Below, piece by piece: positions 1 through 64,000 of a DNA stretch of 64,000 nucleotides. The notes below the pieces were generated by a model. It did no database searches, was not told where the DNA came from, and was given only the letters and a program-made list of their open reading frames with translations. Source of the DNA: Natrinema salaciae (GTDB lineage Archaea; Halobacteriota; Halobacteria; Halobacteriales; Natrialbaceae); NCBI RefSeq assembly GCF_900110865.1, contig NZ_FOFD01000007.1:1-64000 (forward strand), written 5' to 3'. The position numbers and the translations under genes are program-made. The first letter of the stretch is position 1. Every line of letters starts with the position of its first letter.

Positions 1-2
1 TC

Positions 3-119
3 CAAAGGCACGCCTGTGGAGACTGCTACCTCTGCGGACACTCGTTCTGTGTCTGCAAGTCGCGTCGTAGAAACAGGAAGCTCCGTCCTCAAGGAACGAG
101 TCGCGTTAGCGGCGAGTGA
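3..119 (+). CDS. C-terminal tail of a Cys-rich protein (partial, uncertain)
   Basis: The third forward frame is open from the left edge to a TGA at 117-119 and reads a cysteine-rich stretch (HACGDCYLCGHSFCVCK) followed by a basic tail. Closely spaced CxxC pairs suggest a small zinc-binding segment. The start lies outside the window, so no family can be named. The other two forward frames are also open for part of this length, so the choice rests on the cysteine pattern alone. Its end overlaps the 3' end of the convergent 57-aa gene by 14 nt. Confidence 0.3.
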   Translation, partial: QRHACGDCYLCGHSFCVCKSRRRNRKLRPQGTSRVSGE

Positions 120-279
120 GTAGGGCGGAGTAGTTCACAATCCCGATATCGTTGAATAGCGGGCTGACAACGAGCAGTCCTACCGCTGACCCGACACCGA
201 CGAGGAGAGCAAATCCACTGCGAGACTTGGCCTGTGCCCACTCCTCAAAACGGATGTAGAACTGCGGAGCCTCCATCAT
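106..279 (-). CDS. 57-aa single-span membrane protein
   Basis: This short frame begins with two ATGs (279 and 276) and ends at TAA 106-108. The first 20 residues are amphipathic (MMEAPQFYIRFEEWAQAK), then a hydrophobic span covers about residues 22-42 (GFALLVGVGSAVGLLVVSPL), with a short tail ending LLTRR. It is the first of a run of very small membrane-protein genes separated by related inverted repeats. No family is recognised. Codon use is compatible with a real gene, but the length makes this a moderate call. Confidence 0.5.
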   Translation of the reverse strand: MMEAPQFYIRFEEWAQAKSRSGFALLVGVGSAVGLLVVSPLFNDIGIVNYSALLTRR

Positions 280-362
280 ATTTGCAATTGCTATTCGAGC
301 ACAAGAATTCTACGTCCGAGAAGCGCACTAGTATAGTTCGTCCGTACGCTTTCCGCTCTATG

Positions 363-445
363 TCCGTCTGTACTTACTGTTGACTCGAGATCGTCTCCGA
401 CTCTCATCGAATTCTCGGACACAGTCCTGCCGGTAACTACGTCTG
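363..445. repeat. Inverted-repeat intergenic element, copy A
   Basis: An imperfect inverted repeat (GTACTTACTG at 370-379 against CGGTAACTAC at 431-440) bounds a segment containing CGACTCTCAT and TTCTCGGACA, both also found in copy B. It lies between two small membrane-protein genes and has no open frame of its own that looks coding. Confidence 0.45.
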
Positions 446-468
446 CGTATGGAACATGATAGATTGAG

Positions 469-660
469 CTACGAATTGTCAGCAGTTTGCATAAACGAAT
501 ACACACAAATAGCGAGACTAATGAAAAGCAGATAGGCTGTCCACGATTTGTCTCCACTTATAATAGTCGCAACAGCAAGAACTGCAAACGCTAAGGCAAC
601 GATAGCCGAACGAATCGCACGAAGATGTGCTGTTATCATCAAATACTGGTCATCATTCAT
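469..660 (-). CDS. 63-aa two-span membrane protein
   Basis: Starts at ATG 660, about 25 nt downstream of a TATA-like box (plus strand 677-690, CTATAATATAGG), as expected for a leaderless haloarchaeal transcript. The protein has a polar N-terminus (MNDDQYLMITAHLRAIR) and two hydrophobic spans at about residues 18-35 and 41-57, with a short acidic tail. Family unknown. The separate promoter and the flanking repeats suggest an independent unit rather than part of an operon. Confidence 0.6.
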   Translation of the reverse strand: MNDDQYLMITAHLRAIRSAIVALAFAVLAVATIISGDKSWTAYLLFISLAICVYSFMQTADNS

Positions 661-740
661 ACATAATGTGTAGTATTTCTATAATATAGGCCTTCTGTTA
701 ATAGAGGGTAGAGTTAATTGCTACTTCGTTATCTGCTTGG

Positions 741-866
741 CCTGTACTTACCGCTGGTTCACGATCTCTGCCCGACTCTCATGCAGTTCTCGGACAAGCC
801 GATATACTTCTTATTATAGTCCTCGAGGACCGGCTTCGCGGACACGGTACTTGCGGTAAGTACGTA
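741..866. repeat. Inverted-repeat intergenic element, copy B
   Basis: A perfect 11-bp inverted repeat, GTACTTACCGC at 744-754 and GCGGTAAGTAC at 853-863, bounds about 98 bp. Inside lie segments shared with copy A (CGACTCTCAT, TTCTCGGACA) and a 28-bp block at 818-845, containing the palindrome TCCTCGAGGA, that recurs without change in copy C. Most of the 661-973 gene gap is this element; the rest holds the promoters of the two flanking small genes. Confidence 0.6.
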
Positions 867-945
867 TGCGAAGTGAACAACGTACATCTGAACATTCCGT
901 TATCTATAGGCGAGAATGGAGGGTCTATACTCAAAGTGAAAATTG

Positions 946-957
946 ATAAATATTTGG
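946..957 (+). promoter_or_regulatory. TATA-like promoter of the 61-aa gene
   Basis: GATAAATATTTG is centred about 23-25 nt before ATG 974, giving leaderless transcription from that ATG. This favours 974 over the upstream in-frame TTG. Confidence 0.5.
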
Positions 958-973
958 CTTCTTTTTGGTCGCT

Positions 974-1159
974 ATGGATCGAACGGAATACTTCCTTGCC
1001 ATAATCACGTTCCTCTTAGCGTCGATTGTGTACGTAATCGGCGATGGAGATACTCCGTCGATTATTGTATTGCCCGTCCTCGTTCTCCTCTATGGTACAC
1101 CAATCTATCGTCTTATAGCCAGTATGAGCGATCTCAGTCAGGGTTCTGACCAGCAGTGA
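974..1159 (+). CDS. 61-aa two-span membrane protein
   Basis: Reads MDRTEYFLAIITFLLASI then a second hydrophobic stretch (IIVLPVLVLLYGTPIY) and a polar tail ending SQGSDQQ. The two spans cover about residues 7-23 and 30-46. Length and layout resemble the divergent 63-aa gene, but there is no clear sequence match between them. It has its own promoter and is flanked by repeat copies B and C. Function unknown. Confidence 0.6.
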   Translation: MDRTEYFLAIITFLLASIVYVIGDGDTPSIIVLPVLVLLYGTPIYRLIASMSDLSQGSDQQ

Positions 1160-1192
1160 TCTCACCTGCTGCGCTGAACGTTACGTGCTTCG

Positions 1193-1255
1193 CCTGTACT
1201 TATCGCAGTCCTCGAGGACCGGCTTCGCGGACACAGTATTCACCGCAAGTACAGT
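1193..1255. repeat. Inverted-repeat intergenic element, copy C
   Basis: GTACTTATCGC at 1196-1206 faces GCAAGTAC at 1245-1252. Between them is a 28-bp block at 1207-1234 identical to 818-845 of copy B (from AGTCCTCGAGGACC to GCGGACAC). It is shorter than copy B and lacks the CGACTCTCAT part. Confidence 0.55.
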
Positions 1256-1300
1256 CTGTATATTCAGCGGATAGCGTGTCGAGGGTTGGGTTCTCGAACT

Positions 1301-1312
1301 AGATTATTTAAT
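1301..1312 (+). promoter_or_regulatory. TATA-like promoter of the DUF6653-like gene
   Basis: GATTATTTAATT lies about 22-33 nt before ATG 1334, consistent with leaderless transcription. It would sit inside the coding region if the upstream in-frame ATG at 1286 were used, so it decides the start. Confidence 0.55.
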
Positions 1313-1333
1313 TCGTCAGACGGACCGGTAAGT

Positions 1334-1777
1334 ATGGTCGGCGGTACAATTGACCAATTCGACGATCGGTTCTGGAACCGTCATTCGAATCCAAAAAGCG
1401 GTTGGACGCGCGTCCCACTGGGTGCTGTCATCGTCTACGCTATCTATCGGCGCAACTGGCGGATGGTCGGTGCCGCGCTCGCGTGGACTGCGATTAATCC
1501 GTTCCTGTTCTCGCCACCCGAAACCGAGGACGCGTGGATGACTCGCGCCGTGCTTGCCGAGCGGTGGTGGATCAGGGAGGAGTCAAACCCGACGGTCGGG
1601 CTCGACTACCCGAACGTCTGTAACACCGTCGGTGCGCTCGGGTTCGTTTACGCGCTGTACGCCGCGTGGCGACGGTCACCGAAGGAAGCGACGCTCGGCG
1701 TCGTGGTCAGCGTCGGTCTGAAACTTTGGTGGCTTCGGGTGTTGGTCAAGCATTATGACGAACGACCGGACCGATAG
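1334..1777 (+). CDS. DUF6653-like membrane protein
   Basis: 147 aa. The pattern (D-RFWNRHSNPKSGWTR near the N-terminus, AIYRRNWRMVG, then INPFLFSPPE, AERWW) matches what I know of the haloarchaeal DUF6653 family. There are hydrophobic stretches at about residues 30-40, 48-63 and 100-115, and the C-terminal segment is also hydrophobic. The start at 1334 is chosen because a TATA box lies 28 nt upstream. Role unknown. It ends the small-gene/repeat series and has higher GC than the genes before it. Confidence 0.7.
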   Translation: MVGGTIDQFDDRFWNRHSNPKSGWTRVPLGAVIVYAIYRRNWRMVGAALAWTAINPFLFSPPETEDAWMTRAVLAERWWIREESNPTVGLDYPNVCNTVGALGFVYALYAAWRRSPKEATLGVVVSVGLKLWWLRVLVKHYDERPDR

Positions 1778-1883
1778 GACTCTCGTCGCGGGTCCGCCAG
1801 GGACGTAATGAAGACGGATTCAACGAGAATCTGATCGATAAAGCAGGGAAATCGCACTTGAGGTAGTCGACTGTCCCCAGGAA

Positions 1884-2122
1884 GTGGGTTCGCGGACACC
1901 ACGGAACGATATCGAGATTCTCCTCGAGGACTACGACCTCGATATGCATTACGACGAGGCTGGGAGAAATACGCCGAGCTGCACGAGGCACACTGCATCG
2001 AGTTCGCGGAGGAACTGGCCACTCGAGGTGGGGAAGGGAGCCTCGTTCAGAAGCCAGCATCATCCGGAGAGGGATTCGTCGACTTCCTGCGTAGCGAAAA
2101 CAGCAGTTCTGAGGCGGAATAA
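1884..2122 (+). pseudogene. Frameshifted fragment of an unrecognised helical protein
   Basis: One frame reads ILLEDYDLDMHYDEA and stops making sense near 1961. The next frame continues naturally with WEKYAELHEAHCIEFAEEL and runs to TAA at 2120-2122 through an acidic tail (DFLRSENSSSEAE). A single missing base near 1961 joins the two into one alpha-helical sequence. The upstream part of the gene is missing or unreadable. I do not recognise the family; the surroundings (other relics) support decay. Confidence 0.4.
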
Positions 2123-2125
2123 GGA

Positions 2126-2230
2126 TTAGTCGCGGAGGTACGCGTTCGATCGTGCCAGCTCCCGGAGACGCTCGTTGTCCGGGACATCGTACTGTTCACT
2201 GACATCGCGAACAGCTTCTTGTAGGGTCAT
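2126..2230 (-). CDS. 34-aa predicted microprotein
   Basis: Begins at ATG 2230 and reads MTLQEAVRDVSEQYDVPD followed by a charged helix ending SNAYLRD. It has no hydrophobic span and no cysteines. The amino-acid pattern (amphipathic helices, capped loop) looks like a protein rather than chance, but it could be the N-terminal remnant of a longer gene. It is convergent with the frameshifted fragment, with stops 3 nt apart. Confidence 0.35.
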   Translation of the reverse strand: MTLQEAVRDVSEQYDVPDNERLRELARSNAYLRD

Positions 2231-2386
2231 GGTTGCTGTGAATGCCTATTGGGTTCCTATAATAAAACTTCTCAACAAAACCCTGCTTTCTGTGAGTAAC
2301 AGATATGCTTGAAAATCAGGCAAATCATAGTAGCTTATTTCTGTAATTCACTGCTGGTTTCGAGAGTAAGAGAAACTGACTGTGAT

Positions 2387-2533
2387 TCATCTGTTTGAAG
2401 CGGGATAATCATCTGGATCAATAACGGGAACTTCCCACGTTCCTGTATCGGTCCGCGTCACCCGTACCGGCTGATCTCTCACGCTACCGTCCTCGTCTGC
2501 CAATTCTCGAGTCGTGACTCCAGCCACGTCCAT
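2387..2533 (-). CDS. 48-aa acidic microprotein
   Basis: ATG 2533 to TGA 2387-2389. The sequence MDVAGVTTRELADEDGSV is followed by QPVRVTRTDTGTWEVPVIDP and an acidic tail. It looks like a small beta-rich acidic protein. No family recognised. It is divergent from the membrane-protein gene at 2578, so a shared promoter region of only 44 bp would serve both. Confidence 0.4.
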   Translation of the reverse strand: MDVAGVTTRELADEDGSVRDQPVRVTRTDTGTWEVPVIDPDDYPASNR

Positions 2534-2552
2534 TAACCGCCTCCGGACGGTA

Positions 2553-2564
2553 ATACGGCCGTAT
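2553..2564. promoter_or_regulatory. 12-bp palindrome in divergent promoter
   Basis: ATACGGCCGTAT is a perfect palindrome 13 nt before ATG 2578 and 19 nt before the divergent ATG 2533. It overlaps the likely promoter (TAATACGG), so it may be an operator. Confidence 0.3.
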
Positions 2565-2577
2565 CAGTGATCCGCCG

Positions 2578-3567
2578 ATGAGCAAGGAGTGGGCCAGAGA
2601 CGACCCCAATCCAGTAGTCAGATGGATATTCCTCACGGGAAGCCGCCTTCGGGTAGCCGCCGTCCTGTCGCTGCTGTTCATCGTCCTGACGGCACTGCTG
2701 ATCGAACTCGGCCTCGTCTACGTTGGCCCCGGCAGCAACCTCTCGACAGCGCTCTCGAGCGGTATGCTGTCGGGGCTGCTGACGCTTCTCACGGTGGCCC
2801 TGTCGATTAACCAGCTCATCCTCTCGCGACTGTTCGGCTCGGCGGGGTCCCTCTCGGAGCAACTCGAGAGCACGCTCGACTACCGGCGCTCAGTCGAGGA
2901 TATCGCGGACGTGGCTGTGAGTCCGAACGAACCCAGTGCGTTCCTCACGTTCCTCGCCGACACGCTGAAGCGCCGTCTCGGGGACTTCCGACACGAAGCC
3001 GCGAGTACAGCCGTTGCCTTTGACGTCGGGGACGACCCTGAGGCGTACGTCTCGGCGGTTTCCGACTACGCTGAGCACCTCTCGACTGCCGAGGAGCTCG
3101 ACGACCCGTTCGAAGTGTTACTCCTCGCGCTCGGCGAAGATTACGCTGAGCATCTCAATACGACACGGGAGTTCCAGGCCAGGTACGGGCAGCGCCTTCC
3201 TGACGAAACCGCGGAGGTGCTGGACGACGTTCTGGAACTGTTGAAGGGGATCGCGACGATGCGGCAGTTCTTCAAGACCCTCACCCTCCAGCAGGAACTC
3301 GCCAGGCTCTCCCGGGAGTTGATATACTCCGGCGTCCCGGCTATCCTCGTCACGTACTTCCTCTCGTTCGTCTATACGAGCGCCTCCGACATGTCGACCG
3401 CGATCGACCCGGCGGTTATGCCGATCGTGGTGGCAGTCGCAACTGGCGTGATACTCTCACCGCTCGCAGTGTTGGTTGCCTCCCTACTCCGGATTGCGAC
3501 GGTGTCGTTGTACTCAGTGTCGGTGGGGACGTTCACTCCACCCCAGGAAACATTCGAGAGCGGCTAG
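2578..3567 (+). CDS. Four-span membrane protein, paralogue of 61596-62993
   Basis: 329 aa. Spans at about 25-48 and 60-82, a long soluble acidic middle (residues 90-240), then spans at about 250-270 and 283-310. Three signatures are shared with the protein at 61596-62993: INQLILSRLFG after span 2 (VNQLIISRLFG there), LQQELARLSRELIYSG before span 3 (LQRELSRLSRLITYSG there), and SPLAVL...GTFTPPQE at the C-terminus. The two are clearly one family, haloarchaeal as far as I know, without an assigned function. This copy lacks the long polar N-terminus and the neighbours of the other copy. Confidence 0.75.
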   Translation: MSKEWARDDPNPVVRWIFLTGSRLRVAAVLSLLFIVLTALLIELGLVYVGPGSNLSTALSSGMLSGLLTLLTVALSINQLILSRLFGSAGSLSEQLESTLDYRRSVEDIADVAVSPNEPSAFLTFLADTLKRRLGDFRHEAASTAVAFDVGDDPEAYVSAVSDYAEHLSTAEELDDPFEVLLLALGEDYAEHLNTTREFQARYGQRLPDETAEVLDDVLELLKGIATMRQFFKTLTLQQELARLSRELIYSGVPAILVTYFLSFVYTSASDMSTAIDPAVMPIVVAVATGVILSPLAVLVASLLRIATVSLYSVSVGTFTPPQETFESG

Positions 3568-3853
3568 TGCTCGACCCTCGGTCTCGCCCGTAGTGGAGCC
3601 ACAGGGCACGGGTCGGTGGTAGCAGTGGCGGCCTTCCGGACTTCACTCAGGGTGGGGTCCCAGTGCTGACGCGCTCGAAGCGACCCAGAGAGACTCCAGC
3701 CAGTGACTGCGGAAACCTGACGATTCGCTGCTCGAGCGTGTCGGCGGGTTCGGGACCCGGGGACGCTGTTCGGCGCGCTGGCGCTGTCCCAGGCGACCAG
3801 TTCCGACGGCACACACAGAAAATATTATAGCCGAAAGAAAGTGATCAACTGAC

Positions 3854-4363
3854 GTGTCCGCTCTCGATCCCTGGCGAGTGCTTGCGGCCATCCTCGTCGT
3901 CGGTGGTCTCTGTGGTGCCGGCATCGGTGGGCTCGAATTCGCGTCCACTGTCGAGGCCAACAGCGACGACTACACGATGTCCATCCACGCGCTGGACGGC
4001 GACGACGCTGTCCCCGTACAGGATAGCGACGACGCTGGCCCGAACAACACCACCATCACCGACTACGGGAACCTCGCTGCTGACGCTCAGGAAGCGTTCG
4101 ACGAACTGTACGACGGCAGTGACAACAGTGTCACTCCCATCCCCGAAGAGCGCGCCCGTCACCTGAACGAGACGACGGAACTCACCCTCCACGACCGGAT
4201 TACCGTCCGGTATCAGGGCAGCATCTACTGGTTCTGGCTCGGCGAGCGGGCGGAACGGTCGACAGTCGGTCAGTTAGCGATCGTCGGTGGTCTCCTCGTG
4301 GGGTCGCCCGTAGTCGTCGCGATGCTCGGCGTCCTGTTGTACATCCGGCGGCGGGATAACTGA
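3854..4363 (+). CDS. Two-span membrane-anchored protein
   Basis: 169 aa with a GTG start. An N-terminal span (VLAAILVVGGLCGAGIGG, about residues 9-27) is followed by an outward acidic domain containing HALDGDDAV, EEAF-type helices and ITVRYQGSIYWFWLGE, and a C-terminal span (LAIVGGLLVGSPVVVAML) before the basic tail YIRRRDN. The positive-inside pattern places the middle domain outside the cell. It resembles a haloarchaeal family of small secreted-domain proteins whose function is unknown. The 286-bp gap upstream shows no convincing gene. Confidence 0.65.
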   Translation: MSALDPWRVLAAILVVGGLCGAGIGGLEFASTVEANSDDYTMSIHALDGDDAVPVQDSDDAGPNNTTITDYGNLAADAQEAFDELYDGSDNSVTPIPEERARHLNETTELTLHDRITVRYQGSIYWFWLGERAERSTVGQLAIVGGLLVGSPVVVAMLGVLLYIRRRDN

Positions 4364-4617
4364 CGGTCGGCCGTTCGTCGGCTACGCGGTCGCATCCACC
4401 AACGAGACGAGCGTCTACAGTCTTACACGTCATTTCAGAGTTCCGCCCCAGGAACGGCTATTTGACGCACTTGGCGGGGAGCGCCTGCTGTCGCGTATGA
4501 TCCGACGACCGTACTGAATAGGGTTTCAAGCCTGGTTCAATCCAATCCCGTCCGGCGTCGTCTGTCTTCTCGGATACGTCGAACTCAGACTAGCGAGTGT
4601 ACGTATCGTTGTTCGAG

Positions 4618-5004
4618 CTAGTCGTCTTTCCAGATGATACCCTCGGTCGTCGAGGTCAACACAGTCTCACCGTCCGTGTTCTCACAGACGACATCCGACA
4701 CGAATTCGTAGCGGTCATCTCGTTCTACGACTGTGTCAAACGTTGATCGACACGTGATCGGTTCGCCAGTGTAGACCGGCTGATGGAAGTTAAATTCCAT
4801 CGTACTGGCCAATACTTCGTTATCACCACCCAGTTTCGTCGGTAGAGTCGCGGTCAACAACCCCTGTACCATCACTCGCCCATCTTCGTCCGGCTCAGTA
4901 TGACGGGGTTGGTCGTCACCGGAGAGTTCCGCAAACTGCTGCACATCTTCAACGGTAAATGTTCGCTCGAACGTACTCGTCTCACCTTCGATCGGCTTTG
5001 TCAT
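4618..5004 (-). CDS. MaoC-type (R)-specific hydratase / hotdog protein
   Basis: 128 aa, the usual length of a single-hotdog acyl dehydratase. The hydratase motif is visible near residues 24-38 as FAELSGDDQPRHTEPDEDGR, with the catalytic-type Asp and His of the (F/Y)-x-x-x-(S/T)-G-D-x-x-P-x-H pattern, followed by the helix VMVQGLLTATLPTKL and the strand/turn HQPVYTGEPI. It would hydrate or dehydrate an enoyl/hydroxyacyl-thioester in the cytoplasm; the substrate cannot be told. It stands alone, so no pathway is suggested by neighbours. Confidence 0.8.
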   Translation of the reverse strand: MTKPIEGETSTFERTFTVEDVQQFAELSGDDQPRHTEPDEDGRVMVQGLLTATLPTKLGGDNEVLASTMEFNFHQPVYTGEPITCRSTFDTVVERDDRYEFVSDVVCENTDGETVLTSTTEGIIWKDD

Positions 5005-5075
5005 TAGAATCGGTTTTTATAGTAAAACTACAACAGCATTGTGGTTGCGGGACAGCCGTGTGATTGTATTGAACG

Positions 5076-5396
5076 CTACTCCCAGATCGTTTGTCCGATT
5101 TTCCCACCAATTCTTGGACATAATATTCGCAGTGTGCTCGTGTCCAAATATAACGCGACTCGACCATCTTTCGTCACCTGCGTGGTGGACTCGAGGGCGT
5201 CCGTCTCAAAATCCGAATCCGCAACGACGAGGTGATCGCCGCTCGAGCGGGCGATCGCCGCGATCAGCAGATCACGACCGGCTACCCGGTCGCCAGCGGT
5301 GAGGAGTTCGTCTTGCAGCCGAGCGGCCTCGAGCGCGACGGTTTCATCGACGCCCTCGAGCATGTTGACGATGACCGACGAATCGAGAAACGTCAT
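5076..5396 (-). pseudogene. vapC: VapC-like PIN toxin with internal deletion
   Basis: ATG 5396 begins MTFLDSSVIVNMLEGVDETV, the standard PIN opening with catalytic Asp5. The sequence then jumps directly to EAARLQDELL, GRDLLIAAIA (Asp42) and VVADSDFE (Asp60, Asp62). Intact relatives have roughly 60 residues between these blocks, including the second acidic catalytic residue, and these are absent. The C-terminus runs on past the usual end into about 35 residues of unrelated sequence. No VapB antitoxin gene is visible upstream. I infer a dead ribonuclease toxin left by internal deletion. Confidence 0.65.
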
Positions 5397-5733
5397 CGCT
5401 CGAAGCTCGCCCTTCGGAAGTACGGCCCCGCCCGACCTCGAGGATGTCCTCGAACGCTCGTCATTCCGACGGCCCCAACCCTGGCGCTCGACGCGGGCCA
5501 CACCCAGATTCGACAGTTCAAACGCGGCTATCTGTCCGAAGTCGGTAACGAGTTCCGAGTGACGACCTCTGCGAGGTGACATCCTGACGAGGGACCGTCA
5601 GGAATCGGTGTTTCTACCGAGCCCGTCATTCGTGTCCACGAATCGATCGTTCGTCGACGGAACACGATCGAGCATACGTTTTTACGAGGCAGTACCCGTC
5701 TCTTCGTAGGAACCGCTCGAACGGAGAAATACT
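5397..5733. other. Gap with no convincing gene
   Basis: An open minus-strand frame (5397-5582) continues upstream of the PIN remnant but has low-complexity, Arg-rich composition typical of a shadow frame. The VapB antitoxin expected here is not readable. The last 60 bp contain CATACGTTTTTACG, a possible promoter for the lipoprotein gene at 5734. Confidence 0.4.
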
Positions 5734-6237
5734 GTGAAACGAAAGATATCCGATACTGTCGACAGCGTATCGAGACGATCAGTGCTGACTATCGGGACTG
5801 CCGTCGGCCTCGGAACGGTCGCCGGCTGCCTCGGTGGTACGGACGAGAGTGAGGAGAACGCCGAAGGGGAGGCTGGCGACGACGATAACCGGGGCGACGT
5901 CGGAAGTGACATCAGTGACGAAGCGAGCGCGCTCGCGGCGGAGATGATCGAGGCGATCGACGACGACCTCTCGGTGATGAAATGGCAGTTCCACAGCATG
6001 CTCGTCCCCGAGTACACCGACAGCGGCGGCGTGGACGATGACGTCCCGATTCTCGGCGACGCCTACGCCGACATCGTGGATCGGGGATTCGAGTATCGAT
6101 CGATGCCGACCGCCCTCGACGACAACGAGTTGCCGGATTTCATGGTCTTTCTCGAACCCGAGTGGGCTACCGCGTATCTCGACGGTGACTGGTCGAAAGA
6201 AGAGTACTACGCGAAGATCGAAGCCTCGCAACACTGA
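5734..6237 (+). CDS. Tat-exported lipoprotein of unknown function
   Basis: 167 aa with a GTG start. The N-terminus has a twin-arginine signal (SRRSVLTIGTAVGLGT) and a lipobox VAGC (Cys at about residue 32), so it should be exported folded and lipid-anchored outside. A highly acidic linker (EENAEGEAGDDDNRG) leads to a small soluble domain with EMIEAIDDDLSVMKWQFH and a C-terminus rich in Trp and Tyr (EWATAYLDGDWSKEEYYAKI). No enzyme motif is visible. It is monocistronic. Confidence 0.7.
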   Translation: MKRKISDTVDSVSRRSVLTIGTAVGLGTVAGCLGGTDESEENAEGEAGDDDNRGDVGSDISDEASALAAEMIEAIDDDLSVMKWQFHSMLVPEYTDSGGVDDDVPILGDAYADIVDRGFEYRSMPTALDDNELPDFMVFLEPEWATAYLDGDWSKEEYYAKIEASQH

Positions 6238-6644
6238 TCCAGACGACTGTTCACGCCCCTCGTTCGACGTCGACCCAGGACCACACGTGCGTCCGTGCGA
6301 TTTTCCCGCTCGTTGCCGGCTCGTCGGTCGTGTTTCGCCCACGGATAGCCTCGGTCGTGCAACACGCGAAACGGTCGTCTCACCGCAGAACCGTCTCGGG
6401 ACGTTCAAACAGGAACGACGTCGCGAGAACGCCTCCGCGATGCCGACATCGCCGACGAACGCGTCTACTCCCGCGACGCGAGGAAATCGCTCTACTCCGT
6501 CCCGGATTCGGTCGTGGCCGCGGAGTCGGCGAGCGTTGAGGACGAACTTACCGCCGTGTTACCTCGTTACCCAGCCGTTCGCGTGGTCTTATAAGTAACC
6601 AAGTGTTAGTTGGTGCTACAAGGTAACTCACCCGAAGGAACCAC
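6238..6644. other. Gap with a possible coding relic and a promoter
   Basis: One forward frame after about 6350 is open for some 80 codons without a start codon and ends at TAA about 6595. Its tail contains ERLRDADIADERVYSRDA and SVPDSVVAAESASVEDE, faintly like the N-terminus of an FAD-linked oxidase; I would not call it a gene. The end of the gap holds a TATA-like box (TCTTATAAGT, 6587-6596) and three GTTAC/GTAAC half-sites at 6566, 6595 and 6623. Confidence 0.3.
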
Positions 6645-6821
6645 ATGTCCGCAGACACCATACCATCGGATCAACATACGACGGTCGGCGTCGACGCAGT
6701 TTCGCTCGAGCAGTATTCCGCCGTCCAGACGGACGACTTACAGGTGATCGTCTATGACGAGCGGATCGACGATGCCTGGATCCAGTCGGACGACTGGATC
6801 GACGCGCTACTGATGGCTTGA
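6645..6821 (+). CDS. 58-aa DUF7331-like microprotein
   Basis: ATG 6645 to TGA 6819-6821. The core YSAVQTDDLQVIVYDERIDD followed by AWIQSDDWIDALLMA resembles a family of tiny haloarchaeal proteins with a Y-x-D-x-V(I)YD...AWIQSD pattern (DUF7331, from memory). It is acidic and soluble. GTTAC/GTAAC half-sites lie upstream, the same words as in front of the broken HxlR gene that follows, so the two may once have shared a regulator. Confidence 0.6.
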   Translation: MSADTIPSDQHTTVGVDAVSLEQYSAVQTDDLQVIVYDERIDDAWIQSDDWIDALLMA

Positions 6822-6883
6822 CCTCCCTCCCGCTCCGAGAGGCAGGCCATCGCGTACTGCGGAGCGGCAAGTAGGTATCTATC

Positions 6884-6906
6884 GTAACTAGGTTACAGTA
6901 CGTAAC
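6884..6906. promoter_or_regulatory. Triple GTAAC/GTTAC operator-like array
   Basis: GTAAC (6884-6888), TAG, GTTAC (6892-6896), AGTAC, GTAAC (6902-6906) form two overlapping perfect inverted repeats ending 4 nt before ATG 6910 of the HxlR relic. An autoregulatory operator is the natural reading. Confidence 0.45.
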
Positions 6907-6909
6907 TGC

Positions 6910-7256
6910 ATGACGACCCGGCATCAGTACAGAGACATGGTCGGGTCGACGGGGCAACTGAAAGTGTGGTGTGCGGGCGAAGACTGGCGTCCCGTCTCCA
7001 CTGCGACGGTGATCGGCAAGAAGTGGTACACGATGGCTCCCCATCGACTGCTCGCCAACGGCCCCTCGGGTTCACCGCGCTGAGGACGGAAGTGGATGGC
7101 AGCTCGAGCACGGTCCGCTCGGACGTGCTGGAAGGTCGTGAGGAAAAGCGGTCGATCGACAGGGAAATCGTCAGCGAGAAACCGGTGTGCGTCGGGTACT
7201 CGCTGACCGAGCACGGCGAATCGCTCGAGCCAGTTATCCACGAGATGGCCAAGTAG
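6910..7256 (+). pseudogene. Frameshifted HxlR-family regulator
   Basis: From ATG 6910 the frame reads VWCAGEDWRPVSTATVIGKKW, the HxlR N-terminal signature, then HRLLANGPSG and a premature stop near 7081. The next frame takes over at GFTALRTEVDG and continues through VRSDVLEGREEKRSIDREIV and YSLTEHGESLEPVIHEMAK to TAG at 7254-7256. A one-base change near 7065 explains both halves. Several otherwise conserved residues are also altered. It is a decayed winged-helix regulator of a family that usually senses oxidised or electrophilic compounds. Confidence 0.75.
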
Positions 7257-7652
7257 GAGAGAACACCTCACGGCCGCCGCGGACAAGGAGAGCGCGATCG
7301 CGTGAGGGCGCGCTACGTGTCCGTTCGAGCGCCGAATACGCGTCACGGAGATGAACGGACGGAACGTGCTTCCGCGTGACGCCACAGCTACCACGAGATC
7401 GTCACCGACACCGCTGACGAGCGGTCCGTCGCGGGTACGGAAGTGCAAGGAGAGCGCCCTGCCCTTCAGGGAAGGGCCGAATCCGACACTCCCCTCCAGA
7501 AACCACCGACGATGTGTGACCCGCGACAGGCGTCGAACGGAGCCGGCCGCGACCGTGACGAGCAGGCGGCAGTATGCCGATCACTGTATCGAACCGCCGA
7601 CCGCCGAACTGGGTCAGTCGAACTCGAGTCCGGTGCGACGGGCGGACGGTCG
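7257..7652. other. Gap with possible IS200/IS605-type end remnant
   Basis: No gene is convincing here. At 7450-7490 the sequence GAGAGCGCCCTGCCCTTC, followed by a hairpin (7461-7477), resembles the 3' end of haloarchaeal TnpB-type elements as I remember them. No tnpA or tnpB reading frame survives around it. Confidence 0.25.
7461..7477. repeat. Perfect 7-bp stem hairpin
   Basis: GCCCTTC AGG GAAGGGC, a 7-bp perfect stem with a 3-nt loop. It lies in a gene-free stretch and may be the end structure of a lost insertion sequence. Confidence 0.4.
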
Positions 7653-7901
7653 CTATTCGGTGGCGTCGAGAAACTCGTCCAGCGTATCCGTGAGTTCGTC
7701 CACGGGTTCGTCGTTCTCCACGGTCGAGTACCGGACGATAATTACGTCTTTTTGATTCGTGTTTCGAGCCGAGTCGACTTCTTCGACTCCCCGCCAGATA
7801 CCGGTGACAGTAACGCGGCCGTGCGCAGAATGCGTGTACGTGTTGTCGCGCTCGACCATCCGGTCGGCCTCGGAACCGGGGAGGTCATCCGGATCTTCCA
7901 T
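7653..7901 (-). CDS. 82-aa acidic protein of unknown function
   Basis: Begins MEDPDDLPGSEADRM and has a beta-rich centre (HGRVTVTGIWRGVEEVDSA, KDVIIVRYSTVEND) and an acidic C-terminal helix (ELTDTLDEFLDATE). The composition is typical of a folded haloarchaeal cytoplasmic protein with no cysteines or membrane span. Not recognised. It may be co-directional with the small membrane gene further upstream at 8162, separated by 132 bp. Confidence 0.6.
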   Translation of the reverse strand: MEDPDDLPGSEADRMVERDNTYTHSAHGRVTVTGIWRGVEEVDSARNTNQKDVIIVRYSTVENDEPVDELTDTLDEFLDATE

Positions 7902-8033
7902 CGCCTCCCCCTACTGACTCCCGGCATAAAAAACTCATCGAGGAAATCACCGCCTCCCGGAGCGACGGTCGGGGTTCGAACGGCGAACCCTCGCTCGAGC
8001 GCGCGTCGAACGCGGCCACCTCGCGGAGCGTCG

Positions 8034-8162
8034 TCAGAAGAGGCCTCTGAAAAGCACGAGCGCGACGCCGGAGAGGATAATGAAACTGAGGAACCCGAAG
8101 AAAATGATTCCCGCTTGTCGTCCGGTGAGCGATTCACCATCGAGGAACTCGTCTGAAGGCAT
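8034..8162 (-). CDS. 42-aa single-span membrane protein, LTGRQA family
   Basis: Start chosen at ATG 8162, giving MPSDEFLDGESLTGRQAGII followed by a hydrophobic span to the C-terminus (residues 17-38, end LFRGLF). The same layout occurs at 46171-46383: an acidic opening, the motif (S/A)LTGRQA(G/A)IIFF and FL-x-x-IILS. Two copies in 38 kb with such conservation show this is a real gene family, although each protein is nearly all motif plus one membrane helix. Confidence 0.75.
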   Translation of the reverse strand: MPSDEFLDGESLTGRQAGIIFFGFLSFIILSGVALVLFRGLF

Positions 8163-8296
8163 GGTAGGTGCCTTCGCAACTCGTTCGCTTAAACATGATG
8201 GTCCAGTGAGTTGGCCGATCACGTGGGTGGGGGGTCTCGGCCGCGTCGGATCGCGAAGTATCCCTCACGCTCGAGTCGGACCGCGGAGACGGCTCG

Positions 8297-8488
8297 TTAC
8301 CCGCCCTCGAAATCCACCTCCGTGTCGTCCGCTGTATCGTCGACGAGTTCGAAGTCGGTCGAACCGCACGAGCATCCGTCCTGGCCGATCACACGGATCG
8401 TGTCGTCGGGCCATTGCCGCGCCGCGTAGACGGAGCCGCACGCGGTGCATGCCGCGAGCACCCGTGATACGTCGTCTTTGTGTGCCAT
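8297..8488 (-). CDS. 63-aa zinc-ribbon microprotein
   Basis: Start at ATG 8488 (MAHKDDVSRVLAACTACGSV). Two cysteine pairs, CTAC near residue 14 and CSC near residue 41 (GQDGCSCGSTDFEL), are separated by VYAARQWPDDTIRVI, the spacing of a treble-clef or rubredoxin-like zinc ribbon. The tail is acidic. An open frame continues upstream of this ATG for about 83 codons, but that part is low-complexity and lacks family likeness, so the short form is preferred. The role is unknown; such proteins often bind RNA or other proteins. Confidence 0.65.
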   Translation of the reverse strand: MAHKDDVSRVLAACTACGSVYAARQWPDDTIRVIGQDGCSCGSTDFELVDDTADDTEVDFEGG

Positions 8489-8809
8489 CCCCACCGGGAA
8501 ATCACAGAACTCCGGAATGAAGGTTTCCTCTTGGAGTACGGCGTCCCTGAAACTCACCCGCGGCGATACTAACTCGAGCACTGCGCCCGCGACCGTCGCT
8601 TCGGGGGCGCTCGTGGCGGCGTCCTCGATCGTGAGAGCCATCGGAATCGGTGTCGGTGACGCGGACATCGACGCCGCGGATACCGGTGCGGCGTGTGATC
8701 GCTCGGACCGCCCCAGGAGACCGGAACGATCGGTCACGACGCTGCTCGAGTCGGCCCGCCACGACGAGGGAGAGAACGCTGCCGGTAGCTGGTGGTCGGG
8801 AAATCGGAA
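8489..8809. other. Gap, no clear gene
   Basis: Frames are open on both strands, as is usual in this GC-rich DNA, but none has a natural amino-acid composition or recognisable motif. The minus-strand frame containing MALTIEDAATSAPEATV runs into the zinc-ribbon gene and could be an N-terminal extension of it, which I consider unlikely. Confidence 0.35.
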
Positions 8810-9205
8810 CTACTCGTTGAGATGACCGCGATACCCCTTGGGTTCGAAGCCGCGCCGACAGATCACGCGCTTGCGGCCGACGGTGATCGCGCTGATCTGG
8901 TCGTCGTCTTCCATGCGATCGATGACACCCTCGAGGCGCTCTCGGGACCAGCCGGTTTCCTCACGGACCGTCGATTGGTCGACGCGGCCGCCGCGTTTGA
9001 CGAGTAATCTGAGAACCTTGTCTTCGTCCGGAAGATCGCGTTCGTCGACGCCGTATTCGATCTCTTCGGCGTAGCTCAGCGTTTCGTCCTCGGCGTCGTC
9101 GTTCGATTCGTCGGCCGTCGTCGACGCGGACTCATCCGATGGGGACTCGTCTGCCGAGCCGCTCCAGAGAGACGAGAGGCGGGTCCAGAGTGTATTGAAT
9201 ACCAT
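8810..9205 (-). CDS. Winged-helix DNA-binding protein (DUF7343-like)
   Basis: Start set at ATG 9205 (MVFNTLWTRLSSLW), 131 aa. After an acidic Ser/Asp-rich linker (residues 16-55) a compact winged helix follows: DEDKVLRLLVKRGGRVDQST, VREETGWSRERLEGVIDRME, then the wing ISAITVGRKRVICRRGFEPK. The GGRVDQSTVREETGWS block matches the haloarchaeal DUF7343 helix-turn-helix. The short hydrophobic N-terminus might attach it to the membrane. Probable transcription regulator; target unknown. Confidence 0.7.
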   Translation of the reverse strand: MVFNTLWTRLSSLWSGSADESPSDESASTTADESNDDAEDETLSYAEEIEYGVDERDLPDEDKVLRLLVKRGGRVDQSTVREETGWSRERLEGVIDRMEDDDQISAITVGRKRVICRRGFEPKGYRGHLNE

Positions 9206-9553
9206 GTGTCGATCACGCTCCGTTGGGACTACCGCAGCTTGAACGTCCACCTACCTTGATTTTATGTTTTGAATGTGACATATATGTGTCCAGTTGATTA
9301 CGTCGTAACTATCGTGACGGGACCGTGGTCGAATAGCGACCGCCTTGCGACCCGCAAGTCAGTTATCACTTTCAGCGACCGACAGGCTCGCCGACCAACG
9401 CGACGCGACGAACCGTCGAACGTACCACACGTTCGATACCGCCGTCGTCTCCAGCTTCCGCCCGTCAGGGTCGCAATTGCGGATGGCTCGCACCATCGAC
9501 CGGCGACTCGAGCACCGGAGCGAACTCGGGACTCGGGATTCGGCGACACGGTT
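9206..9553. other. Gap, no clear gene
   Basis: The first 90 bp form the upstream region of the winged-helix gene (AT-rich, with TTTTATGTTTTGAATG near 9260-9276). The rest is GC-rich sequence in which open frames on both strands have shadow-like composition. This gap marks the change from worn accessory DNA to core genes. Confidence 0.4.
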
Positions 9554-10360
9554 TCAGCGGTCGCCCGATCCAACGGTCTCGTGGTACGACGCGGCGAGTT
9601 CGTCGAGGGCCTCGTGGTGATTCGTCGAGTGCGGTGCAGTCAGCGGCGAGACGCTGATACGGCCCTCGACGACGGCGCGACGGTCCGTTCCATCGGGGTC
9701 CGGGAGCGAGTCGGGATCCATATCGTCCCAGACGCGATCGTGGAGCGAGACGTGTGTCCCGTCGCGCTCGGCGTCCATCTCGTACCGTTTCGAGGGACGC
9801 GTGATCTCGACCGGTGCAGGTCCACCGTCCGGCAGCGGGACGTTGACGTTGAGGTAGGCCGCCTGTTCGAAGACGCCCGCCTCGAGCGCGTGTTCTGCGA
9901 GGTAACTCGTCACGCGGGCCGCCTCGGCGTACTCGTCGGCCGTCACCTCGACCTCCGCGAACGGCGCGTCGTCGATGGGAACGTACAGCGACGTCGCGAT
10001 CGCAGGGACGTCGAAGAAGGCGGCCTCGACGGCCGCGCTGATCGTTCCCGAGCGTCCGAGGACGTACTCGCCGAGGTTCGCGCCCTTGTTACAGCCCGCG
10101 ACGACCAGGTCGGGAAACGGGCCGAGTTCGGCGAGGCCGGCGACGACGCAGTCGGCGGGGGTTCCGTGGACCGCGTACCCCAGCTCGCGCTCGTCGACTT
10201 CGACTTCGTGCGAGAGCGACCGGCCGCAAGCGCTCCGGTCGTCGGCCGGCGCAACGACGGTCACGTTGGCGTGTTCGGAGAGGGCATCGTACAGCGCCCG
10301 GATACCGGTGCTGTCGATCCCGTCGTCGTTGGTCAACAGGATCTCGAGGTCGTCGCTCAT
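9554..10360 (-). CDS. surE: 5'/3'-nucleotidase SurE
   Basis: 268 aa, the usual SurE length. ATG 10360 gives MSDDLEILLTNDDGIDSTGI, where the NDDG aspartates bind the divalent metal; the Ser/Asn metal ligands follow in DRSACGRSLSH and VAGCNKGANLGEYVLGRSGT. SurE removes the phosphate from nucleoside monophosphates (and sometimes polyphosphate) in the cytoplasm. It lies 50 bp downstream of the Rsm22-like gene and may be the last gene of its transcript. Confidence 0.95.
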   Translation of the reverse strand: MSDDLEILLTNDDGIDSTGIRALYDALSEHANVTVVAPADDRSACGRSLSHEVEVDERELGYAVHGTPADCVVAGLAELGPFPDLVVAGCNKGANLGEYVLGRSGTISAAVEAAFFDVPAIATSLYVPIDDAPFAEVEVTADEYAEAARVTSYLAEHALEAGVFEQAAYLNVNVPLPDGGPAPVEITRPSKRYEMDAERDGTHVSLHDRVWDDMDPDSLPDPDGTDRRAVVEGRISVSPLTAPHSTNHHEALDELAASYHETVGSGDR

Positions 10361-10410
10361 GTCACCGCGGTCGGGCGGCGGTGCGAAAAGCCCACCGCTT
10401 CCGTCCTCGC

Positions 10411-11952
10411 TCAGCCGATCCGATCGACGATCGTCTCCTCGTCGACGACCAGGTTGTACGCCGCCTCGTCGTCGTTCCAGAGCGCGAGGATCCCCTCGAA
10501 CGAACAGAGATCCCCGTAGTCGGCCTCGAGCAGGGGGCGATTGAGCGCGGTCTCGGTCGTGACGACCGCGTAGTGATCGACCGCCTCGCTGCCGTCGCTG
10601 ATCTTGAACAGGGGGTTCGACCGCCCGCCGCGGCCGCCGGTCTCGTCGTCGGCGAGCGAGCGGCTGAGCTTCGCCGCGACGAGGTCGATCCGGTTCGTCA
10701 CGTGGCGCTCCATCTCGGCCATCTTCGCCCACTCGTCGGTCTCGAGCGCCGTCTCGATCCGCCGCCGGCCGTCGAGCCGGAGCTGCGAGTAGGAAAACTG
10801 GACGTCGACGTTGACGAACTCGCCGGGCGTGTGGTCCTCGTCGTCGGGCGGCGCGGCGTCGTCGAGCCGCCGCTGGAACGCGGGCACGGCCAGATCCGGC
10901 CGGACGTCGAACGACCAGCCCCGATCCGACGGCCGTTCGCCCGGCCAGAGCCGGACCGTGGGGCCGTAAACGGTCACCTCGCCGCGCCGGCGGGCGGCCG
11001 CGTCCCCAGCGGTCGCGTCGACGGCCACGTTCGCCCGTTCTCGGAGTCGTTCGTCCTCGAGTTCGCGCTCGATCTCGCGCAGTCCCACGCTGGTGTTCTT
11101 GTCCGCGGGGGCCATCGCGAGGAACGTTCCGTCCGGCGCGAGAGTCTCGAGGTACGACCGCGCGACCGAGACCGGATCGTCGAGTTCGCTCAGGACGTTA
11201 CAGCAGAGGACGAGGTCGAATCCGTCCGCGGAACGCCGCTCGCCGTCGTCATCGCCGACGGGCTCCCTCGAAGCGAACGCCTCCGCGGTCGTCCGGTGGA
11301 TCGTCGTGTGGACGTTCCGGCCGGTCTCCGCGAGCAGGTCCTCGAGCACGTCCGCGGCCGCGCTGGGCTCGACGGCGTGGTACTCGAGCAGGGCGTCGTC
11401 GGGGAGGTAGTCACAGAGCCCGAGCGCGGGGCCGCCGACGCCCGCCCCGACGTCGAGTACCCGGAGGTCGCGATCCAGCAGGCCCCGGTCGGCGAGGTCG
11501 TCGAGCGCGTACTGCACCGCCGCGTAGTAGCCCGGCAAGTGGTAGATCGCGTAGCCCGCCGCGACGTCCTCGTCGTACTCGACCGGGCGGCCGTCGAGGT
11601 ACTGCGATTTGAACCGGCGGATCGTCGATCGGAGCAGGTCGCCCGACGCGCCGTCGTGCCAGTTCGGCCCGTACCAGTCGGCGAGCAGGTCCTCGAGGCG
11701 ACGCTCGTACGCGGCGGGGAACCGCTCGACCGGTCCACGGAGGGGCCGGACGGGCTCGTCGTCGACGGGGACGAACGTGCCGTCGTCGCGTTCGATCAGG
11801 CCGAGTATCGCGGCGTCCTCCCGGAGGTGTTGTCGGACGACGGCCGGATGCGGGTTCCCCTCGACGTACTCGCAGATCTCCTCGGGGTCGATCGGCCGGA
11901 CGTTGCGCAGGTACTTCGCGTTCGATCGGATCGCCTCTCGCTGATCGGTCAC
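10411..11952 (-). CDS. Rsm22-family SAM-dependent methyltransferase
   Basis: 513 aa. An N-terminal helical region (residues 1-130, with FKSQYLDGRPVEYDEDVAAGY) precedes a Rossmann methyltransferase core starting VLDVGAGVGGPALGLCDYLP at about 166-185, with the acidic strand end HAVEPS near 204 and LCCNVLSELDD near 260 as post-motifs. A C-terminal beta domain carries the ribosome-associated part. The family includes mitochondrial Rsm22/METTL17, a small-subunit ribosome assembly factor, so a role in rRNA modification or subunit assembly is inferred. Its start overlaps the end of the TyrA gene by 4 nt (ATGA). Confidence 0.8.
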   Translation of the reverse strand: MTDQREAIRSNAKYLRNVRPIDPEEICEYVEGNPHPAVVRQHLREDAAILGLIERDDGTFVPVDDEPVRPLRGPVERFPAAYERRLEDLLADWYGPNWHDGASGDLLRSTIRRFKSQYLDGRPVEYDEDVAAGYAIYHLPGYYAAVQYALDDLADRGLLDRDLRVLDVGAGVGGPALGLCDYLPDDALLEYHAVEPSAAADVLEDLLAETGRNVHTTIHRTTAEAFASREPVGDDDGERRSADGFDLVLCCNVLSELDDPVSVARSYLETLAPDGTFLAMAPADKNTSVGLREIERELEDERLRERANVAVDATAGDAAARRRGEVTVYGPTVRLWPGERPSDRGWSFDVRPDLAVPAFQRRLDDAAPPDDEDHTPGEFVNVDVQFSYSQLRLDGRRRIETALETDEWAKMAEMERHVTNRIDLVAAKLSRSLADDETGGRGGRSNPLFKISDGSEAVDHYAVVTTETALNRPLLEADYGDLCSFEGILALWNDDEAAYNLVVDEETIVDRIG

Positions 11953-12716
11953 TCGCGATCACCCCGTCGGTCGTCGGGTCCGCCGTGCCAGTTCGCCGCC
12001 GCCTCTCGGTACAGCGATTCGAGACCGTCGGTGTCGGCGGCGGCGATCTCGGCCGCGGCGTCGGCGACCGCGTCCGCACCGTCGAACGTCGCCTGAATGT
12101 CGGCGTAGACTCGCGGCGTGCCGCCGGTCACCTGTCGGGCGAGCCGGCGGAGCTCTTCGTAGATCGGCGTCTCGAACCCGTCGGGGACCGACTCGGCCGC
12201 GAGGGCGAACGAGAGAACCGCGGCGTGGGTCGCCGCCTGCACCGTCTCCATGGCCTCGTCGTGTTCCCCCGCCGTCGTCTCGAGCAACGCGTTCCCGCGG
12301 GTCTCGAGCCCGGCGAGGAGGTCGTCCGTCGTCGGCCCCGCTCGATCGCGAACGACGGCGATGGTACCGGGTGCCCGTTCGGGCGCGAAAAGCGGGTGCA
12401 AACTCGCCCGTTCCGCGGTCGGTGCGTGACGCTCCATCGCCTCGAGTGCGGGTTCCATCACGCCCGAAACGTCGACGATCGCTCGCTCGGCCCGATCGGC
12501 CTGGTCGGCGATCGCGTCGGTCACGTGCGTCATCGGAACCGCGAGACAGACGACGTCGTACGTCGCCCCGCCCTCGAGGTCCGCGACGGCTCCTCCGACC
12601 GCATCGGCCGCGGCGGCCGCCGCGTCTCGGTCCACGTCGGCGAACGCGACTCGGCCGTCGACCGCACCGCCGAACCACGTCCCCATGGCCCCCGCGCCGA
12701 CGATCAGTACGTCCAT
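11949..12716 (-). CDS. tyrA: Prephenate dehydrogenase-type protein (TyrA)
   Basis: 255 aa from ATG 12716 (an in-frame GTG lies 9 nt earlier). It opens with the NAD-binding loop MDVLIVGAGAMGTWFGG, followed by CLAVPMTHVTDAIAD, the strand VDVSGVMEPALEAM, and SLHPLFAPE, the SxHP-type motif of TyrA proteins. The C-terminal half is helical. It would oxidise prephenate or arogenate toward tyrosine. It is the first gene of a translationally coupled pair with the Rsm22-like methyltransferase. Confidence 0.85.
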   Translation of the reverse strand: MDVLIVGAGAMGTWFGGAVDGRVAFADVDRDAAAAAADAVGGAVADLEGGATYDVVCLAVPMTHVTDAIADQADRAERAIVDVSGVMEPALEAMERHAPTAERASLHPLFAPERAPGTIAVVRDRAGPTTDDLLAGLETRGNALLETTAGEHDEAMETVQAATHAAVLSFALAAESVPDGFETPIYEELRRLARQVTGGTPRVYADIQATFDGADAVADAAAEIAAADTDGLESLYREAAANWHGGPDDRRGDRE

Positions 12717-12886
12717 CGCTGGCACCTACCTGCCGACGTTGCAAAAGCCGTTCGATCGACCGCCTCGCCGGACTGTTCGTCGGCTCGAGCAATCACGGTG
12801 ATGGCGTCGGCCGCCGGTTCCGAGAACGCCAGTCCCCGTCTCGGCCGGAAAGTGGAGTCGGCTCGTCTCCGGTCGAATCGGACGGC

Positions 12887-13597
12887 TCAGTGTTCGTGAT
12901 CGTGGCTGTCGCCTGCCGTTTCGTTTCCGTCGGTTCCGGCGCCGTCACCCTCCTCGAGCACCGTGCGAACCTGCTCGTTGTATCGCTCGAGCTGGTCGAT
13001 AGCTGCGTCGGGCCGGTCGTCAGCGGGGGGCGCAAGACCGGGTTGATCGTCCGGAGCTGGCCAGCCGACGACGACGGTCCCGATCATTCCCGCTCCTTCG
13101 TGGGGGGTGCAGGCGTAGTCGTAGACGCCCTCGACGTCGAACGTCCGCTCGAACGTGTCACCTTCGTCGCTCAGGAGGTCGCTAGCCCAGGGCTCGGCCC
13201 CGTCGGGGATTCGTTGCTGGTCACCGTGCGTTTCCGGATGGTACGCGGTCGTATCGTGAGAGCCCGATTTCAGCACCCATCTGACGGTTCCCCCGCTCTC
13301 GACGTGGACCACGTGAGGGCCGAAGTGCTTGCCGTCGTCGTTCGTTACCATTTCGACCTCGATCTCGGCGACCGGCTTCCCCACTTCGTGCTCGGTCTCG
13401 TGGTCGTGACTCTCGTGGTCGTCGGTCCCCTCGTTGTCGTCCGAGTCGTCAGTGTCGTCCGAGTCGGACTCGTTCGGCTCGTCCGACCCCTCCGACGATT
13501 CGTCGCCGCCGAGGCATCCTGCAATACCCAGCGTGAGAACGCTCCCACCGGACACCAGAAGTCTCCGACGCCGAACCGATGATTCAGTTGTATTCAT
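12887..13597 (-). CDS. Halocyanin-like blue-copper Tat lipoprotein
   Basis: 236 aa. A twin-arginine signal (VRRRRLLVSGGSVLTLG) with lipobox IAGC anchors it outside the cell. An acidic linker is rich in His (DHESHDHETEHE). The cupredoxin domain shows copper ligands: His in KSGSHDTTAYH and Cys, His and Met in YACTPHEGAGM, with the plastocyanin spacing C-x2-H-x4-M. A second His cluster ends the protein (GDSHDHEH). It should carry electrons in the extracytoplasmic part of respiration; the His-rich ends may load or buffer metal. A TATA-like box (TTTTTATAC, plus strand 13626-13634) lies about 30 nt upstream. Confidence 0.85.
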   Translation of the reverse strand: MNTTESSVRRRRLLVSGGSVLTLGIAGCLGGDESSEGSDEPNESDSDDTDDSDDNEGTDDHESHDHETEHEVGKPVAEIEVEMVTNDDGKHFGPHVVHVESGGTVRWVLKSGSHDTTAYHPETHGDQQRIPDGAEPWASDLLSDEGDTFERTFDVEGVYDYACTPHEGAGMIGTVVVGWPAPDDQPGLAPPADDRPDAAIDQLERYNEQVRTVLEEGDGAGTDGNETAGDSHDHEH

Positions 13598-13845
13598 GTG
13601 TCTATCTCGCTCCAGGGTGAAGGACGTATAAAAATAAATGGTTACTATCTGTCAACGAAACTGTTTATGAGAGTGCTATACACAGTATTTCCGTCGCAGC
13701 GAACCCACGTTCGTGTTGGACCCGTTCTCGCTGCGATGTGCGACGATCCACTCCGGTCGATATCGCGGCGTCGCGCTCCCTGCGGCCTCGGTGACCGACG
13801 CTGATAGTGCTCGGGTTCTTGAGGATGCAGCCCCGAACGGGAACT

Positions 13846-14892
13846 ATGACGCGAATCGGAATCGTCGGCGCGGGCGTGGCCGCCGCCGCCGCGGCCGCCA
13901 GCCTCGAGGACGGCCTCGACGACACCGAGACGACGGTGCTCGAGAAGTCCCGCGGCGTCTGCGGGCGGGCCGCGACGAGGCGTCGCGACGACGTCGTCTA
14001 CGACTACGGCGCGAACTACATCAGACCCGACGACGAGCGGGTAGTCGAGCTACTGACCGAGACGCTGGACACGGAGGGATTGGTCGACATTGGGGACCCG
14101 ATCTGGACGTTCGACGGCGCGGGAACGATTTCCGAGGGGGACGGTCGCGACGACCAGAAGTGGACCTACCGCCGAGGGCTGACCCAGGTCGCAAAGCGGC
14201 TGTTCGCCCGCACCGACGCGACCGTCCACCGCGCAACGCGAGTGACGACGCTCCACCGAACCGACGACGAGACCGGTCGCTGGTCGCTCGAGGACGCCGA
14301 CGGAACTCGCTGGGGCCCCTTCGACAGCCTCCTCCTGAACCCGCCGGCACCGCAGACCGCCGAACTGCTGCGGTCGGCCGACTGGGACGCCGACGTTCGC
14401 GACTCCCTCGCGGACGCCGTCGACTCCGTCCCCTTTCGGACGGTCTGGACCGGCGTCTTCCACTACCCGTTCGAACTCGAGTGGCCCTACTACGCGCTGG
14501 TCAACACGGACAAGGCGCACGAGATCGGCTGGATCGCCCGCGAGGAGTGCAAACCCGGACACGTCCCCGACGGCGAGTCGTTGCTGGTCGTCCAGGCGAA
14601 CCACGAGTGGTCGGTCGATCGGTACGACGACCCACCGGCCGAGACGCTCGAGGCGCTCGCCGAACTGACCGCCGACCTCCTCGAGGACGACCGCCTGCGC
14701 GAACCGGACTGGTCCGATCACCAGGGCTGGCGGTACGCGTTACCGGAAGGCGGCGTCCCCCGCGAACCCCTGCGGCGCGCCGAAGACGAGGGGCTGTACT
14801 GCCTCGGCGACTGGGTCGCCGGCGAGGGCCGACTCCACGTGGCCCTCGGGAACGGGCTCGAAGTCGCCGACCGGATCGCGGACGCCGACTGA
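13846..14892 (+). CDS. FAD-dependent oxidoreductase (renalase-like)
   Basis: 348 aa from ATG 13846, chosen because MTRIGIVGAGVAAAAAAASL puts the Rossmann GxGxxA at the very N-terminus, 13 codons inside a longer open frame. It continues VLEKSRGVCGRAATRR and YDYGANYI, the GG/R motif and substrate-loop pattern of the amine oxidase/renalase group, and ends with the FAD-closing segment GLYCLGDWVAGEGRLHVALG. Substrate unknown. Convergent with trkA, 11 bp apart. Confidence 0.8.
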   Translation: MTRIGIVGAGVAAAAAAASLEDGLDDTETTVLEKSRGVCGRAATRRRDDVVYDYGANYIRPDDERVVELLTETLDTEGLVDIGDPIWTFDGAGTISEGDGRDDQKWTYRRGLTQVAKRLFARTDATVHRATRVTTLHRTDDETGRWSLEDADGTRWGPFDSLLLNPPAPQTAELLRSADWDADVRDSLADAVDSVPFRTVWTGVFHYPFELEWPYYALVNTDKAHEIGWIAREECKPGHVPDGESLLVVQANHEWSVDRYDDPPAETLEALAELTADLLEDDRLREPDWSDHQGWRYALPEGGVPREPLRRAEDEGLYCLGDWVAGEGRLHVALGNGLEVADRIADAD

Positions 14893-14903
14893 GCGAACGC
14901 GTC

Positions 14904-16241
14904 TCACATCGCCGACGTGACCGCGTCTAACACCGCCGTATCGACGAAGAGGACCACGTGGTCGCCGCCCCGGACGACCGTCTCGCCCCGCGGCGTGATC
15001 AGCTCGCCGTCGCGGCTGATCGCGCCGATAACGACGCCGTCCGGTAGCTCGCCCATCGCGTCCTGAATCCGCGTCTCGAAGAGCACGCTGTCGGCTTCGA
15101 CCTCGATCTCGAGGACCTCGGCCCGGTCGGACTCGAGCATGGCGACGTTTTCGGTCCGCTGCTCCCGGGTGAATCGAGTGATCTCCTCGGACGTGACGAG
15201 TCGGGGATTGACGCCGACGTCGATCCCGACCGTCTCGAAGAGGTCGACGTACTCGCCGGACTCGACGATCCCGATGGTACGCTGGACGCCGAGCCGTTTC
15301 GCCAGCAGGGAGACGAGCAAGTTCTTCTCGTCGCTCTCGAGGGTGGCGACGACGATGTCGGATTCGTCGACGTGCTCTCTGACGAGGAAATCGATGTCCG
15401 TCGCGTCGCTCTGCAGGACCAGCGTCCCCGGGAGCCGCTCGGCCAGGTCCCGTGCCCGAGCGGGATCCCGTTCGACCAGTCGCGGCTCGAGCCCGTCCGC
15501 CTCGAAGAGCCGCGCCGTCTGGTAGCCGATCTCGGTGCCGCCGACGACGACGATCTCGTTGGCGTCCTCGAGCGTCGGTTCGGGCGTCAACGAGCTCGCG
15601 AACGCCCGGACGCTCTCCCGAGAGCCGATGACGACGGCGGCATCGCCGTCGTTGATGACCGTGTCGCCGCGGGGGACGATGACATCGTCGTCGCGCAGCA
15701 GGGCCGCGAAGGTCAACGACTCGAAGCGGTCGGCCTCGGAGACGGTCTCGCCGGCGATGGGGCTGTCCGCTCCGACTTCGAACTCGGCCATCCGGACGAG
15801 TCCGTCGGCGAACGTTTCGACGTCGTGTGCGCCGGGCAGACCGGCGATTCGGACGATCGTTTCGGCGGTCTGCAGGTCGGTACAGACCATGAAATCGACG
15901 CCGAACGCGCCCTCGGACTGCTCCCACGTCCGGAGGAGGTTCGGCTTCCTGACGCGGGCGATCGTGAACGGATCGCTGACCGCCTTCGCCGCCCCGCAGA
16001 TGACGATATTCGTCTCGTCGACGTCGGTACTCGCGATGACCAGATCGGCGTTCTCGATGCCGGCGTCCCGCAACGTCCCGATCGACGTGCCGTCGCCCTG
16101 AATCGCCAGCACGTCGTGGGAATAGGTGATATCGTCGATCCGGTCGGCGTTCGTGTCGACGACCACGACGTGATGCTCGTCGTCCAGACTGGCGGCGATG
16201 TTCGATCCGACCTCGCCCGCGCCGATGACGAGGGCGCGCAC
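14904..16241 (-). CDS. trkA: Trk potassium uptake regulatory protein TrkA
   Basis: 445 aa with the duplicated RCK layout. Rossmann domain 1 opens VRALVIGAGEVGSNIAASL and domain 2 with EIVVVGGTEIGYQTARLF near residue 225; each is followed by a TrkA-C domain, the second ending PRGETVVRGGDHVVLFV. It binds NAD(H) at the membrane face and gates a Trk/Ktr potassium channel; no TrkH gene is in the window. GTG 16241 is preferred over GTG 16256, because GGTGA lies 8 nt before it and family members begin at this point. Confidence 0.92.
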   Translation of the reverse strand: MRALVIGAGEVGSNIAASLDDEHHVVVVDTNADRIDDITYSHDVLAIQGDGTSIGTLRDAGIENADLVIASTDVDETNIVICGAAKAVSDPFTIARVRKPNLLRTWEQSEGAFGVDFMVCTDLQTAETIVRIAGLPGAHDVETFADGLVRMAEFEVGADSPIAGETVSEADRFESLTFAALLRDDDVIVPRGDTVINDGDAAVVIGSRESVRAFASSLTPEPTLEDANEIVVVGGTEIGYQTARLFEADGLEPRLVERDPARARDLAERLPGTLVLQSDATDIDFLVREHVDESDIVVATLESDEKNLLVSLLAKRLGVQRTIGIVESGEYVDLFETVGIDVGVNPRLVTSEEITRFTREQRTENVAMLESDRAEVLEIEVEADSVLFETRIQDAMGELPDGVVIGAISRDGELITPRGETVVRGGDHVVLFVDTAVLDAVTSAM

Positions 16242-16407
16242 TAGCGTTTCACCCACGTGTAACGCGGACTCGAACGGCCGCTACTGCCGGACATATCTGG
16301 TGTATCGCCGCCGAGCAGTAAGTGGGTTTGGCCTGATCCTGATCGAGGGACGAACGGTTCGGCGTCGACGAACTCGAGGCTGACCGCGGGGGCAGCGAAC
16401 CGGTCCG

Positions 16408-16929
16408 CTACGGCATTTCGTGAACCGTCAGTTCGACGTCCCGTGGGCGGCCTTCGATGTCCGAGACCAGCCGCTCGACGACGGTCCGAGCCTCGCCGAG
16501 CAGTTTGGGTTCGACCTTCGAGACGACCCAGTCCAGCGAGACGAACCGCGGGAGCGAGATGGCGTTCTCGTCGGCCGAATGCGGATCGTATCTGGCCTCG
16601 AAGTAGATCCGACTCGCCGTCTCTTCGTCCGGCGGTGCCGACTCCGGTTCGGGTTGGACGCGCCACTCGCCGCGGGCGTCGAGGTCGTTGACCAGTTGCC
16701 AGGCGAGCGACTCGGGCGGCGTGATATCGGTCACCCTCGAGCGAGCGGTGTAGCTGAGCTTCCACCACGCTAACTCGAGGTCGTAAACGGAGCCGATCCC
16801 GCCGTTCCCGTTCACGTGGACCGCCTTCAGGTGGTCCGTGTACCGCGGGTAGTCGGTGAACGACCGCACGTACGGGAAAACCTCCTCGGGCGACCGATAG
16901 GCGAGCGTACTGAGGAGAATTCTGTCCAC
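16408..16929 (-). CDS. SRPBCC (START-like) ligand-binding protein
   Basis: 173 aa from GTG 16929 (VDRILLSTLAYRSPEEVFPY). The pattern of an N-terminal strand, a helix VFPYVRSFTDYPRYTDHLKAV, a curved sheet (GIGSVYDLELAWWKLSYTAR, SRVTDITPPESLAWQL) and a long C-terminal helix is that of the SRPBCC/polyketide-cyclase superfamily. A hydrophobic cavity binding a lipid or cofactor is expected. Divergent from the IucA/IucC gene, with two 14-bp direct repeats between them. Confidence 0.75.
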   Translation of the reverse strand: MDRILLSTLAYRSPEEVFPYVRSFTDYPRYTDHLKAVHVNGNGGIGSVYDLELAWWKLSYTARSRVTDITPPESLAWQLVNDLDARGEWRVQPEPESAPPDEETASRIYFEARYDPHSADENAISLPRFVSLDWVVSKVEPKLLGEARTVVERLVSDIEGRPRDVELTVHEMP

Positions 16930-17011
16930 GCCGGCCGTACGACGGGTTCGAAAGTAAGGATTGCCATACTGTCGACCCGCGGCCGCGCTCGCACCGGTCG
17001 GATACCCCCCA

Positions 17012-17047
17012 CCAGTCAACACGGCACCCCCAGCCAGTTAACACGGC
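17012..17047. promoter_or_regulatory. 14-bp direct repeats between divergent genes
   Basis: CCAGTCAACACGGC at 17012-17025 and CCAGTTAACACGGC at 17034-17047 differ at one base and are 22 bp apart, two helical turns, so a protein could bind both on one face of the DNA. The second copy ends 34 nt before ATG 17082 of the siderophore synthetase gene. Confidence 0.45.
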
Positions 17048-17081
17048 TCACGTCGAAGCACTGGACACGAATTTCACACGC

Positions 17082-19208
17082 ATGAACGGGACGAACCGAC
17101 GGGATCGCGGCCGCGTGTTCCTCGCCACCGCTGCGGAACGAGACGCGTTCGGTGCCGCGACCCGGTACTCGTCGACGCACGATCTCTCGACGCCGCCCGA
17201 GACGGCCTATCTCGAGGCGATCGAGGGCGCTCGCCGCGAGATCCGTCACCGGTTCGTCCGCGGGGTGCTGCGCGGCGATCCGGCGGAACTCCCCGCCGGT
17301 CGATTCGTGACGCTCGGACCGCAGACGTCCCCGACGGTGCCGGACGAGCCGCGGCCGCTCTCGGCGCTCGACGGCGAGCGGTTGCGGTCGATCGTCGACC
17401 CGAGCCCGGACGAGCGTCGGCGACTCGCGCTCGTTCCGCTCCCCGCCTCGGAGAGCATCCTGATCGCCGAGATCGCGGCGCGACACGGCTACGATCGGTT
17501 CCGACTGGTCGGGCCGGTTCGCCGCTGGTCGGCGGGCGACCCGGCCCGTCCCTCGGCCGACCGGATCTCACATCCGGTCGATCTCGTCCCGGTACTCGAG
17601 CGCGAGGGCGCGTTCAGCGACGCCGAGCAGGCCGGACGGGTCCGCGCCGAAGTGGCCGAGAGCGTCGCCAATCTCGCGCTCGCGCGACTCGCCGCGGCCG
17701 TGCACGCGAGAACGGACGGCGACGGCACCGAATCGCCTCTCGAGGCCGTCGCGAACGGAATGCCGGCCGCCGACGACGCCACCTCGTTCGAACGGATCGT
17801 CACCGAGGGCCACCCCTTCCATCCCGGCGGAAAGATCCGCCGCGGGATGACCCCCGCCGAGGGGCTCGCGTACGCGCCAGAGTTCACCGACCGGCTCTCC
17901 CTCCGGTTCGTCGCGATCGACCGCGAGTACGCCCTCGAGACGTGCGCAGCCGGGTCGGATTCCCTGACAGAACGGCTGTTCGCGACGTTCGACGGACTCG
18001 AGGGCGCGCTCGCGCGGGCGCTGCCTCCGGGGCGCGCTCCCGGCGAGTACGCCGTCGTTCCCGTCCATCCGATCCAGTATCACCGCACGATACCGGACCG
18101 ATACGCCGACCGGTGTGCCGACGGCCGCGTCGTTCCGATCGCCGAGTACGCGCAGCCGGCGACGCCGCAGCTGAACCTTCGGACGGTGGTGCCGTACGAC
18201 ACCGAGCGAACTCGAGACGGGCCGCTCCCGCACTGCAAGCTGGCGATCCCGGTCCAGACGACGAACGTCGTCCGGACGCTATCCCCCCACGCCGTGGCGA
18301 ACGGCCCGCGAGTGACCGACGTCGTGCGAGCGATCGCCGAACGCGAGTCGTTCGAGACGCTGGGACTGCTGGCGGAACCCGCGGCGACCTGCTACGACCC
18401 GCCCGGCGGGCCCCACCCGAGCGGCGAGAAATACGACGACGCTCGCCACCTCTCCGGTCTGCTGCGGACGCCGCCGGCGGCCCATCCGCTCGTTACGGAC
18501 GGGACCGTTCCGGTCGTCGCCTCGAGTCTCGTCGCCGACTCGCCGGCGAGCGGACGGCCGCTCGTCTGCGACCTGCTCGAGCGGTATCGCGCCGAAACGG
18601 ACGAACCGAGCACCGCGGACGCGGCAGTCGCGTTCGTCGCGGCGTACGCCGGCGTCGTCGTCCCCGACCAGCTCCGACTGCTCTCCGCGTACGGGATCGC
18701 CCTCGAGAGCCACCTCCAGAACAGTCTGATCGTTTTCGACGGCGCGCGTCCGGTCGCGACGCTGGTTCGCGATCTCGGCGGCATCCGGGTCCACGGCGGC
18801 CGGCTCGCGGATCGCGGCCGTTCGCTCGAGCCGTATCCGGAGTCGGACCTGGACGCCGACGGCGAGGCGGACTGCCACCGGAAGCTGTACTACGCGCTCT
18901 TCCAGAACCACCTCGCGGAGCTGGTCGCGACGATCTGCCGCGAGCGCGGGGCCGACGAGCGGGTCTGCTGGGCCCGGATCCGCGAGCAGTGCGATCGAGC
19001 GTTCGAGCGGCTTCGGGCCGACGGGTCGGTTCCCGACGACCGGATTCGACGCGACGAACGAGCGCTGTTCGCGGAGCCGACGGTCCACAAGGCGCTGACG
19101 GCGATGCGACTGCGGGGCAAGCGTCACGCGTACGAGACGAGCGCGGTATCGAACCCGCTCGTCCCGGCGGGACGCGAGCCGATCCACGCCCCCGAAACGG
19201 ACCGGTAA
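17082..19208 (+). CDS. IucA/IucC-family (NIS) siderophore synthetase
   Basis: 708 aa. The adenylation core is recognisable: EGHPFHPGGKIRRGMTPAEG (about residues 244-263) is the conserved ATP-binding His/Lys/Arg loop; VPVHPIQYHRTIPDRY and LRTVVPYD follow; SHLQNSLIVFDGARP and LVRDLGGIRVHG form the catalytic C-terminal block. These ligases join a carboxylate such as citrate to an amine or hydroxylamine through an acyl-adenylate. No partner synthetase, hydroxylase, decarboxylase or siderophore exporter lies nearby, so its product cannot be deduced. It is divergent from the SRPBCC gene. Confidence 0.88.
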   Translation: MNGTNRRDRGRVFLATAAERDAFGAATRYSSTHDLSTPPETAYLEAIEGARREIRHRFVRGVLRGDPAELPAGRFVTLGPQTSPTVPDEPRPLSALDGERLRSIVDPSPDERRRLALVPLPASESILIAEIAARHGYDRFRLVGPVRRWSAGDPARPSADRISHPVDLVPVLEREGAFSDAEQAGRVRAEVAESVANLALARLAAAVHARTDGDGTESPLEAVANGMPAADDATSFERIVTEGHPFHPGGKIRRGMTPAEGLAYAPEFTDRLSLRFVAIDREYALETCAAGSDSLTERLFATFDGLEGALARALPPGRAPGEYAVVPVHPIQYHRTIPDRYADRCADGRVVPIAEYAQPATPQLNLRTVVPYDTERTRDGPLPHCKLAIPVQTTNVVRTLSPHAVANGPRVTDVVRAIAERESFETLGLLAEPAATCYDPPGGPHPSGEKYDDARHLSGLLRTPPAAHPLVTDGTVPVVASSLVADSPASGRPLVCDLLERYRAETDEPSTADAAVAFVAAYAGVVVPDQLRLLSAYGIALESHLQNSLIVFDGARPVATLVRDLGGIRVHGGRLADRGRSLEPYPESDLDADGEADCHRKLYYALFQNHLAELVATICRERGADERVCWARIREQCDRAFERLRADGSVPDDRIRRDERALFAEPTVHKALTAMRLRGKRHAYETSAVSNPLVPAGREPIHAPETDR

Positions 19209-19310
19209 TCGACTCGCCCGTCGGGTTCGCCCGCGTGACCGCTCGAACGGCGGCTCCGAACCGGTCGCGTACGGCAACCTTCTATACTCGCGGCGGGCAA
19301 CCAACGGTCG

Positions 19311-20048
19311 ATGCGAGACCTCTGTATCGTGGGCGGGGGCGTCGCCGGCCTCGCCGCAGCGATCTTCACCGCCCGCGCGGGACTGGACACCCTCGTCGTC
19401 GACGGGGGCGAATCGATCCTCGCGCGCAACGCCAGCCTCGAGAACTACCCCGGCTTCCCGGACGGCGTCGACGCCCGCCAGTACCTGCAGTTGACCCGCG
19501 AACAGGCCCGAAACGCGGGTGCCGAGTTCGAACTCGGGCGCGTGACCCGCGCCGAACCGGTCACCGAAGCGGCGCTCGAGGAGGGGTTCGTCCTCGAGAC
19601 CGAGGGCGGCGAGCCGCTCGAAGCCCGGCGGGTGATCGCGGCCTCGTGGCCGAACAGCGACTACCTCGAGCCGCTGGACGTCGGCCGCATGCAGCGCGGC
19701 AACAAGCATTTCGTGAGCGTCGACGAGGGCGGGCGGACGGCCGTCGACGGCGTCTACGCCGCAGGCCGAATCGCGGACGAACCCCATCAGACGGTGGTCG
19801 CGGCGGGCCACGGAGCGAAGGTCGCTCTCGCGGTCGTATACGACTCCGAGGTCCCCTTCTACCAGGACTGGATCGTCCCCGAGGGCTACTTCACCGGTCG
19901 CGACCGCGACGTCCCACCCGGCTGTGCGGAGATCGACGCGGAAGAGCGCCGCGAGCGCGACGAGAAGGCGCGGGCGCGGCTGCTCGAGGCGTTCGCGGAC
20001 CCGCTCGACGAGGAGCCGACGATGCACCCGAGCGTCGAGCGGGACTGA
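19311..20048 (+). CDS. Thioredoxin-reductase-like flavoprotein without CxxC
   Basis: 245 aa. FAD-binding MRDLCIVGGGVAGLAAAIFT at the start, LENYPGFPDGVDARQYLQL in the position typical of thioredoxin reductases, and the closing VDGVYAAGRIADEPHQTVVA that contacts FAD. The NADPH domain and its redox-active CxxC are missing; the protein goes from the first FAD half almost straight to the last. A charged C-terminal tail (about residues 205-245) is added. It likely uses FAD for some other oxidation or is non-catalytic. Gap to the synthetase gene is 102 bp. Confidence 0.75.
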   Translation: MRDLCIVGGGVAGLAAAIFTARAGLDTLVVDGGESILARNASLENYPGFPDGVDARQYLQLTREQARNAGAEFELGRVTRAEPVTEAALEEGFVLETEGGEPLEARRVIAASWPNSDYLEPLDVGRMQRGNKHFVSVDEGGRTAVDGVYAAGRIADEPHQTVVAAGHGAKVALAVVYDSEVPFYQDWIVPEGYFTGRDRDVPPGCAEIDAEERRERDEKARARLLEAFADPLDEEPTMHPSVERD

Positions 20049-20102
20049 GGCCGGGGAAAATCGACCGTATCCTTTTGTCGAACGCGCGCGTCGAGTCGGC
20101 CG

Positions 20103-20837
20103 ATGGAGGTCGCCATACTCACCGTCGGCGACGAGGTACTCGCCGGAGATATCGCGAACGCGAACGCGCAGTGGCTCGCGACCCGGCTGACCGAGAGCGG
20201 CGCGACCGTCGATCGAATCCTGACGATCCCGGACGACGGCGACCGCATCGCGGCGACGATCCGTGAGTGGACGACCGCCGTCGATGCCACGGTCGTGACC
20301 GGCGGGCTCGGCGGGACCCACGACGACGTCACCGCCGACGCGCTCGCGGACGCGTTCGACCGCGACCTGACCGTCGACGAGTCCGTCCGTCGGGACGTCC
20401 TCGAGACGGTGGCGGAGTACCGCGATCTCGACCCGGAGACGGTTACGGCCGACGAACTGAATTTCGACGTCGACGCCTGGGCGGCGCTGCCGGCGGGGAG
20501 CCGACCGGTGCGCAACCCCGAAGGGCTCTGTCCCGGCTGCGTCCTCGAGAACGTGTACGCGTTCCCGGGCGTGCCGGCGGAGATGCAGGCGCTGTTCGAG
20601 CGGGTCGCTGCCGAGTTCAGCGGCGATGCGGTCTCGCGAACGGCGTACACGCCCCAGCCGGAGGGATCGATGGCCGAGGCTATCGACGGCGTGCGCGAGC
20701 GATTCGACGTGACCGTCGGCAGCTATCCGGCCACGGAGCGCCGAAACCGGCTGAAGGTGACCGGCACCGACCCCGAGACCGTCGATCGGGCCCTCGAGTG
20801 GCTCGCCGAGCGGGTCGACCTCGACACGAGCGAGTGA
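20103..20837 (+). CDS. CinA/MoaB-type molybdopterin-binding-domain protein
   Basis: 244 aa. The N-terminal MoCF-biosynthesis fold is clear: MEVAILTVGDEVLAGDIANA, then VVTGGLGGTHDDVTADALAD, the GGxGxTxDD motif in slightly altered form, and the FPGVPAEMQALFE stretch. A C-terminal ferredoxin-like part follows (GSMAEAIDGVRERFDV). In bacteria CinA is a nucleotide pyrophosphatase/NMN deamidase; this protein has only the N-terminal domain, as usual in archaea, so pyrophosphatase activity on a dinucleotide is the best inference. Confidence 0.82.
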   Translation: MEVAILTVGDEVLAGDIANANAQWLATRLTESGATVDRILTIPDDGDRIAATIREWTTAVDATVVTGGLGGTHDDVTADALADAFDRDLTVDESVRRDVLETVAEYRDLDPETVTADELNFDVDAWAALPAGSRPVRNPEGLCPGCVLENVYAFPGVPAEMQALFERVAAEFSGDAVSRTAYTPQPEGSMAEAIDGVRERFDVTVGSYPATERRNRLKVTGTDPETVDRALEWLAERVDLDTSE

Positions 20838-20901
20838 GAGCGGCCGACCCGTGGCGACGCCTCGCTACGCTTAACACGCCCCGGGAGGGAATGGCAGACG
20901 A

Positions 20902-22074
20902 ATGCTCGAGGGAGTCAACGTCGCGCTCGGCGTGACGGGGTCGATCGCGGCCGTCAAGACGGTCGAACTGGCCCACGAACTGCGACGACAGGGAGCGACG
21001 GTACGCGGTGTGATGACGGACAGCGCGCGGGGAATCGTCCATCCGTGGGCCGTCGAGTTCGCCACCGAGAACGAGGTCGTCACCGAGATTACGGGCAGCG
21101 TCGAGCACGTCGATCTCTGCGGGTACGACGGGTGGGCCGACGTCTTCCTCGTCGCACCGGCGACCGCGAACACCGTCGGCAAGATCGCCGGTGCCGTCGA
21201 CGACACGCCCGTGACCACGTGCGCGACGACCGCACTCGGTGCGGATACGCCGCTCGTGATCGCGCCCGCGATGCACGAACCGATGTACGACCATCCTGGC
21301 GTGCTCGAGGCCATCGAGACCGTCGAGGGCTGGGGGGTCGACTTCGTCGAGCCGCGAATCGAGGAGGGGAAAGCCAAGATCGCGAGCGAGGAGGCGATCG
21401 TCTGTGACGTGGCCCGCGCGGCCGGCGACCGGCCCCTCGAGGGAGACCGCATCGTGGTCACCAGCGGCGCGACCAGCGAGCCGATCGATCCCGTTCGCGT
21501 CATCACGAACCGATCCTCGGGCAAGATGGGACGGGCCGTCGCGAAGGCCTGCTACGTCCGCGGGGCGGACGTGACCCTCGTCCACGACGGTCCCGACGTT
21601 CCCTACGCGGAGACGCGCCACGTCGAGAGCGCTCGAGAGATGATCGCGAGCGCGCGTGAAGCGTGTGCGGACGCCGACGCGCTCGTCTCGGCGGCCGCGA
21701 TCGGGGACTACACCGTCGACGCGAGCGACGAGAAGATCCGCTCGGGCCGTGAACTCACGCTCGAACTCGAGCCGACGCCGAAGCTCATCGACGAGATGCG
21801 GTCCCAGTACCCCGAACTGGCGATAGTCGGCTTCAAGACCGAAACCTCGGGCGACGAAGACGCGATGATCGAACAGGCCAGGCGGACGCTCGAGCGGGCG
21901 AATCTCGCCTTCGTCGTCGCCAACGACGCGAGCGTGATGGGTGCGGAGACGACGACCGCGCTGCTGGTCCACGCGAGCGATGCCGCTCGCTACGAGGGGA
22001 CGAAGGCGGGGCTGGGTGGCGAGATCGCCGACTCGATCGCGACGGTACTCGGCTCCGACCGAGCGGCCAAGTGA
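20902..22074 (+). CDS. coaBC: Bifunctional phosphopantothenoylcysteine synthetase/decarboxylase
   Basis: 390 aa. The CoaC half opens LGVTGSIAAVKTVEL, with LVAPATANTVGKIAGAVDD and IAPAMHEPMYDHP as FMN and active-site blocks; the CoaB half begins near residue 185 with VVTSGATSEPIDPVR and NRSSGKMGRAVAKA, then SAAAIGDYTVD and the catalytic-type Lys in DEKIRSG. It adds cysteine to 4'-phosphopantothenate and decarboxylates the product, two steps of coenzyme A synthesis. It starts 64 bp after the CinA-like gene, so co-transcription is possible. Confidence 0.95.
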   Translation: MLEGVNVALGVTGSIAAVKTVELAHELRRQGATVRGVMTDSARGIVHPWAVEFATENEVVTEITGSVEHVDLCGYDGWADVFLVAPATANTVGKIAGAVDDTPVTTCATTALGADTPLVIAPAMHEPMYDHPGVLEAIETVEGWGVDFVEPRIEEGKAKIASEEAIVCDVARAAGDRPLEGDRIVVTSGATSEPIDPVRVITNRSSGKMGRAVAKACYVRGADVTLVHDGPDVPYAETRHVESAREMIASAREACADADALVSAAAIGDYTVDASDEKIRSGRELTLELEPTPKLIDEMRSQYPELAIVGFKTETSGDEDAMIEQARRTLERANLAFVVANDASVMGAETTTALLVHASDAARYEGTKAGLGGEIADSIATVLGSDRAAK

Positions 22075-22201
22075 TCGAGCGGTGAGTTCGTCAGGACAGT
22101 TATATGGGTGGGGTTCATCCGACCGAAGTGATGGGTGCACGACTGGATCTGACAGCAAACAAACGACCGGAATCGGCCGGTAAGTCGGGGTGATCACTGT
22201 G

Positions 22202-22879
22202 GTGCAACGACAGCGTACCGCGGATCGGACCGCGAGGGACGAGACCGACGCGACCGCGGCGACTGCCGACGACGACAGCAACGACAGCAACGACGGCGAC
22301 GACGGCAACGACGGCGACGACGATACCGAGGAACAGCTCACCAAGGGCGAGATATTCGAGGTGCTGCGGAATCAACGACGGCGCTACGTCCTCCAGTATC
22401 TCAAACAGGACGACCGGCCCGTCGAACTCGGCGACCTCGCCCAGCAATTGGCCGCCTGGGAGTACGACACGACCCTCGAGGGCGTCACCCCCGCACAGCG
22501 AAAGCGGGTCTATACGACGCTCCAGCAGACGCACCTGCCGAAGATGGACACGACCGGCATCCTCCGGTTCGACTCCGATCGAGGCGTCATCGAGCCGACC
22601 GACCGGACGCGGGACATCAGCGTCTACCTCGAGATCGTCCCCGGCCGGGAGTTCGCGTGGCGGGAACTCTACCTCTCGCTGGGCGCGATCAGTTGCGCAC
22701 TGGTCGCCGCGCTGTGGCTCGAGATCTATCCGTTGACGTTCCTGTCGAACCTGACGTGGACTGCAGCCATCGCCGTCACGTTCACGGTAACTGCGGCCGT
22801 CCACATCTATCACGAGCGAAACATGCGCCTCGGCCACGGGGACCAACCGCCCGAACTCAGCTACAGCGCCGACGAGTAA
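22202..22879 (+). CDS. Winged-helix protein with two membrane spans (DUF7344-like)
   Basis: 225 aa. GTG 22202 is favoured because GGTGATC, an excellent ribosome-binding site, ends 7 nt before it; other GTGs at 22190 and 22199 are possible. An Asp/Asn/Gly-rich acidic segment (about residues 15-45) precedes the winged helix (EIFEVLRNQRRRYVLQYLKQ, then RKRVYTTLQQTHLPKMDTTG), the DUF7344 pattern. Two hydrophobic spans at about 160-195 anchor it, followed by HIYHERNMRLGHGDQ. A membrane-bound transcription regulator is likely. Confidence 0.75.
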   Translation: MQRQRTADRTARDETDATAATADDDSNDSNDGDDGNDGDDDTEEQLTKGEIFEVLRNQRRRYVLQYLKQDDRPVELGDLAQQLAAWEYDTTLEGVTPAQRKRVYTTLQQTHLPKMDTTGILRFDSDRGVIEPTDRTRDISVYLEIVPGREFAWRELYLSLGAISCALVAALWLEIYPLTFLSNLTWTAAIAVTFTVTAAVHIYHERNMRLGHGDQPPELSYSADE

Positions 22880-23005
22880 CTGCGGACGGTCCGCCCGATC
22901 GATCGAATCGTCGTCGCTCACTCGCCCGCGGATGTGCCTCGTTCCCATTCCGCTCCGGTTCGACCGTACCGTCAACTTTTACTCCGCTACCCTCCGACCC
23001 ACGAC

Positions 23006-23575
23006 ATGGATCAGTTGAAGCAGTCGCTCCTCGAGGCCCCGATCATCGAGAAGAACGGCTATCATTACTTCGTTCACCCTATTAGCGACGGGGTTCCGAA
23101 ACTCGATCCCACCCTCTTGCGCGAGATCGTCATCCGAATCATCCGGAAGGCCAAGCTACAGGAGGTCGACCGAATCGTCACGCCCGCGGCGATGGGTATC
23201 CACATCTCCACCGCCGTCTCGCTGATGACCGACATCCCGCTGACGGTCATCCGCAAGCGCCAGTACGGCCTCGACGACGAGGTTGCCATCTCCCAGAAGA
23301 CGGGGTACTCGGAAAACGAGATGTACATCAACGACGTCCGCGAGGGCGAGCGCGTGCTCGTGCTCGACGACGTCCTCTCGACGGGCGGGACGCTCGCGTC
23401 GGTCCTCACGGCGCTCGACGAGATCGGCGCAGTGGTCGTCGACACGGTCGCGGTCATCAAGAAGGTCGGCGGCGAAAACAAGGTCGACGACGCGGGCTAC
23501 GACGTCAAGACGCTGATCAACGTCGACGTCGTCGACGGCGAGGTCGTCATCGTCGACGAAGACGGCGACAACTGA
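23006..23575 (+). CDS. hpt: Hypoxanthine/guanine phosphoribosyltransferase
   Basis: 189 aa from ATG 23006 ([20 protein letters not shown]), the standard haloarchaeal length. The PRPP-binding motif [18 protein letters not shown] is complete, and [20 protein letters not shown] and [11 protein letters not shown] form the remaining active-site loops. It transfers ribose-5-phosphate from PRPP to a purine base for salvage. The in-frame extension upstream to 22934 has no family likeness. Confidence 0.92.
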
Positions 23576-23726
23576 CGCGTCTCGCGACGTCGCGTCAGCC
23601 CTCGGACTCGAGCGGATGCGCCGCCGGATGGAATTCACGTTCTTCCCCGTGAATGATCTTTTCTGTGCACTTGTGTAACAATCAATGCAATAAACGTCAA
23701 GCCCAACTCCATTCGTTGTCGACAAG

Positions 23727-23735
23727 TTTATATTA
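23727..23735 (+). promoter_or_regulatory. TATA-like promoter of the first Dpp locus
   Basis: TTTATATTA centred about 25 nt before ATG 23758 (about 20 nt before an in-frame ATG at 23752). Transcription would begin at or within a few bases of the start codon. Confidence 0.6.
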
Positions 23736-23757
23736 CCCGTCTCGGTAACCCATGCCT

Positions 23758-25581
23758 ATGTCCGACATACCGGATGTACAGAATGCAGATCGGTCCCGAC
23801 GACAAATGCTTGCTCTCCTTGGTGGCAGCGCATCGGTCGGACTCGCTGGCTGTTCCGCGCTTCTCAGCGACGACGACGACGAGGGCGAGGAAACCAACTA
23901 CGAGACGACCGAACACGCCGAGAAGGCACAGGATGCCTGGGAGCGCATCGTCAACAACCCGGGTCCCGACGCGGAAGAGACCCGTACCGAGGCCTACATC
24001 GATATCGAGGAGGCCGTCCGGGACGACATGGTCATGCTCCCCACCCACCACAGCAAGGGCGAGTTCTTCTGGTACGACAACGTCGACCTCCCCCGGATGG
24101 GTTCCCTCGGCCGCCACCACCTGAAACACAACCGGACGGAAGTCGAAGGCGATTCGGAACTGAACCTGATCAGCGCCACCTTCGACGAGCTGGACCCGAT
24201 CATGTCGACGGACACCGCGTCCGCCGAGGTCATCGCACAGCTCTACGACACGCTGACCAACTATCCGGCCGGCGTCGCCGAGGTCGAGAATCAGCTGATC
24301 GAGTCCTTCGAGACGTCCGACGACGGACTGACGTGGACGTTCACGCTCAAAGACGGCATCCAGTTCCACGACGGATCGGACCTAACCGCCGCCGACGTCA
24401 AGTACTCCTTCCGCCGACTCGCCGAATCCGAGTTCAGCGAACGGGCGAACTTCGTCACCGGCTCGACGGGCGGCCTCGGTATCGACCACGAGACGACCGA
24501 CGACGGCGGCGTCGTCCCCGACTCGCTGGCGATCAACATCGTCGACGACCGCACGTTCGAGATCACCCTTCAAGAACCGAACCCGGCCGTACTGGACGTC
24601 CTCACGTACAACGGCTTCTCCATCGTTCCGGAGGGAATCGTCGGCGACATCGAGGGCTACGACGGTCGGTACAGCCACGACGAGTTCCGAACCGAGATGG
24701 CCAACGGGACCGGTCCGTTCGAGTACGACGAGTTCAACCCCGGTGAAGGTATACGGCTCGTCCGCAACGACAATTTCTACGGGACCGTCGCGAGCGTCGA
24801 ATCCGTCCACTGGGAGATCATCGAGGACCCCGAGTCGAAGTTCACCTACGCGATGGAGAAGAACGCCGACTTCTTCGAAGTTCCGACCTCGTACTACGAC
24901 CCCGACCTCATCGACGCCGAGACCGACGACAACGACCGGGAGTTCGGTACGTACGGGGAGTTCGAGAACGGCGAGACCACGAACTACATCGCGGTCCCCG
25001 AACTCGGGACGTACTATTTCGCGTTCAACGTCAAGAACGTTCCCGCACCCGTCCGAAAGGCGGTCGCGTACGTCACGAACCACGAGGAGTTCGTCAACGA
25101 CGTCCTCCAGAACCGCGGCGTCGAGGCGTTCAGCTTCACGCCGCCGGCGATGTGGCCGACCGGACAGGACGGGTATCAGGACTGGAAAGACGAGTGGCCC
25201 TACGGCGTCAACGAGACCGACCGCGACAGTGCGGGAGATGTTCTCGAGGAGAACGGCTTCACCGAGGACGACCCGTTCGAGATGCAGGTGACCGTCTACG
25301 AGACGAGTCCGGCGTTCCAGGAAATGGCCGACCTGATCCGACAGAAGCTGTCCGGTCTCGGCGTCGAGGCTAGCCCTCAGTCGACGCAGTTCTCGACGCT
25401 CCAGGAGCGCGGCGAGGACGGCGACCTCGAGATGTTCTCGCTCGGCTGGATCTGGAGCTGGCCGGACGTTGCGTACGGCCACTTCGGCTTCGAGCCGAAG
25501 AACACCGACACTTCGAAGATGCCGAACGAAGCGAACGGCTACTACCTCGACTGGCAGGCGAACCTGGAAGACGAGTCCTAA
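23758..25581 (+). CDS. dppA: Peptide-type ABC binding protein, circularly permuted (1)
   Basis: 607 aa Tat lipoprotein: RSRRQMLALLGGSASVGLAGC. It belongs to the SBP_bac_5 (dipeptide/oligopeptide/nickel) class. Residues about 52-128 (EKAQDAWERIVNNP, AYIDIEEAVRDDMVMLP, SKGEFFWYDNVDLPRMGS) look like the closing segment of this class, yet stand first. The class's opening sequence (LNLISATFDELDPIMSTDTA, then WTFTLKDGIQFHDGSDLTAA) begins only at about 135, and the protein ends at GYYLDWQANLEDES, where relatives continue into the helix found here at the N-terminus. It captures peptides or similar solutes outside the cell for the permeases that follow. Confidence 0.85.
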   Translation: MSDIPDVQNADRSRRQMLALLGGSASVGLAGCSALLSDDDDEGEETNYETTEHAEKAQDAWERIVNNPGPDAEETRTEAYIDIEEAVRDDMVMLPTHHSKGEFFWYDNVDLPRMGSLGRHHLKHNRTEVEGDSELNLISATFDELDPIMSTDTASAEVIAQLYDTLTNYPAGVAEVENQLIESFETSDDGLTWTFTLKDGIQFHDGSDLTAADVKYSFRRLAESEFSERANFVTGSTGGLGIDHETTDDGGVVPDSLAINIVDDRTFEITLQEPNPAVLDVLTYNGFSIVPEGIVGDIEGYDGRYSHDEFRTEMANGTGPFEYDEFNPGEGIRLVRNDNFYGTVASVESVHWEIIEDPESKFTYAMEKNADFFEVPTSYYDPDLIDAETDDNDREFGTYGEFENGETTNYIAVPELGTYYFAFNVKNVPAPVRKAVAYVTNHEEFVNDVLQNRGVEAFSFTPPAMWPTGQDGYQDWKDEWPYGVNETDRDSAGDVLEENGFTEDDPFEMQVTVYETSPAFQEMADLIRQKLSGLGVEASPQSTQFSTLQERGEDGDLEMFSLGWIWSWPDVAYGHFGFEPKNTDTSKMPNEANGYYLDWQANLEDES

Positions 25582-25620
25582 CGGCGACGCGACCCGCTTC
25601 CGGTCCCCGTTATCGAAACA

Positions 25621-25677
25621 ATGAGAAGCGAAATATTTAGATACATGTGGGAAAGTCAAAACAACGTGTACGTATGA
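25621..25677 (+). CDS. 18-codon mini-ORF upstream of dppB (uncertain)
   Basis: MRSEIFRYMWESQNNVYV then TGA. Its stop overlaps the start of a second mini-ORF in ATGA form. It contains codons rare here (AGA, ATA), and an alternative reading is that AAATATTTAGATAC inside it is a promoter for the permease genes. Confidence 0.2.
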   Translation: MRSEIFRYMWESQNNVYV

Positions 25678-25724
25678 AAGATTGTTTGAAAAACGACCAC
25701 CGAACCCTCCGTGAGCGAGCATGA
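25674..25724 (+). CDS. 16-codon mini-ORF overlapping dppB start (uncertain)
   Basis: MKDCLKNDHRTLRERA then TGA, overlapping the ATG of dppB at 25721 (ATGA). With the preceding mini-ORF it forms a chain of stop/start overlaps that could couple translation into dppB. No homology is known to me; chance is possible. Confidence 0.25.
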   Translation: MKDCLKNDHRTLRERA

Positions 25725-26749
25725 GTCGGTGGAGATACTTCTTCAAGCGGTTGCTGCTCTCCGTACCGGTCCTCTTTCTCGTAATGACGTTCATATTCGT
25801 GCTGCTACGGATGGGACCGGTCGATCCCGTGGCCGCTCGACTCGGTCCCGAGGCGTCGGGAGCCGAGGCCGCGCGAATGCGCGAACGGCTCGGGCTCAAC
25901 GACCCCCTCTGGGAACAGTACCTGGACTTCGTGATGAACTTCCTGACCCTCGATCTGGGCAAGTCCTGGGTCATCTACGGAGACATGGACGTGACTCGAG
26001 TCATCTCGTTCGCGGGCCCGCCGACGCTGTGGCTGGGGTTCTGGGCGATCCTGCTGCCGCTGTTTATCGGCATCCCGCTCGGGTTCTACGCCGGACTCCG
26101 GCCCAACAGCGGGGGCGACTACCTCGCCTCCGTGGGCGGCATCCTCTGGCAGGCGATGCCGAACTTCTGGCTGAGCATCATCCTCCTCGCCACCCTCCGC
26201 AAGACCAAAGGCGGCGGCTTGTTCGGGTTTGACTGGTACGCGCTCGGGCCGGATATCAGGAGCATCACGGGGACGCCCGATCTGGCGTTCGTCACGGCTA
26301 CCGGTATCGACTGGGGCGCACTCGCCAGTGACATCAAGCTCATCCTCCCGCCGGCGCTGGTCCTCGGGTCGGCCTCGATGGCCGCGGAGCTCCGTATCGG
26401 ACGGACCGCCATCCTCGAGACGATCAACTCCAACTACGTCGAGACGGCCAAAGCGAAGGGACTGACGAACCGCGTCATCATCTGGAAACACGTCTTCAGA
26501 AACGCGCTGATTCCGCTGGTTCCGGTCATCACGAACGAGGCGTTCCTGCTGATCGGCGGCTCGGTCATCGTCGAGTCGATCTTCAACATCAACGGACTCG
26601 GCAGGATCTTCTTCCGGGCGACGATACAGGCAGACCTGCCGCTGGCGGGAGCGCTGCTGTTCATCTTCACGGTGATCATCATCCTGCTGAACATCATTCA
26701 GGACCTCCTGTACACGATCATCGATCCACGTGTGGGGTACGAACGATGA
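25721..26749 (+). CDS. dppB: Dipeptide-type ABC permease, DppB-like (1)
   Basis: 342 aa. An N-terminal span (FFKRLLLSVPVLFLVMTFIF) followed by the periplasmic-type segment ARLGPEASGAEAARMRERLG, then five more spans. The cytoplasmic coupling loop is YVETAKAKGLTNRVIIWKHV, the EAA motif that docks on the ATPases, followed by FRNALIPLVPV. It forms half of the translocation path. An insertion of about 40 residues (KGGGLFGFDWYALGPDIRSI and after) precedes the fourth span. Its stop overlaps the next start (ATGA). Confidence 0.92.
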   Translation: MSRWRYFFKRLLLSVPVLFLVMTFIFVLLRMGPVDPVAARLGPEASGAEAARMRERLGLNDPLWEQYLDFVMNFLTLDLGKSWVIYGDMDVTRVISFAGPPTLWLGFWAILLPLFIGIPLGFYAGLRPNSGGDYLASVGGILWQAMPNFWLSIILLATLRKTKGGGLFGFDWYALGPDIRSITGTPDLAFVTATGIDWGALASDIKLILPPALVLGSASMAAELRIGRTAILETINSNYVETAKAKGLTNRVIIWKHVFRNALIPLVPVITNEAFLLIGGSVIVESIFNINGLGRIFFRATIQADLPLAGALLFIFTVIIILLNIIQDLLYTIIDPRVGYER

Positions 26750-28479
26750 GTGTGAGTGAATCATTCGAACCGACCGAGACGACCGACGAATCGAGGCCCC
26801 TCCGCGAACGCGTCGCCGACAATCCCGGCCCGGCACGGTTCTGGCTGCTCGGTGCCGCCGTGTTGTTCGTCCTCGAATTCGGCCGATACGTGGGCTGGGC
26901 ACACCAGCTCGTGGGGGCGGTCAAGTACGTCATCGACCTGGTGGGGCTGATACCCAGCTGGATCGGCGACTCGGTCGGCGAGGCGACCGTTCCGATAGTC
27001 AGCTACTTCGTGAGCGACGCGATCACGCTGCTCATACTGTTCGGGATCTCGGTTCTCGTCACCAGATTCACGTCCTGGTCCGCCACGGACCGGTTCGACA
27101 TCGGTCTGAGCGATCGCGTCGTGCGCTTCCTTGAGCGGGTCGTCGTGACCGGCATCCTCGCCACGCTCGCGGTCCTGCTGGCGTTCACGCCGGTCGGCGG
27201 ACTCGTCAACGGCACGATCGACGGCGTGTTCAACACCCTGTCGTCGATTCCGACGCTCACGAGCCGCGAACTCCTCTCCAATCAGGGCCACAGAACGCCG
27301 GGCGGCGGCTGGGACGGAACGTTCCTCGGTCTCTCGCCGGCAGTGGCCTGGGGGATTCGCGTGTTGCTCGTCTACGGCTACGCGCTCGCCGCGATCGTCT
27401 GGGTCTGGAAGGGGTACACGATCTTCCGGGACCACTACCGGCAGGCGGACTGGACGCCGCGTGACGACACGATCCGTCGATTCCGAACCCACTACTGGGG
27501 ACAGTTCGGCCTGATCGTCGTGCTCATGTTCCTGGTCACGGCGCTGTGGGCACCGGCCGTCAGTCCCGTCACCGCGGAACAGAACATCGACGCCCCCTAC
27601 GAATACGAGATCGAGTACCTCAACGACGACGGCGAGGTCGAGACGATCACGCCCGGACGGGCGAACCTCCACAGCAAATCGAACGGGCAGAACACCATCG
27701 GCCCGATGAGTTACGACGACTACGACCGCTGGGCACCACTGGGGACGACGTCGTCCGGACAGGACCTGCTCACCCACGTTGCCTACGGCGCGCAGACGTC
27801 GCTGGTGATCGGGCTGCTCGCGATCGGCCTCGGCGGACTGATCGCGGTCACGATGTCGATGCTGACCGCCTACTACAAGGGACTCGTCGACGTCCTGACG
27901 GTGATCACGAGCGACACGATCATCTCGATCCCGGCGTTTCTGCTCGTCATGATGTTATCGGTCATCTTCAAGCAGGGCAGCCACCCGATCGCGGAACCGC
28001 TCAACGGCGGGCTCCTCCTCGGGCTGATCTTCGCGTTCGTCTACTGGCCGGGGATGTGGCGGACGATCCGCGGCCCGTCGTTACAGGTCGCCGAGGAGGA
28101 GTGGGTCGACGCCGCGAGGAGCTACGGACAGACGCCGCTGAACACAATGCGCAAACACATGGCACCGTACATTGCAGGATACATAATGATCTACGGCTCT
28201 CTACTGCTCGGCGGAATCATCATCTCCACGGCCGCGCTCTCGTTCCTCGGCCTGGGTATCGAAGCACCGACGCCCGAGTGGGGACGGCTCATCAGCGACG
28301 GACGATCGTTCGTCGGCACGTCGTCGTGGCACGTCGCGACCATCCCGGGACTGATGATCGTCCTCGTGGTCACCGCGTTCAACGCGCTGGGTGACGGTCT
28401 CCGGGACGCGATCGATCCGGAGGCGGACACCGGCGGGACAGACGACACCGGTACCGCGGCGGCCGGAGGTGGTGGGTGA
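26746..28479 (+). CDS. dppC: DppC-like ABC permease with extra N-terminal membrane domain
   Basis: 577 aa, about twice the usual DppC length. The canonical permease begins near residue 245 (RFRTHYWGQFGLIVVLMFLV) and includes the typical QDLLTHVAYGAQTSLVIGLL and the coupling loop EWVDAARSYGQTPLNTMRKH. The first 240 residues add about five hydrophobic spans (for example FWLLGAAVLFVLEFGRYVGW, ITLLILFGISVLVTRF, GILATLAVLLAFTP, IRVLLVYGYALAAIVWVW) joined by polar loops, not seen in the DppC of the second locus. The C-terminus ends in a Gly/Thr-rich tail. Confidence 0.88.
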   Translation: MSVSESFEPTETTDESRPLRERVADNPGPARFWLLGAAVLFVLEFGRYVGWAHQLVGAVKYVIDLVGLIPSWIGDSVGEATVPIVSYFVSDAITLLILFGISVLVTRFTSWSATDRFDIGLSDRVVRFLERVVVTGILATLAVLLAFTPVGGLVNGTIDGVFNTLSSIPTLTSRELLSNQGHRTPGGGWDGTFLGLSPAVAWGIRVLLVYGYALAAIVWVWKGYTIFRDHYRQADWTPRDDTIRRFRTHYWGQFGLIVVLMFLVTALWAPAVSPVTAEQNIDAPYEYEIEYLNDDGEVETITPGRANLHSKSNGQNTIGPMSYDDYDRWAPLGTTSSGQDLLTHVAYGAQTSLVIGLLAIGLGGLIAVTMSMLTAYYKGLVDVLTVITSDTIISIPAFLLVMMLSVIFKQGSHPIAEPLNGGLLLGLIFAFVYWPGMWRTIRGPSLQVAEEEWVDAARSYGQTPLNTMRKHMAPYIAGYIMIYGSLLLGGIIISTAALSFLGLGIEAPTPEWGRLISDGRSFVGTSSWHVATIPGLMIVLVVTAFNALGDGLRDAIDPEADTGGTDDTGTAAAGGGG

Positions 28480-29816
28480 TGTCGACCGAGACGCCCGCCG
28501 ATCCGATCCTCGACGTTCGGAACCTCCAGACCGCGTTCTTCACCGAAAAGGAGACCATTCGAGCGGTCGACGGGATCTCGTTCGACATCCGGCGGGGCGA
28601 AACCGTCGGCATCGTCGGCGAAAGCGGGTCGGGCAAGAGCGTGACCGCCCGATCGATCATGGGACTCGTCGACTCGCCGGGACGCACGCTCCAGGGCAGT
28701 AGCATCCGATTCAACCACCTCGAGACGGTTCGGGAGTACGCGTCGACGTTCCCCGACCGTACCGTCGACCTCGAGGCGCTGGCGGCCGACTACGACCCGG
28801 CCGCCCTCTTCGACCGCGAGACGGTCGACATCACGCCGGCGGCGTTCGGCTGCGAGTACGCCGCGGACGTGCCGCTCGCGGACGTCGTCGCCGCCGGTTA
28901 CGGCGACGAACTCGGACTCGTCGACGAGGACGACTGCGTGTTCGTCACGGACGGCAGTCCCGACGCGCCGACGGAGATCGCCGACGGATTCGTCGAGATC
29001 ACGCGTCTCAGCGGCAAACCGCAGCGACTCATGCGCGGCGGACGGATCGCGATGGTGTTCCAGGACCCGCTGACGAGCCTCAATCCCGTCTACACGGTCG
29101 GCAACCAGATCAAGGAGTCGATCCGGCTCCACCAGGGACTGCGAGGCGAAGCGGCGACCCAGGAAGCGATCGACCTGCTCGAGGCCGTCGGCATCCCCGA
29201 CGCGCGTCGCCGCGTCAACGAGTATCCACACCAGTTCTCCGGCGGGATGCGTCAGCGAGCCGTGATCGCGATGGCGCTGGCCTGCGAGCCGGAGCTGCTG
29301 GTCTGCGACGAGCCGACGACGGCGCTCGACGTGACGATTCAGGCGCAGATCCTCGATCTGCTCGCCGACCTGCAGGCGGAACGGGATCTCTCGATGATGT
29401 TCATCACCCACGACATGGGTGTGATCGCGGAGATCACCGATCGGGTGAACGTCATGTACGCGGGGGAGATCGTCGAAACGGCCGGCGTGAACACGCTGTT
29501 CGCCGATCCGAAGCATCCGTACACGCACGGCCTGCTCAAATCGATTCCGGGACAACAATCCGGCGACCGGCTCCAGACGATCGAAGGGAACGTTCCGACG
29601 CCGAACGAACCGGCGACGTCCTGTCGGTTCGCACCGCGGTGCCCGAAGGCGTTCGACGAGTGCGACGCCGTTCATCCCGTCCCGGTCCCGGTCGAGGAGG
29701 GGGTAGACGATCACACCGCGGCGTGCCTGCTCTGTCCCGGCGACCGCTCGACGTACGACGCAGTCGACCAGCATCGACGACGAAACGCGAGACGGACCGG
29801 AGGCGATACCGAATGA
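28479..29816 (+). CDS. dppD: DppD-like ABC ATPase with a 100-residue insertion
   Basis: 445 aa from ATG 28479, overlapping the previous stop by one base (TGATG). Walker A GESGSGKS (48-54), Q-loop [10 protein letters not shown] (about 194), signature FSGGMRQR, Walker [13 protein letters not shown], then HDMGVIAEI. Residues about 80-180 between Walker A and the Q-loop form an added acidic segment (including [20 protein letters not shown] and [17 protein letters not shown]). The C-terminal peptide-transporter domain has compact cysteines ([15 protein letters not shown], then AACLLC). Energises the importer together with the next gene. Confidence 0.9.
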
Positions 29817-31165
29817 GTCACGAAGTGAGCCAGGAGCCGATAGCGACCGAGACCGACGTACCGACCGACAGCGACGAGGACGTGATGATCGAAGTCGATG
29901 GCCTGAAGACCTACTACGAGGACGGCGGACTCCTCGGTTGGACGCCGGTCAAGGCCGTCGACGGCGTCACGTTCGATATCCACCGTGGCGAGACGCTCGG
30001 CCTCGTCGGCGAGTCCGGGTGTGGCAAGACGACGCTGGGGCGAACGCTCCTCCAACTCGAGGACGCGACCGCCGGCGAGGTTCGGTTCGACGGCGTCGAT
30101 ATCACCGATCTCGAGGGCGACGAGCTCCACGAGTGGCGACGCAACGCCCAGATGGTGTTTCAGGACCCCGAATCGAGCCTCAACGACCGAATGACGATCG
30201 GCGAAATCGTCCGCGAACCGCTGGACGTTCACGAGTGGGAGACGCCGCAAGCGCGACGCCAGCGCGTCAAAGAGCTGCTCGATACCGTCGGCCTCCAGCG
30301 CGAACACTACTACCGCTACCCACACCAGTTCTCCGGCGGCCAGCGCCAGCGGATCAGTATCGCCCGCACCCTGGCGCTCGAACCGGATTTCGTCGTCCTC
30401 GACGAACCGGTCTCGGCGCTCGACGTCTCCGTGCAGGCCGAAATCATCAACCTGCTCGAGGACCTGCAAACCGAGTTCGGGCTGACCTACCTGTTTATCG
30501 CACACGACCTCTCCGTCGTTCGCCACCTCTGTGACCGGGTCGCGGTGATGTACCTCGGGAACGTCATGGAGATCGGGCCGACCGAGGAGCTGTTCACCGA
30601 TCCGGCGAACCCGTATACGCACGCGCTGCTGTCGGCGATTCCGGAACCCGATCCGACCGTCGAGCGCGACCGAATCACGCTGCACGGGACGCCGCCGAAC
30701 CCCCGGTACCCGCCCGCCGGCTGCCCGTTCAGCACGCGCTGTCCGGCGCGGATTCGACCGGCGGAGTATCGCGACCTCGACGACGAGCTCTGGAACCGGC
30801 TCAACACGCTCCGTGATCTTCTCAGCGAGCGCAAGCGCGCGGACCGCTCGGTTCGCGATCGAATCCGCGCGGCAGTCGGGAAAGACACGCGCTTCGGGAC
30901 GGTCGAGGACACCTACGACGAACTGTTCGGTGACCAGGAGGTGCCGGCGCGCGTCCAGTCGGTTCTGGACGAGATCGCGACCCACGCTCGGGACCACGAC
31001 GAGAGCGAGGCGATCGCCGTCTTCAACGAGGCGTTCGGCAGCGTCTGTGACGACGAGCCGCCGGCGTATCACGACATGAGCGACGGCGGCCACCAGAGCC
31101 ACTGTCACCGGCACACCGACGAGTATCGGTCCCCGGACGCCGTCCTCGAGAACCGCCACGGGTGA
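29813..31165 (+). CDS. dppF: DppF-like ABC ATPase with split C-terminal cysteine motif
   Basis: 450 aa from ATG 29813, overlapping the previous stop (ATGA). Walker A GESGCGKT (67-73), Q-loop [10 protein letters not shown], signature FSGGQRQR (173-180), Walker [13 protein letters not shown]. The C-terminal oligopeptide-transporter motif is broken up: Cys304 and Cys310 ([14 protein letters not shown]) are separated from Cys412 and Cys431 ([17 protein letters not shown]) by about 100 mostly helical residues. The paralogue at 37349 has the same arrangement. Confidence 0.9.
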
Positions 31166-31611
31166 CGATGCCACCGACCGACGCCCTCGGTGACCGACTC
31201 CGGGTGTTCGGGCGCACCTGGCTTGACGCGATCACGTACGCGATCGCCGTCGCGGTGCTCACCGGCGTCGGTGCCCTGGTCCTCGGAGTTGCGACCGGTG
31301 GCGGGATCGTCCGTGCCAAGTACCTGCTGTTCGTCGCCGGGTGGGTGCTCCTCGCGTACGCGACGGTACGGCTGTGGCCGACGTCTCCCGACGACGTGGG
31401 AACTCCACCGACCCGTGGCGTCACCGAATCGATACCCGCGACCAACGATTCGACGCGGTTTCAGGCGTTCGTCCGGACGCTTCCGCCGCTGCGGTGGGTC
31501 CGACCGCCGCCGTCCGAAAAGCGGGTCACGCCGCCGGGAAAGCTCCTGCTCGGCAGTCTCCTGGTGCTGTTGCTGTCGTTTCTCATGGAGACCGTCTTCG
31601 GGGTCGGCTGA
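31162..31611 (+). CDS. Small membrane protein at the end of Dpp locus 1
   Basis: 149 aa. GTG 31162 overlaps the TGA of the ATPase gene by two bases, so it is translationally coupled; ATG 31168 is an alternative start. Spans are visible at about residues 25-45 ([18 protein letters not shown]), 53-70 ([18 protein letters not shown]) and the C-terminus ([20 protein letters not shown]). It resembles a haloarchaeal family I would place near DUF7555, without known function. Its place in the operon suggests a link to the transporter. Confidence 0.65.
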
Positions 31612-31661
31612 GGTCGCCCCCTCCGGAAAGAGTTAACCGACTCCTCTGACGACAGTGGTGT

Positions 31662-32183
31662 ATGCACGACGATATCGGCGCTGCCGATCCCGGGTCGCTC
31701 CGCCGACGGGATCCGCAGGGCGTCCAGACGGAAGCCTGGAAACAGACGCTCGAGGACACGGAAGCGATCGCCCAGGAACGTCGCGACGATGGCTGGGAGG
31801 TCGTCACCATCATGGCCGCACACACCGATACCGTGAGCCGCGACATGGGCGACGACGAGCGGTTCGGACTCGTCCACGTGGTTCCGAACAACTACGCCGA
31901 GACGTTTACCGAGGTCTTCGACAGCGACGAATTCACCGAGTACCTGGCCTACGGAACTGAGATCGACGGGTTCATGTTCGTCGTCACGGAGCTAATCGAC
32001 CCGGAGACCGAGCGATCGATTCTGCTCCCCAGTCGATACGATATCGCGCGCGCCGACGGCATGTTCACCTCCGCCGCGGACGAAGGCGTCCTCTACACCC
32101 ACGTCAAGACGATCGACGGGACGATCCTCGGCACGTTCGAACACGAGGAGTACGACCCGTTCGTCCCCAGACCGAACGCGTAA
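31662..32183 (+). CDS. Soluble acidic protein (DUF7529-like)
   Basis: 173 aa. No signal or span. Alpha/beta pattern with EAWKQTLEDTEAIAQERRDD, GWEVVTIMAAHTDTVSRDMG, RFGLVHVVPNNYAETFTEVF and LYTHVKTIDGTILGTFEHEE. I associate this with a conserved haloarchaeal family (DUF7529), function unknown. It is 50 bp after the membrane-protein gene and may be the last gene of the first transporter transcript. Confidence 0.65.
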   Translation: MHDDIGAADPGSLRRRDPQGVQTEAWKQTLEDTEAIAQERRDDGWEVVTIMAAHTDTVSRDMGDDERFGLVHVVPNNYAETFTEVFDSDEFTEYLAYGTEIDGFMFVVTELIDPETERSILLPSRYDIARADGMFTSAADEGVLYTHVKTIDGTILGTFEHEEYDPFVPRPNA

Positions 32184-32490
32184 CCGTCGGGTCCGCTGTT
32201 TTCGTGGCTCCCGTCGTAGCGGTACTCGAGGCGTGGGACGACCGGGCCGCTGCAGTCTTCGCCCCAGTCGCAGTCGTTAAGGCCGTCGCCCTCGCCGGTA
32301 CGACGTAACGACTCTCGACCCCGTTACGGGGCGATCGCCGGCAGCGAAGAGTGCGGCCGTTCGCGACGTGCCGCGGCGACAGCGGTCTCGCGGGCCGAGT
32401 ATCGGCGATGAGAGACCAACGAACCGGTTCCGGGGCGAAAATGTCACCTTACCATAATTCATATGGTGTCTCGATTCGAACGGCACTACC
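32184..32490. other. Gap between the two transporter loci
   Basis: No gene seen. It contains a short hairpin (CCCCGTTACGGGG near 32320-32332), a possible terminator of locus 1, and at its end the inverted-repeat promoter region of locus 2. Confidence 0.45.
32451..32467. promoter_or_regulatory. Inverted repeat over the promoter of Dpp locus 2
   Basis: ACCATA ATTCA TATGGT, a perfect 6-bp inverted repeat with a 5-bp spacer centred 32 nt before ATG 32491, just where the TATA box should be. A repressor bound here would block transcription. Confidence 0.45.
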
Positions 32491-34140
32491 ATGACCGGGG
32501 ATAGCACCCGTCGAGGCGAACGCAGACGGGTACGGCGGCGTTCACTGCTGAAGCGAGCAGGAGCCGCGGGGATCGCCGGTCTGGCGGGGTGCGTGCGGTT
32601 CGACGACGGCGTCGAGGCCAACGGCCCCGCCGAGGAGTTGCTTCGCGACGGGTTCGATGCCACGGGCGTCGAGCCGCCGTTCTCGACGACGATCGCCATT
32701 ACCCAGGACGAAGAACGCGAGCGGTTCGCGCAACTGTTCCGGGACGAACTCAACGGGACGGGCTTTTTCGATGTCGATATCGAACGGCGGGAGTTCGGCT
32801 CGCACGTCGACCGCATGATCGCGGCGGCCGACGAATCGGAAAATGCCATGTTCGTCGCGAGCTGGACCGGCGGCTGGGACCCCAGCGACTACGTCAATAT
32901 CCTGTTTCACTCGGACAACCACACGCCCGACGGCTTCAACGTCAACCACTACGCGAACGAGCGCGTCGACGACCGCCTCGATGCGGGCCTCGAGGAGACC
33001 GACCCGGACGAACGGGTCGCGATCTACCGGGAGGTACAGGAGGAACTGGTCGCCGACTCCCCGCTATCGTTCGTCCGCTTTCGGGAATCGACCCACGTCT
33101 GGGACGGCGCGGTCGTCACCGACTGGCGGACGTATCCGCTCCGGACGGGAACGTACTACGGCGTGTACGCGCCGTGGGCCGGCGTCTACACCGATCTCCA
33201 GGACGGCACCGAGTTCGTCGGCGATCTGGGGAGCGACGTTCAGAACACCGATCCGGTGTCGATGAACGACACCGCGTCCGGGCAGGCGACGGTGCTGCTC
33301 TACGAGCAACTCGTCGGCGTCGACTTCGAGGGCGAACCCTGCCCGTTTCTCGCCGACGAGTGGGAGCGACTCGACGAGACGACCTACCGGTTCTCGCTCC
33401 GTAATGGGGTTCGATTCCACAACGGCGAGCGTCTCACCGCCGATCACGTCAAGGGATCGCTCGAGCGGTACGAGGGAACTCCCCGGGAGAGCGACGTCTA
33501 CGACTGGTACGACGGCAGCGAAATCGTCGACGACACGACCATCGAGATCAGTTGCTGGCGGGAGTACGGACCGTTCGAGAACGCGCTGTTCGACGTCCCG
33601 ATCGTCCCGATGGCCGCGATCGACGGCGAACTCGACCTCGAGTCGGAGCCGATCGGAACCGGCCCCTACCAGCTCGTCGAGTACGAAAGCGACAACCGCT
33701 GGCGGATGGCCCGATTCGACGACCACTGGTTCGACGGCGACGGGACTGTCCCGGCGACGGCACCGATCGAGACGGTTACCCTCGAGATCATCACCGAGAA
33801 GTCGTCCCGCCAGGCCGCGCTCGAGGCCGGGAACGTCCACTTCAGCGGCGACGTCCCTTCGGCGAGTCTCGGCGACTTCGAGGACGACGACGCCTACGGC
33901 GTCGGCCGTCACGTCGGCGGCGGGTTCGATATGGTGATCTACCCCTCCTACCGCGCACCGTTTTCCGAGCAGTCGGTCCGCCGCGGCTGTAACATGTTGC
34001 TTCCGCGGCAGACGACCCTGGAAAACGTCTATCACGGCGTCGGATCGGTGGCGTACACGCCGATTTCGCCGCTGCTCGACGCCTACGCAGGCGAGGCGTT
34101 TCAGGAATCGATCGCGGACGAGTACGTGCACCCGAACTGA
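32491..34140 (+). CDS. Peptide-type ABC binding protein, circularly permuted (2)
   Basis: 549 aa Tat lipoprotein (RRVRRRSLLKRAGAAGI, lipobox LAGC at about 31-34). Residues about 45-230 (AEELLRDGFDATG, ERFAQLFRDELNG, VASWTGGWDPSDYVNILFH, ANERVDDRLDAGLEETDPDE) are the C-terminal lobe of SBP_bac_5 proteins, placed first. The normal opening sequence (GDLGSDVQNTDPVSMNDTAS, then YRFSLRNGVRFHNGERLTAD) begins near residue 243 and the chain ends at YTPISPLLDAYAGEAF...VHPN, exactly where relatives enter the AEELL helix. The breakpoint differs from that of the first binding protein. Confidence 0.85.
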   Translation: MTGDSTRRGERRRVRRRSLLKRAGAAGIAGLAGCVRFDDGVEANGPAEELLRDGFDATGVEPPFSTTIAITQDEERERFAQLFRDELNGTGFFDVDIERREFGSHVDRMIAAADESENAMFVASWTGGWDPSDYVNILFHSDNHTPDGFNVNHYANERVDDRLDAGLEETDPDERVAIYREVQEELVADSPLSFVRFRESTHVWDGAVVTDWRTYPLRTGTYYGVYAPWAGVYTDLQDGTEFVGDLGSDVQNTDPVSMNDTASGQATVLLYEQLVGVDFEGEPCPFLADEWERLDETTYRFSLRNGVRFHNGERLTADHVKGSLERYEGTPRESDVYDWYDGSEIVDDTTIEISCWREYGPFENALFDVPIVPMAAIDGELDLESEPIGTGPYQLVEYESDNRWRMARFDDHWFDGDGTVPATAPIETVTLEIITEKSSRQAALEAGNVHFSGDVPSASLGDFEDDDAYGVGRHVGGGFDMVIYPSYRAPFSEQSVRRGCNMLLPRQTTLENVYHGVGSVAYTPISPLLDAYAGEAFQESIADEYVHPN

Positions 34141-34155
34141 CCTCACCGCTTCCCA

Positions 34156-35103
34156 ATGTCCCTCGGTCGATACGTCTGCAAACGGCTGGTGCTCACGGTC
34201 CCGGTCCTGCTCGGCGTCACCCTGCTGACGTTCTCGTTCGTCCACGTGCTTCCGGGCGACGCAGCCGACGCGATCATCGGCTTTCGGGACGTCAGCCCCG
34301 GCGTCGAGGCGTCGATCCGGGCCGAGTACCACCTCGATCAGCCGCTGTGGAAACAGTACCTGCTGTGGCTGCGGGACGCGATCGCGCTCGAGTTCGGCGA
34401 GTCGCCGATCACCGGCCGCAGCGTCGCGGGGACGATCGGCCGTCGGCTCCCGGCGACGATCGCGCTCGGCGGGGCCGCGTGGCTGCTCGCGCTCGCGATC
34501 GGGATTCCGGCGGGGATCGTCGCCGCGGTCAGGCGGGGCGAGCCGGCCGACGAACTCAGCCGGCTCGCGGCGCTCGCCGGGATCGCGACGCCGAACTTCT
34601 GGCTCGGCCTCATCCTGCTTCTGGTCTTCGGGGTTCGGCTGGGCTGGTTCCGCGTCATTCCGCCGGACGCGCCGCTCGCGAGTCTCGCGATGGCGAAGTT
34701 CATGGTGCTCCCGACGATCACGCTGGGGACCGCGTCGGCCGCACTCGTCACCCGACTGCTGCGCTCGTCGATGTTGGCGGCGCTCGACGCCGAGTACGTT
34801 CGGACCGCACGAGCGAAGGGGCTTCCCGAGCGAACCGTGATCCTGAAACACGCGCTGCGAAACTCCCTGCTCCCGGTCGTGACCGTCGCCGGCCTCCAGC
34901 TCGCGTTCCTGGTCGACGGTGCCGTCGTCGTCGAACAGATATTCTCCTGGCCGGGGATGGGGCGGCTGCTGGTCCGATCGATCCTCCAGCGCGACTACCC
35001 GCTCATTCAGGCCAGCGTACTCGTCATCGCCGTCGCGGTCGTCCTCGCGAACCTGCTCGTCGACGTCGTCTACGCGACGCTCGACCCCCGCATCCGATAC
35101 TAA
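34156..35103 (+). CDS. dppB: DppB-like ABC permease (2)
   Basis: 315 aa, the standard length. Opening span (VCKRLVLTVPVLLGVTLLTF), then SFVHVLPGDAADAI, five further spans and the coupling loop YVRTARAKGLPERTVILKHA followed by LRNSLLPVVTV. It starts 15 bp after the binding-protein gene. Ends at TAA, 3 bp before the next ATG. Confidence 0.93.
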   Translation: MSLGRYVCKRLVLTVPVLLGVTLLTFSFVHVLPGDAADAIIGFRDVSPGVEASIRAEYHLDQPLWKQYLLWLRDAIALEFGESPITGRSVAGTIGRRLPATIALGGAAWLLALAIGIPAGIVAAVRRGEPADELSRLAALAGIATPNFWLGLILLLVFGVRLGWFRVIPPDAPLASLAMAKFMVLPTITLGTASAALVTRLLRSSMLAALDAEYVRTARAKGLPERTVILKHALRNSLLPVVTVAGLQLAFLVDGAVVVEQIFSWPGMGRLLVRSILQRDYPLIQASVLVIAVAVVLANLLVDVVYATLDPRIRY

Positions 35104-35106
35104 TCC

Positions 35107-36240
35107 ATGAGCGACCGAGATCCATCCACCGAACGCGGCCGGATTCGCATCGTCGGCTTCGACGAGGCAGTCTCGGACCGGTTCGGTGACGAGGCGGGAG
35201 CCGCGAACTCGGAGGCGACACCGGAGACGGTTCCTCCCACGTCGCCGGAAGCGATCGCAGAGGCGGAGTCGGAGACGGAGACGACCGGCGAGACCGTCCC
35301 AGCGGGGCGGCACCGCCTCGAGGACGCGTGGCGACGGTTCCGGCGGGACCGGACGGCGATGGTCGGGTTGGGGATCATCGTCGCGATGACGGTGCTGGCG
35401 GTCTTCGCCCGGCCGATCGAGGTGTCGACCGCGGAGGTGACGATCAGGCTGCAGCCGTTCTCGCTGGCTCCCTACGACCCGGGCGAGACGTTCGTCGCAC
35501 CGGCGAACGCGCCGCCCTCCTGGGCGCATCCGTTCGGGACCGACTGGGCGGGTCGCGACCAGTTCTCGCGGGTGCTCGTCGGCGGCCGGTACACGCTCGG
35601 AATCGGGCTCGTCGCCGTCGTGCTGGCGCTGGGCGTCGGCGTCCCCCTCGGTGCGATCGCAGGGTATTTCGGCGGCTGGACGGACGAAGTCATCATGCGG
35701 GTCGTCGACGTGCTCTACGCCTTCCCGTTTCTGGTGCTGGCGATCGCGATCGTTCCGATCCTCGAGCCGCTACCGGTCCTCGGCGACGGGTTCTGGACGG
35801 TGGTAACGGCGCTCGTGGTCACCGGATGGCTGGGCTACGCCAGACTGCTGCGCGGCGAAGTCCTCTCGGTCCGGGAACGCGAGTACGTCACGGCTGCCAG
35901 GGCGCTCGGCGTGCCCGACCGGACGATCGTCCGCAGACACGTCGTGCCGAACGCGATCACGCCCGTCGTCGTTCAGGCGACGCTCAACGTCGGGACGGTC
36001 GTTCTCGCGGCAGCGGCGCTCGGGTTCCTCGGGCTCGGCCTCGAACCCGGGAGCACCGAGTGGGGGGCGATGCTCTCGCAGGGCCGGAGCTCGCTCGTGC
36101 AGGGCCACTGGCACGTTACCGTCTTCCCCGGGCTGGCGATCTTCCTGTTCGTGCTGGCGATCAACCTCGTCGGCGACGGCGTGAACGACGCGCTCGATCC
36201 CCATCGAGACGCGGCCGACGAACGGAGGCGGATGCGCTGA
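35107..36240 (+). CDS. dppC: DppC-like ABC permease (2)
   Basis: 377 aa. A polar, acidic N-terminus of about 75 residues (rich in Glu, Thr and Ala) leads into LEDAWRRFRRDRTAMVGLGI, the usual DppC opening. FGTDWAGRDQFSRVLVGGRY and the coupling loop EYVTAARALGVPDRTIVRRH are intact. Six spans. The acidic leader is cytoplasmic and distinct from the multi-span domain of the first DppC. Its TGA overlaps the next ATG by one base. Confidence 0.92.
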   Translation: MSDRDPSTERGRIRIVGFDEAVSDRFGDEAGAANSEATPETVPPTSPEAIAEAESETETTGETVPAGRHRLEDAWRRFRRDRTAMVGLGIIVAMTVLAVFARPIEVSTAEVTIRLQPFSLAPYDPGETFVAPANAPPSWAHPFGTDWAGRDQFSRVLVGGRYTLGIGLVAVVLALGVGVPLGAIAGYFGGWTDEVIMRVVDVLYAFPFLVLAIAIVPILEPLPVLGDGFWTVVTALVVTGWLGYARLLRGEVLSVREREYVTAARALGVPDRTIVRRHVVPNAITPVVVQATLNVGTVVLAAAALGFLGLGLEPGSTEWGAMLSQGRSSLVQGHWHVTVFPGLAIFLFVLAINLVGDGVNDALDPHRDAADERRRMR

Positions 36241-37352
36241 TGACCCTGCTCGAGGTCGAGGATCTCGTCGTCCAGTTCTACACGGACGACGGCGTGGTCC
36301 GGGCGGTCGACGGGATTAGCTACGAACTCCGTGCCGGCGAGACGCTCGGCCTGGTCGGCGAGAGCGGGGCCGGCAAGAGTGTCGCCAGCCTCGCGCTGCT
36401 TCGCCTGATCCGGGCCCCCGGCGAGATCGTCCGCGGCGAGATCCGGTTCGGGGGACGGGACCTGCTCGCGTGTTCGGACGACGAGCTCCGGGCGATCCGG
36501 GGCAGCGAGATCGCGATGGTGTTTCAGGACCCCGACGCGGCACTCAACCCGGTCTACACCGTCGGCGAACAGATCGCCGAAGCGATCCGCACCCACGAGG
36601 ACGTGTCCGACGCCGAGGCCCGCGAGCGGGCGATCGACCTCCTCGAGCGGGTCGGTATCCCGGACGCCCCCGCGCGGTACGCGGACTATCCCCACGAGTT
36701 CTCCGGCGGGATGCAACAGCGGGTCGTCATCGCGATGGCGCTGTCCTGCGACCCCGATCTGCTCGTCTGCGACGAACCGACGACCGGGCTCGACGTCACC
36801 GTGCAGGCCGGCATCCTCGAGTTGCTCGCGGACCTCGCGGCGCAGTCCGACACGGCGATTCAGCTGGTCACGCACGACCTCGGGATCGTCGCGGAGCTGT
36901 GCGATCGGGTGCTGGTGCAGTACGCCGGCGAGATCGTCGAACGCGCGCCGGTCGAGGAGCTGTACTACGATCCCAAACACCCCTACACCGTCGGGTTGCT
37001 GGCCTCGATCCCGCGACTCGGCGACGACAGCGAGCGCCTCGCGACGGTCCCCGGAACGGCACCGTCCCTCGTCGACCCGCCGACCGGCTGTCGGTTCCAT
37101 CCGCGCTGTCCGTACGCCGAGGAATCCTGTGCCAGACGCCACCCGCCGCTCGTCGAGACGGACACGGAGCCGTCGGCCGGCGACGCCGATCCAGATCCCG
37201 ATCCCGAGACACACCTCGCCGCCTGTCTCGAGTACACCGGGGAGCTCGAGGACGGGCTCGACTACGAGGTGCGGGTGCGGGACGGCGACCGCCGCGAACG
37301 CGAGTCGAACCGGGAGCCGAACGGGGACGAACGGCGGGGTGACTCGCGATGA
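36240..37352 (+). CDS. dppD: DppD-like ABC ATPase (2)
   Basis: 370 aa. Walker [10 protein letters not shown]-loop [10 protein letters not shown], signature FSGGMQQR, Walker [13 protein letters not shown]. The C-terminal domain keeps the compact cysteine motif ([15 protein letters not shown], then THLAACLEY). An extra charged tail (about 35 residues rich in Arg and Glu) follows. It lacks the 100-residue insertion of the first DppD. Confidence 0.92.
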
Positions 37353-38674
37353 CGACGGCCGGCGACGACCCGCTGCTCCGGGCAGAGGGGCTCGAGAAGT
37401 ACTACGAGACGGCCGACGGGGTTCTCGATCGGCTGTTCGGCCGCAGCGAGACCGTTCGAGCGGTCGACGGCGTCGACCTCGAAATCCGCGAGGGCGAGAC
37501 GCTCGGCCTGGTCGGCGAGAGCGGCTGCGGGAAGACGACGCTCGGGCGAACCCTCCTCCGATTGCTCGAGCCGACCGGCGGGACGATCACCTACCGCGGG
37601 ACCGAGCTCACGGACTGCGCGCCGTCCCAGCTTCGGGCGTTGCGGACCGAAATCCAGTACGTCTTCCAGAACCCCACGGCCAGTCTCAACCCGCAACTGA
37701 CGGTCGCCGATATCGTCGGCGAAGCCCTCGCGGTCCACGATATCGTTCCCGACGATCGGCGCGACGAGCGCGTTCGGGAACTGCTCGAGACGGTCGGGCT
37801 CCGGGCCGATCACGCCGCCCGGTACCCACGGGAGTTCTCCGGCGGCCAGCGACAGCGGATCGGCATCGCTCGCGCGCTCGCCGTCGAACCCGATCTGATC
37901 GTCTGTGACGAGCCGGTCTCCGGGCTCGACGTCTCGGTCCAGGCCCGAATCCTCAACCTGCTGGCCGACCTGCAGGACCAGTTCGGGCTCTCGTACCTGT
38001 TTATCGCCCACGACCTCTCGGTCGTCGACCACATCGCCGACCGGGTGGCCGTGATGTACCTCGGCGGACTCGTCGAGGTCGGGACGACCGCCGAGGTCTT
38101 CGCGGACCCGTCCCATCCCTACACCGAAGCGCTGCTGTCGGCGATCCCGGAGCCCGACCCTCGCTGGGAGGGCGACCGGATCGTCCTCGAGGAGTCCGTC
38201 CCCTCGCCGACCGATCCGCCGTCGGGCTGTCGATTCCACACGCGGTGTCCGAAGGTCATCCCGCCTGCGGCGTACGACCTCGAGACGGACACGTTCCGCG
38301 CGATTATGGCGCTTCGGAGCCGACTCGCCGAGACGGACCCCGACACGCTGCACTCGCGACTCGACGACCGCGACGACGCCGCGGCGGCGCTCCGAGACGC
38401 CCACGGAATCCCCCGTCGGCTCCACGATCCGGACGCCGACGCCGTCCTCACTGACGCGCTCGAGGCCGCGGTGGCCGGTGATCTCGAGCGTGCGCGTCGC
38501 CGTCTCGCGGCGGCGTTCGAGACGCCCTGCGAGACGACCGCGCCGGAACTGACGGCAGGCACGGCCGACCATCCGATCGCCTGCCATCGCTTCGACGAGC
38601 GATTTGCCGCCGAGACCGACTCGAACGAGAACCGCACGCGTTCGAACGGGACCCGATCCGATCATGCACAGTAA
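37349..38674 (+). CDS. dppF: DppF-like ABC ATPase with split C-terminal cysteine motif (2)
   Basis: 441 aa, ATGA overlap with the previous gene. Walker A GESGCGKT (57-63), Q-loop [10 protein letters not shown], signature FSGGQRQR, Walker [13 protein letters not shown]. Cys294 and Cys300 ([14 protein letters not shown]) are separated by some 93 residues from Cys394 and Cys412 ([16 protein letters not shown]), the same split as the first DppF, although the inserted helices have diverged strongly. Confidence 0.92.
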
Positions 38675-38747
38675 CGACGGTACCACTCGAGACGAACACC
38701 GCGTACTCCCCGCACGCGGGACCGACGACCGAGGGCGCGGATCGTGA
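38664..38747 (+). CDS. 27-codon mini-ORF bridging two genes (uncertain)
   Basis: [20 protein letters not shown] and onward to TGA at 38745-38747. It begins inside the last codons of the ATPase gene and its stop overlaps the GTG of the next gene (GTGA), so it would couple the two translationally. It may be a chance frame. Confidence 0.25.
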
Positions 38748-39280
38748 AACGGATCGACGAATCGCGCACGCTCGAGCGCGACGACGAGCCGTTCGCGCCC
38801 GGCGGAGACGGCTCGCGAACGATCGACTGGGCGGCGTTCAGCCACGCGTTCACGCCGACGGCACTGCGCTATCGGGCGATCGACGTCAGCGTGTCGACCG
38901 ACGCGCGCCGGTACGAGCCCGGCGAGCCCGTCGACATCACCGTCGAGTTTCGCAACCGACTCCCGTTCCCGATCCGAATCCGGACCGAGTCGCCCAACCG
39001 CTGGACCTGGGCCGTCGACGGGCGACGCGAGGCGTCGACCGTGCCGCGCACGGTCCCGGACCGGCCCGCCGCCTTCTCCTTCGCTCGCGGCGAGCGCAAG
39101 ACGTTCCGGCGGCAGTGGTCCCAGCGGATACAGATCGCCGACGACGAGTGGGTACCCGTCGGACCCGGCACCTACGCGATCGAGGTACGGGTCTCCCGCT
39201 CGGACGCCGCCGCTCGAGGGCTCACCGACCGCACGGACGTCGAGATCGCGGCAGACGGATCGCGGACGGCCGATTGCTGA
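38744..39280 (+). CDS. Ig-like (BsuPI-type) soluble domain protein
   Basis: 178 aa with a GTG start. After a charged start (residues 1-40), the sequence has the strand pattern AIDVSVSTDARRYEPGEPVD, ITVEFRNRLPFPIRI, RGERKTFRRQWSQR and VPVGPGTYAIEVRVSRSD, like the intracellular-proteinase-inhibitor (BsuPI) immunoglobulin-like fold. No signal peptide is present, so it should be cytoplasmic. It follows the second transporter and may be its last gene. Assignment by fold pattern only. Confidence 0.55.
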   Translation: MKRIDESRTLERDDEPFAPGGDGSRTIDWAAFSHAFTPTALRYRAIDVSVSTDARRYEPGEPVDITVEFRNRLPFPIRIRTESPNRWTWAVDGRREASTVPRTVPDRPAAFSFARGERKTFRRQWSQRIQIADDEWVPVGPGTYAIEVRVSRSDAAARGLTDRTDVEIAADGSRTADC

Positions 39281-39441
39281 CGCTCGTCGCGTTGGACCTC
39301 GTCGTCGCGTTGCTCCTCGCTGGTGGTCGCGTCGAACCGTGGTTGGAGGGTGGTACGATGGTCGGCGCTCACCGACCCAGTTCGCGCCAAAACATCACCG
39401 TGCTATACTCACCGCTCGCGGATTTGCTCGCGGCAAAAGTA

Positions 39442-39516
39442 TAGCGGGAGGTAGATTTGAACTACCGATCTGCGGGTTATGAGCCCGCCGGAATCTCCTG
39501 GCTATCCCATCCCGCT
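39442..39516 (-). tRNA. Initiator tRNA-Met (CAT)
   Basis: On the minus strand the acceptor AGCGGGA pairs with TCCCGCT, leaving A as discriminator. The D arm (GGAT...ATTCC), the anticodon arm GCGGG CTCATAA CCCGC with anticodon CAT, and the T arm GGTAG TTCAAAT CTACC all close. Three consecutive G-C pairs at the base of the anticodon arm are the mark of initiator tRNA. CCA is not encoded. A TATA-like box (CCCTTAACTAG, plus strand 39538-39548) lies 27 nt upstream, and a T-run (ACTTTTG) follows the 3' end. Confidence 0.95.
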
Positions 39517-39582
39517 ACCAGATCATACCCGAGTGTGCTAGTTAAGGGTTGTGATTCGGTAGCCGTATGCGGGTTTCTACCG

Positions 39583-40029
39583 CTACTCCTGATGGACCTG
39601 CCAAGTGTAGAGACTCTCACAAGTATAGTTGACGAAGAAGCCGACGCCGATCCCGATCACGTTCGCGATCAGGAACCAGACGCCGAACCGTTCGGTCAGC
39701 ACCGTCAGGACTGCCAGCGTCACCAGGAAGCCGGCGAATCGCACCGCGTTCGAGCGGAGGAATCGCCGTCCCAGCGCTCGCAGCCCGACCTGTCCGTGAC
39801 TCGCGAACGTCCACCGTTCGTTGATCACGAAGATGACCGCGATGCCGAGTTCCCAGGAGACGACCTTCGCGGGCCCCAGTCCGAGCCACGTCCCGTCGAC
39901 GAGCGCGAAGAGGACGACGTTGTCGACGATCGCACCGACCGTCCCGACGCCGGCGAACTGACCGAACCGTGCCGTCGAACACAGCGCGCGAACTCGCATC
40001 CGGACGGCCTCTGACAGGGAATCACTCAT
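39583..40029 (-). CDS. GtrA-family membrane protein
   Basis: 148 aa. Four spans in the GtrA arrangement: FGQFAGVGTVGAIVDNVVLF, VVSWELGIAVIFVINERWTF (with the conserved NERWTF), FAGFLVTLAVLTVLTERF and LIANVIGIGVGFFVNYTCES followed by LYTW. GtrA proteins are thought to move polyprenyl-phosphate-linked sugars across the membrane or to serve glycosylation. No glycosyltransferase gene lies next to it. Confidence 0.88.
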   Translation of the reverse strand: MSDSLSEAVRMRVRALCSTARFGQFAGVGTVGAIVDNVVLFALVDGTWLGLGPAKVVSWELGIAVIFVINERWTFASHGQVGLRALGRRFLRSNAVRFAGFLVTLAVLTVLTERFGVWFLIANVIGIGVGFFVNYTCESLYTWQVHQE

Positions 40030-40233
40030 CGTGGTGGGCAGCCTCGAGCCTACCGTCTACTGGCGAGAGCACCGGTTTTTCTCTTCCGGTCGCGCTCCGA
40101 AACGTTCAGCCGAGTTACAACATCCGCGAGAATCCGTTCGAGTACCCCACTCGGTCGTCCCGACACGGCCGACGGAACGCGGAAAACGTTCGGCGACGAT
40201 CCGCGAACCCGAGGCGAACGAGAGGCGACGGAG

Positions 40234-40500
40234 TCAGACCGCGAGGTCGCTTTTCGCGCGGACGACCTCGACGTCCTCGGCGTCGACGCGGTCCACGTCG
40301 AGGAAGTGCGGCGTGAAGTTTCGCTTCTCGTAGTCCTCGTACTCGCCCTCGGAGCCGACGGTACACCAGAGCTGGACCCGATCGGGGCCGTGGTACTCGC
40401 CGTTTCGATTGATCCCGAAACAGACGACCTCCTCCCCCTCGTACCGGACGATCGCTCCGTTTCGGATCCCGGGATCGCCGTGGATGATGAGCTGCTTCAT
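40234..40500 (-). CDS. HAH_0734-family small protein
   Basis: 88 aa from ATG 40500: MKQLIIHGDPGIRNGAIVRY, then GEEVVCFGINRNGEYHGPDR, VQLWCTVGSEGEYEDYEKRN and FTPHFLDVDRVDAEDVEVVR. This is a well-conserved haloarchaeal family (HAH_0734) without known function, usually near the L44e cluster as here. The upstream in-frame extension to 40611 is not family-like. Confidence 0.8.
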   Translation of the reverse strand: MKQLIIHGDPGIRNGAIVRYEGEEVVCFGINRNGEYHGPDRVQLWCTVGSEGEYEDYEKRNFTPHFLDVDRVDAEDVEVVRAKSDLAV

Positions 40501-40640
40501 GCTCGAGCGTTCACAGGAGAGCGGATTAAACGCTTCGGAGAACGCGCCAGCCCGATCCTCCCGTCGATCGCGAGCCGACGACGCGACCGCGTTCCTGCCA
40601 TCCGCTCTCACGGTCGACCGGTGAATTCTGCGATCAAACG

Positions 40641-40650
40641 CTTTTTAAAC
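40641..40650 (+). promoter_or_regulatory. TATA-like promoter of the L44e operon
   Basis: CTTTTTAAAC is centred about 40 nt before ATG 40685, giving a short leader of roughly 15 nt that contains GTGA. Confidence 0.5.
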
Positions 40651-40684
40651 AGCGGTATCTTAGCCCACGGCAAGTGAGATAACC

Positions 40685-40966
40685 ATGCAGATGCCACGCC
40701 GATTCAATACGTACTGTCCGCACTGTAACGAACACCACGAGCACGAAGTCGAGAAGTCTCGAACCGGCCGCTCGAGCGGGATGAAGTGGGACGCTCGCCG
40801 AACGCGGCGCAACAGCGCCTCGATCGGGAACTCCGGTCGCTTCTCCAAGGTGCCGGGTGGCGAGAAGCCGACGAAGAAGACCGACCTCAAATACCGCTGC
40901 AGCGAGTGCGGCAGGGCCCACCTCCGTGAGGGATGGCGCGCCGGCCGACTCGAGTTCCAGGAGTGA
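40685..40966 (+). CDS. rpl44e: Ribosomal protein L44e
   Basis: 93 aa. [20 protein letters not shown] opens with the first CxxC pair, and the second lies in [19 protein letters not shown]; together they bind zinc. The basic centre [18 protein letters not shown] binds 23S rRNA. First gene of a tightly packed translation operon. Confidence 0.97.
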
Positions 40967-40971
40967 TACCA

Positions 40972-41145
40972 ATGGCAGGAAATTTCTACAGCGTTCGATG
41001 CGGTGACTGCGAGAACGAACAGACCGTCTTCGGGAAGGCCTCCTCGGAGGTCGCCTGCGCCGTCTGCGGGACGACGCTCGTGCGACCGACCGGTGGCAAA
41101 GCCGAGATCGAACACGAGATCGTCGAGACAGTCGAGTCACGATGA
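40972..41145 (+). CDS. rps27e: Ribosomal protein S27e
   Basis: 57 aa from ATG 40972: [20 protein letters not shown] and [20 protein letters not shown] hold the CxxC pairs of the zinc finger. Six bases after L44e; its stop overlaps the aIF2-alpha start by 4 nt. Small-subunit protein. Confidence 0.97.
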
Positions 41146-41942
41146 AGTACAGCGGCTGGCCCGATCCCGGCGAACTCGTCGTCGGCAAGATCGACGAAAT
41201 CGAGGACTTCGGCGTCTTCGTCGATCTCGAGGAGTACGAGGACAAGCGCGGCCTGATCCACATCTCCGAAGTCGCGAGCGGCTGGATCAAGAACGTCCGC
41301 GATCACGTCCGCGAGGGCCAGATCGCCGTCTGCAAGGTCCTTGACGTCGACGAGAGCTCGCAGCAGATCGATCTCTCGCTGAAGGACGTCAACGACCACC
41401 AGCGCTCCGACAAGATTCAGGAGTGGAAAAACGAGCAGAAGGCCGACAACTGGATGGAGCTGGCCTTCGGCGAGGAGATCGACGACGAGGACTACACCGC
41501 CATCGCCAACGAACTGATCGCCATCCACGGCGGCCTCTACGAGGGCTTCAAGCAGGCCGCGATCCACGGCGAGGAGGCGCTCGAGGACACCGATCTCGAC
41601 GACGGGGAAATCGAGTCGATCGTCGATACGGCCCGCGAGAACGTCTCGGTGCCGTACGTCAACGTCACCGGCTACGTCGACCTCGAGAATCCCACCGAGA
41701 CCGGCGTCGACGGGATCCGCGAGGCCCTCGAAGCGGCCGAAGGCAACGGCGAGGTCCCCGAGGAAGTCGATCTCGAAGTGAGCTACGTCGGCGCGCCCGA
41801 GTACCGAATCACGGTACAGGCCCCGAACTACAAGACCGCCGAGTCCCAGCTCGAGGAGAGCGCACAGCGTGCGGTTACCGCGATCGAAGGGCACGGCGGG
41901 ACCGGGGCGTACCACCGAGAGCGCCGAACCGACGACGAGTAA
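41142..41942 (+). CDS. tif2a: Translation initiation factor aIF2 subunit alpha
   Basis: 266 aa. The N-terminal S1 domain (residues 8-80: [52 protein letters not shown]) is followed by the helical domain and the C-terminal alpha/beta domain that contacts aIF2-gamma ([19 protein letters not shown]). Part of the heterotrimer that delivers Met-tRNAi. The initiator tRNA gene lies 1.6 kb upstream on the other strand. Confidence 0.96.
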
Positions 41943-42121
41943 TGAAATCCGACATTCGGGTGTGTTCGGCGTGGCGCGGAGTCCACGACCGCCCGGTGTA
42001 CACTCTTTCTGATACCTGTCCTGACTGTGGTGCCGAGGCGGTCAACAGCGCGCCAGCGCCGTTCGACCCGGCCGATCCGTACGGCGAGTACCGACGCGCT
42101 CTTAAACGTCGCCGCCGCTGA
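41942..42121 (+). CDS. nop10: H/ACA RNP component Nop10
   Basis: 59 aa. [40 protein letters not shown] and FDPADPYGEYRRALKRRRR: the archaeal zinc-ribbon form with the linear part that binds the pseudouridine synthase Cbf5. One-base overlap with aIF2-alpha (TAATG). Confidence 0.95.
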   Translation: MKSDIRVCSAWRGVHDRPVYTLSDTCPDCGAEAVNSAPAPFDPADPYGEYRRALKRRRR

Positions 42122-42127
42122 TACGGT

Positions 42128-42895
42128 ATGGACGAACTCGAGATCGACGCAGTCGCCGAGGTCGAACTGGACGACCCCGTCCTCGTCGAGGGGTTGCCGG
42201 GAGTCGGACACGTCGGCACCCTTGCCGTCGAACACCTGCTCGAGGAACTCGAGGGGGAGAGTACGCTCGTACGGCGGATCTACGCCCGGGAGTTCCCACC
42301 CCAGGTCAGCGTCGAGGACGGCATTTCGGAGCTAACCTGTGCCGAGATCTACGCCGTCGACGTTCCCGAGGGGCGGGATCTGCTGCTGTTGACCGGCGAC
42401 CATCAGGCCCAGAGCAACGAGGGCCACTACACGCTGACCGACGCCTTCCTCGACATCGCCGCGGAGTTCGGCGCGAACGAAATCTACGCGCTCGGCGGCG
42501 TCCCCACCGGCGAACTCATCGACGAGTACGCCGTCGTCGGCGCCGTCAGCGACGAGTCGATGCTCGAGGCGCTCGAGGACGCGGGCGTCGAGTTCCGCGA
42601 GGACGAACCAGCCGGCGGGATCGTCGGCGTCTCCGGGCTCCTGCTCGGCCTCGGCGAGCGCCGCGGGTTCGAGGCCAGCTGCCTGATGGGCGAGACCAGC
42701 GGCTATCTCGTCGACCCCAAGAGCGCCCGCGCGGTGCTCGAAGTGCTCGAGAACGTGCTCGGCTTCGAACTCGACTACGAGTCCCTGGACGAACGGGCCG
42801 ACGAGATGGAGGACGTCATCGGCAAGATCCAGGAGATGGAACAGCAACAGCAGATGGACGTGCCGACCGACGACGACCTGCGATACATCGGGTAA
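42128..42895 (+). CDS. PAC2-family proteasome assembly chaperone homologue
   Basis: 255 aa. VLVEGLPGVGHVGTLAVEHL at the start and LLLLTGDHQAQSNEGHYTLT are the PAC2 fold signatures; IYALGGVPTGELIDE and ASCLMGETSGYLVDPKSARA follow, and a C-terminal coiled segment is rich in Glu and Gln (QEMEQQQQMDVP). Six bases after nop10 and probably in the same operon. Archaeal relatives are thought to chaperone proteasome assembly. Confidence 0.88.
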   Translation: MDELEIDAVAEVELDDPVLVEGLPGVGHVGTLAVEHLLEELEGESTLVRRIYAREFPPQVSVEDGISELTCAEIYAVDVPEGRDLLLLTGDHQAQSNEGHYTLTDAFLDIAAEFGANEIYALGGVPTGELIDEYAVVGAVSDESMLEALEDAGVEFREDEPAGGIVGVSGLLLGLGERRGFEASCLMGETSGYLVDPKSARAVLEVLENVLGFELDYESLDERADEMEDVIGKIQEMEQQQQMDVPTDDDLRYIG

Positions 42896-43018
42896 CGGCG
42901 TCGCGGTCCGTCGGCTCTCGTTCCGTTGCGGCGGTCAGTTCGGCGGTGTGATCCACTCTTCCGGTTCATCGACCTCGGTTTCGCTCGAACACCGCCTCGA
43001 GCGGCGCAGTCCGCGTGC

Positions 43019-43369
43019 TTACGGCGGATGGGATAGCTCCGGCTCCGGGGGCCATTCGTCGAGTTCCTCGGCGGCCTCGAACAGCAGGTCGACGTTCTCG
43101 TCCTCGGTGAACGCGACGCAGCCGTTCTGTCGGTCGACGTCGATTACGCCCCGCTCTACGAGCTGCGGAACGTGGATGTGGACCAGCCGGACGCGAGCGC
43201 GGTCGATTTCCGCCCCGGTGACGTTCTTGCACGTGGTCCGATGTCTCCGGACGGCGACCCGTCGCGAGAGCTCCCCGACGGTGCTCTCCCCGTTCTGCTC
43301 GGCGAGTTCGTGGAGTAGGTACTGACGGTCGGCGCTGGCGAGCACTCTGAACGCCTCCGTCGACTCCAT
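43019..43369 (-). CDS. DUF7344-type winged-helix regulator
   Basis: 116 aa from ATG 43369 (an in-frame ATG lies at 43396). STEAFRVLASADRQYLLHEL, then GESTVGELSRRVAVRRHRTT, VRLVHIHVPQLVERGVIDVD and GCVAFTEDENVDLLFEAAEE match the DUF7344 winged helix also seen at 22202-22879, without membrane spans. A transcription regulator with unknown target, monocistronic. Confidence 0.72.
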   Translation of the reverse strand: MESTEAFRVLASADRQYLLHELAEQNGESTVGELSRRVAVRRHRTTCKNVTGAEIDRARVRLVHIHVPQLVERGVIDVDRQNGCVAFTEDENVDLLFEAAEELDEWPPEPELSHPP

Positions 43370-43470
43370 GATCGGCACCAACCGAATGGAACGCACTTAC
43401 CGTCAAAGGGACACCACCTAAAGTCGTTGGAGGGGGCTCGATCACCGGTGCTCGAGACGGTCGCCTCGAA

Positions 43471-44250
43471 TCAGCCCTCGAGGACTTCGTAGGAGACGTC
43501 GGCGTCCCGCAGCGCGTCGGTGACCCGACCGACGGCGTCGGTCGTCGCGACGGCGGTGACCTCGAGGCCGTGGTTCGCGGCGTCGGCTGCGACGTCGCCG
43601 ACGGCGAAGGTGATGTCGGGGTCGGTACCCGCCTGCCGACAGGCGACGACGGCCTCGACGCCGGCGGCGACCACGAGCTCGGCCTCGTCACAGGCGTCGG
43701 TGACGGTTCCGTCGTCGATCGCTCGGCTCCCGCCGGTTCGGATCGACGGGACCTGCAGGACGGTGACGGAGCCGGGCGCGAGGTCCATGACGCCCTCGAA
43801 GCTGGTGACGCCGACGTCGGTCCCGGCTTCGGCATCGGTCGTCGCGATCCCGGTCGCGGGACCCTCGCTTCCCGGCGTAGCGTGGAGAAGTCCGTCGTTC
43901 ACCGTCAGCGAGACGGTCTCGCCCTCCTCGATCGCCTCGGTGGCGATGTAGGCGTCCTCGCTCATCGCACCCAGGACGTCCCCGGTGACGTGGTCCGCGA
44001 ATCGGCGGACGTCGTCGGCCGCCCGGAAGAGCCAGTCGACGCCCTCGCGGGTGACGCGATACCGCGACCGGCCTTCCTTCTCGACGAGGCCGTCGTCGAC
44101 GAGTTCGCGGATGTATTCGCTGACCGCCTGGCTCGTTACGCCGACTTCCTCGGCGATCTCCCCCTGGCTGACCGCGGGCTGGCGCTCGGCGATCTGGACG
44201 AGGATCCGAAATCGCGTCGCGGCCCGCTTGTTGTCGAGGACGTCGACCAT
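43471..44250 (-). CDS. MarR/DUF7839-type transcriptional regulator
   Basis: 259 aa. The N-terminal winged helix (KRAATRFRILVQIAERQPAV, SQGEIAEEVGVTSQAVSEYI, GLVEKEGRSRYRVTREGVDW) is followed by a helix (LFRAADDVRRFADHVTGDVL) and a larger alpha/beta domain with VVAAGVEAVVACRQAGTDPD and ITFAVGDVAADAANHGLEV, probably a ligand-binding part. It is always found singly in haloarchaea as far as I know. Divergent from archaeosortase A, 156 bp apart, so it may control that gene. Confidence 0.75.
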   Translation of the reverse strand: MVDVLDNKRAATRFRILVQIAERQPAVSQGEIAEEVGVTSQAVSEYIRELVDDGLVEKEGRSRYRVTREGVDWLFRAADDVRRFADHVTGDVLGAMSEDAYIATEAIEEGETVSLTVNDGLLHATPGSEGPATGIATTDAEAGTDVGVTSFEGVMDLAPGSVTVLQVPSIRTGGSRAIDDGTVTDACDEAELVVAAGVEAVVACRQAGTDPDITFAVGDVAADAANHGLEVTAVATTDAVGRVTDALRDADVSYEVLEG

Positions 44251-44406
44251 ATGGCTAGCCTTTTCGCGAGCGGTGCAAAAAGGTACGCGATGCTCGATCG
44301 TCCGTCGCAGCCGTCGAACCTTTTGTCGGCCGTCGTCGCAGTCGAACCGACGAACGGGTTCGAGGCGTCAAATTGATAGCGGGAGAGTCCGTCGGATAGC
44401 CTGAGT

Positions 44407-45453
44407 ATGCCGGCCCTACCAGCGACGACCGCCGCGGGTACGACGCCCGTCGACCTCGTGACGACGGGACCCACGACGATCCTCGCCGCGGGTATCGATT
44501 CGATTCCGCTGTCGGATTCGCTCGCGTGGATCGCGATCGGCGTGTTCGTCGTCGCGATGGTCCTCGAGTGGCGCGGTGCCGTCGATCCTGCGCGGTATCT
44601 CGCCGCGGGGGCCTGGGTCGTCTTCGGGCTCTTCTGGCTGACGATGGTCCCCCACTACTATCTCGAGGTCAAGAGCCCGATCCAGACGCTGCTGACGCTC
44701 GCGGCGCTGCCGCTGTGTGCCTACGCCGGGTACCTGCTCGTGCAGGGGCGCGAGTCGTTGCTGCTGCTTTCGAGAGCGGTCGCGTTCATGGGTCTGTTCT
44801 ACCTGCCCGCCGAAACGATCCCAGTCGTCAAGACCTGGCTCATCGAGACGACCGCCGCCCAGACCCACTTCGGGATGGAGCTCCTGGGTCACAGTCCCGG
44901 GATCGAGGAAGGCTTGAACGGCTACCAGAGCCGATTCGCCTTCGATTCCGACGAGACGGTGACCGGCCGCACGACCTACATCATCATGTCCTGTACCGGC
45001 ATCGGCAGCATGGCCATCTTCGGCGGGCTCATCGCCGCAGTCGACGCACCGCTCAGGCGGAAGGTCGTCCCCTTCGCGCTCTCGGTCGGCGTCATCTGGT
45101 TCCTCAACCTCGTCCGAAACGTCTTCATCGGGCTGGCCTCGCCGTGGGGCTGGTTCCAGCAGGACGCGCTGGTCTACGTCGTCACGGAGTTCATGGGTGC
45201 GCCCGCCGACCGGACGTCCTACATCGTCGCCCACAACTTCATCGCGCAGTCGCTGTCGATCGTCGCCCTGCTTGGGATCACCTACCTCGTCGTCCGGCTG
45301 CTCCCCGAGGTCCTCGAGCCGCTCGAGGACGTCCTCTACATCCTGACCGGCACCGAGTACGATCTCACGGACGCCCTCGGGACGGAAGCCCGAGCCGACG
45401 GCGGGACGACGGCCGCGTCGGAACCGTCGTCCGGCCCCGAGACCGAGCGATGA
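44407..45453 (+). CDS. artA: Archaeosortase A
   Basis: 348 aa with eight or so membrane spans. The active-site Cys196 lies in YIIMSCTGIGSMAIFGG and Arg237 in FLNLVRNVFIG; a third conserved basic residue lies in the DRTSYIVAHNF segment (Arg269 or His276). ArtA removes the C-terminal PGF-CTERM tail of the S-layer glycoprotein and other surface proteins and attaches them to a lipid. Its stop overlaps the phosphoesterase start (ATGA). Confidence 0.93.
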   Translation: MPALPATTAAGTTPVDLVTTGPTTILAAGIDSIPLSDSLAWIAIGVFVVAMVLEWRGAVDPARYLAAGAWVVFGLFWLTMVPHYYLEVKSPIQTLLTLAALPLCAYAGYLLVQGRESLLLLSRAVAFMGLFYLPAETIPVVKTWLIETTAAQTHFGMELLGHSPGIEEGLNGYQSRFAFDSDETVTGRTTYIIMSCTGIGSMAIFGGLIAAVDAPLRRKVVPFALSVGVIWFLNLVRNVFIGLASPWGWFQQDALVYVVTEFMGAPADRTSYIVAHNFIAQSLSIVALLGITYLVVRLLPEVLEPLEDVLYILTGTEYDLTDALGTEARADGGTTAASEPSSGPETER

Positions 45454-46169
45454 CCGCCGTCGACGTCGATGTCGACGTTCCGTTCACCCTCCGCGACCGC
45501 GCCGTCGCCGTCCCCGCCGCCGAGACGCTCGTCCTCGCGGACGTCCACTTCGGGAAGGCGGCCGCCTCGAGCGTCGACGTTCCGATCGACGATGGGAGCG
45601 ACGTCGTCGATCGGCTGCGGGATCGGCTCGCGGAAACCCGGCCGACCACGGTCGTGGTCGCCGGCGACCTGTTGCACTCCTTTTCGCGGATTCCGCGCGG
45701 GGTGGAGCGCGATCTGGGCCGTCTCGCCGACGCCGTCGACGAGGCCGACGCCGACCTGATCGTCACGCCCGGCAACCACGACGCGATGCTCGAGGAGGCG
45801 TTCGGCGGCGAGACGGTCGACGAGTACGCGCTGGCCGACGGCGAGACGGTCGTCTGTCACGGTCACGAGGAGCCGGAGGCGGCGGCCGACCGGTACATCG
45901 TCGGTCACGTCCACCCGGCGCTGTCGATCGAGGGGCGCAAACGACCGTGTTTCCTCTACGGACCGGGACAATACTGCGGGGCGGACGTGCTCGTGCTCCC
46001 GGCGTTTACCCGCCTCGCAGCCGGGTCGACCGTCAACCGGATGGCCGGTCGCGACTTCCAGACGCCGGTCGTCCGGAACGCCGACGCCTTCCACCCCGCG
46101 ATCAGGGACGATGCGAGCGGCGAAACGCTGTGGTTCCCGCCGCTCGGGGAGTGTCGGCGGCTGCTGTGA
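45450..46169 (+). CDS. ICC-like metallophosphoesterase
   Basis: 239 aa. The metal ligands are in order: LVLADVHFGK (D-x-H), VVVAGDLLHSFSR (GD), IVTPGNHDAM (GNHD), VVCHGHEEPE and IVGHVHPALS (GHxH). A calcineurin-type phosphoesterase of the archaeal ICC-like group; the substrate is unknown. The overlap with artA makes the pair co-translated. Confidence 0.88.
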   Translation: MTAVDVDVDVPFTLRDRAVAVPAAETLVLADVHFGKAAASSVDVPIDDGSDVVDRLRDRLAETRPTTVVVAGDLLHSFSRIPRGVERDLGRLADAVDEADADLIVTPGNHDAMLEEAFGGETVDEYALADGETVVCHGHEEPEAAADRYIVGHVHPALSIEGRKRPCFLYGPGQYCGADVLVLPAFTRLAAGSTVNRMAGRDFQTPVVRNADAFHPAIRDDASGETLWFPPLGECRRLL

Positions 46170-46170
46170 G

Positions 46171-46383
46171 CTAGCGTTCGAACGACGATCCGTCGGTTAC
46201 GAGAGCCGTCACACCGGTTCGAAGGGCGGTCGCGTCGCCGTACAGCACCAGGTCTCTGAAGAAGTCGCTGAACGTGATCAACACGAGCGCCGAGAGAATA
46301 ATCAGCGCGAGGAAGGTGAAGAAAATGATCGCCGCCTGTCGCCCGGTCAACGCCGTTCCCTCGAGGAGGTCGTCCATGGCCAT
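46171..46383 (-). CDS. 70-aa single-span membrane protein, LTGRQA family
   Basis: ATG 46383 (or 46377) gives MAMDDLLEGTALTGRQAAII, a hydrophobic span at about residues 14-38 (FFTFLALIILSALVLITF) and a soluble C-terminus (RDLVLYGDATALRTGVTALV). It is the second copy of the family seen at 8034-8162, with a longer tail. It is convergent with the phosphoesterase gene, their stops almost touching. Confidence 0.75.
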   Translation of the reverse strand: MAMDDLLEGTALTGRQAAIIFFTFLALIILSALVLITFSDFFRDLVLYGDATALRTGVTALVTDGSSFER

Positions 46384-46538
46384 AGCGAATTCCGCTCCGT
46401 GTCCGGGCCAACGAGACGAACGGAGTTCAGTATTTCTCGGCCCTGAGGAGACTGTCATCGTTCGGGGAACGTCGGGGCCACGCCGATCGGACACCGCGAG
46501 GACATCCCGCGCGTGGACGGCAGCCGCAGTCGAGGCGG

Positions 46539-47852
46539 TCACTCCGAGAGATCGTCGATCACGGCCTTCGCCGCCTGCCGACCGCTCTCCATCGCCCCCT
46601 GAATCGAGGACCACCGCGTGTAATCGCCGGCCAGGTAGACCGGCCCCGTGGGGTCGCGGGTGTCGGGGAGCCGGTCGCGAAACCCCGGCGGCTGCATGAA
46701 CTGCGCGAACGGAACGCGCGCGGTGTGGAGCGTCTCGAGGCCGTCGAACCGTCGGTCGGGGTACCACGACTCGAGAGCGCGTCGGGTTCGATCGGCCAAC
46801 GACGCGTCGGCTTCCTCGCGGTCTCCGAGGAAGGTCGCGCTGATCAGGGTGGCGTCGTCGGGGGCGTACTCCGGCGCGACCGCGCTGTGGGGGACGACGT
46901 GGTTCGGCCCCCGATCGGTCGCGTTCAGCAGGAGTCGCCGGTCCGTCTCGAGATCGACCGCCGCCGGCAGGGCGTAGTACTGCGTGACGCAGCCGCGGCC
47001 GTCGGTGGGGATCGCGGCGACGTCGGTGAGCTCGCGAGCCGTCGGCGGATCGGTCGCGACGACGACGGCATCGGCGTCGATCGTCCCGTCGTCGGTTGCC
47101 GCCGTGACGGGGCCGCCGTCGCCGCGCTCACCCCGGCTCGAGCCGTCGTCGCTGCCCGCTGCGATCGACTCGATCTCGACGCCCGTTCGAATCGTTCCGC
47201 CGGCCGCTCGGACGCGGTCGGCGAGCTGGGCCGGGATCGCTTCCATCCCGGCGGCCGGAACCGCAATCTCGCCCGCCGCGAGGGTCCGGAAAGTGTACTC
47301 GAACACGTTCGCAGAAGTCGACAGCGACCGATCGAGCGTGATGCCGCCGTAGAACGGGGCGACGAACCCCTCGACGAAGCGGTCGGAAAACCCGCGTTCC
47401 CGGAGGTAGTCGTCGATGCGGTCGTCGCCCCCGGCGAACGTGTCGTCCGGGTCGCTCCGCCGGAGGGTCCACCAGAGCCGCGCGACCCGAATCGCGTCGC
47501 CGACGGACACGTACGGGTTCGACACCGTCGCCGAAACGGTCGCCGGTTGCCGAAGCGGATCGGCCAGCGTCGACCGGCCGTTCGGTCCCGCGATGGTCGC
47601 CCCCGGCGCAAATCGGCGCAACTCGAGTCGCTCGAGATCGAGCTCTCGCCGCGCCGCCGGGTAGGCGGTAAAGAGGACCTGGAAGCCGCGGTCGAACCGG
47701 TAGCCGTCCCGCTCGAGGGTCCGAACGCGGCCGCCGACCGTTTCTCGACGTTCGACCAGCGCGGCGTCGACGCCGCCGGCGGCGAGGTGTCGCGCGGCGA
47801 CCAGCCCGGCCAGCCCGCCGCCGGCGACGAGAACCCGTGGAGTCGAAGGCAT
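46539..47852 (-). CDS. FAD-dependent amine-oxidase/desaturase-like flavoprotein
   Basis: 437 aa. FAD-binding PRVLVAGGGLAGLVAARHLA, then ETVGGRVRTLERDGYRFDRG (the GG-x-x-R motif) and FQVLFTAYPAARRELDLERL. The C-terminal FAD contact is PTGPVYLAGDYTRWSSIQGA, MESGRQAAKAVI. This is the amine oxidase/phytoene desaturase/protoporphyrinogen oxidase superfamily; no neighbour points to carotenoid or heme synthesis. Monocistronic. Confidence 0.85.
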   Translation of the reverse strand: MPSTPRVLVAGGGLAGLVAARHLAAGGVDAALVERRETVGGRVRTLERDGYRFDRGFQVLFTAYPAARRELDLERLELRRFAPGATIAGPNGRSTLADPLRQPATVSATVSNPYVSVGDAIRVARLWWTLRRSDPDDTFAGGDDRIDDYLRERGFSDRFVEGFVAPFYGGITLDRSLSTSANVFEYTFRTLAAGEIAVPAAGMEAIPAQLADRVRAAGGTIRTGVEIESIAAGSDDGSSRGERGDGGPVTAATDDGTIDADAVVVATDPPTARELTDVAAIPTDGRGCVTQYYALPAAVDLETDRRLLLNATDRGPNHVVPHSAVAPEYAPDDATLISATFLGDREEADASLADRTRRALESWYPDRRFDGLETLHTARVPFAQFMQPPGFRDRLPDTRDPTGPVYLAGDYTRWSSIQGAMESGRQAAKAVIDDLSE

Positions 47853-47980
47853 ATACGCGAACGTCGGCCGGTGGTGGGGAAAACGATCGACCTAACAATG
47901 CAAGCAGCGCGTCCGCGAGCCCGTGTCGGCCCGCCCCGGCCGCGGCTCGCCGGTACTGCCGAGTCCGGGTCCAGCGTCAG

Positions 47981-48961
47981 TCACGCCGAGTAGTGCGGAT
48001 CGCCGTGTCGAAACGTGTCGAGCAGCATCCGCTGGAACCGGTCGCCGTCGACCGATTCGACGACGCGCGTTCGCGGCTCGGCGTCGGTGACGCCGAGTTC
48101 GTCGACCAGACTGTACCCGCGCGTGAGTCCGTCGCGGTCGTCGACCTCGACGGCGTATCTGCCGTGTTCCTCGATCAGGTCGGGCTCGAGCAGCGTCGCG
48201 ACCGTCATCGAGTCCGGCTGGGTCGTGACGTCGGCTCCGATCGCATCGTGGTCGGACTGTGCGTTGAACTCCCGGACGGCGTCCGTAACCGTCAGGAAGA
48301 AGTCGGCCAGCGGCGTCCCGATGGCCTCGATTTCCTCGAAGACGTCGGCCCCGAACAGCGAGTCGCGGACGGTCACGCCCCAGTCGACCAGCGTCGTCTC
48401 GACGGCGGCCATCACCGCTCGCGCGGCGTCGGGATCGGCCCAGAAGTTGTACTCGGCCGCGGGGGTGACGTTTCCGAGCGTGTTGACGGCCCCGCCCATG
48501 ATCCACACGTCCGCGAGCAGGTCGGGAAGGTCGGGTTCGCGCTGCAACGCCAGTGCGAGGTTCGTCAGCGGTGCGATACAGACCAGGGTGAGCTCGCCGG
48601 GATCGGCTCGCGCCGCGCGGACGATGTAATCGACCGCGTGTTCGTCGGCCGACGGAATCCCCGTCTCGGGGAAGCAGTCCCCGCCGAGCCCGCCCTCGCC
48701 GTGGATGTACTCCGCGAACTCGTGGTCTTTCAGCAGCGGTGATCGCGCACCCTCGTAGACGGGTACGTCGTCCGCGACGCCCGCGAGATCGAGCGTGTAC
48801 TTGGCGTTCTCGACCTGATACGCGAAGGGAACGTTCCCGGCACAGATCGTGACTCCCTCGAGCGCGGCGCGATCGGAGAGCGCCGCCAGCAGGAGCGCCT
48901 GCGTGTCGTCTCCGGCGGTGTCCGTGTCGACGATCACTCGCCGCTGGGTCGCGTCGCTCAT
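47981..48961 (-). CDS. Inosine-uridine-type nucleoside hydrolase
   Basis: 326 aa. The N-terminal aspartate cluster RVIVDTDTAGDDTQALLLAA binds calcium and ribose; GGDCFPETGIPSADEHAVDY, VCIAPLTNLALAL, VWIMGGAVNTLGN and EYNFWADPDAARAV complete the family signatures. It splits N-glycosidic bonds of nucleosides for salvage. Its ATG overlaps the stop of a 45-aa membrane-protein gene (TGATG). Confidence 0.92.
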   Translation of the reverse strand: MSDATQRRVIVDTDTAGDDTQALLLAALSDRAALEGVTICAGNVPFAYQVENAKYTLDLAGVADDVPVYEGARSPLLKDHEFAEYIHGEGGLGGDCFPETGIPSADEHAVDYIVRAARADPGELTLVCIAPLTNLALALQREPDLPDLLADVWIMGGAVNTLGNVTPAAEYNFWADPDAARAVMAAVETTLVDWGVTVRDSLFGADVFEEIEAIGTPLADFFLTVTDAVREFNAQSDHDAIGADVTTQPDSMTVATLLEPDLIEEHGRYAVEVDDRDGLTRGYSLVDELGVTDAEPRTRVVESVDGDRFQRMLLDTFRHGDPHYSA

Positions 48962-49098
48962 CACCGATCCGTCAGTAACCGAAGCGCGATTCCGACGAGG
49001 ACGACGGCGACGCCCCCTAACGCGCTCGCGATCGGCGGAACCGGGACGACTAGCATCGCGATCCCGACGAGGATCACGATCGTCGAAAGTCTGCCCAT
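48961..49098 (-). CDS. 45-aa membrane protein coupled to nucleoside hydrolase
   Basis: MGRLSTIVILVGIAMLVVPV is followed by a second hydrophobic stretch (LGGVAVVLVGIALRLLTDR). Two short spans around PVPPIAS make a hairpin. Its TGA shares a base with the ATG of the nucleoside hydrolase, so the pair is translationally coupled. Length and layout suggest a membrane tether or transport accessory, which is inference. Confidence 0.6.
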   Translation of the reverse strand: MGRLSTIVILVGIAMLVVPVPPIASALGGVAVVLVGIALRLLTDR

Positions 49099-49255
49099 GT
49101 GTCCGACACGGCGCGACGACGGATAGGACGACGGCACGCATTCACAGCGAGCCGTTCCGGCAGGGTGGGAGTCGTCGCACCGGCTGACGACGGTCCGACA
49201 ACGGGAGTGTCACCGCTTCCCACACGTATAAGCGACAATCGCTCGTGCTGCGAGT

Positions 49256-50050
49256 ATGGTCGACGCGACGCTCACGCCGATCGATCGCGGAACGGTCACC
49301 AGCGACGTCAACAACGCTATCGAGGGATACGTCCGCGGAACGGCCGACGAGCCGGACCCCGAGACGACGATGGGCGAGGGACCCGTCTACAACATCGTCA
49401 TCGACCACCCCGAGGGGACGATCCTCTGGGATACCGGCTCTCATCCCAACGCCGCCGACGGCCACTGGCCCGACGAGCTGTACGCCACGTTCGAACACAC
49501 GGCCCTCCGCCCGCTCGAGGACGACCTCGCCGAGGCCGGCTACGCGGTCGCGGACATCGACTACGTGATCCAGTCTCACCTCCATCTCGACCACGCCGGC
49601 GGTCTCTACGCCTTCGAGGGCACCGACACGCCGATCTTCGTCCACGAGCGGGAACTGAAACACGCCTACTACAGCGTCACGACCGACGAGGGCAGCGATG
49701 CCTACGTCCGCGGCGACTTCGACCGCGATCTCGACTGGGAGATCGTCCACGGCGACCGCCGGCAGGGGTTCGACGGTCTCGAGTTCGTCCACCTGCCCGG
49801 ACACACGCCCGGCCTCCTCGGCGTGAAACTCGAGGTCGACGAGGCCGGCACCGTAATTCTCGCCGGCGATCAGGCCTACACGCGGGCGAACTACGAGTAC
49901 GAACTCCCGATGGGGGGCTACCTCCTCTGGAGCAAGCCCGCGTGGCTCGAGAGCCTGCGGACGCTCAAAGACCTCGAGCGCCGTCACGACGCGCGGGTGA
50001 TCTGTGGTCACGCCGAGGAAGATCTCGAGGCGATGCAGTCGGGGCTATAG
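49256..50050 (+). CDS. N-acyl-homoserine-lactonase-like metallo-beta-lactamase-fold hydrolase
   Basis: 264 aa. Zinc ligands: SHLHLDHAGG (His108, His110, Asp112, His113), HLPGHTPG (His about 188), LAGDQAY (Asp about 208) and ICGHAEE near the end. The N-terminus (NIVIDHPEGTILWDTGSHP) and the HLHLDHAGG form match the AttM/AiiA-like lactonase group. The true substrate may be another lactone or ester. Confidence 0.83.
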   Translation: MVDATLTPIDRGTVTSDVNNAIEGYVRGTADEPDPETTMGEGPVYNIVIDHPEGTILWDTGSHPNAADGHWPDELYATFEHTALRPLEDDLAEAGYAVADIDYVIQSHLHLDHAGGLYAFEGTDTPIFVHERELKHAYYSVTTDEGSDAYVRGDFDRDLDWEIVHGDRRQGFDGLEFVHLPGHTPGLLGVKLEVDEAGTVILAGDQAYTRANYEYELPMGGYLLWSKPAWLESLRTLKDLERRHDARVICGHAEEDLEAMQSGL

Positions 50051-50144
50051 CGGCCGATTCGTGCCCGGCGAACTGCCACGCCGTTCGTCGGCGACCGCTT
50101 GCCGTGGCCGGTACGGTTTTGCTCGTCGCGACGGCGTTGCTCGT

Positions 50145-50621
50145 ATGGGAACACGAGACACGACCGACGCGGACCGCGCGTCCGACGGCCCCGCCTTTCA
50201 GCCCGTGTTCGAGAATCGCGTCCGGTTCGCGGAGACCGATCAGCAAGGGATCGTCTTCTACGGCGAGTACTTCACGTTCCAGGACGAGGCCGTCTCCGCC
50301 TTCCTGCGGGCGATCGACTACGGCTACGATCGGATGATCGACAACGGCTGGCAGATCCACGTCGCCAACACGGAACTGAACTACCGCACCGGTGCCGAGT
50401 TCGAGGACGTGATCGTCAACGAACTGCGGGTCGCCGACATCGGCACGGCGAGTCTCGAGTACGAGTATCGGGCCACGCGCAAACACGACGGCGAACTGCT
50501 GGCCGACGGCACCGTCACGCAGGTCGCCGTCGACCTCGAGACCGAGGAGACGACCCGCATCCCGGACGCGTTCCGGGACGCCGTGGCGACGTTCCAGGGC
50601 GGACTCGCGTCGGACGCGTAG
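50145..50621 (+). CDS. 4HBT acyl-CoA thioesterase
   Basis: 158 aa from ATG 50145. The hotdog signature NRVRFAETDQQGIVFYGEYF carries the catalytic Asp; IDYGYDRMIDNGWQIHVANT and LNYRTGAEFEDVIVNELRVA follow the family pattern. It hydrolyses an acyl-CoA or related thioester in the cytoplasm. The 94-bp gap before it has no gene. Confidence 0.87.
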   Translation: MGTRDTTDADRASDGPAFQPVFENRVRFAETDQQGIVFYGEYFTFQDEAVSAFLRAIDYGYDRMIDNGWQIHVANTELNYRTGAEFEDVIVNELRVADIGTASLEYEYRATRKHDGELLADGTVTQVAVDLETEETTRIPDAFRDAVATFQGGLASDA

Positions 50622-50654
50622 CGCCGCTGGGCGGCCGGCATCGCACTCGAAAAT

Positions 50655-50708
50655 TCGAAGTCGAAGTCGAACTCGAAATCGAAATCGAACTCGGAATCGA
50701 ACTCGGAC
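50655..50708. repeat. Nine tandem TCGAAN-type hexamers
   Basis: Nine hexamers in a row: TCGAAG twice, TCGAAC, TCGAAA twice, TCGAAC, TCGGAA, TCGAAC, TCGGAC. It fills the gap between the convergent thioesterase and livF genes. It could be slippage-prone spacer DNA. Confidence 0.7.
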
Positions 50709-50717
50709 GTCGGCCCC

Positions 50718-51434
50718 TCAGTGGACGCCGACGTACGCCTCGCGGACGTACTCGTTGTCGTGGAACTCCTCGTACGTTCCCGCCAGTTCGATCTCGCCGG
50801 TTTCGATCAGCGAGAGCCGCTCGGCGTGGCGCAGCGCGAACGTCGAGTTCTGCTCGGCGAGCAGGATCGTCAGGCCCTGGTCCGAGAGTCGCTCGAGCGC
50901 CTCGCTGATGTCCTGGATGATGACCGGAGCGAGGCCGAGCGTCGGCTCGTCGAGCATCAGCACGTCGGGATCGCTCATGAGCGCGCGGCCGACGGCGAGC
51001 ATCTGCTGTTCGCCGCCGCTCATGGTCTCGGCCTCCTGTTCGCGGCGTTCGTCGAGCCGCGGGAACAGCTCGTAGATCATATCGAGATCCTGCCGGACTG
51101 AATCGCGGTCGTTGCGGAACTGCGCGCCCATCAGCAGGTTCTCGTGAACCGAGAAGTACGGGAACAGGTCCCGATCCTCGGTACAGTAGATCAGGCCGTC
51201 CCTGACGCGCTGTTGCGGGCTCACGCCGGTGAGATCCGTTCCGTCGTACCGTATCGTCCCCTCGTAGTCGACGAAGCCGGCGATGGCGTTGAGCATGGTC
51301 GTCTTCCCGGCCCCGTTGGGCCCGATGACGCCGTAGATCTCGCCCTCGTTGATCGACAGCGAGACGCCCTTCAACGCGTGTGACTTGCCGTAGTAGACGT
51401 TGAGATCTTCGATCTCGAGTATCGTGTCCGTCAT
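50718..51434 (-). CDS. livF: Branched-chain amino acid-type ABC ATPase LivF
   Basis: 238 aa. Walker A GPNGAGKT, Q-loop YCTEDRDLFPYFSV, signature MSGGEQQM, Walker B VLMLDEPTLGLAP and the H-loop region LLAEQNSTFALRHA. The LivF subtype is shown by the TLGLAPVIIQDI stretch. One-base overlap with livG (TAATG). Confidence 0.93.
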   Translation of the reverse strand: MTDTILEIEDLNVYYGKSHALKGVSLSINEGEIYGVIGPNGAGKTTMLNAIAGFVDYEGTIRYDGTDLTGVSPQQRVRDGLIYCTEDRDLFPYFSVHENLLMGAQFRNDRDSVRQDLDMIYELFPRLDERREQEAETMSGGEQQMLAVGRALMSDPDVLMLDEPTLGLAPVIIQDISEALERLSDQGLTILLAEQNSTFALRHAERLSLIETGEIELAGTYEEFHDNEYVREAYVGVH

Positions 51435-52162
51435 TAGAGACCCTCCCCGGCGAGGTACGCTTCCTGCACCGCTTCGTTCTCGGCGATCTCCTCGGGCGTT
51501 CCCGCCGCGAGGAAGTCACCGTTGTTGATCACGACGATTCGATCGACGAGTTCCATCAGGCCGCCCATGTTGTGGTCGACGACGACCATCGTCATCCCCT
51601 CATCGCGGAAGTGATCGATCTGGTCGGCCAGTTCGGTGATCTCGGCCTGATTCATCCCGGCGAACGGTTCGTCGAGCAGCATCATCTCGGGTTCGGTCGC
51701 CAGCGCCTTGGCGATCTCGAGCCGACGAACGTCCGCGTGGGGCAACTCGTCCGGCATCTCGTGGAGCTTGTCCTCGATATCGATGCGGGCGGCGTACTCG
51801 TAGATCTCCTCGTCGGTCGCACCGCCGTAGAACGAGAAGATGCGGTTCGGGAGCGTGAACAGCTTGATGTTGCCCGCAACCGGCATCTCCTGGATCGGGT
51901 TCGACTCCTGGGAGACTCGCGAGAGCCCCTTGTTGACGACCTCGTGGGTCGCGTCGTCGGTGATGTCGGCACCGTCGAAGCGAACCGCCCCGTCGGTGAC
52001 GTCGTAGATGCCCATGATACAGTTGAACACCGTCGACTTTCCGGAGCCGTTCGGTCCGATGAGGCCGACGATCTCTCCCTCCTCGACCTCGAGCGAGAAG
52101 TCGTCGACGGCGACCAGACCGCCGAACTTCTTCGTCAGCCCGTCGACCTCGAGCAGACTCAT
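51434..52162 (-). CDS. livG: Branched-chain amino acid-type ABC ATPase LivG
   Basis: 242 aa. Walker A GPNGSGKS, RVSQESNPIQEMPVAGNIKL as Q-loop, signature region LPHADVRRLEIAKALATEPE (a LivG-type degenerate signature), Walker B MMLLDEPFAGMNQAE and VVVDHNMGGLMEL. Overlaps livM by 4 nt. Acts with LivF under the LivM/LivH permease. Confidence 0.93.
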   Translation of the reverse strand: MSLLEVDGLTKKFGGLVAVDDFSLEVEEGEIVGLIGPNGSGKSTVFNCIMGIYDVTDGAVRFDGADITDDATHEVVNKGLSRVSQESNPIQEMPVAGNIKLFTLPNRIFSFYGGATDEEIYEYAARIDIEDKLHEMPDELPHADVRRLEIAKALATEPEMMLLDEPFAGMNQAEITELADQIDHFRDEGMTMVVVDHNMGGLMELVDRIVVINNGDFLAAGTPEEIAENEAVQEAYLAGEGL

Positions 52163-53250
52163 CGGCGATCACCTCCGAGCCGGTCGAGCCCGTGCCAGAG
52201 TTTGCGGAACACGCCATCGCGGGCGAACACCAGCACGAGTAACACGAGCGCCCAGAAGACCGTCCAGCGAATGGACGATCCGAGGTTGGCGATGTCGGTG
52301 AGGATGTAATCCCGGAGCACGATGAGGAAGAATGCCCCACCGAGCGGGCCGAGGATCGAACTCATCCCGCCGAGGACGGCGATCGCGATCATTTCGATAC
52401 TTCGGTCGACGACGATGAACGTCGTCGGATCGACGCCGCCGCTGAAGTGGACCAGCAACACGCCGCCGATCCCCATCGGGATCGAACTCAGTGCGAACGA
52501 AAAGATCTTGAATTTCGTCGCGTTGATCCCGGCCGCGTTGACTGCAGCCTCGTTTTCGCGGATCGACACGAGGATCAATCCGATGTTCGAGCGAGCGATC
52601 AGCGTCAGCACGATCGCGATCAGGAGCATCGGCACGATCATGTAGTAGTACCGGGCGACCGGATCGTAGGTGAAGACCTCCACCGACTGGATTCCCGTTT
52701 CCCCGCCAGTGTACTCGCTGAACGAGGGGATCAATCGGTAGAAGATCAACACGGCGACGAACGTAATCAACGAGAAGTACGGCCCGGTCAGCCGGAGCGA
52801 CGGCAAGGCGATGACGAGCCCGACCACGAGTGCGGCGAGGATCGACACCGGGATGGTGATCATCATCGACAGTCCCGGGTCGACGTTGTGAATGAGCATC
52901 GCCGTCGTGTACCCCGCAGCACCGGACAGCACCGAGTGACCGAAGCTGATGTAGCCGGTGTAGCCGCTCTGGATGTCCCAGCTCATCGCGAAGATCGCCC
53001 AGATCGCTGCGATGGACATCGCTCTGACGAGCCCGAAGTTCCCCCAGAACGGCGCTGTCAACAGCGCGGCGGCCGTTCCGAAGATCAACACGAACTGGAG
53101 CCCGTTCATTTCACCGAAGTAGTCACCGACCAACCGGTTGTAGACGTTCGCCAGCGGTTGGAGTAACTGATCGATGGGGCCAGTCACGATACTCAACCGA
53201 TCCGTTGCGCTACTCGTCGCAGCGTTCAACCGATCCGTAGCGCTACTCAT
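52159..53250 (-). CDS. livM: Branched-chain amino acid-type ABC permease LivM
   Basis: 363 aa with about nine to ten spans. SWDIQSGYTGYISFGHSVLS is the LivM signature, and the coupling loop is SIRENEAAVNAAGINATKFK. The N-terminus has an unusual tandem ATSSATDRL (DRLNAATSSATDRLSIVTG). Overlaps livH by 8 nt. Confidence 0.92.
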   Translation of the reverse strand: MSSATDRLNAATSSATDRLSIVTGPIDQLLQPLANVYNRLVGDYFGEMNGLQFVLIFGTAAALLTAPFWGNFGLVRAMSIAAIWAIFAMSWDIQSGYTGYISFGHSVLSGAAGYTTAMLIHNVDPGLSMMITIPVSILAALVVGLVIALPSLRLTGPYFSLITFVAVLIFYRLIPSFSEYTGGETGIQSVEVFTYDPVARYYYMIVPMLLIAIVLTLIARSNIGLILVSIRENEAAVNAAGINATKFKIFSFALSSIPMGIGGVLLVHFSGGVDPTTFIVVDRSIEMIAIAVLGGMSSILGPLGGAFFLIVLRDYILTDIANLGSSIRWTVFWALVLLVLVFARDGVFRKLWHGLDRLGGDRR

Positions 53251-54127
53251 GGACGAGCTCCCTCCCGAAGAAGCCGTTTGGTTTGACCAGTAAGATCGCG
53301 ACGAGAACGACTAACGATAGGACCCCCTGAAAATTCGCTCCAAGGAGCTCGACCGTCGCCGTCTCGAGGTAGCCGATGAGGTACGCCGCGATGACGGAGC
53401 CCTTGATACTGCCGATGCCGCCGATCACGACGATGATGAAGGCGAGTGCGAGCGGACTGAGCCACATCTGCGGTGACGTCGAGTTCAGGGTCCCGATAAA
53501 CACGCCGGCGATCCCGGCGAACGTGCCGGCGATCAGCCAGGTTCGGGATTTGACTTTCTGTAGGTTGACCCCGGTGAGTTCCGCGCCGCGCGTACTCATC
53601 GACGTTGCGAGAATCGAGCGCCCCTCGTCGGTTTTCGTGACGTAGTACCAGAGGGCGCCGATCGCGATCCACGAGACGACGAACGCGAGCAACTGTGCGT
53701 ACCGAATCCGAGTGCCGACGGACTCGAGGTATATCGTCCCCGAAACGATCGGAATGAGCTGTGACGGTGCGCTGCCGAACTGGATGATAATCAGCTCGGT
53801 CAACAGGAGCGCCACGACGACCGTCGCGAGGAACGTGATCACGATGTTGTCCTCGATGTACTTGACGAGTCCGGCGTACAGCGCGTACGATGCAGCGGCC
53901 GTGACGGCGACCGCGATGAGGAATCCCACGATCGGCGGCAGTGAGATCGCACCAGCGGTCGACGTCAGCGCGAGATAGACGAAGGCACCAAGCATGATCA
54001 GCGCACCGTGTGCGAGGTTCAACACGCCACCGACGCCGAAGATCATGGTGAATCCGATCGCGATCAGTGCGTAGACGGCGCTGATCATCGCCCCCAACAC
54101 CAGAATCGAGAGTAGTGTCTCTAACAT
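53243..54127 (-). CDS. livH: Branched-chain amino acid-type ABC permease LivH
   Basis: 294 aa. FGVGGVLNLAHGALIMLGAF is the LivH signature, followed by spans to the coupling region ATSMSTRGAELTGVNLQKVK and FAGIAGVFIGTLNS. 15 bp after the binding-protein gene. Together with LivM it forms the membrane channel. Confidence 0.93.
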   Translation of the reverse strand: MLETLLSILVLGAMISAVYALIAIGFTMIFGVGGVLNLAHGALIMLGAFVYLALTSTAGAISLPPIVGFLIAVAVTAAASYALYAGLVKYIEDNIVITFLATVVVALLLTELIIIQFGSAPSQLIPIVSGTIYLESVGTRIRYAQLLAFVVSWIAIGALWYYVTKTDEGRSILATSMSTRGAELTGVNLQKVKSRTWLIAGTFAGIAGVFIGTLNSTSPQMWLSPLALAFIIVVIGGIGSIKGSVIAAYLIGYLETATVELLGANFQGVLSLVVLVAILLVKPNGFFGRELVHE

Positions 54128-54142
54128 TCCTTCGTATTCCGC

Positions 54143-55495
54143 TTAGATCCACTCTGGGACGATGTGATCCGCAGTCGCGTACGTTTCGGGGTAGACACAC
54201 TCGACGACACCGCCGTCCCCGTCTGGTTGCCACTGCGTAACCGGGAAGTTCGAGATGATACCGTCGTCGTCTCTGGTCTCCTTCAGGTCGTTCGGGTACT
54301 CCGAATCCTTGCCGTAGAGCGAAATCTTCCCCGCAGCGCCGGTGAACTCGAGGCCGAGCATGGCGTCGACGATGCTGTCGAGATCGCTGTTGTAGTCGAT
54401 AGTGTCGGCCTCTTCGACCGCGTTCGCGTAGAAGAGGATTCCGTCGTAGGAGTTGAATCCCATGTACATCGGCTTGCTCGGCGGTTCTTCGCCGCCGTAC
54501 TCTTCGTCGTACGCTTCGACGAACGGCATCGTCTGTTCGGTCAGCTCCGAGACGCCGCCCGCACCGGACTGGGACGTCGTTTCGTACATCGCGGCACCTT
54601 CGGTTGCAGCCAGGAACTCGGGGGACATCCCCGGCACACTGATCCCTTCGACGGCGAACGGGTACTCGTTTTGCGCCCAGGTGCTGCTGAACGTTGCGGC
54701 ACCGCCGTGTGCGATGAATCGGAGGACGGCATCGGTGTCGTTTGCGGCGGCCTCGTCCATGTACGGATTGAAGTTGTCCTCTCCGAGCGGCATTCTGTCC
54801 TCGTAGACGACCGAGAGGTCGCCGTTCTCCTCGATCGCATCCGGAAGGATCTCCCGGAACGACCCGGTCCAGGCGGCGTCGTCGGCCAGGATCGAGAAGT
54901 TCTCGAAGCCGTGGAGATCGTTGAGGTAGCTCGCGTAGTTGGCCATGCCTTCCGCTTGCAGATCGGAGTTGATCGGGCCTGTTCGAACGATATTCTTGTA
55001 TTTTTCGTAGTCCTGCCCGTGTCGTTCCGTGATCGTCGCCGGATCGGCGGAGCCGGTGATGACGAACGGCACGTTTCGTTCCGCGACGTAGTCCATGATC
55101 CCCTGGGTGACTTCACTGACGAAGGTACCGACGAGCAGGTCGACCTGGTCCGAACCGACGAGATTTTCCGTCACCCGCTCGGCCTCCGACACTTGGCCAC
55201 CGGTGTCTTCCGAGAGCAGTTCGACGTCCTGTCCCTGGATACCACCGTTCTCGTTCAGCTCGGCGACGGCGAGTTCCGCGCTCCGTTCGGCACCGCGCCC
55301 CATCTGAAGTTCGGTCGGGCCCAGGTGGCCGATTTTGAACACGCCGTCGTCACCGCCGCTGTCCACACCCCCTAGACAGCCGGCCAGCGTCGTCGTGACC
55401 GCACCAGCGCCCGCAGCCCCGAGGAACGTTCGGCGTCCGACGGGGGCGTTTCCAGATCTACTCGTTTGAGGATTATTGTTATCTTCGTTAGCCAT
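54143..55495 (-). CDS. LivJ/LivK-type ABC binding protein (Tat lipoprotein)
   Basis: 450 aa. The signal is VGRRTFLGAAGAGAVTTTLA with lipobox LAGC. The mature part has the type-I periplasmic fold of receptor-family ligand-binding proteins: FKIGHLGPTELQMGRGAERS, AELAVAELNENGGIQGQDVE, LLVGTFVSEVTQGIMDYVAE, RNVPFVITGSADPATITERH and MYMGFNSYDGILFYANAVEE. The ligand could be an amino acid, urea or an aromatic acid; nothing fixes it. First gene of the liv operon, with a TATA box 50 nt upstream. Confidence 0.92.
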   Translation of the reverse strand: MANEDNNNPQTSRSGNAPVGRRTFLGAAGAGAVTTTLAGCLGGVDSGGDDGVFKIGHLGPTELQMGRGAERSAELAVAELNENGGIQGQDVELLSEDTGGQVSEAERVTENLVGSDQVDLLVGTFVSEVTQGIMDYVAERNVPFVITGSADPATITERHGQDYEKYKNIVRTGPINSDLQAEGMANYASYLNDLHGFENFSILADDAAWTGSFREILPDAIEENGDLSVVYEDRMPLGEDNFNPYMDEAAANDTDAVLRFIAHGGAATFSSTWAQNEYPFAVEGISVPGMSPEFLAATEGAAMYETTSQSGAGGVSELTEQTMPFVEAYDEEYGGEEPPSKPMYMGFNSYDGILFYANAVEEADTIDYNSDLDSIVDAMLGLEFTGAAGKISLYGKDSEYPNDLKETRDDDGIISNFPVTQWQPDGDGGVVECVYPETYATADHIVPEWI

Positions 55496-55543
55496 TGTGT
55501 GTCACTGAGTTACCGATTCTCACCCACCCCTTTCGATTCCCAC

Positions 55544-55551
55544 TTAATAAA
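55544..55551 (-). promoter_or_regulatory. TATA-like promoter of the liv operon
   Basis: TTTATTAA on the minus strand, about 50 nt before ATG 55495, predicts a transcript with a leader of about 25 nt. Confidence 0.5.
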
Positions 55552-55653
55552 GGTGAGGGAAGTTAGCAAGGATCTTGTGAACAATACACGAAAGGTGAGT
55601 TCACTCGAGACCGGGAGTCGTTCGCGAGTCACAGCCACGCCGCGATCGACCGC

Positions 55654-56634
55654 TCAGACGAGTTCCGTCGCCGAGATCGGATCGGTTACCGGGCAGTACT
55701 CGCCGTTTTCGTACGCCACGACCCCCTCGTGGCGGAGGTGATCGAGATGAGCGAACGCCTCGCCGGGACCGTGGACGATGTGGATCCCCTCGAGGTCGCC
55801 GAACAGGTAGTTGCTAACCGTCCAGGCGTCGGCCGATCCGTGGTCGGTCAGGAAGTCGAGGATCGTCGCCGTCCGCTCGCGATGGTGCTCGAGGATCGTC
55901 TCGGCGCGCTCGGTCGGCTCTTCGATGGGATCGCGGTGACCGGGCCAGACCCGGTCGTAGTCGCGATCGATGAGCCGTTCCAAGGTGGCGACGTACTTCT
56001 CGAGGGGACGGTCGACCCGGAAATCAGCGCCGCCGACATTTGGTGTGTACACCGGCAGGACGGCGTCGCCGACGAACGCCTCGTCGCCGTCGGCCGTCTC
56101 GAAACAACACAGTCCCGCCGCGTGACCCGGCGCGTGAACCGTCTCGAGGGTTCGACCGCCAACCTCGAGTACGTCCCCGTCTTCGATCGGCGTCGGCTCG
56201 GCCGGCCGGCCCTCGATCTCCACCGACTCGAAGAAGGCAAAGAACTCGTTCCGCGCGTCTTCGGGGACGCCCCACTCCGCGAGGAGTTCCCGGCGGCGCT
56301 CCTCGACGGCGGCGACCGCGTCCGGGTCCTGAGCGACCAACGGGGCGTCGGCCGCGTGGACGGAGACCGTCGCGCCGCTCGCAGCCTGGATCTCGCCGGC
56401 GAGGCCGGCGTGATCGACGTGGAAGTGAGTGAGCACGATGTCGTCGACGTCGGACAGCTCGTAGCCGCGCTCGGCGAGGCCCTCGCGGAGGTCGCGCCGG
56501 ATGTCGTCGGTGGCGATCCCCGTATCGACGAGCGCGAGCTCGCCGGTATCGTCGTCGGCGAGGACGTAGGCGTTGTTTCGGCCCTCGAATTCGTCGTTCC
56601 CGAGCGAAATACGGTCCATGTCCCCTACCGACAT
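55654..56634 (-). CDS. Metallo-beta-lactamase-fold hydrolase
   Basis: 326 aa. IVLTHFHVDHAGLAGEIQ holds the HxHxDH zinc ligands; the other ligands are in TVHAPGHAAGLCCFETADG, AFVGDAVLPVY and VWPGHRDPIEEP. A helical C-terminal region (ILEHHRERTATILDFLTDHG, SADAWTVSNYLFG) resembles that of the LACTB2 and hydroxyacylglutathione-hydrolase-like groups. Substrate unknown. ATG 56619 is an alternative start. Confidence 0.85.
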   Translation of the reverse strand: MSVGDMDRISLGNDEFEGRNNAYVLADDDTGELALVDTGIATDDIRRDLREGLAERGYELSDVDDIVLTHFHVDHAGLAGEIQAASGATVSVHAADAPLVAQDPDAVAAVEERRRELLAEWGVPEDARNEFFAFFESVEIEGRPAEPTPIEDGDVLEVGGRTLETVHAPGHAAGLCCFETADGDEAFVGDAVLPVYTPNVGGADFRVDRPLEKYVATLERLIDRDYDRVWPGHRDPIEEPTERAETILEHHRERTATILDFLTDHGSADAWTVSNYLFGDLEGIHIVHGPGEAFAHLDHLRHEGVVAYENGEYCPVTDPISATELV

Positions 56635-56830
56635 GCTACCCGGTAATAATTCGCGCGATAGCGGAACGGGACGCCCGACGCCGTCGGGGCCCGAACTGAT
56701 CGGGACGATCCCGCCTCGAGAGTCGGTTCCTGCGACGGGGACGCGACGTACTCGGCCGAGTCACAGTCCGTGCGTTCGTCATCGTCTGTTTCGGTCGAAA
56801 TTTATGACGTTCCGTGTGTGTCCTGCAGAG

Positions 56831-57337
56831 ATGGACTCCTTTTCTCACCCCGAATCCCTGCGCGACCGTGAGAGCATTCCGTTCCACGAGGAAACGCGAT
56901 CCGTCGATCGAACGGCGTTCGAGTCGATCGCCGAGGACGTGGACAGTCATGCCGTGGTCGGAATTACCAACGACGAGGGCGCAGTACTGTTGCAAAACGA
57001 TGGCTCCCACGGGTGGACCCTCCTCGCCTTCCCGGCTGAGCCCGGGGCGGACTGGACGACCGTCGTCCGTCAGGAGGCAACGGAACTACTCGGTATCGAG
57101 GTCGTCCTCGATCAGGTGGAACGCGTTCGTCGTCTCGACCTCCACCTCTCGAGCGACGATCGCCAGTCCGTTACGATGTACAACGTGGTGTTTCGTGGCG
57201 CGGTAGACGGGACTATCGACCTCGAGGAGCGGCGTAGAACGAACGATGACCCAAAACTCGGGTGGTTCACGGGAGTTTCCGACGAACAGGACGGTGCGGT
57301 TGCGGACGACATCCGACGCTTCGTGGCGGACCGGTAA
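56831..57337 (+). CDS. Nudix-fold protein with degenerate Nudix box
   Basis: 168 aa from ATG 56831. Core strands AVVGITNDEGAVLLQNDGSH and GWTLLAFPAEPGADWTTVVR lead to a Nudix box that reads QEATELLGI where REUxEExGU is expected: the Arg is Gln and one of the paired Glu is Leu; the earlier Glu of the G-x5-E part is also missing. Hydrolase activity is doubtful; a binding role is possible. Monocistronic. Confidence 0.72.
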   Translation: MDSFSHPESLRDRESIPFHEETRSVDRTAFESIAEDVDSHAVVGITNDEGAVLLQNDGSHGWTLLAFPAEPGADWTTVVRQEATELLGIEVVLDQVERVRRLDLHLSSDDRQSVTMYNVVFRGAVDGTIDLEERRRTNDDPKLGWFTGVSDEQDGAVADDIRRFVADR

Positions 57338-57400
57338 TCCGCCGAACCGTCCGTACTGGCGAACCCGTTCCACGTCCGTTCCGACCGGGGAATTCGCCGG

Positions 57401-57805
57401 CTACAGTTCGTCTTCGAGGTAGATACCGAGGTACCCACCGGCGGCGCTCAATCCGACGATGTACAGCGCGCCGAACAGCAACATGCCGGTAGCCATCACG
57501 CCGAGCATGAGAGGTGCCCCGGCCCCGAAACCGATGAAGAACAGCATGAAGAACAGTCCCACGAGCATCATCGGAACGAGCATGAAGGCACCGGCGATGG
57601 CACCGACCCGCAACCCGTCGCCCGGCTCACCGCCCTCGAGGTAACCGGCGATCGCCCCGCCGAGCAGCGTGGAAAACGGGACGAACAAGAGGACAATGCC
57701 GACGGCCGCACCGATCGCTGCGTTGATCACAGTACTGGAGCCGCTCTCGTCAGCAGCCGGCCGGTCGACTGTCCTGTTCGGGGACTGGTTAGTATCGGAG
57801 ACCAT
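57401..57805 (-). CDS. DUF5518-like four-span membrane protein
   Basis: 134 aa from ATG 57805. After a polar N-terminus the spans are INAAIGAAVGIVLLFVPFST, GAIAGAFMLVPMMLVGLFFM (two merged) and MATGMLLFGALYIVGLSAAG. The glycine spacing GGAIAGYLEGGEPGDGLRVG is typical of the haloarchaeal DUF5518 family. Function unknown. Convergent with the Nudix gene. Confidence 0.75.
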   Translation of the reverse strand: MVSDTNQSPNRTVDRPAADESGSSTVINAAIGAAVGIVLLFVPFSTLLGGAIAGYLEGGEPGDGLRVGAIAGAFMLVPMMLVGLFFMLFFIGFGAGAPLMLGVMATGMLLFGALYIVGLSAAGGYLGIYLEDEL

Positions 57806-57906
57806 ACTGTAGACCGATCCGTTCAGCAACAAAAAGTGTTCATCTCTCGCGACGCCGGCAAACGGACCGCTCGCCCTCACTCTCCGATCCCGGCTGTAAC
57901 GCGTTC

Positions 57907-57994
57907 TCACGCCCGATTTGCGGTCGGTTGCTCCCCCTCGAGTTCGCTCCGCAGCAGCCGGGTCACGTCACCCGGATCCGTGCTCCCGCCGGTC
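57907..57994 (-). pseudogene. Partial duplicate of the gatB 3' end
   Basis: On the minus strand this reads LTGGSTDPGDVTRLLRSELE followed by GEQPTANRA and TGA. The GatB C-terminus reads TGGSADPGDVNQLLRSELEG. At the DNA level 57934-57994 matches 58102-58162 with 7 differences in 61 bp, as a direct repeat 168 bp away. The frame stays open further upstream but has no start, so it is a duplicated fragment rather than a gene. Confidence 0.7.
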
Positions 57995-58062
57995 AGTTCT
58001 GCCACCGTCGTCTCGTCGGGTTGCTCGCGAAGCTCGCAACCGCGCCTCGAAAACGCTGGTCC

Positions 58063-58095
58063 AAAAAGCCGACCGCGATCGAAGCGAGCGGTCGG
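58063..58095 (-). terminator. Stem-loop and T-run after gatB
   Basis: An 8-bp perfect stem (CCGACCGC at 58069-58076 with GCGGTCGG at 58088-58095) is followed on the minus strand by CTTTTTGG. It begins only 3 bp after the gatB stop. A second stem (GGTTGC/GCAACC, 58019-58041) lies just beyond. Confidence 0.6.
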
Positions 58096-58098
58096 TCG

Positions 58099-59595
58099 CT
58101 ACCCCTCGAGTTCGCTCCGCAGCAGCTGGTTTACGTCGCCCGGATCGGCGCTTCCGCCGGTCTTCTGCATGACCTGGCCCACGAGGAAGTTGATCGCGCC
58201 GTCGTCGCCGCTCTCGTAGTCGTCGACGGCGTCGGGATTCTCGTCGATCGCTTCGACGACGGCCTGCTGGACTTCGTCCTCGCCCGTCTTGCCGAGGCCC
58301 TCCTCGGCGACGACCTCGTCGGGCGTCCGGCCGTCGTCGAGCATCGACCGCAACACCGTCTCGCGGGCGTTTTTCGCCGTAATCTCGTCCTCGGCGACGA
58401 GTTCGACGAGTCGCGTCACCTCCGCGAGGCGGCTCTCGATCTCGGTGATCTCGATGTCGCGGTAGTTGAGTTCGCCGAGCAGGTTGTCCGCGACCCACGT
58501 CGCCGCGAGGTCGGGGTCGAACTCGCCCGCGACGTCCTCGTAGAAGTCCGCGACCTGCTTGGTCGAGGTGAGCTTCGAGGCGGCCTCCTCGCTCAGGCCG
58601 TACTCCGCCTGGAACCGCTCGCGGCGCGCCGAGGGGAGTTCCGGAATGGTGATCTCGTCTTTCCAGTCCGAGACGCGCAGCGGCGGCAGGTCGGCCTCCT
58701 CGAAGTAGCGGTAGTCCTTTTCTTCCTCCTTCGAACGCATGGAGACCGTGATTCCCCGACTCTCGTCCCAGTGGCGAGTCTCCTGTTCGACCGCACGCCC
58801 GCGCTGGATCGCGTTCTTCTGACGGGTCTCCTCGTAGGCCAGCGCCTTCTCCGCGCCCTTGTGACTCGAGATGTTCTTGACCTCCGTTCGATTCGCGGCC
58901 TCGAGCGCCTCGATTCCGATCTCGTCGGTCCCGTCGCCGTCGATCTCGTCGTCGGGGATGATCGAGAGGTTGGCGTCGATTCGCAGGCTCCCGTCGCGCT
59001 CGGCGTCGAAGACGCCCAGGTACTCGAGGACTTCCTCGAGTTCGGCGAGGAACGCCCGCACTTCGCTCGGACTGCGGAAGTCGGGGGCCGTGACGATCTC
59101 CATCAGCGGCGTCCCCGCGCGGTTGTAGTCGACGAGGGTGTACTCGGCCGAATCGATGCCGCCACCGCCGCCGACGTGCTGGAGGCTGCCCGGGTCCTCC
59201 TCCAGGTGGGCGCGCTCGATCGCGACGGTGCGGCGCTGGCCCTCGACGGCGACCTCGAGTGCGCCGTCCTGACAGATCGGCTCGTCGTACTGGGTGATCT
59301 GGAAGTTCTTGGGCAGGTCGGGGTAGTAGTAGTTCTTCCGGTGGAAGCGGGTCTCTTCGGGGATGTCGGCGTCGATGGCCTTGCCGATCTTGACGGCGGC
59401 CTCGACGGCACCCTCGTTGAGCACCGGGAGCGCACCCGGGAGCCCGAGACAGACCGGGCAGACGTTCTCGTTGGGCTCGTCGGTCTGTTCGGTCGAACAG
59501 CCACAGAAGATCTTCGTGTCGGTCTCCAGCTGGACGTGCACCTCGAGCCCGATGACGGTCACGAGGTCGCCCTGCTGGACGGTCTGGGCAGTCAT
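58099..59595 (-). CDS. gatB: Asp-tRNA(Asn)/Glu-tRNA(Gln) amidotransferase subunit B
   Basis: 498 aa. VTVIGLEVHVQLETDTKIFC, the zinc cysteines CGCS and CPVCLGLPG, EEDPGSLQHVGGGGGIDSAE and YTLVDYNRAGTPLMEIVT are all GatB hallmarks. The GatB tail domain (YqeY-like) ends GDVNQLLRSELEG. It phosphorylates and amidates misacylated Asp- or Glu-tRNA with GatA and GatC, which are not in this window. A diverged second copy of its last 20 codons lies downstream. Confidence 0.97.
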   Translation of the reverse strand: MTAQTVQQGDLVTVIGLEVHVQLETDTKIFCGCSTEQTDEPNENVCPVCLGLPGALPVLNEGAVEAAVKIGKAIDADIPEETRFHRKNYYYPDLPKNFQITQYDEPICQDGALEVAVEGQRRTVAIERAHLEEDPGSLQHVGGGGGIDSAEYTLVDYNRAGTPLMEIVTAPDFRSPSEVRAFLAELEEVLEYLGVFDAERDGSLRIDANLSIIPDDEIDGDGTDEIGIEALEAANRTEVKNISSHKGAEKALAYEETRQKNAIQRGRAVEQETRHWDESRGITVSMRSKEEEKDYRYFEEADLPPLRVSDWKDEITIPELPSARRERFQAEYGLSEEAASKLTSTKQVADFYEDVAGEFDPDLAATWVADNLLGELNYRDIEITEIESRLAEVTRLVELVAEDEITAKNARETVLRSMLDDGRTPDEVVAEEGLGKTGEDEVQQAVVEAIDENPDAVDDYESGDDGAINFLVGQVMQKTGGSADPGDVNQLLRSELEG

Positions 59596-59665
59596 TGGGC
59601 CTCGATTCGGGCTGGTGGGGGTAAAGCGTAACGGGACGGACTCGGTCGCTGCCGATCCGCGCCAG

Positions 59666-59890
59666 TCACCCCTGCGGTAGCCACCACACGAACCGTTTTC
59701 CGACGTCTTTCTTGTTCACTCTCCCGTCCTCCTCGATCGACTTGAGCCGTCTCCGTGCGGTCTGTAAGTGATAGTCGAAGTGTTCGGCGACCTCTCTGGT
59801 TGTCACGACCTCGTTCGCAGCCACGAACTCGAGCAGATCGTCGTCCGAGTACTGCTCTTCGAACGGACCACTGCGCTCGTCTCCAGCCAT
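59666..59890 (-). CDS. 74-aa winged-helix regulator
   Basis: ATG 59890 (an in-frame ATG at 59908 is possible). MAGDERSGPFEEQYSDDDLL, EFVAANEVVTTREVAEHFDY, HLQTARRRLKSIEEDGRVNK and KDVGKRFVWWLPQG form a complete minimal winged helix with the recognition helix in the HLQTARRRLK segment. Divergent from the HalOD1 gene across about 257 bp of AT-rich DNA. Target unknown. Confidence 0.7.
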   Translation of the reverse strand: MAGDERSGPFEEQYSDDDLLEFVAANEVVTTREVAEHFDYHLQTARRRLKSIEEDGRVNKKDVGKRFVWWLPQG

Positions 59891-60147
59891 ACTCGCTTGA
59901 GAGTACATGGTTGAGCCAAACAGATATACGAGCATTCTGCATCGAACAATGCTATCTACAACGAACATGGTAAAAGCAATCTATTTGTACCGAGAGGAAG
60001 AAGAACATCTCAAGCACCCAACACCACTATGACGATGAGAACGGACGCGATCAGTTCGGAACTCACTGGAGACCGAAGCAGGAGATGGCACCGATCGAAG
60101 GCGCACAATCACGCTCCGCTACTGTCGTCTGGGAGAGGGACATAACC

Positions 60148-60405
60148 ATGCCGTCACGGCAAGCAGTCTACGAACCGGAAACCGATGGAACGCCGGTTAC
60201 GGCGATCGTTCGGGTACTCAAAGACGCCACACCGACTGATTCTGCCACGCTTCCGCCATTGTTCGACAGCATCGATCCCGAAGCCGTAAACGCACTCTAC
60301 TCCGACGACGATCGGACGGAATATCCGCGACTCACGTTCACTCACGACCGGTTTCTCGTGACCATCGACCGTACTCGGAGGATCACTGTTCGGGAGATTC
60401 GGTGA
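60148..60405 (+). CDS. HalOD1 output-domain protein
   Basis: 85 aa from ATG 60148. TAIVRVLKDATPTDSATLPP, LFDSIDPEAVNALYSDDD and LTFTHDRFLVTIDRTRRITV match the HalOD1 domain, which in haloarchaea is the output part of signalling proteins and often stands alone. It likely binds a partner protein. Its own AT-rich upstream region starts at about 59970. Confidence 0.75.
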   Translation: MPSRQAVYEPETDGTPVTAIVRVLKDATPTDSATLPPLFDSIDPEAVNALYSDDDRTEYPRLTFTHDRFLVTIDRTRRITVREIR

Positions 60406-60624
60406 GCGGTCCGTTCTCGAGGAGGCTCCGAACTCGAGCCGATACCGGATGGGCGTTCCCCTGCAAGACGGTCTAGAAAACGAGGAGGGGGCGAGAGGGG
60501 AACGGGGACGAATGCAACGAGTTCTCCGCACGCAGCATCGTCAGCCGAGCGGGCGTGAGCGAGGGTGGCCGACAGTGCGCGCCACCGCAGCCCCCACGCC
60601 GAGTCGAGACGCTTTCCCGGGCCC

Positions 60625-61599
60625 TCAGTACCGCCGTTCGAACACCGTCCCGGAGTCGCCGACGACCAGTTGCGGCGATCGGGCGGTCCCGAGCGCGACC
60701 GCGCGCAGTTCGTTCCCCGGACGGAGGTCGACGAGTTCGGACCAGCCGTCGAAGTCCCGCTCGTAGATCGCTCCCGCCGCCGAGACGGCCAGCGCGGTGT
60801 CGCGGCTTCTCTCGAGCGCCGCGATCGGCTGTTCGCCCAGCGTCGTTCGGGACCAGTCGACGCCGTTGTACGTGTAGACGACGCCGTTGCCGCCCGCGAC
60901 CGAGACGTGGCCGCTGTCGGTCGCCGCGACCGCGGCGAAGTTCACGCCAGCGCCCGCGATCCCGATGCGGCTCCACGAGACGCCGCCGTCGCGGGACTCG
61001 AAGACCCCGCCGTCGGTGTCGACGACGTAGCCGTACGCGAGCGGCGTGAGGTCGATCCCGGTCACGCTCGAGCCGGAGCCGGGCTCGATCACGTCGCTCC
61101 ACTCGACGGTCGGGCCGTCGCGCCGGCCCCGGAGGAGTTCGCCGGAGCTGTTGATCGCCGTCAGTCGCTCGTCGCCGGCCAGTCCAGCGGCCGCGATCGC
61201 CGTCCAGGAGGTCGTCTTCTCCTTCGGTGCCGAGAAGTCGACGACGCGGTCGGCGACGACGTCGTAGAGCCCGAGCGCGCCGCTGTCGCCGGCGACCCAC
61301 AGCGCCCGCCCGTTGCTCGTGACCGCCGCGGAGCGCAGACCGTCCCCCGCCGCCGAGAGCCCGTTCTCGAGGCGGACGACCCACTCGTCGCCCTCGCGCG
61401 CGAGGACGACACCGCCCTCGCCGACGGCGTAGGCCCCGTCGGCCGTCGGAACGACGTCGTACAGCGTCGCGTCGGTCGGGACGTCGGCGGCGACCCACTC
61501 GCTGTCGCGGCCGGCGCAGCCGGCCAGCGCGAGCGAGCCGACCGCGCCGCCGACCGACGCGAGGACGGCCCGTCTGGACGATCGGTAGCGATCGGTCAC
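60625..61599 (-). CDS. Tat lipoprotein with beta-propeller (YCF48-like) repeats
   Basis: 324 aa from GTG 61599, which overlaps the upstream stop (GTGA). The signal RSSRRAVLASVGGAVGSLAL is followed by lipobox LAGC. The rest consists of about seven repeating blade units, each ending with a G-x-x-G-x-V/L turn (AVGEGGVVLAREGDEW, VAGDSGALGLYDV, VDTDGGVFESRDGGVSWSRI, VAGGNGVVYTYNGVDWSRTT, VVGDSGTVFERRY). Such propellers often scaffold membrane complexes. Last gene of the operon that includes its membrane-protein partner. Confidence 0.82.
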   Translation of the reverse strand: MTDRYRSSRRAVLASVGGAVGSLALAGCAGRDSEWVAADVPTDATLYDVVPTADGAYAVGEGGVVLAREGDEWVVRLENGLSAAGDGLRSAAVTSNGRALWVAGDSGALGLYDVVADRVVDFSAPKEKTTSWTAIAAAGLAGDERLTAINSSGELLRGRRDGPTVEWSDVIEPGSGSSVTGIDLTPLAYGYVVDTDGGVFESRDGGVSWSRIGIAGAGVNFAAVAATDSGHVSVAGGNGVVYTYNGVDWSRTTLGEQPIAALERSRDTALAVSAAGAIYERDFDGWSELVDLRPGNELRAVALGTARSPQLVVGDSGTVFERRY

Positions 61600-62993
61600 G
61601 GGGCGTCCTCGACCGACTGCGCGCGGTCGTCCGCCCGAGTCGTCTCGTCGCTCCCGACCCCTCGAGTCGCCTCGGCGTCGTGGGACTCGTGGAACTCGCC
61701 CGGCGGCGTGAACGCGCCCGGTGCGGAGGTCCGCATGAGGACCGCCGAAATGCGGACGACGTAGGCGAACAGCACCGCGAGCGGGCTGAACGCGACCGCG
61801 AGCGCGAGACTGACCAGCACGAGCAGCCACCCCTCGAAGGCGACCGGCGGGTAGCCGCTCGCGTAGATCATGATGACCAGCGACGAGAGCAGTATCGCGC
61901 CGGTGCCGCTGTAGGTGATCAGCCGCGACAGCCGCGAGAGTTCGCGCTGGAGGTAGATCGTGGTGAAGTACTGTCGCGTCGCGTCGGCCGTGACGAACAG
62001 GTCCTGGATCTCCGAGAGCAGCGACGTCGCTCGCTCCGACAGTTCCTCGTCGAACCGGCGCTCGAGACGGCGCGCTTCGTTGGCGGCACCGGCGTAGTCG
62101 TGGTCGATCGTCGGGAGGACGACGGCGAACACGGACTCGGTCCCGCCGGTGAGTTGCGCGGAGAGGTCGCGAGTGTGCTCGCGGGTTCGCGCCGCGAAGC
62201 GACAGATCGACTCGAGGGCGGAGATCGGGGTGCCGTCTGGCCGGTCGTCGGCCACGCGGCTGCGCTCGCGACCACCGTCAACGGGCTCGTCCGCGTCGCC
62301 GCATTCGGTCGCGAGTTCGTCGGCCCGGCTGCCGAGCGTCCCGGCCAGCCGTGCCAGGAAGGGCGCGGGACCGGTGGGGCTGACGCCGTCGCCCTCGGTC
62401 TGTGCCTCGACGCGGCTGCGAAACTCCTGGACGCCGTCGATGCGCTCGGTGAGCCGATCGGGCGTCCCGAACAGCCGCGAGATGATCAACTGGTTGACCG
62501 CGACGACGATCGGGATGAACGAGAACAGCCCCGCGATCATCGTACTGAACATCGTCGTGACGAATCGGCTCTCCCGGACGCCGATGACGTCGCTGACGCC
62601 GAGGACGAGCGCGATCGCGAAGACGCCGGCGACGAATCCGCCGACGATCGCCCGCCGATCCCCCTCGAGCAGGAGCCACCGGCTGGCCCGTCGACGCGAC
62701 GGCGTGTCGGTGAGATACCGGAGGCCGATTCGGCCGCCGGTCGAGAGGAGGCGAGCGCCGACCACCAGCGTGGCGACCGTCAGTCGCAGCACGTACCCGA
62801 CGAGCGAGAGACCGAACGAGGACGACTCCTCGTCCTCGCGGCCGTCGCGATCGCGGTCGGCTCGCTCGTCGGGGCCGTGGCCCGAGCGATCGGGCTCGCC
62901 GGCCGTCTCGGCGTCCGGGGAACGGCCTGCCGCGACGGACGGGGGCGATTCGAGATCGGGGTCGGAATCGGAGCGTGGTGGGTCGTCAGTCAT
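61596..62993 (-). CDS. Four-span membrane protein, paralogue of 2578-3567
   Basis: 465 aa. A polar acidic leader (residues 1-65) precedes a first span (YVLRLTVATLVVGARLLSTG) and the pair GFVAGVFAIALVLGVSDVIG and MIAGLFSFIPIVVAVNQLII, SRLFG. A long soluble domain with GESICRF-type helices and SVFAVVLPTIDHDYAGAANE leads to LQRELSRLSRLITYSG and the closing spans VLVSLALAVAFSPLAVLFAY, with GAFTPPGEFHE at the end. It lies 30 bp after the DUF389 gene and overlaps the propeller lipoprotein, so the three look like one transcript. Confidence 0.78.
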   Translation of the reverse strand: MTDDPPRSDSDPDLESPPSVAAGRSPDAETAGEPDRSGHGPDERADRDRDGREDEESSSFGLSLVGYVLRLTVATLVVGARLLSTGGRIGLRYLTDTPSRRRASRWLLLEGDRRAIVGGFVAGVFAIALVLGVSDVIGVRESRFVTTMFSTMIAGLFSFIPIVVAVNQLIISRLFGTPDRLTERIDGVQEFRSRVEAQTEGDGVSPTGPAPFLARLAGTLGSRADELATECGDADEPVDGGRERSRVADDRPDGTPISALESICRFAARTREHTRDLSAQLTGGTESVFAVVLPTIDHDYAGAANEARRLERRFDEELSERATSLLSEIQDLFVTADATRQYFTTIYLQRELSRLSRLITYSGTGAILLSSLVIMIYASGYPPVAFEGWLLVLVSLALAVAFSPLAVLFAYVVRISAVLMRTSAPGAFTPPGEFHESHDAEATRGVGSDETTRADDRAQSVEDAP

Positions 62994-63023
62994 GGGAACG
63001 GAGGACGTCGGTAGCGGAGCGGT

Positions 63024-64000
63024 TCAGAGGCCATCGGAGACCACCTCGAGGAGTCGGATCGCGACCAGTAGCAGCGCCGTCAGCAGAATGACTCGTCGGA
63101 GGATGGCCCCCCTGGTCGTGCGGATTCGCGACCGATCCGTGGGGTGGAAGCCGACGGTCCACAGGGTCGCGATCGCGCCGACGTTGATCGCGATCACGTT
63201 GACCGCGACGACGACGAGCGAGCCGAGGACGGCCGCGGGTTCGGCCCAGGCGACGCCGACGCCGACGACGCCGATCGGCGGCATGATCGCGGCCGCGATC
63301 ATCACCCCGATGAGGTCCGTGATGCCGGTCGTCGCCATGCCGAGTCCCGCGGCGATCCCCGAGCAGACCGCGACGGTCACGAGCAGCGACGGCGGCAAGC
63401 CGTGGCTGCCGAGCCCGAGGCTCGCCTCGAGATCGACGGCGGCCGTGATGACCGTCGAGGTCTGCGCGAACGCCGCGAACGCGAGGGCGCTCGCCATCGC
63501 GACGCCGATCCCGACGAGCTGGAGTTTGACGCCGCGGACGAACAGCCGGCGCTCGTCGAGCACCGTCGCGGCGCTCGAGGCCATCGCCGGCCCCAGCAGG
63601 GGTGCGATCACCATCGCGCCGACCAGGACCGCGAGCGAATCGAGCAGGACGCCGGTGGTGGCGACGATGCCGCTGATCGCGGTCATCGCGGCGAAGATGA
63701 CGAGCGAGGGTAACTGCGACTGGGCCTTCGATCGGAGCTCGCTCCGCGAGATGCGCTTGAACGAGAGCCACTCTCGTCGCCGGGCGGAGTCGTCCCAGTC
63801 GCTGCCGACGATCGCCATCGGCTCTTCGACGACGACGGTGACGTCGCCAGCGACCGTCGCCAGATCGTCTTCGAGCGGTTCGACCGCGTGTGCGGGCGCA
63901 GGGACGGTGATCGTCCGACACTCGCCGTCCGTGTGGTCGGTGAGGCTGTACTCGAGGTCGTGGCGCTCGATGACCGCCGTAACCTCGTCGACGCTCGACT
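63024..64000 (-). CDS. DUF389/TIGR00341 membrane protein (partial)
   Basis: The frame is open to the right window edge, so the N-terminus is missing. The visible part has a soluble region (ERHDLEYSLTDHTDGECRT, VVVEEPMAIVGSDWDD) and about six spans: LVIFAAMTAISGIVATTGVL, LVGAMVIAPLLGPAMASSAA (the conserved GAMxIAPLLGP motif), GVGIAMASALAFAAFAQT-like helices, DLIGVMIAAAIMPPIGVVGV and VVVAVNVIAINVGAIATLWT. Internal ATG 63818 is not the true start. Conserved but functionally obscure family. Confidence 0.82.
   Translation of the reverse strand, partial: SSVDEVTAVIERHDLEYSLTDHTDGECRTITVPAPAHAVEPLEDDLATVAGDVTVVVEEPMAIVGSDWDDSARRREWLSFKRISRSELRSKAQSQLPSLVIFAAMTAISGIVATTGVLLDSLAVLVGAMVIAPLLGPAMASSAATVLDERRLFVRGVKLQLVGIGVAMASALAFAAFAQTSTVITAAVDLEASLGLGSHGLPPSLLVTVAVCSGIAAGLGMATTGITDLIGVMIAAAIMPPIGVVGVGVAWAEPAAVLGSLVVVAVNVIAINVGAIATLWTVGFHPTDRSRIRTTRGAILRRVILLTALLLVAIRLLEVVSDGL

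Follow-up and report, generated by a model that had tools for sequence, protein, structure and literature searches.

Does the gene at 32491..34140 (+ strand) of the 64,000-nucleotide stretch of Natrinema salaciae DNA analysed here (the window) encode a substrate-binding protein (SBP) whose chain has been circularly permuted, and if so, how did the new order arise and what does it mean for the importer? The original prediction, made from sequence alone, was that the blocks normally ending an SBP_bac_5 protein come first in this one, that the break lies just before the AEELL helix, and that the joining of N- and C-termini lying close in one lobe had given a true circular permutation with a relocated lipid anchor. 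The gene has an ATG start and encodes an SBP_bac_5 (cluster C) lipoprotein of 549 aa plus stop. Its Tat signal and lipobox occupy residues 1-34 (32491..32592, + strand; R16 R17 ... GLAG/C34), as judged from the sequence and orthologue conservation, and R16, R17, L20, G33 and C34 are invariant across 15 orthologues. The twin arginine and the lipobox cysteine are present, while export and lipidation are inferred.

We examined the order of the blocks behind this signal. In a Pfam scan up to E 10, PF00496 (SBP_bac_5) was the only family found, at 170.9 bits against a curated cut-off of 32.4, with no match to the cluster B (Peripla_BP) superfamily. Profile positions 2-258 fell on residues 283-536, and a second stretch matched elsewhere. 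A phmmer comparison with PDB entry 5u4o found chain positions 358-487 at residues 59-193, ahead of positions 52-337 at residues 248-533, a swapped order that the match to 1uqw showed likewise. None of the PDB sequences among the phmmer matches was collinear with this protein (P0001) or with L201, a permuted protein of Nitratireductor described below. In a doubled-sequence test, each protein was joined to its own copy and searched with a 504-position HMM built from 16 unpermuted haloarchaeal SBPs. Ordinary SBPs gave one match within one copy, whereas the doubled P0001 gave a single 254-bit match spanning the artificial joint (HMM 25-478), compared to 194 and 58 bits for the separate pieces.

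The nearest unpermuted relative, L214 of genome G146 (BLAST residue numbers are ORF numbering less 11), defined the two blocks by BLAST: residues 47-234 correspond to its 412-598 (36% identity, E 4e-41) and residues 236-546 to its 94-405 (44%, E 9e-94), with hardly any residues missing at either joint. The unpermuted L147 of Halorubrum sp. Boch-26 runs continuously across the break point, LLDEYVGQN-EEEGLRLIGEAF, and reads LLDEYVGQNEEEGLRLIGEAF where P0001 ends (IADEYVHPN) and begins (GPAEELLRDGF). The front block (residues 46-205; 32626..33105, + strand), assigned through sequence matches and a partial-chain model, opens with the AEELL helix and comprises the later half of lobe 2 together with the final strand of domain I. 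It is followed by a new internal joint from the old C-terminus to the old N-terminus (residues 206-239; 33106..33207, + strand), placed by alignment with L214 and L147. The rear block (residues 240-549; 33208..34137, + strand), supported by Pfam, phmmer, the doubled HMM and the model, stops at ADEYVHPN, directly ahead of the AEELL helix of the normal order. Residues 46-235 are equivalent to the last third of a normal SBP, and residues 236-549 to the first two thirds. The protein does not meet the canonical chain order with both termini in domain I, and it is a permuted variant and not a standard member.

Structure prediction was consistent with this arrangement. The AlphaFold2 model of the full protein had a mean pLDDT of 90.9 and a pTM of 0.86, with low values only in the signal region; nearly all of residues 50-549, and the joint at 206-239, exceeded 90. 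Residues 240-549 matched DppA 1-328 (1dpp, Z 24.2) and superposed on the DppA of transport complex 8z1z over 297 residues at 2.0 A, and residues 45-236 folded alone matched 1dpp 325-503 (Z 12.3) and 5u4o 344-512 (Z 13.3). By the model, the two halves, matched separately, span the DppA chain once with hardly any overlap, and a bilobed fold with all of domains I-III is predicted. The last strands of the front block, which complete lobe 1, had a pLDDT of only 46-53 when the block was folded alone but above 90 in the whole chain, which indicates that the front block is part of one fold and not an extra domain. The model was built from 53 alignment rows, mostly half-length fragments of unpermuted proteins, so for the packing of the halves the model depends on only nine permuted rows of full length and on what the network itself knows of the fold. 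A Foldseek search of the model against the PDB aligned only about 240 residues (TM 0.38). We rejected this as a sign of a new fold, since a sequential aligner is expected to recover half of a permutation.

Both native ends of a cluster C SBP lie in domain I: in BbOppA4 (4gl8) domain I consists of residues 30-62, 187-285 and 504-530, with the termini in the first and last of these, and domain III (lobe 2) of residues 286-503 (PMC5736914). The end of our model aligns near BbOppA4 residue ~350, within domain III, so the new ends are predicted to lie in lobe 2 and the lipid anchor to shift from lobe 1 to lobe 2. The original prediction was thus borne out in its swapped block order and its break before the AEELL helix (by HMM, BLAST and the L147 alignment), in the true circular permutation (on the evidence of sequence, predicted structure and unpermuted close relatives) and in the neighbouring native termini. 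The moved anchor held at the level of the model. Neither outcome named beforehand as refuting it, a collinear alignment over the whole length or an extra domain followed by a complete SBP, occurred.

The permuted gene is the first gene, and the only SBP gene, of a five-gene SBP-B-C-D-F operon. It is followed on the + strand by an OppB/DppB-type permease (34156..35103; PF00528, PF19300), an OppC/DppC-type permease (35107..36240; PF00528, PF12911), a DppD/OppD-type ATPase of 370 aa (36240..37352; assigned from its reading frame and start and from 50-79% identity to the D gene of orthologous operons) and a DppF/OppF-type ATPase of 441 aa (37349..38674; PF00005, PF08352). Asp130 in the motif GGWDP (codon 32878..32880, + strand) is invariant in the 15 orthologues, and in a 25-row alignment its column holds the D of GDP/DP in at least 90% of the rows; its equivalence to the conserved cleft aspartate is inferred from alignment and conservation. 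This aspartate holds the amino end of the peptide in DppA (D436; PMC12136057) and in pneumococcal OBPs (PMC11192437), suggesting a peptide-like ligand here, although this is an inference without binding data.

A full-length match to the permuted protein was present in 24 of the 29 genomes of the genus at 64-100% identity, and the same architecture occurred in other genera; the named relatives at 65-72% were Natrinema species. When genome G076 is counted, 25 of the 29 carry the gene. The G076 orthologue (L300 about 1788-1804, G076:C5) is broken only by CTGTCTCTTATACACAT plus N, a Nextera mosaic end, indicating that its frame break is adapter left in the public assembly, an artefact. Against six orthologues, pN/pS was 0.34-0.52 for the whole gene and 0.30-0.66 for the front block, hence both blocks are constrained and the gene is under purifying selection. 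Orthologous SBP-B-C-D-F operons in Halorubrum and relatives carry an SBP in normal order whose halves are 27-44% identical to those of P0001. Their permease B identities were 64% for L290 (the locus of L214), 55% for L127, 54% for L128 and 54% for L147; some operons with a permuted SBP gave 62-63%, so that L290 is equally close. The importer therefore evidently works with both chain orders, though no transport data exist to confirm this.

A second permuted SBP was found in the neighbouring SBP-B-C-D-F operon (23752..25581, + strand), as determined by BLAST to the unpermuted L113 and by the tree. Its residues ~51-132 correspond to the last ~80 of a normal SBP and ~137-609 to the remainder (BLAST to L113: 52-133 to 515-597 and 138-610 to 51-520, ORF numbering one higher), and its breakpoint differs from that of P0001. 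L113 and L118, its unpermuted sisters, likewise belong to operons of this kind. Between the two importer operons of the window lies a gene for a DUF7529 protein (31662-32183; PF24373, E 5e-56), and DUF7529-like ORFs were also seen near importer operons in L127, L296 and L297.

Four of the ten SBP_bac_5 proteins of this genome are permuted: the two above and two encoded in tandem on contig C2. The tandem pair (588364-592792 of C2 in G000; loci L005, L008 and L101) belongs to an old clade described below. Eight other haloarchaeal genomes encode 82 distinct SBPs, of which at least 19 are permuted as well, and in this survey the permuted share is roughly a quarter of haloarchaeal SBP_bac_5 proteins. 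When permuted sequences were rotated to normal order before grouping, six groups emerged. The P0001 family (i) breaks at HMM 320/332. Group (ii), L099/L132/L137, breaks at 337/342 and has unpermuted relatives L131 and L281 at 57-67% identity per block; L137 aligns with L131 signal to signal, then 51-231 with 488-668 and 232-654 with 63-485, a textbook permutation. In group (iii), the family of the 23752-25581 SBP, only the last ~80 residues have moved (unpermuted L113/L118, 38-60%). Group (iv), L244, breaks at 308/322 (unpermuted L279, 47-50%), and group (v), L229/L277, at 446/447 (unpermuted L274, 58-63%). Group (vi), a large old clade, breaks at 342/348 and has no unpermuted relative above 29%. 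The late cut of group (iii) was not caught by the automatic block-order test and was called from BLAST, and four members of the P0001 family (L035, L045, L048, L095) are absent from the rotated tree set as low-coverage rows. The breaks of all six groups fall in lobe 2, which by our estimate makes up roughly 44% of the chain; a real confinement to this lobe is possible, but the pattern is only suggestive.

Clade (vi) spans haloarchaea, another archaeal family and Alphaproteobacteria, and includes L201 (Nitratireductor, WP_206544944.1), L202 (Ketogulonicigenium, WP_013385786.1), L205 (Halalkalicoccus), L206 (Natrialba) and L005/L008 of the same genome as P0001. Its members share with P0001 a permuted SBP_bac_5 domain with a lobe 2 break, but they form a separate clade in which the break, located past the AELL helix, comes about 15-20 residues later, no unpermuted relative exceeds 29% identity, and the lipid anchor is sometimes absent. 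The alphaproteobacterial proteins (Nitratireductor, Ketogulonicigenium) have plain export signals and no lipobox. The members from archaea of another family in the phylum are L306-L308 (G268, G260, G307) and L309 (G327:C2); three non-haloarchaeal archaeal members carry both a Sec-type signal and a lipobox-like cysteine, and in L309 a C-terminal tail (TPGFGVIAVIAGVMAATYLLRRRR) resembling a PGF-CTERM anchor replaces the lipobox. The clade is common to haloarchaeal plasmids and to alphaproteobacterial ones (Nitratireductor, Neorhizobium, Microvirga, Roseomonas, Ketogulonicigenium, Maritalea), a distribution that hints at a possible transfer between domains. At L204 2055-7480, on the Natronorubrum bangense plasmid NZ_CP031306.1, two consecutive permuted SBP genes are each followed by a PAP2-family phosphatase gene, with no adjacent permease.

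We conclude that the 32491-34140 protein is a genuinely permuted cluster C (DppA/OppA-type) SBP, and we put the whole explanation, function included, at about 0.88. In this explanation, the protein would be the working SBP of the Dpp/Opp-type importer encoded by its operon. Tat would export it folded, C34 would be lipidated, and the tether would run through lobe 2 beside its own permease. It would close as a Venus flytrap on a peptide-like ligand, with Asp130 at the amino end, and then hand this over to the permease. All of this is inferred without experiment, including export, lipidation, ligand binding and transport. Duplication followed by trimming is the standard model for circular permutation, and here an SBP gene would most likely have been duplicated or fused behind its own signal peptide and then lost its redundant ends. 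This route is likely but remains an assumption; we noticed no duplicated intermediate in the proteins examined, without a dedicated search. The permutation would be tolerated because domain I brings the old termini together, surface loops allow lobe 2 to be opened and the protein leaves the cell already folded through Tat. It has recurred independently several times in haloarchaea, the next operon included.

How many times this happened was addressed with a 91-row tree, on which the permuted label needs nine changes, six of them forced by well-supported branches. The rival view, one ancient permutation followed by reversals to normal order in the unpermuted relatives, draws some support from the P0001 family, which as one clade was not rejected (p-AU 0.43) and inside which L214 could be a reversal; group (ii) as one clade was likewise not rejected (p-AU 0.43). 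However, constraining all permuted proteins to one clade cost 1247 log-likelihood units (p-AU 1.7e-43), and the tests also rejected holding together families (i) and (ii), the P0001 family and the L099 group (p-AU 8e-117), or (iii) and (iv), the L009 family and L244 (p-AU 0.013). The breakpoints, too, vary among the groups. A single origin is therefore very improbable, and the constraint tests indicate at least five origins, probably six, nested among unpermuted relatives.

Two other rivals can be all but excluded. If an unrelated N-terminal domain simply preceded a complete ordinary SBP, the front block should not match SBP C-termini (E 4e-41) and fold as that part, nor should the rear block end at DppA residue 328; we found no support for this view. 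An assembly error, annotation artefact or decaying pseudogene has in its favour only that the G076 relative looks split, though by sequencing-adapter sequence, and is opposed by an identical layout in the genus, in its 24 full-length orthologues, as well as in other genera, by pN/pS well below 1 and by the intact operon. It might also be argued that permutation was selected because it puts the lipid anchor on lobe 2 instead of lobe 1, giving better tethering or docking on the permease, as has been suggested for TpMglB-2 too (PMC4990184). In favour of this view, every breakpoint found falls in lobe 2, and a Tat signal and lipobox are present in those permuted proteins of haloarchaea that were examined at full length. 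However, the alphaproteobacterial members of clade (vi) lack a lipobox and one archaeal member ends in a tail resembling an anchor, orthologous importers retain unpermuted SBPs, and the restriction to lobe 2 may merely mirror where cuts are tolerated. We favour tolerance over an anchor-relocating purpose, which is possible but appears unlikely. The purpose implied by the original prediction is thus unsupported as a general cause, and that prediction had foreseen neither the several independent events nor the second permuted SBP in the neighbouring operon.

Few natural circular permutations are on record for the binding proteins of transporters, and the only clear precedent we found comes from one cluster B family. 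TpMglB-2 (Tp0684) of Treponema pallidum and relatives is a permuted cluster B glucose-binding lipoprotein, 'Type Ic / cluster Bc', shown by experiment to retain ligand binding and closing (PMC4990184). Like P0001, it is a naturally permuted, lipid-anchored SBP of an ABC importer with its break within one lobe; it differs in its cluster B (type I) sugar-binding fold and N-lobe break, compared with cluster C and lobe 2, and was treated as one family, in contrast to the several haloarchaeal events. P0001 thus shares a permuted topology with cluster Bc without being a member of it. With DppA/OppA/NikA-type SBPs (PF00496; E. coli DppA 1dpp/8z1z, B. anthracis 5u4o) it shares every secondary-structure block, the cleft Asp, the operon partners and, as far as the model shows, the layout of domains I, II and III, but its chain starts at the equivalent of DppA ~325 and ends at that of ~328, with the old ends joined. 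The literature searched, which did not cover subscription papers or preprints, yielded no permuted SBP of cluster C.

A second SBP fold class, cluster C, is now seen to be permuted, and repeatedly. For annotation, this means that Pfam and NCBIfam show permuted SBPs as partial, swapped matches, and that fold searches respecting chain order detect only half of them. The unpermuted sisters in orthologous operons, up to 67% identical per block, are matched natural pairs that could test the effect of chain order, folding order or tether place on an ABC importer, and the tolerated cut points are useful for biosensor design. A bolder reading, which we see as much reason to doubt as to accept, is that circular permutation is a recurrent evolutionary route in archaeal cluster C SBPs, taken independently at least five or six times, with different breakpoints that all open lobe 2, either because the hinge and the parts facing the permease rule out cuts elsewhere or because a chain that is tethered or starts at lobe 2 is favoured. 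If this is true, haloarchaea would offer natural replicates for the cuts that an SBP tolerates.
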